A DNA stretch of 37,194 nt from Syntrophomonadaceae bacterium (GTDB lineage: Bacteria > Bacillota > Syntrophomonadia > Syntrophomonadales > Syntrophomonadaceae), in the NCBI GenBank assembly GCA_012520725.1, contig JAAYNQ010000061.1, positions 1 through 37,194 on the forward strand. The letters are read 5' to 3'. Shown here in pieces: positions 1-37,194 of the stretch (positions are counted from its first letter, which is position 1; each line of letters starts with the position of its first letter). Made by a program: the position numbers and the translations under genes. Under the pieces are notes generated by a model, which made no database searches, had not been told where the DNA came from, and worked only from the letters and a program-made list of their open reading frames with translations.

Positions 1-1
1 G

Positions 2-436
2 CCTTTGGCCTTACTGATAATCGATGTAGATTCTTTTAAAGACTATAATGATAGTTACGGACATATGGCCGGGGATAAAGTGCTGTGCATGATAGCGAAG
101 GTGTTAAAAAGCAATGTTAGACAGGATTATGATCTGGTGGGAAGATATGGAGGAGATGAATTTGTTGTCTTATTGCACAATTGTGATCTAAGCACTGCCA
201 AGAACATAGCTGAAAACCTGATGGAAAAAATCCAGGATCTGCAGGTAGAGCATCAATGCTCATCAGATTGTCCTTACCAGACAGTAACTATAGGTCTGGC
301 TGCCATGATACCTGCTTCCGATACCAGTATAGGACTACTGTTCAGCCGGGCCGACAATGCCCTTTATTATGGCAAAGAGCAGGGAAAAAACCGGGTACAA
401 GCCTGGGATGAGTCAATCCCGGATAGGGCTCCCTAA
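2..436 (+). CDS. GGDEF-domain diguanylate cyclase, 3' part
   Basis: The reading frame is open at the left edge, so this is the C-terminal part of a longer protein. It makes up most of a GGDEF domain, which condenses two GTP into cyclic di-GMP. Visible features are the metal-binding stretch with DVDSFKDYND, the HMAGDKVL helix and an intact GRYGGDEF active-site loop, followed by the usual NALYYGKEQGKNRV end. The inhibitory I-site (Arg-x-x-Asp, ending six residues before the first active-site Gly) is not canonical. The Asp is present, but Gln occupies the Arg position and an Arg lies one residue further upstream, so product inhibition may be weakened. Any sensor domain lies outside the window. 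The intact active site argues for an active enzyme. Confidence 0.93.
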   Translation, partial: PLALLIIDVDSFKDYNDSYGHMAGDKVLCMIAKVLKSNVRQDYDLVGRYGGDEFVVLLHNCDLSTAKNIAENLMEKIQDLQVEHQCSSDCPYQTVTIGLAAMIPASDTSIGLLFSRADNALYYGKEQGKNRVQAWDESIPDRAP

Positions 437-451
437 TTCAAGTTCCCTGCC

Positions 452-485
452 GGTAGGACCGTGTTTGTTAATAAACACGGATACC
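452..485 (+). other. Hairpin downstream of GGDEF gene
   Basis: CCGTGTTT and AAACACGG form a perfect 8-bp stem around a 6-nt loop (459-480). It is extended by GGTA/TACC on the outside. No U-tract follows, so it is not a classic intrinsic terminator. It could protect the 3' end of the GGDEF transcript or belong to the structured leader that follows. Confidence 0.5.
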
Positions 486-560
486 TGTGCTCTGTTTCAA
501 TAGGCTGTGAAAGAAGAGTAGCTAATCCATAATAGCAGAAATGATTAATGCAATAATTAA

Positions 561-617
561 GGGAAGAGAAAAAAGTAAGTTAAAGCTGAAGCAAGGGCTC
601 AGTTCTCTCCACTTCCC
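561..617 (+). other. Leader hairpin upstream of the SLH-gene terminator
   Basis: GGGAAG (561-566) pairs with CTTCCC (612-617), and the neighbouring GAGAA pairs with TTCTC. An inner CTGA/TCAG pair is also possible. The structure ends four bases before the terminator stem at 622. This spacing resembles the two-hairpin layout of attenuated leaders. I could not match it to a known riboswitch; it lacks the cyclic-di-GMP-I and T-box signatures. Confidence 0.35.
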
Positions 618-621
618 AAAT

Positions 622-680
622 GGGGTCATTGAAATTTGGCTGCCAAGCAGCAGAATAATTTCTCTTGACCCCTTTTTTTT
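622..680 (+). terminator. Long intrinsic terminator in the leader of the SLH gene
   Basis: GGGGTCA (622-628) pairs with TGACCCC (666-672). Inside, GAAATT can pair with AATTTC and GCTGC with GCAGC. Eight T residues follow directly (673-680), then five more after one A. It lies on the coding strand about 50 bases before the SLH start codon. I see no convincing sigma-A promoter between it and the gene. It either ends transcripts from upstream or acts as an attenuator. Confidence 0.75.
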
Positions 681-730
681 ATTTTTATGGACGCATTTAT
701 ATATAAAGAAAAAAACAGGAGGGAAAGACA

Positions 731-2455
731 TTGAGAAAAGTAATTAGTATAATCGCTCTGTGTGTATTTACTATTAGCATTTGGAGTGGGATCGCTTTGG
801 CCAAAAATGACCACAATGCTAACGGTGTTAAAGGCAAACCCGTTAAGATCAGCCAAGTTCAGCGATTCAAAGATGTAGACCGGGATTGGGCAAGGGAGGA
901 TATAGAGGAAGCAAGCTATAAAGGATTTATAAAGGGCTATCAAGATGGGACTTTTCAGCCCAATAAACCAGTAAGTCGTCTGGAAACGATAGTGATACTG
1001 ATAAGAGTAGCAGGACTGGAAGAACTGGTTGAGGACTACCAGTTAAGTAATAAGGACTATAAAGAATTAAAGAAGGTTCCTGACTGGGCTAAAGCTTACG
1101 TGGCGGTAGCATTGAAAGAGGGAATCATATTTGAAGATGAAATCAAGACTTTCAACCCCAACCAGGGAGCCAAGAGATATGAAGTCTGTATTTATATGCA
1201 GAACCTTTTGGATAAGTTCAATATTAACCCGGATGACGATAGATATCTGAACAGATTTAAAGATAAAGACATATTCCCCCTTAAGGCTCACAAGTCCATA
1301 AAGAATTTGGCCTGGCTAGGAGTGGTCAATGGATATCCGGACGGATCCTTCTCCCCTATGCGGGTGGTTAAACGAAATGAAATAGCACGGATGATCAATT
1401 ACCTATATAATAACTGCATCGGTAATAAGGCCTCTTATGTGCTGAAGGGGACTCTGTCAGAAGTTGAACTGAAGCAAGAGGTACTAAAACTGAAGATTGC
1501 CGATAATAAAGGCAAGAAGTGGAATTTCTCCATAGAGGAAGATGATGATATTAAACTCTATTATGACGATCAAAAACTGAAATTTGACGACTGGGATCAA
1601 ATAGAAGCTGGCGGAGCGGTAAGTATGCTGCTGAATAAGAATCAGGAAGCAGTCTGGATAAGAATAGCTGCACCGGAGCAGAAAGAAGATTACCTGTTAT
1701 GCAAAGGAACCTTGAAAAAAGTAGACCTGGATGATGAAGTAATAAAGCTGGATATAGTGGATAGTAAAGGCAAAGAGTGGAGTTTCACCGTAGAAGAAGA
1801 TGATGAAGCAGACATATATTATGGAGCTGAAAAGCTGGAATCTGACGAATGGGACCTGATTGAGGCCGGAGGAGATGTAAAGATGTTGCTGGATAAGGAG
1901 CAAGAACTGGTCTGGATCAAAATAGCTCCCCCAGAACAAGAAGCAGATTACCTATTATTCGAAGGAACCTTAAAGAAGGCAGAACTGAACAATGAGGTAC
2001 TGAATCTGAACATAGTCGATAGTAAAGGTAAAAAGTGGGCTTTCGCCCTCGAGGAAGAGGATGAGCTTGATTTGTACTATGGCAGTCAAGAGCTGGCCTT
2101 TGATAATTGGGACCAAATAGAGGCCGGTGGATCAGTACGGGTGCTGCTGGATAAGGACCAAGAAGTTATCTGGCTCAAAATTGCCCGGCCGGAACAGGAA
2201 GAGGATTATACCTTAGTAACAGGTACTCTGTCGGAGCTAGTATTTGATGATGAGGTGGTTTATCTAAATATAGTCGACAGCAATAATAAAGAGTGGGATT
2301 TTACCATAGACCAAGAGGACGAGTTGGATTTATATTATGATGGTAAAAGGCTTGCCTTTCAAGACCTGGAAAGCATTAAAACGGGAGGAGAGGTAAAAAT
2401 GCTGCTGAATAAGGATGAGAAACCTATATGGATCAAAATGAATACTCCTTCATAA
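731..2455 (+). CDS. S-layer homology (SLH) domain protein with four C-terminal repeats
   Basis: Predicted exported cell-surface protein of 574 residues. A TTG start follows the ribosome site AGGAGGG. Residues 1-24 form a signal peptide ending in IALA. Three SLH modules follow at about 46-96, 115-160 and 175-230, with the typical FKDV and GYxDGTFxP motifs. SLH modules bind secondary cell-wall polymers, usually pyruvylated. From residue 236 to the end are four tandem repeats of about 85 residues (starting near 236, 321, 407 and 493). They share GTL, VDSKGKxW, EEDDE, LYY, IEAGG, MLL and WIKI and are predicted to be all beta. The repeats are very acidic and I do not recognise their family. A structured leader with a terminator precedes the gene, and sigI-rsgI follows on the same strand. 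Confidence 0.9.
   Translation: MRKVISIIALCVFTISIWSGIALAKNDHNANGVKGKPVKISQVQRFKDVDRDWAREDIEEASYKGFIKGYQDGTFQPNKPVSRLETIVILIRVAGLEELVEDYQLSNKDYKELKKVPDWAKAYVAVALKEGIIFEDEIKTFNPNQGAKRYEVCIYMQNLLDKFNINPDDDRYLNRFKDKDIFPLKAHKSIKNLAWLGVVNGYPDGSFSPMRVVKRNEIARMINYLYNNCIGNKASYVLKGTLSEVELKQEVLKLKIADNKGKKWNFSIEEDDDIKLYYDDQKLKFDDWDQIEAGGAVSMLLNKNQEAVWIRIAAPEQKEDYLLCKGTLKKVDLDDEVIKLDIVDSKGKEWSFTVEEDDEADIYYGAEKLESDEWDLIEAGGDVKMLLDKEQELVWIKIAPPEQEADYLLFEGTLKKAELNNEVLNLNIVDSKGKKWAFALEEEDELDLYYGSQELAFDNWDQIEAGGSVRVLLDKDQEVIWLKIARPEQEEDYTLVTGTLSELVFDDEVVYLNIVDSNNKEWDFTIDQEDELDLYYDGKRLAFQDLESIKTGGEVKMLLNKDEKPIWIKMNTPS
1436..2452 (+). repeat. Four tandem ~258-bp coding repeats in the SLH protein
   Basis: Four in-frame units begin near 1436, 1691, 1949 and 2207, at 255-258 base spacing. 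The encoded units align along their whole length and keep the GTL start, the acidic EEDDE patch and the AGG-x-V-x-MLL core. Units 2 and 3 look closest to each other, which fits repeated tandem duplication. Confidence 0.85.
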
Positions 2456-2492
2456 GCAGCTTAAGACTCAAATCCAAAAACTTATTACTATA

Positions 2493-2522
2493 GGTAGGGT
2501 TGTAAACCAGTACAGCCCTACC
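2493..2522 (+). other. Hairpin between SLH gene and sigI
   Basis: GGTAGGG (2493-2499) is complementary to CCCTACC (2516-2522) around a 16-base loop that contains a further short pairing. There is no T-run after it, so it is at best a weak terminator for the SLH gene or a processing structure ahead of sigI. Confidence 0.4.
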
Positions 2523-2603
2523 GTAGTTTATGCAAAAGCCAAAAACAGTTATAGTTAAAGATGAAGCTATTGGAGCTGTTTTAGGATTAGCAGGAGGCAT
2601 TTG

Positions 2604-3302
2604 ATGTTGGGGGATCAGTCGACAAAGCTGGAAAATAGAATCTACCGGGGATGGGAAGAGTATGATGCCGGCAATACCAATGCTATTGAGGATATATATC
2701 ATGAATTAATTCCCTTTTGCTTACGGGTATGTTCCAAAGTTTGCGGCAGGTTCATCAATGACAATGATGAAGAATCGAGTATAGCTCATCTATCCATACT
2801 GGAGGCCTTTTCCAGCTATGACCCCAATAAAGGCAAAATACTGGTATATCTGGCTCGAGTAATCAGAAACCGGATTATAGATTTTAAACGAAGTGAAAAG
2901 AAAAAGCAGTTCTTATCCCTATGGGAAGTGGATGCTGCCTTGCCTATAATCCAGGAAAGACAAATTGATGATATTGTTGAGGAATTGGCTAGAAAGCAGG
3001 AGATAGAAAGCTTGGGTCGTTTATTGCAGGCTTATAATATCAAATTTAGTGATCTGCCTCGCTCCAGCCCCAGGCACAATAAAACCCGGGAAGAGGCCAA
3101 AAAAATATCCTTGAAAATAGCCAGTGAACCTCTATATCAGAGTTATTTACTGGAAAAGAAACAGTTGCCGATTAAGATGCTGGAAGAACGAGAAATGATA
3201 AACCGGAAGTTAGTGGATAGATATCGACGATATATTATCGCCAATGCCCTAATTATCATATACGACTTTAGCTATTTAAAATCCTATGTTTTGCCTTCTT
3301 AA
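2604..3302 (+). CDS. sigI: RNA polymerase sigma factor SigI
   Basis: Alternative sigma-70 family factor of the SigI type, 232 residues, expected to direct RNA polymerase to envelope or extracellular-polysaccharide genes. The N-terminal half is a sigma-2-like domain: IPFCLRVCSKVCGR, then an EESSI/LEAFSSYDPNKG block and RNRIIDFKR. The C-terminal domain is the SigI type, with DLPRSSPRHNKTREEAKK, KKQLPIKMLEERE and RYRRYIIANALI. The ATG at 2604 is chosen over the TTG at 2601 because AGGAGG at 2592-2597 is then six bases away. The anti-sigma gene rsgI starts 14 bases downstream. SigI genes are usually autoregulated, but I see no clear SigI-type promoter in the 148 bases upstream. Confidence 0.93.
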   Translation: MLGDQSTKLENRIYRGWEEYDAGNTNAIEDIYHELIPFCLRVCSKVCGRFINDNDEESSIAHLSILEAFSSYDPNKGKILVYLARVIRNRIIDFKRSEKKKQFLSLWEVDAALPIIQERQIDDIVEELARKQEIESLGRLLQAYNIKFSDLPRSSPRHNKTREEAKKISLKIASEPLYQSYLLEKKQLPIKMLEEREMINRKLVDRYRRYIIANALIIIYDFSYLKSYVLPS

Positions 3303-3316
3303 AGGGGGAGCTTGAA

Positions 3317-4405
3317 ATGTCAAAGGTGAATGGCATCGTTATGGAATCAGGCCCAGGTTGGGTCCTGGTATTGCTGGAAAATGGAGAATACCGGAAGTTT
3401 AGGAGCCGTAGCTTCCTGATGCCGGGTGATATATACCAGGGAAGGGCTTATTCTCTGTACCCCAGGTATATGGCTGTTGCAGCAGCGATAATAATAATGC
3501 TGCTAGGCACCCTGGACTTTTATAATGTGCTTGCTTATGCTCGAGTTTCTTCAGGGGTAGAAATGGGTATTAATCGTTGGAATAGGGTAATATCAGTTTC
3601 AGCCATAAATACCGAGGGGGAGTCAATTCTACGAACTATAGAGCCAAAAGGCCAAGATCTGGAAAAAGCACTGGAAATGGTGCTGGAAGAGTCACTTAAG
3701 CAAGGTGATGACTCTTCTCCTAAGGAAATAATGGTCTCGATACAAAAAAGCGATAAAGAAAAAAGCATTCCTCCGGGAATTGATAAAAAGCTGAAAAAAT
3801 TTAATTCCTCAGATGATAGTAACGAATATAGCCTAAAAAAGCAGAGCAGCCAGCAAGATAAAATCGTATATGGCCTTAGCAAAAAGAATAAGACCCAGCA
3901 GCCCTCTGGGGGTAATAAGAAAGTAGATAATAAAGGGGCTAGTTCTAAGAACGCTAATAATCAAGATGAAAATCGGAAGTTAGGGGTAAATCCAAAGCAG
4001 AACGATCAAGAAGATAATAAAGGGCCAGGGACAAACTTCAACGGCAATGATAAAAACGGTAGGAAATGGCCAGTAATAAATCCCAACCCTAACAACAAAA
4101 ACGATAGCCCGAAGTCATGGATAAATCCCAACAACAACCGAAAAAACGATAGCCAAAAACCATGGATAAATCGCAACACCAACAATAAAAACGATAGCCA
4201 AAAACCAGAGGTAAAGTCCAACAACAATAAAAACGATAGCCAAAATACAGGAGTAAAATCCAACAGCAAGAATAAAAACGATAGTCAAAGGACAGGGATA
4301 AATCTCAACAGCAATAAAAACAATAGCCCAAAACCGGGTATAAATAGCCACACTAACAGTAAAAGCGATAGCCAAAAGCCAGGGATACACCCCTGGAGGT
4401 CATAA
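3317..4405 (+). CDS. rsgI: RsgI-family anti-sigma-I factor with Asn-rich repeat tail
   Basis: Membrane anti-sigma factor paired with SigI, 362 residues. Residues 1-45 are the cytoplasmic RsgI N-terminal domain (MSKVNGIVMESGPGWVLVLL). One membrane helix lies near 53-73. The extracytoplasmic part opens with the RsgI middle domain (GVEMGINRWNRVISVSA, up to about 130). After a Lys/Gln/Ser linker come about eight degenerate units of NNKNDSQKPxIN type, from about residue 250 to the end. In cellulolytic clostridia this outer region carries carbohydrate-binding or glycosidase modules; none is visible here. The Asn-Pro dipeptide often found just before the SIELGINR-like motif is replaced by SSG, so self-cleavage may not occur. 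RBS AAAGGGGGAG. A frameshifted relic of the tail follows the stop codon. Confidence 0.92.
   Translation: MSKVNGIVMESGPGWVLVLLENGEYRKFRSRSFLMPGDIYQGRAYSLYPRYMAVAAAIIIMLLGTLDFYNVLAYARVSSGVEMGINRWNRVISVSAINTEGESILRTIEPKGQDLEKALEMVLEESLKQGDDSSPKEIMVSIQKSDKEKSIPPGIDKKLKKFNSSDDSNEYSLKKQSSQQDKIVYGLSKKNKTQQPSGGNKKVDNKGASSKNANNQDENRKLGVNPKQNDQEDNKGPGTNFNGNDKNGRKWPVINPNPNNKNDSPKSWINPNNNRKNDSQKPWINRNTNNKNDSQKPEVKSNNNKNDSQNTGVKSNSKNKNDSQRTGINLNSNKNNSPKPGINSHTNSKSDSQKPGIHPWRS
4075..4396 (+). repeat. Low-complexity tandem repeat in the rsgI 3' end
   Basis: About eight imperfect units of roughly 40-50 bases encode the Asn/Lys/Asp/Ser-rich tail. The core AACAAxAAAAACGATAGC recurs between 4096 and 4376. Such A-rich repeats are prone to slippage, and the tail length is probably variable between strains. 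Confidence 0.7.
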
Positions 4406-4500
4406 TAATGATAATATGCCAGGGATGGTACTAACCCAGTGACATAAGGAAAATGAGCAATAAGGACCAAATCCTGACAGCAAAAACCATTATGAATAGG
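4406..4500 (+). pseudogene. Frameshifted relic of the rsgI repeat tail
   Basis: In the +1 frame relative to rsgI, from 4395 on, the translation reads GGHNNDNMPGMVLTQ, a stop, HKENEQ, a stop, then GPNPDSKNHYE and another stop. The composition matches the NNKNDS-type repeats of rsgI. A slip at the CCCC run near 4390-4393 would explain the early stop at 4403. The remainder of this intergenic stretch up to 4680 shows no recognisable gene. Confidence 0.4.
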
Positions 4501-4683
4501 ACATTATGAACTAAACACACCAAGTGGATACGGCCCAGGGCCGAAGTCATATGATCTTACCCATAGTTCATCCCCAACCAGGCTGGATTGGGTATAAAGC
4601 CATTGGAACCAGGGCCAAATTAATCTCGAGAAGAAGGATTTACAGAGTAAATAGCAATATAGGGTTTTTATAATTTATACACC

Positions 4684-4715
4684 ATACCCTCGGTTTTCCC
4701 GGGGGTATTTTTTTT
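4684..4715 (+). terminator. Intrinsic terminator after sigI-rsgI
   Basis: ATACCC-x-CGG pairs with CC-x-GGGTAT around TTTT, and eight T residues follow (4708-4715). It ends the sigI-rsgI unit and isolates the marR promoter downstream. Confidence 0.85.
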
Positions 4716-4801
4716 GGTCGCTTTGACTGCATATAATTACCGGTATAGCTATTATCTCAGGGCCAAAATGAAGTGAGCTACTACAGCATTCATCTAAAGA
4801 C

Positions 4802-4842
4802 AATAGTAAACAGGAATTAACAGTTAATTGTTATTTACTATT
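4802..4842. promoter_or_regulatory. 41-bp palindrome, probable MarR operator
   Basis: Two 20-base arms flank a central A at 4822, and 17 of 20 positions are complementary. The outer arms are AATAGTAAA/TTTACTATT and the inner arms AATTAAC/GTTAATT. It overlaps the -35 element of the marR promoter. Size and symmetry suit a site for one or two MarR dimers, and autorepression of the marR-exporter unit is the natural inference. Confidence 0.7.
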
Positions 4843-4862
4843 TTCCTCAAAACATCTATACT
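4834..4862 (+). promoter_or_regulatory. Sigma-A-type promoter of marR and the ABC exporter
   Basis: TTTACT (4834-4839) and TATACT (4857-4862) are separated by 17 bases. The -35 box lies in the right arm of the palindrome at 4802-4842, so repressor bound there would block RNA polymerase. The start codon is 33 bases downstream of the -10 box. Confidence 0.6.
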
Positions 4863-4894
4863 TAATCTTGATCAAAAAGACGGCAGGTGAAGAG

Positions 4895-5329
4895 ATGAAT
4901 AAATACGAGAAGATCGTCGAAGAATTCTTCTTATTACTCAGCTATATGCGGATGAACTACTTTCGGCCGGCGGAGCAGATTACCCGGTCCAAGCTGAGCC
5001 CCGGGCAGTTCCATACTATATCTATTTTGCGTAAAGGACCTTTACCTATGAAAGAACTGGCCTGCAGGATGATGATATCCAAGCAGCAGCTGACACCTCT
5101 GGTATCCAAGCTTATAGATGCCGGGCTGGTTAAAAGGAAAACTGACGAGAATGACCGGCGGGTCGTGCTAATAGAAGTTACTGAGAGAGGTGTCCAACTG
5201 CATGATGAGCTAAAGACCGACATCAAAAGGGCATTTATAAAAAAAATCAGTGTTCTGCCGGAAGACCAAATAGACGAACTTGAAATAGCCCTTAAAAAGA
5301 TACAGACCATTCTCAAAGGTGCTACTTAA
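4895..5329 (+). CDS. MarR-family transcriptional regulator
   Basis: Winged-helix repressor of the MarR family, 144 residues, the usual length. The DNA-binding part includes GPLPMKELACRM, the recognition helix SKQQLTPLVSKLIDAGLV and the wing KRKTDENDRRVVLIEVTERG, with the conserved Asp-x-Arg of the wing. The ATG at 4895 is chosen because AGGTGAAG stands just ahead; a TTG nine codons earlier has no ribosome site. It lies 138 bases before two ABC exporter genes on the same strand. This arrangement is common for MarR repressors of drug exporters that respond to the exported compound. The palindrome over its promoter supports autoregulation. The ligand is unknown. Confidence 0.93.
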   Translation: MNKYEKIVEEFFLLLSYMRMNYFRPAEQITRSKLSPGQFHTISILRKGPLPMKELACRMMISKQQLTPLVSKLIDAGLVKRKTDENDRRVVLIEVTERGVQLHDELKTDIKRAFIKKISVLPEDQIDELEIALKKIQTILKGAT

Positions 5330-5467
5330 ACGTACCGCACGGTATTAAACCGGAAGTATTTTTAAGGCGGTTAAAAGAATGGAAACGTACCTTAGGCAGG
5401 TTTTAAAAGGTCTAAATAAAGGAACCAAGAGTAGTACCTAACTAATACCGGATGGAGTTTTACATTT

Positions 5468-7195
5468 ATGATTAAATTGTTACCTGGTCTAAAACCATAC
5501 ACTTTAAGTCTATTCCTGGTTATTATATTTCTTCTTGCTCAGTCACTAGCTGAATTGTATCTCCCTACCCTAATGTCAGATCTGGTTGATAACGGGATGA
5601 TGAAAGGTGACAGCAGCTACGTGTGGAGGTTCGGCAGTTACATGTTGCTAGTGGCCTTGCTGAGCAGCCTCTGTTCCGTGGCAGCCAGCTATCTATCCTC
5701 TATTATTGGAATGGGTTTCGGTAGAGATACTCGCAACCTGGTGTTTTCCCAGGTAGAAAACTATTCTTTGCATGAATTCGATCAGATTGGAACCGCTTCC
5801 CTCATCAACCGGACTACCAACGATATTACCCAGGTGCAAACCCTGCTGGTAATCGGTCTGCGCTTTATGGTCAGTGCTCCCATTATGTGCATCGGGGGAA
5901 TTATTATGGCCTATTCCAAAGATAAACACCTGACATTGATATTGGTGGTAGTACTTCCGCTTATGCTGGCTTTCATCGCTATCCTGGCCAGGTATGTGGT
6001 TCCCCTGTTTAGGGCCATGCAGAGCAAATTGGATAAAGTCAACCTGGTGCTGCGGGAGAATTTAACCGGCATCAGGGTGATCCGTGCCTTTAACCGCTTA
6101 AAAAAGGAAACTGTACGCTTTGATAAAGCCAATCGGGATTTAAGCGACACAGCCATTCGGGTCAACAAGATCATGGCCTCCATGCATCCGCTTATGATGA
6201 TTTTTCTGAATCTTACCTCCATAGCCATTATATGGTTCGGAGGACTGCGCATTGCCCAGAATAGTATGCAAATAGGTGATATGATGGCTTTTATACAATA
6301 TGCCATGCAGATCATGTTTTCTATTATTATGGTAACTTTTATGTTTGTTATGATACCTCGTGCTGAAGCATCGGCGGTACGCATAAACCAGGTACTAGAT
6401 GTGCAGCCCCAAATACTTGATCCTGCAGATGCCAAAGCTGCCGGCGATAAGAGAGGATATGTGGAATTTAGGGATGTTAGCTTTGCTTATCCAGGGGCTG
6501 AGAAGCCGGCCATAAGCAACATCTCGTTTAAGGTACGACCGGGAGAGGTGACGGCTATAATCGGCGGCACTGGTTCCGGCAAGTCTACTCTGGTTAATCT
6601 GATCCCCCGGTTTTATGATGTGGTTTCCGGCAGTGTCCTGGTGGATGGAGTGGATGTACGGGAGATGAGGCAGCAGGAACTGCGCAGTAAAATTGGATTT
6701 GTGCCGCAGAGTCCTATCCTTTTCAGCGGAACTATTGCCGACAATATCCGTTATGGTAAGCTTGATGCTACCGACCTCGAGGTGCACCACGCTGCTGAGA
6801 TTGCTCAAGCCAGCGAATTTATCCAGGCTATGAAGGATGGCTACCAATCGGTGATTGCTCAAGGGGGCACTAATTTATCCGGGGGACAAAAACAGCGTCT
6901 GGCTATGGCCCGGGCACTGATCAGAAAACCAGGTATCTATGTCCTGGACGACAGTTTCTCCGCCTTGGATTTTAAAACCGATGCCCGGCTTCGAGCTGCC
7001 CTGAAAAAGGAAATCGTGGATTCTACCCTTATAATTGTGGCCCAGAGAGTAAGCACAATTATGGATGCCGACCAGATTATCGTATTGGATGAAGGCCGGA
7101 TAGCCGGGATCGGTAAGCATAAGGAACTGCTGAAAAACTGCCAGGTATACTATGAAATAGTATCGTCCCAATTATCTCAAGAGGAGATTGCATAG
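5468..7195 (+). CDS. ABC exporter half-transporter, subunit with degenerate ATPase site
   Basis: Type IV ABC exporter subunit of 575 residues: six membrane helices (residues 1 to about 310), then one nucleotide-binding domain. Walker A GGTGSGKST starts at residue 366 and the signature LSGGQKQR at 470. Walker B ends in LDD, with Asp 495 where the catalytic Glu normally stands. The switch His is replaced by Gln 526 (VAQRVS). These two changes mark the degenerate partner of heterodimeric exporters such as TM287/288, BmrCD and LmrCD. The other subunit begins two bases after this stop codon. The substrate cannot be read from sequence; multidrug or lipid-like compounds are typical. Control by the upstream MarR protein is inferred. 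Confidence 0.94.
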   Translation: MIKLLPGLKPYTLSLFLVIIFLLAQSLAELYLPTLMSDLVDNGMMKGDSSYVWRFGSYMLLVALLSSLCSVAASYLSSIIGMGFGRDTRNLVFSQVENYSLHEFDQIGTASLINRTTNDITQVQTLLVIGLRFMVSAPIMCIGGIIMAYSKDKHLTLILVVVLPLMLAFIAILARYVVPLFRAMQSKLDKVNLVLRENLTGIRVIRAFNRLKKETVRFDKANRDLSDTAIRVNKIMASMHPLMMIFLNLTSIAIIWFGGLRIAQNSMQIGDMMAFIQYAMQIMFSIIMVTFMFVMIPRAEASAVRINQVLDVQPQILDPADAKAAGDKRGYVEFRDVSFAYPGAEKPAISNISFKVRPGEVTAIIGGTGSGKSTLVNLIPRFYDVVSGSVLVDGVDVREMRQQELRSKIGFVPQSPILFSGTIADNIRYGKLDATDLEVHHAAEIAQASEFIQAMKDGYQSVIAQGGTNLSGGQKQRLAMARALIRKPGIYVLDDSFSALDFKTDARLRAALKKEIVDSTLIIVAQRVSTIMDADQIIVLDEGRIAGIGKHKELLKNCQVYYEIVSSQLSQEEIA

Positions 7196-7197
7196 TT

Positions 7198-9135
7198 ATG
7201 TCTATCAAAGAACAAAATCAGGACCGGCCCCAGAACAGAAGAGGACCTATGGGACATGGCGGGCCACCTATGGGGAGGCCGCCGGAAAAAGCCCGCGATT
7301 TTAAAGGGACCCTGAAAAGGCTGGCTCAATACCTGGCTGTGGAGAGGTATCGTTTTATACTGGTATTCTTTCTCGCTATAGGCAGTACCCTCTTTTCTAT
7401 AGTCGGGCCCAAGATTATGGGTATGGCTACCACCAAACTGGGTGAAGGAGTTCTGGCCAGATATGACTATATGATGCAGTTGCAGGCTGCTGTTCAAAAA
7501 AACCTGCCCATAGCCTATATAAAGCAGCTGGAAAAGCAGGCTCCGACTTTTGATTTGGAATATGTGGGGAGAATTTTGCTGCTGCTCATGGGACTTTATA
7601 TCATAAGTGCCCTTTTCACTTATGCCATGGCTTATATAATGGCCACGGTTTCCCAGGAAACGGTTTATCGTATGCGAAATGATGTTAAGCACAAACTGGA
7701 CCTGCTTCCTCTCAGTTATTTCGATCAGCGCACACATGGGGAAATCCTGAGCCGGGTCACCAATGACATGGACAATATAGCCAATACTCTGCAGCAGAGT
7801 CTTACCCAACTGATAACCTCATTGGTTACCGTAGTGGGTATATTAATCATGATGCTCAGCATCAGTCCGCTTTTAACCCTTATTGCCCTGGTGAGCTTGC
7901 CGGTAAGTATTATTATAATCAGGTTTATTACCAGGTACTCCCAGAGATTGTTCGTTCAGCAGCAGAGATGTCTGGGCGAACTAAACGGGCATGTTGAAGA
8001 AATGTATTCCGGCCATAAGATAGTTAAGGTATTCGGTCAAGAAAACAATTCCATAGAGAAATTCAAGACCATCAATTCCCGCTTGTATGAGGTGGGATGG
8101 AAAGCTCAATTTATGTCCGGGGTCATCTTCCCGGTCTTAAATCTGGTTAATAATGTAGGTTATGTATTGGTATGTATTGCCGGTGGGGTTTTGGTAGCCC
8201 AAAGAGTCATACAAATCGGTGATATTCAAGCCTTTATCCAGTATATCAGGCAGTTTACCCAGCCCATCATGCAATTGGGCAATATCGCCAATATAATACA
8301 ATCAACGGTGGCATCGGCGGAAAGAGTTTTTGAAATTCTGGATGAAAGTGAAGAAGTGGCAGACAGTGAAGATGCCAAAGTAATTCCCTTTCCCCAGGGT
8401 GAGGTTAAATTCGAACACGTTAAGTTCAGGTATAAAGAGGATGTTCCCCTTATTGAAGACCTGAGTATCAACGTAAAAGCCGGTCAGACTATTGCCATTG
8501 TAGGTCCTACCGGGGCCGGAAAAACTACCCTGGTTAACCTGATCATGCGCTTCTATGAGGTTCAGGAAGGGCGAATCACCATAGATGGGGTAGATATCAG
8601 GGATATAAAACGGGGAGATCTGCGTACCATGTTTGGTATGGTCTTGCAGGATACCTGGCTGTTTAATGGAACCATACGGGATAATATTGCCTATGGAAGG
8701 GACGAGGCTTCCGAAGCAGAGATTATCCAGGCGGCTAAAGCAGCCCATGCCCATCACTTCATAATGACCTTGCCCGAGGGCTATGATACGGTCTTAAACG
8801 AAGAAGCATCCAATATATCCCAAGGCCAAAAACAGCTTCTGACTATCGCCCGGGCGTTCCTGGCTGATCCAACCATCCTTATACTGGACGAGGCTACCAG
8901 CAATGTTGATACTAGAACCGAAGTACTGATTCAAGAGGCCATGGGCACTTTAATGAAGGGAAGAACCAGTTTTGTCATTGCTCACCGGCTATCAACCATA
9001 CGAGAAGCATATTTAATACTGGTGATGAACCAGGGCGCTATTATTGAACAAGGGCACCATAAAGATCTGCTGGCCCGGGGCGGATTCTATGCCGAACTAT
9101 ATAACAGCCAGTTTACCGGGGCGGCTCTGGCTTGA
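7198..9135 (+). CDS. ABC exporter half-transporter, catalytic subunit
   Basis: Partner of the preceding ABC protein, 645 residues. An N-terminal cytoplasmic extension rich in Pro, Gly and Arg (GHGGPPMGRPPEK) is followed by six membrane helices and a nucleotide-binding domain. Walker A is GPTGAGKTT at 436-444, Walker B LILDEATSN with catalytic Glu 565, and switch His is 596 (IAHRLS). The signature is ISQGQKQL at 540, with Gln in place of the first Gly. Walker A/B here should pair with the intact LSGGQ of the first subunit to form the active site. The degenerate site combines the first subunit's Asp and Gln with this altered signature. This matches the asymmetry known for heterodimeric exporters. 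Confidence 0.94.
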   Translation: MSIKEQNQDRPQNRRGPMGHGGPPMGRPPEKARDFKGTLKRLAQYLAVERYRFILVFFLAIGSTLFSIVGPKIMGMATTKLGEGVLARYDYMMQLQAAVQKNLPIAYIKQLEKQAPTFDLEYVGRILLLLMGLYIISALFTYAMAYIMATVSQETVYRMRNDVKHKLDLLPLSYFDQRTHGEILSRVTNDMDNIANTLQQSLTQLITSLVTVVGILIMMLSISPLLTLIALVSLPVSIIIIRFITRYSQRLFVQQQRCLGELNGHVEEMYSGHKIVKVFGQENNSIEKFKTINSRLYEVGWKAQFMSGVIFPVLNLVNNVGYVLVCIAGGVLVAQRVIQIGDIQAFIQYIRQFTQPIMQLGNIANIIQSTVASAERVFEILDESEEVADSEDAKVIPFPQGEVKFEHVKFRYKEDVPLIEDLSINVKAGQTIAIVGPTGAGKTTLVNLIMRFYEVQEGRITIDGVDIRDIKRGDLRTMFGMVLQDTWLFNGTIRDNIAYGRDEASEAEIIQAAKAAHAHHFIMTLPEGYDTVLNEEASNISQGQKQLLTIARAFLADPTILILDEATSNVDTRTEVLIQEAMGTLMKGRTSFVIAHRLSTIREAYLILVMNQGAIIEQGHHKDLLARGGFYAELYNSQFTGAALA

Positions 9136-9241
9136 TTCTTATGTTTCAAGGTTCGTGCAGGAGAATCCCGGAAGGCTCAACCGGCTGCTTTTTATAGCCC
9201 ACCGGAAAGTAATATTATAGGAATTAGAAAGGAACCATACC

Positions 9242-9568
9242 ATGTATTCATTTACCAACCAGTTTATGTCAAATGATAAGACTGTTGAGTTTCTGAAAGC
9301 CACTATGATGGGGCCAAACGCCATGCGCTTAGCCGAGGAATTGGCGTCGCACCTGAATATCAATGAGAATATGCGAATCCTTGACCTGGGCTGCGGGTGT
9401 GGTCTTTCCACCCTTTTGTTGGTGAAAAAGTACGGTGCGTCCGTTTTCGCCGCTGACCTTTGGATTTCGCCAATTATAAATGCTAATCAGCATGTACATA
9501 GCCTGCTAAAAGGCGTCGGGGGTTCTGGACTGGATAGCGAAAGTCAGTGTTCCCCTGCCCCGGTGTGA
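9242..9568 (+). pseudogene. Truncated SAM-dependent methyltransferase
   Basis: The first 76 or so residues match the start of a class I SAM methyltransferase. The SAM-binding motif I is ILDLGCGCG (residues 46-54), followed by GLSTLLL and the second strand VFAADLW (68-74). Intact relatives run to about 200-270 residues. Here the similarity stops near WISP (about 9475), and the remaining residues look random up to a stop at 9568. A good ATG and GAAAGGAA ribosome site remain. The break coincides with the hairpin-rich stretch at 9518-9612, so insertion of or recombination at such an element is a plausible cause. The substrate is unknown and the product is probably inactive. Confidence 0.7.
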
Positions 9569-9612
9569 CGATGGTATGCACTACTAAGCCATGATGGCCT
9601 CATCACACCGGG
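9518..9612. repeat. Two adjacent hairpins, possible mobile or structured-RNA element
   Basis: Hairpin 1 (9518-9555) has GGGG/CCCC outer pairing and CTG-ACT/AGTCAG inner pairing. Hairpin 2 (9559-9612) has exact 10-base arms CCCGGTGTGA and TCACACCGGG around a 34-base interior that itself contains ATGG/CCAT. GC content is higher than in the flanks. There is no T-run, so neither is a standard terminator. It lies between the broken methyltransferase and the end of the convergent gerW gene. Confidence 0.45.
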
Positions 9613-9646
9613 CGAAAACGTTGGTATGGCTACCCGTCAGTTCCAA

Positions 9647-9994
9647 CTACTCGTGTTTGTGGCAGGATGCCTTGCTCATTATTTCCGGAAGCATTTCCAC
9701 TATTTTGTCTATTGATCCCCGGTTGGTTAAAGGCATAACACTTACTTCATCGTCTTTAATAACTATAACCGCACTGGGACTAATTTTTCCTCCGGCTCCG
9801 GAGCCACTTCCTGACCCGTCGGTGCCTTTGGGATCCTTGCCAGTACCGCCGCCACCACCGGCACCAAAAGCTACGCTGATTACTGGAATCAGAGTGATCT
9901 TGCCCACCTGCAGGGGTTGCCCAAATACAGTTTCCGTTTTAAAGAAATTTTCCAGCTTCTCAAACAAAGAATTGATATTGGCCGTGAAATCCAT
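9647..9994 (-). CDS. gerW: GerW/YtfJ-family sporulation protein
   Basis: Small cytoplasmic protein of 115 residues in the GerW (YtfJ) family. In Bacillus subtilis the family member is made in the forespore and is needed for normal spore germination. The N-terminal FKTETVFGQPLQVGKITLIP and VISVAFGAGGGGG are typical, followed by a Gly/Ser-rich loop and the C-terminal strand PSAVIVIKDDEVSVMPL. The start ATG is preceded by AAAGGAGG. It lies 67 bases downstream of a DUF2953 gene, the same pairing as ytfI-ytfJ in Bacillus, but here both follow an ECF sigma/anti-sigma pair on the same strand. The exact biochemical role is not known for the family. Confidence 0.9.
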   Translation of the reverse strand: MDFTANINSLFEKLENFFKTETVFGQPLQVGKITLIPVISVAFGAGGGGGTGKDPKGTDGSGSGSGAGGKISPSAVIVIKDDEVSVMPLTNRGSIDKIVEMLPEIMSKASCHKHE

Positions 9995-10061
9995 TCTATA
10001 TTCCTCCTTTTCATTTTTTATCTATTAACTACCTTTAATTCATATACCCGCTCATTAAAGC

Positions 10062-10730
10062 TTAGGTTGCACTGGCGGCCGGAATTTTTTTTCGACTTTT
10101 CTTCAAGGCCAGGAAGAAGCGCAGGGTGGAAACCTGAAGAAAAAAGCTGATTATATACCAAAGCAATAAAGCAGGGAGGATGGAGCCGCTGCTTTTTACC
10201 TCCAACTCCAGGCATTCTTCTTCCCATACTGCTATGAGATCAATAGAACAAATCTTTCCCATCCCGTCCAATGCACACAAGAAGGGAATACACCAGGCAG
10301 TAAAATGGGGTTCGTAAAAGCCATATCTCCCCCGTATCTGGATAAAATCAGGAATGATTGCGCCCAGGATCCGCTTTAAGAGTCGCCAGCAGCTTATATG
10401 CATTTTATTTTCCCCAAAAGACTTTAAGGTTTTCAGGGAGTTACTGGATTTCTTTTTGTTAGGCTGCTTTGGGGCTCTTTCCGCTTTTGATGGTTTGACA
10501 AGAGCTTTCCGGTCCCCCTGGGGAACAGTCAGACCCAGGATTTTAAGCTGCCAACTCTTCTTCTGCTGCTCTTGCTGTATAGAAAATCTCCACCAAAATC
10601 CAGCACCCAAGCGGATTGAATACTCCAAATTTTGTTCATAGCTGGCTTCAAGTCCATATTTGATGGGAGTAAACAATATTACCAGCACCAAGGCAGTAAT
10701 TATGGCCAGAAAAAACAGAATAATATTCAT
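10062..10730 (-). CDS. DUF2953-family membrane protein (YtfI-like)
   Basis: Protein of 222 residues with one N-terminal membrane helix (IILFFLAIITALVLVILF) and the opening motif TPIKYGLEASYEQNLEYSIRLGAG, which are characteristic of DUF2953. A basic, Lys-rich linker is followed by a second hydrophobic segment near the C-terminus (ILPALLLWYIISFFL). The family has no known activity but is often found next to gerW in sporulating Firmicutes, as here. It starts eight bases after the anti-sigma gene and so is likely co-transcribed with the sigma/anti-sigma pair. Confidence 0.8.
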   Translation of the reverse strand: MNIILFFLAIITALVLVILFTPIKYGLEASYEQNLEYSIRLGAGFWWRFSIQQEQQKKSWQLKILGLTVPQGDRKALVKPSKAERAPKQPNKKKSSNSLKTLKSFGENKMHISCWRLLKRILGAIIPDFIQIRGRYGFYEPHFTAWCIPFLCALDGMGKICSIDLIAVWEEECLELEVKSSGSILPALLLWYIISFFLQVSTLRFFLALKKSRKKIPAASAT

Positions 10731-10738
10731 ATAGTCCC

Positions 10739-11155
10739 CTACCTTTTCGGACCAATCAACTGGCGCCAGTTCAGTCGTTTACCGACGTAGTTTCTGGTGC
10801 TGCTGCCGGCATTTTTGATCAACCTGGCTCCTGGCAGGTAGTGCATATAATTGACCGCCATCAGCATGGAAGAGGTTTGAATCTTGTAGACTTCAGCCAG
10901 ATTACTCGTTTCTTGGCTTTCCCAGTACTCCCGGCAGCAATCATCAAAAGTACTTTTTCTTAATTGGGCCAATTGCTCATAGGGTACCTCAATAGCATCC
11001 TGATGGTGCAAATCCCAATCCAGTATTTTTAGTTGGTTTAATTCTTTTCTGCATTCAGAGCAGCTTTTTAAGTGTTCTTCCAGTATTTGAACTTCTAATG
11101 GGGCTAACTCTCCATCGATATATTCATGCAAGAGTGTCTTATTAAAGTTACACAT
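10739..11155 (-). CDS. Zinc-type anti-sigma factor (zf-HC2) without membrane segment
   Basis: Predicted partner of the ECF sigma factor encoded two bases upstream. The N-terminal ZAS domain shows the His-x3-Cys-x2-Cys signature (HLKSCSECRKEL, near residues 26-37) after MCNFNKTLLHEYIDGEL. The remaining 100 residues contain no hydrophobic helix long enough to span a membrane, so this is a soluble anti-sigma factor, perhaps sensing a cytoplasmic signal such as redox or zinc state. There are two further Cys (FDDCCREY). The start at 11155 is chosen for GGAGGTG seven bases upstream; a longer reading to 11188 lies inside the sigma gene and has no ribosome site. Translational coupling with the sigma factor is likely. 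Confidence 0.82.
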   Translation of the reverse strand: MCNFNKTLLHEYIDGELAPLEVQILEEHLKSCSECRKELNQLKILDWDLHHQDAIEVPYEQLAQLRKSTFDDCCREYWESQETSNLAEVYKIQTSSMLMAVNYMHYLPGARLIKNAGSSTRNYVGKRLNWRQLIGPKR

Positions 11156-11157
11156 TT

Positions 11158-11727
11158 TCACACCTCCATCAAGCCCAGAGCTTGACATTGTTTACGCAGG
11201 ATGTTTCTGGCCCGGCACAGGGTGCTTTTTACTGTACCCAGTGGTAGATCCAGATAGGATGCAATTTCCTGGTAACTCATGTTTTCCAGGTATCTTAGGG
11301 TTATAACCATTCGATAAGGCTCCGGCAGTGCCAGTATGGACTCTTCTATGATACGCCCCGTATCTCGTACAATAATCTCTTCTTCCAGGCTATGGTGGGA
11401 AGCGATGACGTTGATTAAATCCGGCTTATCCATATCCAAATCTTCCAGGGCGGTATATAGATGCTTTTCATCCCGTTTATAATTAAGGCAGCTATTAACC
11501 GCTATGCGCTTTAGCCAGGGCCAGAAAGGCCTGGATTCATCAAAACTGTCTATGGCTCGAAACACCCGAATAAATACCTCCTGCATTATATCCATACTGT
11601 TCTCGTGGTTACGAGTATAATGGAAACAAAGCCGGTATAGCTGTTCTTCATAAGAGCTCAGCAATATATCGAAGGCCTCTCGTTCCTTCTGTTTGCAGCG
11701 TCGGATAACATGAATGGAAATATCCAT
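11158..11727 (-). CDS. ECF-subfamily RNA polymerase sigma factor
   Basis: Sigma factor of the extracytoplasmic-function group, 189 residues. The sigma-2 domain spans about 20-90, with MDIMQEVFIRVFRAIDSFDESRPFWPWLKRIAVN. The sigma-4 domain spans 125-180, with LPEPYRMVITLRYLENMSYQEIA and the recognition helix LPLGTVKSTLCRARNILR. It is close in type to SigW/SigE-like ECF factors. The anti-sigma gene follows two bases after its stop, then DUF2953 and gerW. A possible ECF-type promoter lies at 11758-11785, suggesting autoregulation. The regulon is unknown; the context suggests an envelope or sporulation link. Confidence 0.93.
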   Translation of the reverse strand: MDISIHVIRRCKQKEREAFDILLSSYEEQLYRLCFHYTRNHENSMDIMQEVFIRVFRAIDSFDESRPFWPWLKRIAVNSCLNYKRDEKHLYTALEDLDMDKPDLINVIASHHSLEEEIIVRDTGRIIEESILALPEPYRMVITLRYLENMSYQEIASYLDLPLGTVKSTLCRARNILRKQCQALGLMEV

Positions 11728-11757
11728 AACTCTTTTCCTTTTTTAATCACTACTTAA

Positions 11758-11785
11758 TATACCCCGGCTATAGAAAATGGTTGCA
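11758..11785 (-). promoter_or_regulatory. Possible ECF-type autoregulatory promoter
   Basis: On the minus strand TGCAAC (11785-11780) is followed after exactly 16 bases by GGTATA (11763-11758). This is close to the TGAAAC-N16-CGTA pattern of SigW-type ECF promoters. It would give a leader of about 25 bases before the sigma ATG. Support is one motif match only. Confidence 0.45.
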
Positions 11786-12051
11786 GTTTATGAGCATATT
11801 ATTTTAATCAGCTTTCGGGTATTTCTACTGATTCTCCTGCCAGTAAGCGCAAAAAATTCGCAGGATAAGCGGCACATTATGTACCCAGAGATGGACAGAA
11901 GGTGTTACTGGGGCCATGCTTCTTCTGGCATTGAGTATGCAAATCTGATGAGAAATTGGTCCAGGCTTTAATAGCCGGAAGCATCTAAGAAACTTTTCGA
12001 AAACTCATCATATATTAAAAGTATAAACATAAATGGGAGAGTGGTGAGCAG
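11786..12051. other. Divergent intergenic region before ylmC
   Basis: Together with 11728-11785 this is a 324-base gap between the minus-strand ECF operon and the plus-strand ylmC gene. A 64-codon open frame at 11777-11971 has no ribosome site and no recognisable domain. A weak hairpin uses ATGCTTC and GGAAGCAT at distance. AT-rich sequence at 12008-12030 (CATATATT) may hold the ylmC promoter. I see no RNA gene. Confidence 0.4.
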
Positions 12052-12339
12052 GTGATAAAGATTTCCGACTTGAGGAACCGCGACGTAATTAATGTCCTGG
12101 ATGGCAAAAAACTGGGTAACATTATGGACATAGATTTGGACCTGGAGAGCGGCCGGGTATTATCTCTCATAATGCCGGGTCAAGCACGCCGGTTCAATCT
12201 CTTTGCCCGGAGAGAGGAAATCATGGTGCCCTGGCACAAAATTGTCAGAATCGGGCGGGATGTAATACTGGTGGAAGTTCCAGTAGCCAGTAACCTGGAA
12301 GATTTTAGGCGGGATTATCTTGATGATGAACGTTATTAG
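12052..12339 (+). CDS. ylmC: YlmC/YmxH-family PRC-barrel sporulation protein
   Basis: Small PRC-barrel protein of 95 residues. The fold signature is MIKISDLRNRDVINVLDGKKLG, with the following strand pair DIDLDLESGRVLSLIMPG and the closing VPWHKIVRIGRDVILV. Proteins of this type are common in spore-formers and lie near sigG and the ylm cluster, as in Bacillus subtilis. The function is not established. A GTG start is used after GGGAGAGTGG. It opens the conserved run ylmC-nrdR-pgeF-yggS-sepF-yggT-divIVA. Confidence 0.88.
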   Translation: MIKISDLRNRDVINVLDGKKLGNIMDIDLDLESGRVLSLIMPGQARRFNLFARREEIMVPWHKIVRIGRDVILVEVPVASNLEDFRRDYLDDERY

Positions 12340-12431
12340 AATGGGATTAAACTTGCAATATATGGAGCTATTAGTCATAATAAGGGCATAGTTGAGCAGA
12401 ATCAAAGGCAGCAGCAAGATAGGGTGATGTT

Positions 12432-12905
12432 ATGCGATGTCCTTATTGCAATGAGATGGAGAGCCGAGTAGTAGATTCCAGGTCTAGTGAAGATGGTTCA
12501 TCTATCCGCAGGCGCAGGGAATGCATACTGTGCCATAGACGCTTCACCACTTACGAACGCCTGGAAGAAAAACCTCTGATGGTAATTAAACGAGGAGGAA
12601 CAAGGGAACAATTCAGTCGGGAAAAACTACTGAATGGGATAACCCGAGCCAGTGAAAAAAGACCCATAAGTATGGAAAAGATTGAAAACATGGTGGCTGA
12701 AATTGAGCGCTGTTTGCGGGATGAGTTTGATCGGGAAGTGAGCAGCCGTATTATTGGTGAAATGGTAATGGACAAACTAAAGGAAACCGATGATGTAGCC
12801 TATGTAAGGTTTGCTTCGGTGTACCGCCAGTTTGCAGATCTCAACAGCTTTATTCAAACCATAGAACAATTGAAAAGCCAGCCCGAAACCCCGGAACAGG
12901 ATTGA
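12432..12905 (+). CDS. nrdR: Transcriptional repressor NrdR
   Basis: ATP/dATP-dependent repressor of ribonucleotide reductase genes, 157 residues, the usual length. The N-terminal zinc ribbon is intact: MRCPYCNE and [13 protein letters not shown] (Cys 3, Cys 6 and the later Cys pair), with the RRRREC stretch used in DNA contact. The ATP-cone domain follows from about residue 48 ([19 protein letters not shown] to [11 protein letters not shown]). ATG start with AGGGTGAT upstream. No NrdR-box target lies in this window, so it must act elsewhere on the chromosome. Confidence 0.97.
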
Positions 12906-12915
12906 TAAAGCATCA

Positions 12916-13749
12916 TCAGCATTGCCCGGTTTTAAGGTAGTTTTCCAACTTACTGATAATCATATTGATGGGAAAGACCTTCTCCTCCACCGGGCTTACC
13001 GGACGGCCATACATATACATCCGGTCACTGTAGTTTCCGGTTTTTCGATCCCATTGGGGAAGGTCGGACAGTTTTCCTATCCAGGGTTCAGCCAGGGCTA
13101 AGGGTAAATGAAAAGTAAATTTGAAGTCCCCTGAACGTACCCGGAATTCTATCAGGGAATAGTATTCTTTATCTACCGCCTGTAAAGAGCATTTGGGGCA
13201 GAAGTTTTCATTTTTGATATAAGCAGCATAAGAAAGACCAGACATTTGTGCCGCTTCCTTGCAATCATCGCAGAGCCATACCCGGTACCGGTCAGGACCG
13301 TTAAGGTAAGCAGCTGCCAGAAAGCCGGGGTTATCCTGATACATTTTCTTCAGTACCTGGGTTTTTAAGCGATAAAGATAAGTGCTGTCTTTAGGATAAG
13401 TTTTGGCATAGTGGTTGAGGTGAAAGAGATAGAAGCAGCACTGTATAAAGTCCTTATGAGGATGGCTTTGGATGCTTTCCATCAGGTGGTCATAACGGCG
13501 CACCGTTCCTATAAGCTGTTTAAAAGGTGATGCAGTAGATCGAGGTCTTATACTGCGATTACTCTGTAGTTCGGCCAGGAGCGAATATATATCTAATTTG
13601 GCTATCTCTTCTTCCGCAAACAGGTAGGTTATCCCCTGTTTGTTATTTCGATAAAGCTGAGTTACATTTAAATATCCATTTTCCACCAGAAAATGAACCT
13701 GGCGATTGCTGATATTGAATTTTTCCGCTATTTGGCTAACTGTAAGCAT
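12916..13749 (-). CDS. Helix-turn-helix protein with zinc-finger-like Cys motif, function unknown
   Basis: Protein of about 277 residues. The N-terminus is a MerR/excisionase-like HTH (LTVSQIAEKFNISNRQVHFLVENGYL) continuing to LFAEEEIAKLD. The middle is helical, with no recognised domain. A probable metal site is formed by CDDC and, about 25 residues later, CPKC. The C-terminal part is beta-rich and ends KLENYLKTG. The start at 13749 is chosen because AGTAGGTG stands five bases ahead; an ATG at 13776 overlaps the upstream stop as ATGA but has no ribosome site. It is co-transcribed with the DUF2007 gene, which also has zinc-ribbon Cys pairs. I do not recognise a named family. Confidence 0.75.
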   Translation of the reverse strand: MLTVSQIAEKFNISNRQVHFLVENGYLNVTQLYRNNKQGITYLFAEEEIAKLDIYSLLAELQSNRSIRPRSTASPFKQLIGTVRRYDHLMESIQSHPHKDFIQCCFYLFHLNHYAKTYPKDSTYLYRLKTQVLKKMYQDNPGFLAAAYLNGPDRYRVWLCDDCKEAAQMSGLSYAAYIKNENFCPKCSLQAVDKEYYSLIEFRVRSGDFKFTFHLPLALAEPWIGKLSDLPQWDRKTGNYSDRMYMYGRPVSPVEEKVFPINMIISKLENYLKTGQC

Positions 13750-13772
13750 AATAACACCTACTTGATTTATTC

Positions 13773-14060
13773 TCATTCAGCGTCAGGGAGGTCTTCAATC
13801 AGGGCTAAGGCTTGGGCGGCAATTATTTCTGGTACGTATATATTCACCTCAGCCAGAGGTCCAATACCAACCGGTATTTGTGATACTTCCAGGCTCTGTA
13901 TCTTAACGGGAATTCCATGAGATCTAAGCAGGCTGACCAGGACTAAATCATCAGGAGGATAAACCTTTTTTATACTTATCCACTTTTCCCGGCTCAGGTC
14001 ATAACCGCAGGATGGACAGCGGGAAGATTCCATATGTTCTTTACAGGACGGGCAGTTCAT
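13773..14060 (-). CDS. Zinc-ribbon/DUF2007 small protein
   Basis: Protein of 95 residues. It opens with two CxxC pairs (MNCPSCKEHM and CPSCGYDL), a zinc ribbon. The rest resembles DUF2007, described as a putative signal-transducing domain: VYPPDDLVLVSLLRSHGIPVKI, then VNIYVPEIIAAQALALIEDL. The start has AGGAGGTG close upstream. The next gene overlaps or follows within 25 bases. It is divergent from pgeF with only 50 bases between them. No specific function can be assigned. Confidence 0.75.
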   Translation of the reverse strand: MNCPSCKEHMESSRCPSCGYDLSREKWISIKKVYPPDDLVLVSLLRSHGIPVKIQSLEVSQIPVGIGPLAEVNIYVPEIIAAQALALIEDLPDAE

Positions 14061-14110
14061 AACTGTTCACCTCCTATGCCTATTTTAAGCTAAAAAGGAA
14101 TGAGGCACAA

Positions 14111-14941
14111 TTGGATAAATGGATCTGGCAAAATGAACAGGAAATAGACTACATTACCATTCCTCACTGGAGGGAGCAGGGGGTTATTATAGCCTTTACC
14201 GCCAGGCAGGGAGGGGTTAGTTCACCCCCCTACCAATCTTTAAATATGGCTTTACACGTGGGAGACCAGGCTGAATTAGTATGGGCCAACCGCAAGCGAT
14301 TGGCTGGAATATGGGACCTGAGCTTGGAGCAGATGGTATGTTGCCAGCAAATACACGGAAGCCAGGTGGCCTGCGTCAATTCAGAAATGGCTGGCCTGGG
14401 GGCCAAGGATTATGGTACCTCAATTCCGGGTGTGGACGCCCTGACGACTGATCAGACCGGTATAATCCTGGCCACTTTTTACGCCGACTGCCTGCCCATA
14501 TTCTATTTCGACCCCCGGCAAAGAGTGGTAGGAATAGCGCATAGCGGGTGGAAAGGCACCATGGGCCGGATAGCCGTAAAAGCGGTGAATACAATGGTAC
14601 AAGTATATGGCAGCAAGGTCGAAGACCTGGAGGTTTTCATCGGTCCTGGAATAGGACCCTGTTGTTTTCAAATTCAAGCTGATTTAGGGCAAAAAGTTTG
14701 TGCAGCCTTTCCTGAATTTGATGTTATAATGTACAGGAATAGTGAAATATTTTGGGATTTAAGTCTTACTAATCGTAAAATATTGGAGCAAATTGGAATA
14801 GAGCCAGACAAGATCCTGGAATGCGGATTGTGTACCTCCTGCAATACTGATCGCTTTTTTTCCTATCGTCGGGAAAATGGTAAAACAGGACGAATGATGG
14901 CTGCCATTGGACTGCAGCAATGGGGGCGATATAGTGGCTAA
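14111..14941 (+). CDS. pgeF: Purine nucleoside phosphorylase/laccase-domain protein PgeF (YlmD/YfiH)
   Basis: Member of the YfiH/PgeF family, 276 residues. E. coli PgeF is linked to peptidoglycan editing, and characterised relatives act on purine nucleosides. Metal-site residues are visible: QQIHGSQV, the Cys-containing FYADCLPI, and VGIAHSGWKGTMGRIA, with a second zinc-associated stretch GPGIGPCCFQI. A TTG start follows AAAGGAATGAGG. It occupies the ylmD position of the Bacillus ylm cluster. Its last eight bases overlap the start of the response-regulator gene, so the two are probably translationally coupled. Confidence 0.93.
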   Translation: MDKWIWQNEQEIDYITIPHWREQGVIIAFTARQGGVSSPPYQSLNMALHVGDQAELVWANRKRLAGIWDLSLEQMVCCQQIHGSQVACVNSEMAGLGAKDYGTSIPGVDALTTDQTGIILATFYADCLPIFYFDPRQRVVGIAHSGWKGTMGRIAVKAVNTMVQVYGSKVEDLEVFIGPGIGPCCFQIQADLGQKVCAAFPEFDVIMYRNSEIFWDLSLTNRKILEQIGIEPDKILECGLCTSCNTDRFFSYRRENGKTGRMMAAIGLQQWGRYSG

Positions 14942-15641
14942 TGCCAAAATTCTGGTAGTTGACGATGAAGCATATATAGTAGAATTAGTGAAGTTTAATT
15001 TGGAAAAAGAGGGTTATGAGGTTGTTGTAGCTCATGACGGTCTAAAAGCCTTGGATATGGTGCGAACTGAAGAACCGGATCTCATAATTCTGGATATCAT
15101 GCTTCCCCGCATGGATGGCTTGGAAGTATGCCGACTGGTTAAACAGGATCAGGCCTTAAAAGCTATACCCATTATTATGTTGACCGCCAAAGGAGAGGAA
15201 TTCGACACCATATTGGGATTGGAAATGGGGGCCGACGATTATATTAAGAAACCCTTTAGTCCTAGAGAAATGATTGCTCGGGTAAATGCCCGTTTAAGAG
15301 CCTTAAGGATTTTAAAGGCTGAACGGGCGGTAGGACATAAGATCCACGTTTTTAAAGATCTGATTGTAGTACCGGAGAAATACGAAGTTTTTCTGGGGGA
15401 GAAAAAGCTGGAGCTAACCCCCAAGGAGTTTGAATTGCTGACTTTGATGCTGACCAACCCGGGAAAAGTATTTACCCGGGAACAATTGTTGGAAAAAGTA
15501 TGGGGTTATGAATACTCTGGAGATACCCGTACCGTTGATGTACATATACGCCACCTGCGGCAAAAATTGAGCGATGATTTCAGCTATCCTGATTATATTG
15601 AAACTGTACGCGGAGTAGGTTACAGATTTGCAGAAGAGTAG
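14934..15641 (+). CDS. OmpR/PhoB-family response regulator
   Basis: Two-component response regulator of 235 residues. In the receiver domain (1-120) the acidic pair is Asp 10/Asp 11, the phospho-acceptor Asp 54 (LDIMLPRMDG), the Thr in MLTAKG and the Lys in DDYIKKPFSP. The C-terminal winged helix (about 140-233) has LTPKEFELLTLM and RTVDVHIRHLRQKL. The GTG at 14934 is chosen because GGGGGCGA precedes it; the longer frame from 14907 lies inside pgeF. It overlaps pgeF by eight bases, and the kinase starts 21 bases after it. Overall resemblance is to PhoP/PhoB, but no pst, phoU or phosphate gene is nearby, so the signal is open. Confidence 0.93.
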   Translation: MANAKILVVDDEAYIVELVKFNLEKEGYEVVVAHDGLKALDMVRTEEPDLIILDIMLPRMDGLEVCRLVKQDQALKAIPIIMLTAKGEEFDTILGLEMGADDYIKKPFSPREMIARVNARLRALRILKAERAVGHKIHVFKDLIVVPEKYEVFLGEKKLELTPKEFELLTLMLTNPGKVFTREQLLEKVWGYEYSGDTRTVDVHIRHLRQKLSDDFSYPDYIETVRGVGYRFAEE

Positions 15642-15661
15642 CCGGACAAGTGGAGGGCATA

Positions 15662-16714
15662 ATGCATCTGGAAAAAGATTATCCTTCATCTAATCATTTA
15701 ACCATGGACGTTATTCTGTCCACCATGGCCGAAGGGGTTTTGGTCCTGGATAAGGATGCCTATATAATAAGGGCTAATCGAGCGGCCGAGAATATTTTCA
15801 TGCAAAGGGAAAAGGCATTGTTGTACCGTCCGCTACAGGATATATGCAGTAATCAAGATATCATCGCTTTAGCCTGTGAGGTACTGCATAAGGGTAAGGA
15901 GATTTTCCAGGAAATAAGCTTTTCTGCCCGGCAACTATACCGGGTTCATGGTGCACCAATAAAAGATAATCTGGCTGCTGTACAGGGAGCAGTAATAATA
16001 TTTTATGATGTAACTGAAGTACGGGATTTTGCTCAGATTAGATCCGAATTTGTAGGCAATGTATCACATGAATTGAGAACTCCCTTAACCTCCATTAAAG
16101 GTTTTGTAGAAACATTGCTGGATGGAGCTATGGAGAACAGTGCCATCTGTCGCAGGTTTTTGACCATCATTGACGCTGAAAGTGACCGGTTAAAACGTTT
16201 AATCGATGATTTATTAACCCTTTCCTCCTTGGAGTCCAATGAAAGAATACTCCACCTGGAGCCGGTTTGCATAGCCAGGTCTATGCGCAATGTGATGAAT
16301 ATTCTGGGTCCACAAATCAGCGAGAAAAACCTGCAGGTGGAATATATTTATTCCCGGTCTTTACCTTATATTAAAGCAGATGAAGATTTACTCAACCAGG
16401 TTTTGATCAACCTCCTGGATAATGCGGTGAAATATACCCCACGAGGGGGTAAGATTATTATCAGATCCAAACGCATTGATAGCCGGATGGTTACCACCTT
16501 TACCGATACCGGAATGGGTATTCCCCAGGAGAGCTTGATTCGGGTTTTTGAGAGATTTTATCGGGTTGACAAGGCTAGATCCAGAAGCCAGGGAGGTACC
16601 GGTTTAGGGCTGTCAATAGTAAAGCATATTGTAGAGTCCCACGGGGGAGAGGTGTTCGTTAACAGCGAGATCGGCAAGGGTTCTACTTTTGGCATATCTT
16701 TTCTGGTGATATAA
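15662..16714 (+). CDS. Soluble PAS-domain sensor histidine kinase (PhoR/WalK-like)
   Basis: Histidine kinase of 351 residues. An N-terminal PAS domain (about 15-120; VILSTMAEGVLVLDKD, RANRAAENIF) is followed by HisKA with phospho-acceptor His 136 (VSHELRTPLTS). The ATPase domain has an N box NLLDNAVKYTP, DTGMGIP and GTGLGLSIVKH. The start is the ATG after GGAGGGC. No membrane helix is present anywhere, whereas PhoR and WalK relatives have N-terminal membrane and extracytoplasmic parts. The protein should sense a cytoplasmic cue through PAS. The partner regulator lies directly upstream, and the pair sits inside the cell-division ylm cluster. Confidence 0.92.
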   Translation: MHLEKDYPSSNHLTMDVILSTMAEGVLVLDKDAYIIRANRAAENIFMQREKALLYRPLQDICSNQDIIALACEVLHKGKEIFQEISFSARQLYRVHGAPIKDNLAAVQGAVIIFYDVTEVRDFAQIRSEFVGNVSHELRTPLTSIKGFVETLLDGAMENSAICRRFLTIIDAESDRLKRLIDDLLTLSSLESNERILHLEPVCIARSMRNVMNILGPQISEKNLQVEYIYSRSLPYIKADEDLLNQVLINLLDNAVKYTPRGGKIIIRSKRIDSRMVTTFTDTGMGIPQESLIRVFERFYRVDKARSRSQGGTGLGLSIVKHIVESHGGEVFVNSEIGKGSTFGISFLVI

Positions 16715-16727
16715 AAATAATCGACCA

Positions 16728-16755
16728 TTGGCCAATTAAGATGGTTTAATATAGA
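16728..16755 (+). promoter_or_regulatory. Possible promoter before yggS-sepF
   Basis: TTGGCC (16728-16733) and TATAGA (16750-16755) are 16 bases apart, about 50 bases ahead of the yggS start. This would allow the division genes to be read apart from the two-component genes. It is a weak match, with no further support. Confidence 0.4.
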
Positions 16756-16804
16756 GGTATATATGAATTAATAATAGAAATGAGCAGATAAAAAGGTGAT
16801 ACAG

Positions 16805-17482
16805 GTGGGTTTGAAAGAAAATATTAAGGAAATTGAAAAGAGAATAGCACTTGCCGCAGCAAGAAGTGGGCGCCAAGCCTCTGAGATTACCCTGGTGGCA
16901 GTAAGCAAAACAGTAGACCCGGATAAGGTAAGAATGGCTTATGAGCTTGGCATAAGACACTTTGGCGAAAACCGGGTTCAGGAACTGCAGCGAAAAGTTG
17001 CAGAGCTGCCTGAAGCCTCCTGGCACATGATAGGTCGCTTACAGACTAACAAGGTTAAGGATGTGGTGGGACAGGTTAAGCTAATTCATTCTTTAGACCG
17101 GTGGAAATTGGCTGAAGAGCTTGAGAAGAGAGGGCTTAAGGCTGGAGTCCAGGTACCAGCTCTAATCGAGGTTAATATTTCGGGGGAAAAGCAGAAAGCT
17201 GGTTTCCCGGCCTCAGAGGTAAAGGAGGTACTGGAATCGGCGGCCCAGTTTAAATCTTTGCGGATTTATGGCCTAATGACTATGGCCCCCTTGACCGGGC
17301 AGGCAGAACTGAGCCGGCCTATATTCAGAGAGTTATACTCGATGCAACAGCAGCTAAGTAAGAACAGCTATACTAATGTTGAATTAAAGTACTTATCCAT
17401 GGGAATGTCGGATGATTTTGAAGTGGCCATTGAAGAAGGCGCCAATATAGTAAGAATTGGTACAGCTCTTTTTAAAGAATAA
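16805..17482 (+). CDS. PLP-homeostasis protein YggS (YlmE/PLPBP)
   Basis: Pyridoxal-phosphate-binding protein of the YggS/PROSC family, 226 residues, a single TIM-barrel domain. The PLP lysine lies in TLVAVSKTVDP. Further hallmarks are FGENRVQEL, HMIGRLQTNK, LIEVNISGEKQKAGF and the closing LSMGMSDDFEVAIEEGANIVRIGTALF (split here by family motif order). It acts in vitamin B6 and amino-acid homeostasis in the cytoplasm. The GTG at 16805 is preferred because AAGGTGAT lies five bases ahead; the GTG at 16796 has no ribosome site. It sits at the ylmE position, directly before sepF. Confidence 0.94.
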   Translation: MGLKENIKEIEKRIALAAARSGRQASEITLVAVSKTVDPDKVRMAYELGIRHFGENRVQELQRKVAELPEASWHMIGRLQTNKVKDVVGQVKLIHSLDRWKLAEELEKRGLKAGVQVPALIEVNISGEKQKAGFPASEVKEVLESAAQFKSLRIYGLMTMAPLTGQAELSRPIFRELYSMQQQLSKNSYTNVELKYLSMGMSDDFEVAIEEGANIVRIGTALFKE

Positions 17483-17506
17483 AGACAGAGTGGAGGGATA
17501 GAGACC

Positions 17507-17944
17507 ATGGGCAAAATGCATAATTTTTTGGTCTGGCTGGGTATTGCCGAGGAAGATGAACTGACTGAAGAGATAATAGAAATGCCTGTAAATAATAACC
17601 AGGAACAACAAAAGGGAACTGCCAATGTAGTGAGCATTCATACCAATAAGAGTCTAAGAGTTATTGTTTGTGAACCTCAGAGTTTTGAAGAGGTGGAATT
17701 GCTTACCGATCATTTGAAAAATCGAAAGCAGGTTATCATTAATTTCGAAAACACCCCCGAAGACCTCACCCGTAAAATATTTGACTTTATTAGTGGAGCT
17801 ACATATGCCCTGGAAGGTAACAGCCAGCAATTGGGAAAACATGTCTTTATGTTTGCTCCCAGCAATGTAGAAATTTCCAAAGATGCCCGCACTCTAATGA
17901 TGAGAAATAAATTTACCAAACCCTTTGGTGGGGGTGAACAATAG
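17507..17944 (+). CDS. sepF: Cell division protein SepF
   Basis: FtsZ-ring accessory and membrane-anchor protein, 145 residues. The N-terminal amphipathic helix is short (MGKMHNFLVWLGI) and is followed by an acidic, Asn/Gln-rich linker. The conserved SepF core starts about residue 50 and includes LRVIVCEPQSFEEV, VIINFENTPED and RKIFDFISGATYALEG, ending VFMFAPSNVEI. The length is normal. ATG start after GGAGGG. It is the ylmF gene of the Bacillus ylm cluster, and proC begins on its last base. Confidence 0.97.
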   Translation: MGKMHNFLVWLGIAEEDELTEEIIEMPVNNNQEQQKGTANVVSIHTNKSLRVIVCEPQSFEEVELLTDHLKNRKQVIINFENTPEDLTRKIFDFISGATYALEGNSQQLGKHVFMFAPSNVEISKDARTLMMRNKFTKPFGGGEQ

Positions 17945-18756
17945 TGCCAGGTTCAACCTTGGGCATAATTGGCTGCGGCAAAATGGCCTATGCCTTGATG
18001 CAGGGGATAAAGAGAGAGCAAGGGGGAAGCTTTGCTGCCATCTACTGTAATGACATTGATCCCCAGCGCCTGGATCTATTTAATCAGGAATTTGGGGCAT
18101 TAGCTGTATCTGGTCGGGAACTGGTAGATAAATCCGACCTGGTGGTCTTGGCGGTGAAGCCCCAGCAGGTATGGCAGGTCTTGGAAAAATTAGAAGGCAG
18201 TTGGAGAGACGGGACTCTCTTGGTTTCCATAGCTGCCGGCATCAAAACCGCTGACCTGGAGCGAGCTCTTAAAACCAGGCTGCCGGTGGTGCGGGTTATG
18301 CCCAATACCCCCTGTTTGATCGGGAGTGGGATTTGTGCAGTAGCTGCCGGTAGCCAGGCTAAGCCTCAGGAGCTGGAAAGGGTTCGTGATTTGCTGGCCA
18401 GTATGGGTAAAGCCTTAATCCTGGAAGAAAAGTACATGGATGCAGTAACAGCAGTGTCGGGTAGTGGCCCGGCCTATGCCTACCTGGTCTTGGAGGCTTT
18501 TATAAATGCCGCTATCAACGTCGGACTAGATGCCGCCCTGGCGAAAAAATTGGTAGTGGACACCTTTCGGGGTAGTATTGATATGGTAGAGCAGAGTGAG
18601 GAGCATCCAGCCCAGCTACGGGAGCAGGTTTGTTCCCCTGCTGGTACCACTATTGCTGGGGTGAGGCAATTGGAAGCCGGTGGACTGCGACGAGCTTTCT
18701 TCGATGCAGTTGAACAGGCTTATCTCAGGTCAATTGAATTAGGCCAGGTTAAATAG
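17944..18756 (+). CDS. proC: Pyrroline-5-carboxylate reductase
   Basis: Last enzyme of proline synthesis, reducing pyrroline-5-carboxylate with NAD(P)H. It has 270 residues. The Rossmann fingerprint is LGIIGCGKMAYALMQGI. Family motifs are VVLAVKPQQV, VRVMPNTPCLIGSG, AVSGSGPAYAYLVLEA and the C-terminal EQVCSPAGTTIAGVRQLE. A GTG start overlaps the sepF stop by one base, indicating coupling. proC next to sepF and yggT is a recurrent arrangement in clostridia. Confidence 0.97.
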   Translation: MPGSTLGIIGCGKMAYALMQGIKREQGGSFAAIYCNDIDPQRLDLFNQEFGALAVSGRELVDKSDLVVLAVKPQQVWQVLEKLEGSWRDGTLLVSIAAGIKTADLERALKTRLPVVRVMPNTPCLIGSGICAVAAGSQAKPQELERVRDLLASMGKALILEEKYMDAVTAVSGSGPAYAYLVLEAFINAAINVGLDAALAKKLVVDTFRGSIDMVEQSEEHPAQLREQVCSPAGTTIAGVRQLEAGGLRRAFFDAVEQAYLRSIELGQVK

Positions 18757-18769
18757 GAGGGGTATACCT

Positions 18770-19039
18770 TTGTTTACATATCAGTTAATACAAATAGTTA
18801 ACATTGCTTTTCAGGTTCTGATTTATTTGATTATAGCTCGCTGTATTTTATCTTTTATCAGGCATAATCCTTATAATCCCATTATCAAATTTATCTATGA
18901 TGTTACCGAACCCATTATGGCTCCTTTTAGGCGTCTCTTACCCATGGGCTACGGGATTGACTTTTCCCCCATATTGGCCGTTTTTGCCCTGGGTCTATTA
19001 AACAAGCTGCTGGTTCAACTAATTCTATTTATTTTTTAA
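18770..19039 (+). CDS. YggT/YlmG-family membrane protein
   Basis: Integral membrane protein of 89 residues in the YggT (YlmG) family, with two membrane helices. The family motif is visible as IARCILSFIRHNPYNPIIKFIYDVTEPIMAPFR in the loop (quoted motif core: ILSFIRHNPYNP, then TEPIMAPFRRLLP). A TTG start follows AGGAGGGG. Homologues are linked to division or osmotic stress and to chloroplast division in plants; the molecular role is unsettled. It lies between proC and the U32 gene, as ylmG lies before ylmH in Bacillus. Confidence 0.92.
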   Translation: MFTYQLIQIVNIAFQVLIYLIIARCILSFIRHNPYNPIIKFIYDVTEPIMAPFRRLLPMGYGIDFSPILAVFALGLLNKLLVQLILFIF

Positions 19040-19053
19040 TAAAGGAGTCAATT

Positions 19054-20964
19054 ATGGAAAACAAGTCTCAGATAGAACTGCTAGCCCCGGCTGGTAATTG
19101 GGAAGTATTGCAGGCCGTAGCCGAAGCGGGAGCGGATGCAGTATATGCAGGGGGCAAAAGGTTCAATATGCGCAGCCTCAGGCCGGATATGAATTTTAAC
19201 CAGGATGAATTGAAGTCAGCCTTGGATTATCTCCATGATAAAGGCAAAAGACTATATGTGACCCTTAACAACCTCTATTTTGATGAGGAACTGGATGGAC
19301 TTAAAGAATACATATCTTTCTTAGTGGGTATCGGAGTGGATGCTCTGATTATCCAGGATCTGGCACCAGCTCGGATTTGTAAGCAACTGGGACTAAATAT
19401 CCCACTGCATGTAAGCGTACAGGCCGGAATACTCAATATACCCGCAGTACAAAATTTAGAGCAAGATGGATTAGCCAGAGTCATACTATCCAAAAACACC
19501 TCCCTGGATGAAATAAAAGCCATCAAGGAAGCCAGCAGCATAGGAATAGAGTATTTCGCCCATGGAGATCTGTGTATCTCTCACACCGGGCAATGCTATA
19601 TGAGCGCTTTTGTCTCCGGGGAAAGTGGGAACCGGGGCCTTTGCATAAAACCCTGCCGGTGGGAGTACATACTCCATAAGGGAGAGCAAATTATAGGTAA
19701 AGGTCATCTACTGGCCAACAAGGACCTGTGCCTCTATCCGTATCTCTTGGAATTGTATAAAGCCGGGGTAAGTTCCTTCAAAATAGAGGGACGGATGCGC
19801 AGTGCTGAGTACCTGAGCCATTTGGTCAACATTTACCGTCAGGCTTTGGACCGGATAATAGAGGACTCCGACAAGTACCAGGTGGATCCTGAAGGGCTCA
19901 AAATTTTAGAGCACAGAAGAATTAGAGATTTTTGCGCCGGTAGCCTGTTTGGTAAACCTGCATCCGATTCAATAGGAGCCAGCGGGGAAAGGGAACCCCT
20001 CTTTATCACTCGTTCCATGCCTATCCATAAAGAAACAGCAGAGGACTATCAAAATTATACCCTTCAACCCCAGGGAAGCATTGAGGAGATTAGCGTTAAG
20101 ATCGGCCAGCTGGATGTCTTGCCGGCTCTGGCTGATAGTGGGGTTAATACCATTGTTCTGGGGTGTGAACCCATGCGCTACCCCCAAAAGAGCTGGGACG
20201 GAGCCAAAATTAACCAAGCCTTGGAGCTAGGGAGCACAATGGGTTTTAAAATGGTTCTGGAATCCCCTCGCATACTGAATAATAGCGATGTCATTGACTT
20301 TAAAGCTCTCTTGCGGGAAATAGAGCAGGATGCTGTTCATGCAGTAATAGCTAATGATCTGGGAGCCATTGAGATACTAAAGGAAATGGGATATAGAATA
20401 TGGGGAGGGTATGGGCTGAATGTTACCAACCAACTGGCGGCCGGCTTCTATGCCCTTCAAGGTTTGGAAAGAATAGCTGCTTCCCAGGAGTTGCCCTTTG
20501 CCCAGCTAAGAAATCTGGGTCAATCCCCTTGTGATATTGAGATTACGGTGCAGGGGCCATTGTGTGGTATAATCAGCGACTATTGTGTGATAATGGGCAA
20601 TCATGAGGCAGAAGAGTCGTGTAGAGCTTTTTGCACGACTGGTAAATATACCCTGAAGGATCCTAATGGGGAGCAGTATCAGGTGCGGGCAGACCTGAAG
20701 TGCCGCAATTATATCTATTATCCTCATGAATTATGCCTTTTTCCTTATTTACCCTGGATAGACTCCACTGGTCTAAAACATATTAGAATTGATGGGCAGT
20801 TCTACCCTGCTTCACTCTTAAGGGAAGTGGTAGAAATATATGGGGAGGCCTTGGAGGGATTGAAGCAAGGCTACTGGGATCAGGAAAGCAATTACCTGCG
20901 TCTATTGGAACGATTTCCAGAAGGTTTAAGCTCTTCGCCTACATTTATCAAAAAGGACGCATAA
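19054..20964 (+). CDS. U32-family protein (collagenase-like peptidase/RNA hydroxylase type)
   Basis: Protein of 636 residues. The N-terminal half is a U32 domain: ELLAPAGNWEVLQAVAEAGADAVYAG, VTLNNLYF, LIIQDLAP and the Cys-rich HGDLCISHTGQCYMS and GLCIKPCRW block. A long C-terminal region contains KVGQ-like and DUF3656-type parts, as in E. coli RlhA. Tested U32 proteins (RlhA, TrhP) hydroxylate rRNA or tRNA, so RNA modification is more likely than proteolysis. The length fits RlhA rather than the shorter TrhP. It sits between yggT and divIVA, where ylmH (S4 RNA-binding protein) stands in Bacillus. ATG start after AAAGGAG. Confidence 0.88.
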   Translation: MENKSQIELLAPAGNWEVLQAVAEAGADAVYAGGKRFNMRSLRPDMNFNQDELKSALDYLHDKGKRLYVTLNNLYFDEELDGLKEYISFLVGIGVDALIIQDLAPARICKQLGLNIPLHVSVQAGILNIPAVQNLEQDGLARVILSKNTSLDEIKAIKEASSIGIEYFAHGDLCISHTGQCYMSAFVSGESGNRGLCIKPCRWEYILHKGEQIIGKGHLLANKDLCLYPYLLELYKAGVSSFKIEGRMRSAEYLSHLVNIYRQALDRIIEDSDKYQVDPEGLKILEHRRIRDFCAGSLFGKPASDSIGASGEREPLFITRSMPIHKETAEDYQNYTLQPQGSIEEISVKIGQLDVLPALADSGVNTIVLGCEPMRYPQKSWDGAKINQALELGSTMGFKMVLESPRILNNSDVIDFKALLREIEQDAVHAVIANDLGAIEILKEMGYRIWGGYGLNVTNQLAAGFYALQGLERIAASQELPFAQLRNLGQSPCDIEITVQGPLCGIISDYCVIMGNHEAEESCRAFCTTGKYTLKDPNGEQYQVRADLKCRNYIYYPHELCLFPYLPWIDSTGLKHIRIDGQFYPASLLREVVEIYGEALEGLKQGYWDQESNYLRLLERFPEGLSSSPTFIKKDA

Positions 20965-21001
20965 CTAAGAGCTTTTTGATTTTATTAAGGGAGGGTTTTA
21001 A

Positions 21002-21508
21002 ATGATTACTGCGATGGAAATTAGAAAGCAACAATTCAGCCGGGGATTTCGCGGCTGGAAAGAAGATGAAGTGAAGCAATATTTAAACCAGATTGCAGTT
21101 GATTATGAAAACCTTTATAGTGAAAATTCTCGATTAAGAGAGGAAATTCAAAGGCTTGAATTTGAGCTAAAAAGATACCGTAACATGGAAGAGACTATGA
21201 ACAATAGCTTGATTCTGGCTCAGCAAACCGCCCAGGAGTATCAGAAAAATGCCCGCCTTGAAGCCCAGGCCATTTTGGATAGCGCGAAAAAACAGATAGC
21301 TGATTTATTGGCGGTATATCAAGACATTATCAAACGTATGAACCTCTTTAATTCAGAGATGAAGGTTCAGGTTAGTGGACAGAGGGATATGCTGGAAAAA
21401 AACCAGAAGAAGATTGACCAGCTTTCTGAATTCTTTTACTCTGCCGATATGAAAGAACTGTTGGAGAAACTAACCCAGGCTAGTTGGGGTGAAGGAAAGA
21501 ATGATTAA
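21002..21508 (+). CDS. divIVA: DivIVA-domain cell-pole/division protein
   Basis: Coiled-coil protein of 168 residues that marks curved membranes at poles and septa. The N-terminal lipid-binding domain is MITAMEIRKQQFSRGFRGWKEDEVKQYL (core: RKQQFSRGFRG), followed by a coiled coil from about 35 to 75 and a second helix up to 150. RBS GGGAGGG precedes the ATG. Order relative to sepF and yggT matches the Bacillus cluster. The last eight bases overlap the following DUF167 gene. Confidence 0.95.
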   Translation: MITAMEIRKQQFSRGFRGWKEDEVKQYLNQIAVDYENLYSENSRLREEIQRLEFELKRYRNMEETMNNSLILAQQTAQEYQKNARLEAQAILDSAKKQIADLLAVYQDIIKRMNLFNSEMKVQVSGQRDMLEKNQKKIDQLSEFFYSADMKELLEKLTQASWGEGKND

Positions 21509-21788
21509 TATAACTGAGATACCAGGTGGAGTTAGATTCGAGGTCAAGGTTCAGCCCCGCTCCTCGAAAAATCAGGTGGCTGGTGAGCAGGAAGGGGTTT
21601 TGAAAATCAAACTAACCGCTCCTCCAGTTGATGGAGAGGCCAACCAGGCTTTAATAGCTTATCTGTCCGATTGCTTTAAGGTACCAAAAAAAAATATCTC
21701 CCTGCTTAAAGGGGATAGCTCACGTCATAAACTGCTGGAAATTAAAGGAGTTGGACCCCAGGATATCATTAACCTCATCAAAGGCTAG
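21501..21788 (+). CDS. DUF167 (YggU) family protein
   Basis: Small protein of 95 residues of the DUF167/YggU family. The diagnostic motifs are VKVQPRSSKNQVAG, LKIKLTAPPVDGEANQALIAYL and LLKGDSSRHKLLEI. No activity is established for the family. The ATG at 21501 is chosen because GAAGGAAAG lies just ahead; it overlaps the divIVA stop by eight bases, indicating coupled translation. It ends this plus-strand run and is followed by palindromic repeats. Confidence 0.9.
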   Translation: MINITEIPGGVRFEVKVQPRSSKNQVAGEQEGVLKIKLTAPPVDGEANQALIAYLSDCFKVPKKNISLLKGDSSRHKLLEIKGVGPQDIINLIKG

Positions 21789-21793
21789 GGTAT

Positions 21794-21878
21794 CCGCCCC
21801 TACATAAACCACACCGGATACTCCCATATCAACGGTGTAAATCCGTAGGGGCGAGCTGCGCTCGCCCGCCGTCTAACG
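21794..21878. repeat. 85-bp intergenic repeat, copy 1 (hairpin family)
   Basis: This unit recurs 188 bases later with one mismatch. Near its end lies GTAGG followed by the hairpin GGGCGAGC-tgc-GCTCGCCC (21849-21867), an 8-bp stem with a 3-base loop. The reverse complement matches the repeats at 28221-28353, except for a compensatory stem change. Confidence 0.85.
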
Positions 21879-21981
21879 ATCGATAAACTCCATTGTAAGT
21901 GAGTAGGAGCAAGCTGTGGTCGCCCGCCTGGTTTCAGCCCCGACTCGAATACCGTAGCAAGCACGGGCTGGCGGTCGAAGA
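21879..21981. repeat. Degenerate members of the hairpin repeat family
   Basis: Between the two 85-bp copies are a decayed palindrome near 21903-21928 (GTAGGAGCAAGCTGTGGTC) and a variant hairpin GGCGGTC-gaa-GACCGCC starting near 21970, which runs into the CCCCTAC of copy 2. Together 21789-22115 is a 327-base gap with no gene, made almost wholly of this repeat family. The rest, 22067-22115, shows nothing recognisable. Confidence 0.6.
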
Positions 21982-22066
21982 CCGCCCCTACATAAACCAC
22001 ACCGGATACTCCCATATCAACGGTGCAAATCCGTAGGGGCGAGCTGCGCTCGCCCGCCGTCTAACG
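21982..22066. repeat. 85-bp intergenic repeat, copy 2 (hairpin family)
   Basis: Direct copy of 21794-21878 with a single T/C difference, including the same 19-base hairpin. Such near identity points to recent duplication or to gene-conversion-like exchange. Confidence 0.85.
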
Positions 22067-22115
22067 TATTTATTATCTAAAAGGGGAATAGTAGGCAATC
22101 GACAACCTAAATAGG

Positions 22116-23339
22116 CTAGTCTGCCCTGGGAAAGTTCTCTGATGGATTGCTTTCCCCGTTTCCGTTTTCATTTCCACCATTACCTTCCAGAGTATCCGGT
22201 CCCTCTTCTGGGGGCTGGTTTTCTTCAGCATGGTCTCCTTCTTCCGGCAGGGGATCCGAATCCTCTCCCTGCTCAGGATCCCCCTCTTGGGAATCGCCAT
22301 CTTCTCCAGTAGGGGAGAGGTCTTGAGGATCAAGATTTGCGCTATTATCGGGCGCAGCAGGGGGGTCAACTTTCAGCTGGGTTTTTACAGCTTTACTGGG
22401 CATATGGTTCAGGTTAGGCGGATCCTCCATAACTTCAAAGGATTCACCGCCAAATAGAGCATCAATCATTCCCGGAGTTTTTTCCTCATCAGCCTTCCAG
22501 TATGACGCTCCGTTGCCCGGGTCGGTGTAGGGGTAACCAGGCAGGGTTTGAGTAATAATACTGTCAGTGTTAAAATGGCGAGCTATACTGGCCAGGGTTC
22601 CCATTTCCTTAACCGGCAAATTAGTATTGACATTTTCCATCAATTTAGGGAGTAGCTCCGGTAGTTTCACAATGGTGCTGGTCTGTATCATTTCATCGGC
22701 CAGTGCTTTGATGAATTTGGCCTGGCGTTGAGTACGACCGATATCAGCAGTAGGTCCTCCCCGGTACCTTACATATCTTAAGGCATCCTCACCGTTTAAC
22801 AGCTGGGGGCCTTTGGATAGATTTATACGCAAAAGAGGGTCAGGATCAGGATGGTACATGTTACTTTCCACATCTATATGTACGCCCCCAAGTATATCAA
22901 CTATTTCAGCAAAACCATCAAAATTCGTTACCACGTAATACTTTAATTTTATATCCAGTAACTTACCTACCACCTGGCAGGCGGCTTCAGGACCCTGTAT
23001 ATAGTTGACACTGTTAATCTTGTCATAATGACCGGGTGATACCTCCACCCGGGTGTCGCGTGGAATCCAGACCATGGCCACTTTCTTGGTTTTTTTATCG
23101 ATACTGGCCACAATAATAGTGTCGCTGCGGGAATTCTCTTCATTTGATCGGGCGTCAATGCCCATGAATAAAATATTTAAGCGGCCAGTTACCACTATAT
23201 CCTGCATGGAAGTCACCATAAATCCATTATGAAAGCCTTTGCCCAGGAGCATTCCCATGGCAAAAGTTAATATGTACACCATCAGCACCAAAATAACCAT
23301 GCCCTTTTTGCTGATGTGCTTAGTCTTTTGCACTGTCAT
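22116..23339 (-). CDS. LCP-family (LytR-CpsA-Psr) cell-wall glycopolymer transferase
   Basis: Membrane-anchored enzyme of 407 residues that transfers lipid-linked glycopolymers such as teichoic acids or capsule to peptidoglycan. A short cytoplasmic N-terminus precedes a membrane helix at about 14-34. The LCP domain (about 52-290) keeps its Asp/Arg set: LFMGIDARS, SRSDTIIVAS, VWIPRDTRVEV, and RYRGGPTADIGRTQRQ. From about residue 310 to the end is a low-complexity tail rich in Asp, Glu, Pro and Gly, outside the cell and of unknown use. A strong promoter match lies at 23373-23401, and GGAGAAGAGG precedes the ATG. Confidence 0.93.
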   Translation of the reverse strand: MTVQKTKHISKKGMVILVLMVYILTFAMGMLLGKGFHNGFMVTSMQDIVVTGRLNILFMGIDARSNEENSRSDTIIVASIDKKTKKVAMVWIPRDTRVEVSPGHYDKINSVNYIQGPEAACQVVGKLLDIKLKYYVVTNFDGFAEIVDILGGVHIDVESNMYHPDPDPLLRINLSKGPQLLNGEDALRYVRYRGGPTADIGRTQRQAKFIKALADEMIQTSTIVKLPELLPKLMENVNTNLPVKEMGTLASIARHFNTDSIITQTLPGYPYTDPGNGASYWKADEEKTPGMIDALFGGESFEVMEDPPNLNHMPSKAVKTQLKVDPPAAPDNSANLDPQDLSPTGEDGDSQEGDPEQGEDSDPLPEEGDHAEENQPPEEGPDTLEGNGGNENGNGESNPSENFPRAD

Positions 23340-23372
23340 GACCTCTTCTCCATTAATATATAAATCGTGCTT

Positions 23373-23401
23373 ATTTTACCAATATGTAAGAAAACTGTCT
23401 A
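23373..23401 (-). promoter_or_regulatory. Sigma-A promoter of the LCP gene
   Basis: On the minus strand TAGACA (23401-23396) and TAAAAT (23378-23373) are 17 bases apart, each one mismatch from consensus. The -10 box is 33 bases ahead of the start codon. Confidence 0.65.
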
Positions 23402-23521
23402 CCGAAAATATACCGATAAGAGCCGGGGCTATGAACAAAGTATGGAGAATCAGGGATGGGAAGGGTAGGAGTAGAGTGAAGGTCCGGGCTTGGAAGTGAA
23501 TCAACTGAACTAAGCATTCGC

Positions 23522-24391
23522 TCAGCCTTTTTTGCCCAGTATGGACAAAAGCATGGCAGCCAGTATCAAGGCCATACCCAGGACAATACGCAGGGTTAGA
23601 ATATCGCCGCCCCACAGATAACCGGCCATTCCGGCAAAGACTGGTTCCATGGTTAGTATGACTGCAAAGCGGGTAGGAGTACTATATTTTTGCATGGCGT
23701 TTTGTAGCAGGAAGGCCATGGTAGTTGCAAATACTGCAGTAACCAGTATGGCACTGATAACACTGGGGGGAAAACTCCGGGGAATTGGTTCGAAAAGGAG
23801 GCCAATAAATAAACATACTACCCCTACCAGGAGAATTTGCACTCCGGTAATGGCTACCGGGTTATGACGATGGGAATAGCGGTCTACGGCTATAATATGC
23901 AGGGCAAAGCCTAGAGCACAGAATAAAACCAGCAGGTCTCCCCGACCTAAATGAAAAGTACCCGGTTGGACCGACATCAAATAAAGACCGGTGGCAGCAA
24001 AAACCACCGTTATTATTATGGATAAACCCAGCAGGCGGCGGTTAATTATAGAGTAGATAATCGGAACTAAAACCACGCTGAGTCCGGTGATAAAACCGGC
24101 ATTGGAGGAAGAGGTATACTTAAGCCCCACTGTCTGAAAGGCATAACCCAGGAGCAGGAATAAGCCGATTATCCCTCCACTCCGTAAGACAGCAGGGTTT
24201 ATCTGCAGCATATTCTTACATGAGAGCAAAGCCAGGACAATAAAAGCGATAATGAACCTTATGCCCAGGAAAAGAAATGGCCCAATATCATCCAGAGCGT
24301 TTTTGGTCATTACGAAAGTAGTACCCCAGACAAAGGCTACTACCAACATGGATAATTCTGCTTGTGTTCGTTTGTTGATATTATTAAGCAT
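23522..24391 (-). CDS. EamA/DMT-superfamily transporter
   Basis: Drug/metabolite-type transporter with ten predicted membrane helices in two EamA repeats, about 289 residues from the chosen start. Repeat 1 opens with LVVAFVWGTTFVMTKNAL; repeat 2 with GDLLVLFCALGFALHIIAVDRYS and ends LTMEPVFAGMAGYLWGGD. The ATG at 24391 is chosen because the 26 residues before it in a longer frame (to 24469) are not typical of this family. However, the ribosome site is weak (GGGGAT, 12 bases away). The substrate is unknown. It stands alone on the minus strand, 180 bases before the LCP gene. Confidence 0.85.
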   Translation of the reverse strand: MLNNINKRTQAELSMLVVAFVWGTTFVMTKNALDDIGPFLFLGIRFIIAFIVLALLSCKNMLQINPAVLRSGGIIGLFLLLGYAFQTVGLKYTSSSNAGFITGLSVVLVPIIYSIINRRLLGLSIIITVVFAATGLYLMSVQPGTFHLGRGDLLVLFCALGFALHIIAVDRYSHRHNPVAITGVQILLVGVVCLFIGLLFEPIPRSFPPSVISAILVTAVFATTMAFLLQNAMQKYSTPTRFAVILTMEPVFAGMAGYLWGGDILTLRIVLGMALILAAMLLSILGKKG

Positions 24392-24712
24392 AATTGACAA
24401 AAATCCCCATTCCCCATATAGCTTGCAGCCAAATTCTAACTCTATTACATTATCATATTGGCAGCACAAATCAATAAGCTAGAGTTATTATTTTTAGTTC
24501 CCATTATTTTTGCCAATAGTACTCAGAAGAAATGATTGGCCTATTTACAATCCGACCAAAGTCCAAGTTTATCCAAAAAATTTGCATAAATATGTTGGTC
24601 TGTATACATTTTTTTATGCTGAAGAATGTGGAACCATCGAGAATACAAACCACAAAACCCATAAAATCCATATTCCTAAATAGACAAAAAAGTGGATACA
24701 ACGCTTTTATTG
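24392..24712. other. Divergent intergenic region upstream of the amino-acid importer
   Basis: AT-rich gap with no gene. Two overlapping open frames here lack ribosome sites and family signals. GCATAAA near 24584 and TTTATGC some 30 bases later form an imperfect inverted repeat that could be an operator or a weak terminator. The importer promoter follows at 24713. Confidence 0.4.
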
Positions 24713-24741
24713 TTGTCGAGGTATGGATATGAATGTATAAT
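24713..24741 (+). promoter_or_regulatory. Sigma-A promoter of the amino-acid ABC importer
   Basis: TTGTCG (24713-24718) and a perfect TATAAT (24736-24741) are separated by 17 bases. The lipoprotein start at 24787 is 45 bases downstream. Confidence 0.75.
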
Positions 24742-24786
24742 GAAATGTAGTTAAATTAGGTGAAAGAGGAAAAGGAGTTGAGTGTA

Positions 24787-25587
24787 TTGAAAAAGTATTT
24801 GAGTTTGCTACTGGTTCTTATGCTTAGCATAGGCATGTTGGCAGTAGCAGGGTGTGGGGGAGAAAAAGAACCGTCAGGGCAGGACGCGGGCCAGGAACCA
24901 GCCATTACCAAGCTGGTGGTAGGATCTGAAACCGCATATGCCCCCTTTGAAATGGTAGACGAAAAAACTGGAGATTACATAGGATTCGACATGGATATCA
25001 TTAAGGCCATTGGCGAGGCTATGGGAGTTGAGGTGGAGATTAGAAGTATGGAATTTACCGCCTTGATCCCAGCTCTGCAGAACGGGCAGATCGATTGTGC
25101 CATTTCAGCTATGTCCATAACCCCAGAACGTCAGCAAGCAGTAGACTTTGCCGGTCCATATTATGATTCAGGCTTAATAATTGCTGTGGCTAAAGATACC
25201 GAAGGCATTTCTACTCTGGAAGACCTGCAAGGGAAGAAATTAGGGGCTCAAATCGGAACCACCGGAGCCGATGCCTGTCTGTCAGTGAAAGAAAAGGATC
25301 CGACCACTGAGGTAAAAACTTATGACCATGTAGGGGAAGCCTTTATGGAATTGCAAAAGGGCGGAGTTGTTGCCGTAATAAACGACTTCCCGGTTACCGA
25401 TTACTATGTTAAAACCGAAGCTTCCGACACCGTAAAGACAGTGGGAGAAATATTCCTGGCCGATGACCACTATGGAATACCGGTACAAAAGGGAGATACT
25501 GCTACCTTAAATCTTATAAATGAAGGTCTGGCTAAGATTAAAGAAAACGGAACCTATGATGAAATTTATGCCAAGTGGTTCGAATAG
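24787..25587 (+). CDS. Polar amino-acid ABC transporter, substrate-binding lipoprotein
   Basis: Periplasmic-type binding protein (SBP_bac_3 family), 266 residues, tethered as a lipoprotein. The signal peptide ends in the lipobox VAGC. Family motifs are VGSETAYAPFEM, GFDMDIIKAIGEAMG, IPALQNGQIDCAISAMSITPERQ and FAGPYYDSGLIIAV. The TTG at 24787 is chosen because it gives a normal lipoprotein signal peptide (KKYLSLLLVLML); AAAAGGAG lies nine bases ahead. Closest in type to glutamine/arginine/cystine binders, but the exact ligand is not readable. It is the first gene of an importer operon and is followed by a hairpin. Confidence 0.93.
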   Translation: MKKYLSLLLVLMLSIGMLAVAGCGGEKEPSGQDAGQEPAITKLVVGSETAYAPFEMVDEKTGDYIGFDMDIIKAIGEAMGVEVEIRSMEFTALIPALQNGQIDCAISAMSITPERQQAVDFAGPYYDSGLIIAVAKDTEGISTLEDLQGKKLGAQIGTTGADACLSVKEKDPTTEVKTYDHVGEAFMELQKGGVVAVINDFPVTDYYVKTEASDTVKTVGEIFLADDHYGIPVQKGDTATLNLINEGLAKIKENGTYDEIYAKWFE

Positions 25588-25634
25588 GCTCTAATTATAA
25601 AGGTTTTATGATACCTGATTGAGGATAAGACGAG

Positions 25635-25660
25635 AAAGCGCGGGTCTTAACTCGCGCTTT
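25635..25660 (+). other. Hairpin between binding-protein and permease genes
   Basis: AAAGCGCG (25635-25642) pairs perfectly with CGCGCTTT (25653-25660) around a 10-base loop, followed by ATTTCG rather than a T-run. Intercistronic hairpins here often stabilise the binding-protein message or partly stop transcription, so that more binding protein than permease is made. Confidence 0.65.
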
Positions 25661-25694
25661 ATTTCGATTCGTAACAGGGAGGAACACCTGAAAT

Positions 25695-26408
25695 ATGGAT
25701 TTTGGTTTTACTAACACAGAATGGTTTTTTGGCACAATGATTATGGACAAACTCAATGAAATATATGGTTTTCAGGTGGTTGTCAACAATCTGGGCAATT
25801 TTGCTATGGGGGCAGTATTAACCTTAGAAATTACATTTTTCTCCATACTCATAGGTATGGTGCTTGGACTTATCGCTGCTTTGGGCAGAATGAGCAGAAT
25901 GAAAATAATCAATTTTATATCCGTATCCTATATCGATTTCTTTCGTGGTACCCCTCTTTTTGTTCAGATATTGCTGTTATACTTTGGAGTAATACCTCTA
26001 GTATTTGATGCTACTCCGGTACAAGCCGCCATTATAGCTTGCGGTTTGAATAGCGGAGCTTATGTAGCAGAAATTGTTCGAGCCGGGATTCAAGCAGTGG
26101 ATAAGGGACAGATGGAAGCTGCCCGTTCATTAGGCATGACCCATGGTCAGTCCATGCGTTTCATCATATTGCCCCAGGCTTTTAAGATTGTAATTCCACC
26201 GTTAATCAATGAGTTTGTCATGTTACTCAAAGATACCTCGCTGGTCTCGGCCATATCAGCTCATGAGTTAACTCATACTGGTAAAATGTTGTACGCCAGC
26301 ACCTATCAGGCCGTATGGGTATGGGGGGCGGTCTGTGTATTCTATTTCATTATGACCAAAGTTATATCGATGTTGGGTGATTGGACGGAAAGGAGGCTGG
26401 CTACCTAG
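25695..26408 (+). CDS. Polar amino-acid ABC transporter, permease
   Basis: Membrane subunit of 237 residues of the HisMQ/GlnP family with five or so helices. After a longer than usual N-terminus (about 45 residues) come [21 protein letters not shown], the [15 protein letters not shown] motif and the ATPase-contact loop [22 protein letters not shown]. The start ATG follows GGGAGGAACACC. Its stop overlaps the ATPase start by one base. It acts as a homodimer with the adjacent ATPase and the binding lipoprotein. Confidence 0.94.
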
Positions 26409-27130
26409 TGATAGTGGTAAAAAACCTCCATAAAAGCTTTGACAAGTTAGAAGTTCTAAAGGGTATAGACTGTCACATCCACCAGAAAGAAGTGGTATGT
26501 GTTATTGGCCCTAGTGGATCGGGAAAGAGCACCTTCTTGCGTTGTATTAATCGCCTGGAAGAAGCTCAGCAGGGGCAGATTTTTATCGACGGGGAGGAGG
26601 TTACCGCTCCTAATGCAGATATTAATCGGATCAGGCAGGAAATGGGCATGGTTTTTCAGTTATTTAACCTCTTTCCCCATAAGACCACCTTGGAAAATGT
26701 AACTCTGGCTCCTATAAAAATAAAGAAAATGAGCAAAGAAGAGGCAGAAGATATTGCTATCGGTTTGTTGAGGAAAGTAGGGTTAGGGGATAAAGACCAT
26801 GTATACCCATCCCAGCTGTCCGGGGGGCAAAAACAGCGAGTTGCCATAGCAAGGGCCCTGGCCATGCAACCGAAAGTTATGCTCTTTGACGAGCCCACCT
26901 CTTCACTGGATCCGGAAATGGTTGGAGAGGTGCTGGAGGTAATGAAAAATCTGGCCCTGGAAGGAATGACCATGATTGTAGTGACCCATGAAATGGGATT
27001 TGCCAGAGAAGTGGGACATCGAGTATTCTTTATGGATGAAGGAATACTGATGGAAGAAGGAACCCCTGCCCAGATTTTTGACAACCCCCAGAATCCTCGC
27101 ACCCAGGCATTTTTGAGCAAAGTACTCTAA
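26408..27130 (+). CDS. Polar amino-acid ABC transporter, ATP-binding protein (GlnQ/HisP type)
   Basis: Cytoplasmic ATPase of 240 residues. Walker A is GPSGSGKST, the Q-loop [11 protein letters not shown], the signature LSGGQKQR, Walker [13 protein letters not shown] and the switch His VTHEMGFA. The [14 protein letters not shown] stretch is typical of the polar amino-acid group. The start is the GTG at 26408, inside the permease stop; GGAGG is 11 bases ahead, rather far, and a second GTG at 26414 is possible. It closes the importer operon, which ends at a hairpin at 27183-27220. Confidence 0.94.
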
Positions 27131-27182
27131 GTGAAAGCAGGAAGGATCCCAGAGGGAAAAACCGAAGTTTTTGAACCCAATG

Positions 27183-27220
27183 AGGCTCAATTATCATTTT
27201 ATAAGATAATTGAGCCTTTA
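27183..27220 (+). terminator. Strong hairpin, probable terminator of the importer operon
   Basis: AGGCTCAATTATC (27183-27195) is exactly complementary to GATAATTGAGCCT (27205-27217), a 13-bp stem with a 9-base loop. Only a short TTTA follows, so termination may be partial. It could also act for transcripts from the other strand. Confidence 0.75.
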
Positions 27221-27547
27221 TACAGATTGGTAGACATGGGAACGTATCGAAACCAGTGAAAAAGTATCTGGAATGTGTCAGGCTTGGCATAAGTAAAGAA
27301 TTCTTTAATTGTATGACACCATTAATACCCTATTGTTGAGGAGATCCGTCGTCGCTTTTGGCTACTCAGGATGACAAAACTGATACTTTGTTGGTGGTTT
27401 GGGACGTTTCTTGGTACTGTTTAGTAAAACCAGCAAAAGAAACGGCAGAATGTGAAAAAACATTTATGAAAATGTCAATGGCTCTACTCGATGTTGAGAC
27501 CACACAGCTGCTGGTTTATCCGCGGGTGGTAGCAGGAGGATGTGAGT
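27221..27547. other. Intergenic region before nth
   Basis: No gene is supported. It holds one degenerate copy of an intergenic repeat at 27341-27376. A 68-codon frame at 27358-27564 starts within that repeat and resembles no family. GCAGGAGGA at the end is the nth ribosome site. No clear promoter is visible. Confidence 0.4.
27341..27376. repeat. Degenerate GGATC...CAGGATGACA intergenic repeat
   Basis: GAGATCC, a GC-rich interior and CTCAGGATGACA resemble a repeat family seen between genes in many unrelated bacteria (reverse strand TGTCATCCTGAG...GGATCTC). GGATC/GATCC ends allow a hairpin. Only one copy is seen here. Confidence 0.4.
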
Positions 27548-28186
27548 TTGAGAAAGCGGATTAAGCAGATATTAGATTTATTATGCCAGGAATATCCCGA
27601 GGCCGGCACTATGCTGGAGTTCAATTCCATATTTGAATTGTTGGTGGCAGTGATCCTATCAGCTCAAACTACTGATACCCAGGTAAATCGGGTTACTGCC
27701 CATTTGTTTTCCCGGTACAACACTGCTCGAGATATTGCTGATTTAGATCTGGCAGAACTGGAGGAACTGATAAAAGCAGTAGGCTTGTACAAGAACAAGG
27801 CCAAAAATATCCAGGCTATGTCCAAAAAACTTATTGAGGAATACGGGGGAGAAGTTCCAGCTGAGCTGGATGAATTGATTAAACTGCCGGGAGTAGGAAG
27901 AAAAACGGCTAATGTAGTCCTGGCCGTAGGTTTCGGTTTGCCTGGACTGGGAGTTGATACCCATGTTAAACGGGTAGCCAACCGGCTGGGTTTGGTCCAT
28001 ACCCAGAATGCAGATAAGGTCGAAAAAGAATTAAAAGCTTTAATACCCCAGGAAATGTGGAGCAAGAGCCATCATCTTTTGATATGGCACGGACGCCGGG
28101 TCTGCAAGGCCCGTACACCGCAATGCGGGCAGTGTGTGCTGGATCCTTTGTGCCCCAAAATTGAATATGAGTCCGCCCGGGCCTAA
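27548..28186 (+). CDS. nth: Endonuclease III
   Basis: Base-excision repair DNA glycosylase/AP lyase for oxidised pyrimidines, 212 residues. The helix-hairpin-helix is LPGVGRKTANVVL with catalytic Lys 119, and the second catalytic residue is Asp 137 in GVDTHVKRVANRLGL. The C-terminal [4Fe-4S] loop has the exact Cys-x6-Cys-x2-Cys-x5-Cys spacing. The TTG at 27548 is chosen because GGAGG is then seven bases away; the GTG at 27542 would be only two bases from it. It stands alone before the tandem repeats and the ileS leader. Confidence 0.96.
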   Translation: MRKRIKQILDLLCQEYPEAGTMLEFNSIFELLVAVILSAQTTDTQVNRVTAHLFSRYNTARDIADLDLAELEELIKAVGLYKNKAKNIQAMSKKLIEEYGGEVPAELDELIKLPGVGRKTANVVLAVGFGLPGLGVDTHVKRVANRLGLVHTQNADKVEKELKALIPQEMWSKSHHLLIWHGRRVCKARTPQCGQCVLDPLCPKIEYESARA

Positions 28187-28220
28187 TAACGAAAACGTGT
28201 ATTAATAACGGCCCAGGCGC

Positions 28221-28375
28221 GGGCGACCGCAGGTCGCCCCTACAGGCACCGAGGGCTAATTGGTTGCTAGCAGGTGGGCGACAGCAGGTCGCGCCTACGG
28301 GCATCGAGTGCTAATTGGTCGCTGGCAGGCAGGTGACAGCAGGTCGCCCCTATAACGCCCTGAGTGATTAGAATG
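28221..28375. repeat. Tandem array of palindromic repeat, 55-bp period
   Basis: Three copies start at 28221, 28276 and 28331, exactly 55 bases apart. Copy 1 contains the hairpin GGGCGACC-gca-GGTCGCCC followed by CCTAC; copies 2 and 3 have point changes. The spacer (GGCACCGAGGGCTAATTGG and variants) is also repeated. The third copy fades after 28353. This is the reverse-orientation relative of the repeats at 21849 and 22035. Confidence 0.85.
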
Positions 28376-28406
28376 GAGAAATAAGGGCAATAATTAGGGG
28401 TAAGAG

Positions 28407-28436
28407 TTGTGCTGGAGCCAGGCAATGTGCTACAAT
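28407..28436 (+). promoter_or_regulatory. Promoter of the ileS T-box transcript
   Basis: TTGTGC (28407-28412) and TACAAT (28431-28436) are 18 bases apart. Transcription would start near 28443, about 35 bases before the T-box. Confidence 0.6.
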
Positions 28437-28477
28437 AATAAATATTTTTACACCATAAATTTTACATTTAATTACTA

Positions 28478-28708
28478 TGAACGGGACAGTAAACCAAAAC
28501 GATCGCCATCAGCGAGCCGGGGATGGTGTAAGCCCGGCAGCGAGTTTTGGTTGAAGATCACCCGGGAGTTGTCAAGCTGAAGGGATGAGCTGGATAAAGC
28601 TTGAACGTTACTCGCGTTAAGAGTATAGAGTGGTATCTGTTAAACAGATGCTATAAGGGTGGTACCGCGGAAAGTGCTTTTCGTCCCTTGGGGATGAAAA
28701 GTTTTTTT
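28478..28708 (+). promoter_or_regulatory. T-box riboswitch, isoleucine (AUC specifier)
   Basis: tRNA-sensing leader of ileS. The T-box sequence AGGGTGGTACCGCG is intact at 28656-28669, with GGTACC and the bulge that pairs with the uncharged tRNA acceptor end. Stem I is visible from CCAAAAC (28494-28500) pairing with GTTTTGG (28544-28550). The specifier loop reads GAAGATCACC with codon ATC (Ile) at 28557-28559. The terminator is CTTTTCGTCCC/GGGATGAAAAG (28677-28701) followed by seven T residues. Uncharged tRNA-Ile would favour the antiterminator and turn ileS on. Confidence 0.96.
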
Positions 28709-28746
28709 ATTTAAGTAAACAAATATACTGGTGAGGTGGTTATAAA

Positions 28747-31530
28747 ATGGCTAAGGGTAAATATGATGCAACATTGAATTTACCTCAGACTGATTTTCCC
28801 ATGAGAGCAAATCTTCCTAAAAAGGAACCTGAAATATTGCAGTTCTGGGAAGAAAACGAAATATATGAAAAGGTACAGGAGAAAAATTCAGGCCGGGAAA
28901 GGTTTATTCTTCATGATGGGCCTCCTTATGCCAATGGTGATATTCACCTGGGTCATACCTTAAACAAGGTGTTAAAGGATATTATTATCAAGCACCGGTC
29001 CATGGCGGGCTTTGATGCCCCTTATGTTCCGGGGTGGGATACCCATGGCTTGCCTATTGAACAGCAGGCTATAAAGGCTTTGGGAATAGACCGGCATAAA
29101 ACCAATGTGGTGGAGTTTAGAAAACATTGCCGGGAATATGCCCTGAAATACGTAGGTATTCAACGTGAGGAGTTTAAGCGTTTAGGGGTGCGGGGAAACT
29201 GGGACAATCCCTATTTAACCTTGCATCCCAGTTTTGAGTCGGTACAGGTTCGAGTATTCGGGGAAATGGCCAAAAAGGGCTATATCTATAAAGGTTTAAA
29301 ACCGGTTTACTGGTGTGCAGATTGTGAAACCGCCCTGGCGGAAGCTGAGGTGGAATATGGTGATAAAACATCTCCATCCATTTATGTTAAATTCCCGGTC
29401 AAAGACGGCCGGGGGCTTATTCCGGAAGAAGCTTTTGTTGTCATCTGGACTACCACTCCCTGGACTCTGCCGGCCAATACCGCTATCAGCCTGCATCCGG
29501 ATTATGAATACCTTTTACTGCAGGTAGATAATGAAAAATACCTGATTGCCAAAGGACTCCTGGAAAATGTGGCAAGGGAAGTGGGATGGGATAATTACAC
29601 CATTTTGAAGGAATACAAGGGATCGGAGCTGGAAAGAGTAGTATGCCAGCATCCCTTCTTTGAGCGGGATTCGCTGCTGGTTTTAGGCGAGCACGTAACC
29701 CTGGAAGCAGGAACCGGTTGTGTTCACACTGCCCCCGGCCATGGTGAAGACGACTTTTACGTAGGGAAGGAATATGATTTGGAAGTCATCTCTCCGGTAG
29801 ATGATAGGGGCCGATTTACCAGTGAAGCCGGAATATTTGAGGGGCTTTTCGTTCATGATGCCAATAAAAACGTTATCGTAGAGCTGGAACAACTGGGTCT
29901 TTTGGTTCATGCCTCCAAGGTAAACCATCAATACCCCTACTGCTGGCGCTGCAAGGAGCCTATAATCTACCGGGCTACTGAGCAGTGGTTTGCCTCTATC
30001 GATGGCTTTAGAGAGGATGCCTTAAAGGGCATTGACCAGGTCAAGTGGATTCCGGCCTGGGGACGGGACCGGATCTACAACATGGTCCGGGACCGGGGGG
30101 ATTGGTGTATTTCCCGGCAAAGGACCTGGGGGGTTCCCATTCCCATATTCTACTGTGAATCCTGCGGGGAAGCAGTGATAAACGATGATACTATCAATCG
30201 GATAGCTGAGCTCTTCGCCCAGCACGGGGCCGACATCTGGTTCCAGGAGGAAGCAGAACAACTACTGCCGGCCAATTACCAGTGTCCTTATTGTTCAGGG
30301 CATAAATTCCGCAAAGAAACAGATATAATGGATGTATGGTTTGACTCCGGTTCCAGTCATTTGGCAGTATTGGAAACCAGGGATGACCAGCGCTGGCCTG
30401 CTGATATGTACCTGGAAGGCAGTGACCAGCACCGGGGTTGGTTCAACTCATCTTTATCCACATCGGTAGCGGTAAGAGGAGTTCCTCCTTACAAAGCAGT
30501 ATTGACCCACGGCTTTGTGGTGGATGAACAAGGCCGCAAGATGTCCAAATCACTGGGCAATGTGGTTGATCCCTTGCAAATGATTAAGCAGATGGGAGCA
30601 GACATACTCAGACTATGGGTATCATCGGCTGACTATCGGACCGATATTGCAGTATCCCAGAATATTATCAAGCAAAGTGCTGAGGCTTATCGCAAAATCA
30701 GAAACACCTGCCGTTTTATACTAGGCAATTTGTTTGATTTCGACCCCGCTAAGGATAAAGTTCCATATGAAGATCTGACTGAGCTGGATAAATGGGCACT
30801 GGCCAAACTGGATAAACTGGTACGTAAGGTCAGCCGGGCTTATGATGAGTATGAATTCCATGTGGTTTTTCACTCGGTGCATAACTTCTGTACTATTGAT
30901 CTGAGCAGTATCTACTTTGATGTATTAAAAGACAAATTATATTGTTCCCATCCCGATGATGCTGAGCGGAAAGCGGCTCAAAGTGTGCTATATGAGCTTA
31001 TTAATGGGATAGTGGTTATGCTGACCCCGATTCTGGCCTTTACCAGTGAAGAAATCTGGAGCCAACTGAAAAAGAAAGACGATCCCATTAGTGTTCAGCT
31101 TTTGGAATGGCCTGAAGCTAAGGATAAATATGCCAACCAGGAAGTGGAAAATAAAATAGACCAGGTCTTGGTAGTGAGAGAAGTAGTGACCAAAGCTTTG
31201 GAGGAGGCTCGGGTCAAGAAAGTAATCGGCCACTCCTTGGGAGCCTGGATTAGCATTTATGCCGATCAGGACTGGATACAACGGCTCCAGCAAGTAGAAG
31301 CTTTAGAGAAGCTCTTTATAGTATCCCGGGTGGATATCAAACCATCCACCGAGCGCAGCCAGGATGCGCTGGCCCTGGAAGAGGTAAAAGGTATATGGGT
31401 AAAGGTACAGGCGGCCCAGGGAGAGAAATGTGAGCGCTGCTGGATAATTGAACCATCGGTGGGGATGGATACAGAACATCCCACCCTGTGTGGGCGCTGC
31501 AGTCAGGTACTATCCCAATTGAACGGATAG
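28747..31530 (+). CDS. ileS: Isoleucyl-tRNA synthetase
   Basis: Class I aminoacyl-tRNA synthetase of 927 residues, the usual bacterial length. The HIGH motif appears as NGDIHLGHTLNK and KMSKS as RKMSKSLGN. The editing (CP1) domain contains WTTTPWTLPANTA and GTGCVHTAPGHGEDD. The C-terminal zinc finger has CERC and CGRC pairs, as in the bacterial type. The gene follows an Ile T-box and starts at an ATG after GAGGTGG. The downstream ACT gene starts 12 bases later. Its position after the divIVA cluster is ancestral in Firmicutes, although 6.9 kb separates them here. Confidence 0.98.
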   Translation: MAKGKYDATLNLPQTDFPMRANLPKKEPEILQFWEENEIYEKVQEKNSGRERFILHDGPPYANGDIHLGHTLNKVLKDIIIKHRSMAGFDAPYVPGWDTHGLPIEQQAIKALGIDRHKTNVVEFRKHCREYALKYVGIQREEFKRLGVRGNWDNPYLTLHPSFESVQVRVFGEMAKKGYIYKGLKPVYWCADCETALAEAEVEYGDKTSPSIYVKFPVKDGRGLIPEEAFVVIWTTTPWTLPANTAISLHPDYEYLLLQVDNEKYLIAKGLLENVAREVGWDNYTILKEYKGSELERVVCQHPFFERDSLLVLGEHVTLEAGTGCVHTAPGHGEDDFYVGKEYDLEVISPVDDRGRFTSEAGIFEGLFVHDANKNVIVELEQLGLLVHASKVNHQYPYCWRCKEPIIYRATEQWFASIDGFREDALKGIDQVKWIPAWGRDRIYNMVRDRGDWCISRQRTWGVPIPIFYCESCGEAVINDDTINRIAELFAQHGADIWFQEEAEQLLPANYQCPYCSGHKFRKETDIMDVWFDSGSSHLAVLETRDDQRWPADMYLEGSDQHRGWFNSSLSTSVAVRGVPPYKAVLTHGFVVDEQGRKMSKSLGNVVDPLQMIKQMGADILRLWVSSADYRTDIAVSQNIIKQSAEAYRKIRNTCRFILGNLFDFDPAKDKVPYEDLTELDKWALAKLDKLVRKVSRAYDEYEFHVVFHSVHNFCTIDLSSIYFDVLKDKLYCSHPDDAERKAAQSVLYELINGIVVMLTPILAFTSEEIWSQLKKKDDPISVQLLEWPEAKDKYANQEVENKIDQVLVVREVVTKALEEARVKKVIGHSLGAWISIYADQDWIQRLQQVEALEKLFIVSRVDIKPSTERSQDALALEEVKGIWVKVQAAQGEKCERCWIIEPSVGMDTEHPTLCGRCSQVLSQLNG

Positions 31531-31542
31531 GAGGTCGAGCAG

Positions 31543-31824
31543 GTGGAAGAGAGCAAAAGAGCCATTATCACGGTGCTGGGAAATGACCGGGTGGGCATCA
31601 TCTATGGTATTTCCGGGGTACTGGCCAATAATAATGTGAATATTCTAGACATCAGCCAAACCATATTGCAGGAGTTTTTTACCATGGTCATGGTAGTAGA
31701 TGTTTCCCAGAGTTTAGTTGAGTTTTCCGAGTTGAAGGAACAATTGGCCAGTAAGGGAAAAGAAATGGGCCTGCAAGTTAATATACAGCATGAGGATATA
31801 TTCAAATACATGCACCGCATTTAG
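31543..31824 (+). CDS. ACT-domain protein (UPF0237 family)
   Basis: Stand-alone ACT domain of 93 residues: AIITVLGNDRVGIIYGISGVLANNNVNILDIS (core: VLGNDRVGIIYGIS), followed by QTILQEFFTMVMVVD and a closing KEMGLQVNIQHEDIF. ACT domains bind amino acids or similar small ligands. UPF0237 proteins are usually encoded right before a UPF0210 protein, as here. A GTG start follows AGGAGG. A hairpin-rich repeat cluster lies between it and the UPF0210 gene. Confidence 0.92.
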   Translation: MEESKRAIITVLGNDRVGIIYGISGVLANNNVNILDISQTILQEFFTMVMVVDVSQSLVEFSELKEQLASKGKEMGLQVNIQHEDIFKYMHRI

Positions 31825-31834
31825 GAACAGGGAC

Positions 31835-32045
31835 AGATTGGCTTAGTAACTAGGATACGCTATAATCGTAGTTCCTAGAAGGAATATCCTTTATTGTAAA
31901 TTCCTAACCGGGAAGGAATGTCCCGGGCTAAGGTCAGGGGACACACCTTGCTTGAATTCCTGGTTTGGAAGACATATCCCGGCGAAGGAACAGGTACACA
32001 CCTGCCCTTAGAGTTACTTGGGGCAGGAATGTCCCTTAGTATAGA
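31835..32045. repeat. Hairpin-rich REP-like repeat cluster
   Basis: Short related units occur here: GAAGGAATATCC, GGAAGGAATGTCCC, GGCAGGAATGTCCC, and GGGGACACACCTT/GGTACACACCTG. Several fold locally: CCGGGA-aggaatg-TCCCGG (31908-31926), CAGGT-acac-ACCTG (31991-32004), and CTAGGA/TCCTAG around 31850-31877. This resembles clusters of REP elements, but no transposase is nearby. The cluster separates two genes that are usually tightly linked. Confidence 0.5.
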
Positions 32046-32057
32046 GGAGGTTGGACA

Positions 32058-33425
32058 GTGCGGTTTAATATAAGTGATGAAGAAATCCTGGAAACCTGGC
32101 GGATGGTGGAGGTTGAGAAACTGGATATCCGAACCATTACCATGGGCATCAATATTCTGGACTGCAGGAAGGAAGATGCTGGGAAAACCGGGCAGGCCAT
32201 CTATGATAAAATATGTAATAAAGCCCGAAATCTGGTTGCGGTGGGAAAGGGAATCCAGCGGGATTTTGGCATTCCTATTATTAACCAGCGTATTTCGGTT
32301 ACACCCATAGCTTTGTTGGTTGATGGCTTTACTAAAGAGCAAATAATAGAGATTGGGCAGTACCTGGACCGGGCCGCCCGGGAAGTAGGAGTTAACTTTC
32401 TAGGGGGGTTTAGCGCCCTGGTCCACAAGGGCTATACCCAGGGAGCACTGGAACTGGTGCGGGCCATTCCCGAGACTCTGGCCAGCACCCAACACGTATG
32501 TTCTTCGGTTAATGTGGGAACAACTAAGGCGGGCATTAATATGGATGCCGTTTATGATATGGGTCAAATAATAAAAAGCACCGCGGATTTAACTGCCGAA
32601 GAGGATGGCCTGGGCTGTGCCAAACTAGTGGTTTTCTGTAATGCGGTTTATGATAATCCCTTTATGGCTGGAGCCTTTCACGGACCAGGAGAGCCGGAAT
32701 CGGTATTAAACATAGGTATTAGCGGTCCCGGGGTAGTCAGCAATGTGGTGAAAAACAACCCTGACTGCAGCCTGGGAGAATTGGCCAACCGGATCAAGAA
32801 TACGGCCTTTAAAATAACCCGCAGCGGGGAATTGGTAGGAAGAGTAGCTTCCAAGCGCCTGGGGGTACCCTTTGGCATAGTTGATTTATCCCTGGCCCCA
32901 ACTCCCGCCGTAGGAGACAGTGTAGCTGAGATTCTTGAAGCTATGGGACTGGAGCGGGTAGGCACACATGGTAGCACTGCTGCACTGGCCTTACTCAATG
33001 ATGCGGTAAAAAAAGGGGGAGCTATGGCTTCATCCTATGTGGGTGGGCTTTCCGGTGCTTTCATACCAGTGAGTGAGGATGCCGGTATGATCGCGGCGGC
33101 TGAAGCCGGAGCTTTGACCTTGGATAAATTGGAAGCTATGACCTGCGTATGTTCGGTGGGACTGGATATGATTGCCATTCCAGGGGACACCCCGGCGGAA
33201 ACCATATCGGCTATAATTGCTGACGAAGCGGCCATTGGCATGATTAATCGCAAAACCACTGCGGTAAGGATTATTCCCGCTCCCGGCAAAAAGAAAGGTG
33301 ATTATGTGGAGTTTGGAGGTTTGCTGGGGCGGGCGCCGATAATACCGGTAAATCCCAACCTTTCCCACCATTTTATCCAGCGCAAGGGAAGAATTCCCGC
33401 CCCCCTGCAGGCTCTCAACAATTAA
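32058..33425 (+). CDS. UPF0210/DUF711 family protein (PFL-like fold)
   Basis: Protein of 455 residues of the UPF0210 (DUF711) family, similar in fold to glycyl-radical enzymes but without their radical site. Family motifs include [71 protein letters not shown] and [18 protein letters not shown] start follows GAGGAGG. It is paired with the ACT-domain gene upstream, an association kept across many Firmicutes and archaea, which suggests a ligand-controlled function. The reaction is unknown. Confidence 0.93.
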
Positions 33426-33494
33426 CTATGGGAGTGAGCTAAGCTGGTATGTAATTTCATATATATGAAATAATAAATAATAGGTGGGGAGAAT

Positions 33495-33845
33495 GTGAAG
33501 CAGGAAGAGAATAATGAAACACTAGATACTGAGCAGGATAAAGTAGAGCAGCCCATATATAAACAGCTGAGTTATCTGCAGCTGAAAATAGACGAAATAG
33601 CCTATAACATGGAAAAGCTGGGGATTTCGGAGTACATGGAAATGTTACATAATCCGCGTCGGCTTTTTGTAAGCAACTTCTGGGCCGGCATCTATAGAGG
33701 TTTTGGGATGGCCATAGGGTTTACCATTTTGACCGGTATTGTCATTTATGTTTTGCAGGGGATAATAAGGCTTAATATTCCAGTGATAGGAGATTTTATA
33801 GCTGAAATTGTGAAGATTGTTCAGAATCAAATGCAGGTTAAATAG
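33495..33845 (+). CDS. DUF5665-type small membrane protein
   Basis: Protein of 116 residues. An acidic N-terminus is followed by a helical segment (LQLKIDEIAYNMEKLGISEYMEMLHNPRRL; core: YMEMLHNPRR) and the turn NFWAGIYRGFGMAIGFTIL, leading into a membrane helix (about 73-95). The C-terminus is amphipathic. The NPRRLFVSNFWAGI-type motif matches DUF5665. A GTG start follows GTGGGGAG. The function is unknown. It is close to and on the same strand as the DksA-like gene. Confidence 0.75.
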   Translation: MKQEENNETLDTEQDKVEQPIYKQLSYLQLKIDEIAYNMEKLGISEYMEMLHNPRRLFVSNFWAGIYRGFGMAIGFTILTGIVIYVLQGIIRLNIPVIGDFIAEIVKIVQNQMQVK

Positions 33846-33883
33846 GGTGGGGTTTGTTAATACTTTAAATGAGGTGTTAACAA

Positions 33884-34225
33884 ATGAGTCATGGAGCTAG
33901 CCTTTATATACGAAAACAAGAAATAGAAAAGATGATAAGAGAAAAAAAAGATTTACTAATGGAAGCGGGAGCAGAACTGTCAGTGTTTAACTCTCACGCT
34001 GATATGGGATTGGAACTCTATGAAAGAGAAAAGAACCAGGAAATAATTGAACTGCTGGAAATAGAGTTATCCCGGGTAAACGAAGCCCTGCAAAAGGTGG
34101 CGGAAGGAAAATACGGTGTGTGTGATTCCTGCGGTGGGTCTATTGAAGAGGAACGACTACAACGGCAAATAAATCCCTCTTTATGCCACAAATGTCAACA
34201 GGCTCAAAACAATATCCTGCATTAA
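33884..34225 (+). CDS. DksA/TraR-type zinc-finger protein (YlyA/YteA-like)
   Basis: Protein of 113 residues. An N-terminal helical hairpin (about 1-75) is followed by the DksA/TraR C4 zinc finger: GVCDSCGGSIEEERL and SLCHKCQQ, Cys-x2-Cys-x17-Cys-x2-Cys. DksA-like proteins enter the secondary channel of RNA polymerase; in Bacillus the relative YlyA is encoded just downstream of ileS, matching the location here three genes on. The acidic coiled-coil tip of DksA is not obvious. ATG start after GAGGTG. Confidence 0.88.
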   Translation: MSHGASLYIRKQEIEKMIREKKDLLMEAGAELSVFNSHADMGLELYEREKNQEIIELLEIELSRVNEALQKVAEGKYGVCDSCGGSIEEERLQRQINPSLCHKCQQAQNNILH

Positions 34226-34379
34226 TGTGCAACTTTTGCGATAGTATTGGTGTATATTAGTATAGAGGAAGGGGTTCTTTAATATCTGTTTTTGCTTCCT
34301 GGATGGATAGGCGGAACTTGGCAACTTATTTTTGGGTCATACTATACGAATCTTTTGTTGATAAGGAGGCGCACCTTTT

Positions 34380-35576
34380 ATGAAGGTAGGAATATTTACA
34401 GACAGTTATAAGCCCTATACCAGCGGAGTGGTTACGTCTATATCTACATTCAAAGAAGAATTGAACAAGTTAGGACATGAAATATACATTTTTGCACCCA
34501 GTTATCCCAATTATGAGGATGAGGAAGCTGGAGTCTACAGGTATTTTTCCATGAGTTCACCTACCAATCCTGACTTTGCCCTGGCTATACCAGTTTATCC
34601 CGGTATGCACATGTTGCTGAAAAAACTGGATCTTGATATTATTCACGTTCACTCTCCTTTTACCATGGGTCGAGTAGGCATGCACTGGGCTAACCGCCAG
34701 CATGTACCCCTGATCTTTACCTATCATACTCTCTATGATCAGTATGCCCATTATGTACCGGTAGCCCAGGAACTGGTTAAGGAAATGGCCTTGCGTTTTA
34801 GCAATAACTTCTGCAACCAGTGTGATCACATTATAGTGCCCAGCGAGGAAATAAGACGTCTGCTGAACAGTTATGAGATTACTACTCCCATTACGGTAAT
34901 CCCGACCGGGGTTCCTTTGCATAAATTCCAGGGTGCCAGGCAAGATTGGATCAGGAAAAACTATAATATACCCCGGGAAAATAAAATCCTGCTCTTCGTA
35001 GGCCGTTTGACCAAGGAAAAAAACCTGCCATTTTTGATTCAGACCTTCAAGTTGATTAAGAATAAAATGCCCCATACCTCTTTGGTTCTAACCGCTCAGG
35101 GGCCCCTGGAAGAGGAATTGAAACAAATGGTAGCGGATTTGGGCCTGGATTTGCAAGAGGATGTAATATTTACTGGTGCCCAGCCTTTTGATACCCTGGT
35201 GGATATTTACTATTCATCAGATTTGTTTGTGTTTTCTTCTATGACTGAAACTCAGGGTTTAGTTTTGATCGAGGCCATGGCTGCAGGACTTCCGGTGGTG
35301 GCAGTGAGAGCCTATGGGGTGCAGGATATGGTAGACCACGGCATAAATGGTATTCTGACCGAATGCAATCAGGATGAATTCGCCCAGGCGGTTATTGGAT
35401 TATTATCTGATCCCAAACTATATAAATACTATAAAAACCATGCCTTCCAAAAAGCCAAGAGCCTATCATCCGCCAATATGGCCCTGAAATTAGAAAAAGT
35501 ATATGAGGATCTCTTGCTTAATGCTCCTCCCCGGCGCACCAGAATACAGGAGTTTATAGCTCGCATCGCACCGTAG
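34380..35576 (+). CDS. Glycosyltransferase family 4 (glycolipid synthase-like)
   Basis: GT-B glycosyltransferase of 398 residues. The N-terminal acceptor domain starts KVGIFTDSYKPYTSGVVTSI and contains IIHVHSPFTMG and FTYHTLYDQYAHY. The donor domain begins near IPTGVPLHKF and FVGRLTKEKN, and its Glu-x7-Glu nucleotide-sugar site is MTETQGLVLIEAMAAG. It is close in type to 1,2-diacylglycerol glucosyltransferases, which make membrane glycolipids. The ATG is preceded by AAGGAGG. A terminator follows at 35596. The acceptor is not provable from sequence. Confidence 0.88.
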   Translation: MKVGIFTDSYKPYTSGVVTSISTFKEELNKLGHEIYIFAPSYPNYEDEEAGVYRYFSMSSPTNPDFALAIPVYPGMHMLLKKLDLDIIHVHSPFTMGRVGMHWANRQHVPLIFTYHTLYDQYAHYVPVAQELVKEMALRFSNNFCNQCDHIIVPSEEIRRLLNSYEITTPITVIPTGVPLHKFQGARQDWIRKNYNIPRENKILLFVGRLTKEKNLPFLIQTFKLIKNKMPHTSLVLTAQGPLEEELKQMVADLGLDLQEDVIFTGAQPFDTLVDIYYSSDLFVFSSMTETQGLVLIEAMAAGLPVVAVRAYGVQDMVDHGINGILTECNQDEFAQAVIGLLSDPKLYKYYKNHAFQKAKSLSSANMALKLEKVYEDLLLNAPPRRTRIQEFIARIAP

Positions 35577-35595
35577 AAATAAGGCTCAATTCCAG

Positions 35596-35622
35596 CGGCC
35601 TGATAAAGTGGGCCGTTTTTTT
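35596..35622 (+). terminator. Intrinsic terminator after the glycosyltransferase
   Basis: CGGCC (35596-35600) and GGCCG (35611-35615) enclose a 10-base loop, followed by seven T residues (35616-35622). Confidence 0.8.
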
Positions 35623-35721
35623 CTGCTGCGGTTTTATTTAATCAGGCATCTGTGGTAAATTAGTTAATAGCTAAAAGCTAAGCCAGGGGAAATACTAATA
35701 AGATATTGAAAGGGTAAGAGA

Positions 35722-37101
35722 TTGAGAAAAATTTTGGCCATAATGGCCGGTAAAATATTAATATCTTTAAGTCGCCGTCTAGGCAATCAGGGAACTGATT
35801 TTCCAGGTCGGGTGGCCCGCAAAATATATCCCGGAATATTAAAGGAACTGGCAGCCAATATCGAGGAAGAAATATTCATTGTAACCGGCACCAACGGCAA
35901 AACTACTACCAGTAATATGATAGCAGCCATATTAAAGGAAAAAGGCTATTCCCTGGTCCATAATTCGGCCGGGGCCAACATGCTGACGGGAGTCACTACT
36001 GCTTTTATTCAAGCTTCCGATATCTGGGGGCGAAACAGCTTTGATTATGCTCTATTGGAAGTTGATGAAGCCTATGTTCCTTTGCTGATCAAGGAAACCC
36101 GACCTCGGGTAGTGATAATCACTAACTTCTTCCGGGATCAGCTGGACCGGTACGGGGAACTGGATCATACCATTAATCTTATTAAAGATGGAGTTCGCAA
36201 CACTGAAATTGAGTTGGTTCTAAATGGGGATGATCCCCTTATCACCCATTTTCAGCACGATACGGGTTTGCATTGTTGGTATTATGGCTTTGAAAATACT
36301 ATTTATGACAGCCTGGAAAGCGAAGAAAGCCGTGAAGGCAGGTATTGCGTTTTCTGTGGAGAAGAACTTGAATATAGCAGATACCATTACGCTCAACTGG
36401 GACAATTCAACTGTCCCCGCTGCCGGAATCAGAATCCCCGCTTGAATTTCACCGGGCGGGGACTAAAGATGACTCCTTTCATTCAGATGAAAGTCAACGA
36501 CCTGGCCATTTCAAGCCCCTATCAGGGTTTCTATAATGCCTATAATATTTTGGCTGCAGTATCTGCAGCTCGCCTGGTGGGAATAGAGGACCACATTATT
36601 CAAAAGGCCATAGCAGGATATCAACCCCGGGCAGGACGAATGGAAAACTTTATCATAAACGGGAAACGGGCGGTTTTAATACTGGTTAAAAACCCCACCG
36701 GTCTCAACCAAACCCTGTCCACCCTGCTCTATGATCAGCAGTCCAAAAACCTTTTTATGGCCTTAAATGACAATGCAGCTGACGGCCGGGATATATCCTG
36801 GATATGGGATGCAGATGTGGAAGTTCTGGCCCAGGAAAAAGCTAGGATAATGCAGGTAGTATGTTCCGGCCTTAGAAGTGGAGATATGGCGGTTCGAATC
36901 AAATACAGTGGTATAGATTCACAACTAATCAGCATAAAAAGCTCTCTGGAAGAGGGAATAAGGGCAACTACAGCAGGACCAGGAGAGGTGAGCTACATAC
37001 TATCTACCTATACGGCCTTGTTTGATTGCCAGAAAATATTGAGTAAAATGCAGCAGGATGAGGTGGGGAGAAGCAGTGTAGTAAGGCAAATGCAGGCATA
37101 G
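35722..37101 (+). CDS. murT: MurT-type Mur ligase (lipid II amidation, ligase subunit)
   Basis: Mur-ligase-family protein of 459 residues with an ATP loop GTNGKTTT (56-63) and the HNSAGANMLTGVTTA and ITNFFRDQLDRYGELD motifs. It carries the MurT-specific four-Cys zinc insertion: Cys 209/212 and Cys 231/234. The C-terminal domain has the DUF1727-like part (LVKNPTGLNQTL, LNDNAADGRDISWIWD). MurT works with the glutaminase GatD to amidate the D-Glu of lipid II. GatD is usually the next gene, but here a lipoprotein gene starts 18 bases later. A TTG start has only a weak ribosome site (AAGGGTAAGAG). Confidence 0.93.
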   Translation: MRKILAIMAGKILISLSRRLGNQGTDFPGRVARKIYPGILKELAANIEEEIFIVTGTNGKTTTSNMIAAILKEKGYSLVHNSAGANMLTGVTTAFIQASDIWGRNSFDYALLEVDEAYVPLLIKETRPRVVIITNFFRDQLDRYGELDHTINLIKDGVRNTEIELVLNGDDPLITHFQHDTGLHCWYYGFENTIYDSLESEESREGRYCVFCGEELEYSRYHYAQLGQFNCPRCRNQNPRLNFTGRGLKMTPFIQMKVNDLAISSPYQGFYNAYNILAAVSAARLVGIEDHIIQKAIAGYQPRAGRMENFIINGKRAVLILVKNPTGLNQTLSTLLYDQQSKNLFMALNDNAADGRDISWIWDADVEVLAQEKARIMQVVCSGLRSGDMAVRIKYSGIDSQLISIKSSLEEGIRATTAGPGEVSYILSTYTALFDCQKILSKMQQDEVGRSSVVRQMQA

Positions 37102-37119
37102 ATAATAGGGAGGGGAGCT

Positions 37120-37194
37120 ATGCGCAAGTTTAGGATAAGCAGTACAGTGCTGCTTTTGATTACTGTTATTTTCATTAGCGGATGTGTAAAACCC
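37120..37194 (+). CDS. Lipoprotein, 5' part only
   Basis: The gene starts at an ATG after GGGAGGGGAG and runs off the window after 25 codons. The peptide has a basic start (MRKFRIS), a hydrophobic core and the lipobox ISGC, so the product is a lipoprotein. It lies 18 bases after murT and is likely in the same operon. The function cannot be read from this fragment. Confidence 0.75.
   Translation, partial: MRKFRISSTVLLLITVIFISGCVKP

Follow-up and report, generated by a model that had tools for sequence, protein, structure and literature searches.

A Syntrophomonas-type SigI–RsgI pair with a lost Asn-Pro self-cleavage site and a probable link to an S-layer-homology wall protein gene

In this study, we analyzed a sigI–rsgI gene pair in a stretch of 37,194 nucleotides (the window, contig JAAYNQ010000061.1) from a Syntrophomonadaceae bacterium. 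We consider it fairly likely that the pair constitutes a cell-envelope stress switch of the Bacillus subtilis type, two parts of which have been altered in this lineage: RsgI would be uncut at rest, and SigI would drive a unit composed of an SLH protein gene, sigI, and rsgI (Table 1). The lineage-wide loss of the Asn-Pro site and the probable SigI-controlled SLH operon are the less ordinary features of the system, and the disordered tail of RsgI is of a known type. The genome is of the Syntrophomonas type (assembly of 212 contigs), and its closest relatives by SigI are Syntrophomonas MAGs. The lineage set comprised 24 loci with the window's type of SigI, the adjacent partner of each SigI being taken as its RsgI. 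The SigI proteins of these 24 members form one clade with a support of 1.0, and no RsgI partner inside this clade bears the Asn-Pro site.

Table 1 Features of the SLH–sigI–rsgI locus in the window.
Feature	Position	Strand	Evidence
Predicted SigI-type promoter ACCCC-N19-CGCA, T-tract after -35, TTTATATA after -10, 36 bp 5' of SLH gene	668..695	+	Motif in 16/24 loci
Secreted SLH-domain protein, predicted SigI target: 3 SLH domains, then 4 repeats of an unnamed acidic ~85-aa domain	731..2455	+	Pfam SLH 5.4e-28, 3 stretches
Strong hairpin between SLH gene and sigI, without T-run	2487..2527	+	RNA fold of 2456–2603: -42.1 kcal/mol, z -3.3 vs shuffles
sigI, sigma factor SigI	2604..3302	+	NCBIfam SigI 1.7e-60 (under the strict equivalog cut-off); PDB SigI6 8i24 4.9e-21
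rsgI, membrane anti-sigma factor RsgI	3317..4405	+	Pfam RsgI_M 1e-12; model matches B. subtilis RsgI 8t9n
RsgI cytoplasmic N-domain, SigI-binding barrel, aa 1–47	3317..3457	+	Model vs 6ivs (C. thermocellum RsgI1 N-domain): Z 6.7, 49 residues; unspecific, other small barrels score about equally
RsgI transmembrane helix, aa 48–69, VAA-type motif near start	3458..3523	+	Model helix; A55 invariant in 19 sequences
RsgI SEAL-like extracytoplasmic domain, aa 73–189	3533..3883	+	Model vs 8t9n: Z 11.7, 101/111 residues, 2.5 A
Ser78-Ser79 in place of Asn-Pro of self-cleaving RsgI	3548..3553	+	Alignments to 8u9o and 8t9n; family alignment
RsgI disordered tail, aa 192–362 (~171 residues)	3890..4402	+	pLDDT ~40, no secondary structure; charge-hydropathy -0.50, hydrophobics 10%
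45-bp minisatellite within RsgI tail	4076..4387	+	Tandem Repeats Finder: period 45 bp, 7.1 copies

The sigI frame begins with an ATG behind a good ribosome-binding site (AGGAGG, 2592–2597). Its product combines a Sigma-70 region 2 with the SigI-specific C-terminal domain over its full length: the NCBIfam SigI models match at aa 9–230, Pfam Sigma70_r2 also matches, and SigI6 in PDB entry 8i24 aligns with aa 19–229. The rsgI gene follows on the same strand after a gap of 14 bp and also lies directly 3' of sigI in all 24 relatives. When rsgI was used as a query against the window genome, the single match was the gene itself, and no paralogue was found. A preliminary description of the window had assigned positions 2604–4405 to a SigI/RsgI pair, and the family matches confirm both the assignment and the coordinates.

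RsgI (362 aa) consists of an RsgI_N domain, one transmembrane helix, and an RsgI_M/SEAL domain. The Pfam RsgI_M model matches at aa 81–178; RsgI_N reaches 14.4 bits in the window protein, which is under the Pfam cut-off, and is matched in 18 of the 19 family members scanned (best 1.5e-11). The Pfam scan of these 19 RsgI proteins found no other domain, and the C-terminal folded module (CBM, GH, PA14, or similar) that characterizes cellulosome-type RsgI is absent. An AlphaFold model, for which the input alignment contained the 19 family sequences, has a barrel at residues 3–43, a helix at 48–69, a SEAL-like fold at 73–189, and an unstructured region at 192–362. The structure nearest to the SEAL part is that of B. 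subtilis RsgI (8t9n), and the model retains the SEAL fold.

The scissile Asn-Pro of self-cleaving SEAL domains is missing from the window RsgI. In the alignment with the RsgI9 fragment in 8u9o chain B, which we interpret as beginning at the Pro, the third residue of the fragment aligns with Val81, placing Ser78-Ser79 on Asn-Pro, and the alignment with 8t9n agrees. The canonical A-Y-V-S-V-D-I-N-P-S-V-E has A-Y-A-x-V-S-S-G-V-E as its counterpart in the family alignment. The first SEAL strand of the lineage RsgI proteins is two residues shorter, and none of the 24 retains the Asn, which has mostly given way to Ser or Thr. The residue pairs found at the lost site are S-S, S-P, S-N, T-P, S-T, E-S, G-T, and M-P, with [ST]-x-G being common there, and the deepest branch (L023) retains the length and carries Met-Pro. 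Because the Asn-Pro site is gone, the RsgI proteins of this lineage are probably uncut at rest, and the first cut would arise in another way. Besides the alignments, there is one experimental parallel: Clostridium thermocellum RsgI8, which is without the self-cleavage motif, is uncleaved, and its first step is stated as unknown (PMC12203970). Decay of the SEAL domain is unlikely because the predicted fold is retained. Independent loss or change of Asn-Pro (I-P, H-N, H-H, S-S, G-P) was also observed in other RsgI lineages (L152–L154, L169, and L070).

Like RsgI of the B. subtilis type, the window protein has a long tail after the SEAL domain that is predicted to be disordered and extracytoplasmic. 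Its composition is of low complexity, with 25% N, 14% K, 11% S, 10% hydrophobics, and a net charge of +17. The preliminary description had presented the outer part as an Asn-rich tail of about 110 residues without a sugar-binding module. The low pLDDT and the Pfam scan of the 19 members bear out a disordered region without such a module, while the tail is in fact about 171 residues long; the figure of 110 is close to the minisatellite array of ~104 aa, whose Tandem Repeats Finder scores (237–321) are above chance. The Asn-richness applies to the window and is not conserved, as relatives use K, D, or E. All 24 lineage tails are hydrophilic and predicted to be disordered from charge and hydropathy, and they span 54 to 190 residues when the tail start is set by a fixed offset. 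Their composition drifts from N-rich in the window to D/K/N-rich in three other Syntrophomonas and E/K-rich elsewhere, and the net charge ranges from +17 to -16 (n = 24). Hydrophilicity and predicted disorder are therefore the conserved properties of the tail, and its Asn-richness is local.

Disordered tails also predominate among RsgI proteins of many other families of the phylum that carry the standard cleavage site, in a sample that consisted of top-scoring matches and was non-random. Papers referring to Brunet 2022 (PMC13059805, PMC10128001, and PMC10202637) describe the disordered region of B. subtilis RsgI as presumably extending into the wall and sensing defects there. The proposal that the tail represents another sensing mode is not upheld because B. 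subtilis RsgI is described in those citing papers as sensing in this way; the disordered tail is ordinary for RsgI. Several variants were observed at the C-terminus. An RsgI-type protein from another lineage of the same family (L038, G020:C121) appears by eye to have a PepSY-like folded C-terminus, and the NP-bearing RsgI of G012 (L037/L091), also of this family, has a tail of Trp/Asn/Gly tandem repeats. Past the rsgI stop in the window (4391–4500), another frame gives PGGHNNDNMPGM... and GPNPDSKN, perhaps a frameshifted former extension of the tail.

The second altered part is the transcription unit. Among the 18 loci compared initially, 10 have an SLH orthologue directly 5' of sigI; G002, G004, G006, and G029 have one as well, giving 14 of 24 loci in several genera. 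Scanning 2.2 kb 5' of each sigI placed ACCCC-N18/20-CG[AC]A before the SLH–sigI–rsgI unit or before sigI in 16 of the 24 loci, while 200 dinucleotide-shuffled sets gave a mean of 0.59 and a maximum of 3, and the opposite strand gave 0. The pattern was derived from nine loci and is present in seven of the fifteen remaining loci. The distance from the motif to the SLH gene is approximately 35–70 bases in most loci. Compared with the Bacillales SigI consensus ACCCCC--AA15(N)CGAA (PMC4711584), the -35 box and the spacing agree, whereas the -10 box differs, being CGCA in 15 of the 16 motif loci and CGAA in the remaining one; most have a T-rich segment where the consensus has the A-pair after -35. 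Since the motif stands 5' of the SLH–sigI–rsgI unit or of sigI itself in these 16 loci, SigI probably autoregulates and drives the SLH wall protein gene from the predicted promoter.

A sigma-I motif immediately 5' of sigI was rejected as the general layout: most loci have none there, and the motif instead precedes the upstream SLH gene. In G022, G008, and G030, the SLH gene is absent and the motif is found directly before sigI. The arrangement is best read, from the gene order and motif positions, as SigI autoregulation with the SLH gene, in most genera, lying between sigI and its promoter. The link is lineage-wide and not universal, because neither motif nor SLH gene is present in seven of the 24 loci and the motif of G029 is degenerate (GCCCC...CGTA). 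No SigI was found in G003, where the contig ends inside an SLH gene preceded by the same motif; its sigI was therefore probably lost in an assembly gap. The hairpin in the SLH–sigI interval probably attenuates read-through into sigI, which suggests that the SLH protein is made in excess over SigI. Hairpins are seen by eye at the same place in relatives, several of them terminator-like with a T-run.

SLH proteins are common in the window genome (51 domain matches). The SLH–sigI–rsgI order is absent from the other families sampled, of which L161 and L171 have a nearby SLH gene in other arrangements, and we found no report tying SigI to an S-layer-homology wall protein in the literature searched. 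The acidic repeat of the window SLH protein is beta-rich and present in four copies, with one copy in the orthologues of other genera and about three in G001. The NP-bearing relative G012 (L037/L091) has a different SLH protein 5' of its sigI–rsgI, preceded by ACCCC-A-tract-CGAA.

As far as the B. subtilis system (Brunet 2022; Brogan 2023) is described in citing papers and in PDB entry 8t9n, it shares with the window the gene pair, the domain order, the SEAL-like fold, the disordered hydrophilic tail, and the promoter spacing. Relative to that description, the window RsgI has no Asn-Pro site and a first strand shorter by two residues, and its promoter has CGCA with a T-tract rather than CGAA with an A-pair, with an SLH gene heading the unit. 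C. thermocellum RsgI1–RsgI7 and RsgI9 also have the SEAL-like periplasmic domain and the N-domain (8hdj, 8hep, 8her, 8u9o, and 6ivs). However, most of them carry folded substrate-binding modules and are self-cleaving, and the window RsgI is predicted to be neither. RsgI8 of the same species resembles the window protein in having neither the self-cleavage motif nor a distinct carbohydrate-binding module (PMC12203970), but it is one of nine paralogues in a cellulolytic species, whereas in the window RsgI, without a paralogue found, this state is lineage-wide.

We propose the following scheme for the altered stress switch. The N-terminal barrel of RsgI would keep SigI at the membrane, while the SEAL-like domain and the disordered tail would lie in the wall space. 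By analogy with B. subtilis, the tail may report the integrity of the wall or surface layer; a wall-related role, already raised in the preliminary description, is on this analogy the most likely one. The first break in RsgI would be made by a separate extracytoplasmic protease or by force-driven opening of the SEAL domain. PrsW was rejected as the first protease because none was found in the window genome, so that the first protease, if any, would be another one. As in C. thermocellum, RseP would then make the second, intramembrane cut and ClpXP would degrade the remainder, freeing SigI; an RseP-type protease is present in the window genome (221 bits). The freed SigI would transcribe the SLH wall protein gene from ACCCC-N19/20-CGCA, followed by sigI–rsgI through partial read-through.

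Other explanations differ from this scheme in how RsgI is cut or in what its outer part does. Some eukaryotic SEA domains self-cleave at Gly-Ser. Self-cleavage of the SEAL domain at Ser-Ser or Ser-Gly, which would be the standard mechanism with a changed residue, fits the retained fold (Z 11.7 to 8t9n) and the frequent [ST]-x-G at the site. We nevertheless regard it as unlikely: the site residues are variable, the preceding strand has a two-residue deletion, the scissile Asn is absent throughout, and the motif-less RsgI8 of C. thermocellum is uncleaved (PMC12203970). Much less probable still is a cellulosome-type polysaccharide-sensing RsgI whose sugar-binding module has decayed to a remnant tail. 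The Asn/Pro/Gly-rich frame past the rsgI stop would allow for a formerly longer tail, but a folded module, which the preliminary description had named as the sign of such decay, is found in none of the lineage members; the tails are disordered in 24 of 24, disordered tails are the norm in the phylum, and they are open and hydrophilic across genera. The relatives thus largely refute a decayed module.

The conserved SLH–sigI–rsgI order across several genera and the shared control could also point to surveillance of the S-layer, in which the RsgI tail contacts a wall-polymer-bound SLH protein and SigI is triggered when that protein is lost or misplaced. The upstream SLH gene with ACCCC...CGAA in G012, a relative with NP, is in line with this idea. 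However, the tail charge is not conserved, leaving no simple pairing with the acidic SLH protein, and some lineage members have no SLH gene at this position; surveillance of this kind has a low probability. Charge attraction between a basic tail and the acidic SLH protein was rejected as a general rule, as the sign of the tail charge flips among relatives. Similarly low is the probability of a natural lineage of uncleavable RsgI proteins that rely on a regulated first protease (or on mechanical opening) instead of self-cleavage and are coupled to S-layer surveillance, with the SLH protein serving as the main SigI target while the RsgI tail monitors whether it is properly placed. A tail that is a functionless expansion of low complexity, with the SEAL domain as the sole sensor, is quite unlikely. 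The fast turnover of tail sequence and length and the minisatellites would agree with that, but a disordered tail is retained in all 24 members, and the papers citing the B. subtilis work report the disordered region as the sensor.

The loss of Asn-Pro across a lineage in which the fold and the tail are retained makes the start of RsgI signaling without self-cleavage open to comparison and simple expression tests, and the conserved promoter motif is a ready reporter. The predicted promoter would tie SigI, hitherto linked to peptidoglycan upkeep and cellulosomes, to an SLH wall protein.

The 3' neighbors of rsgI in the window are a MarR gene and an ABC exporter pair (4868–9135). In many relatives (L078, L080, L081, L082, L083, L085, and L086), rsgI is followed by opposite-strand flagellar-type genes and then by NrdR-like and PRC-barrel-like genes, as judged by eye. 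A stricter promoter pattern gave 3 exact matches in the window genome, and the pattern-based scan across the family gave a modest excess over control; a genome-wide SigI regulon by pattern was dropped on these grounds, with one recurrent candidate beyond the SLH unit. This is a receiver-like protein of 129–132 aa (L132 and L134/L144; G001:C20 and G002:C37), shared by two Syntrophomonas genomes besides that of the window and preceded at approximately 80 bp by a SigI-type promoter. Its upstream motif makes it a candidate second member of the regulon in G001 and G002, and the match to it in the window genome is only 41%. In G001:C1 (L133, about 12498), an ACCCC...ACGCATATATAA motif is present 5' of a small ORF and a gene for an 874-aa MalT/LuxR-like regulator.
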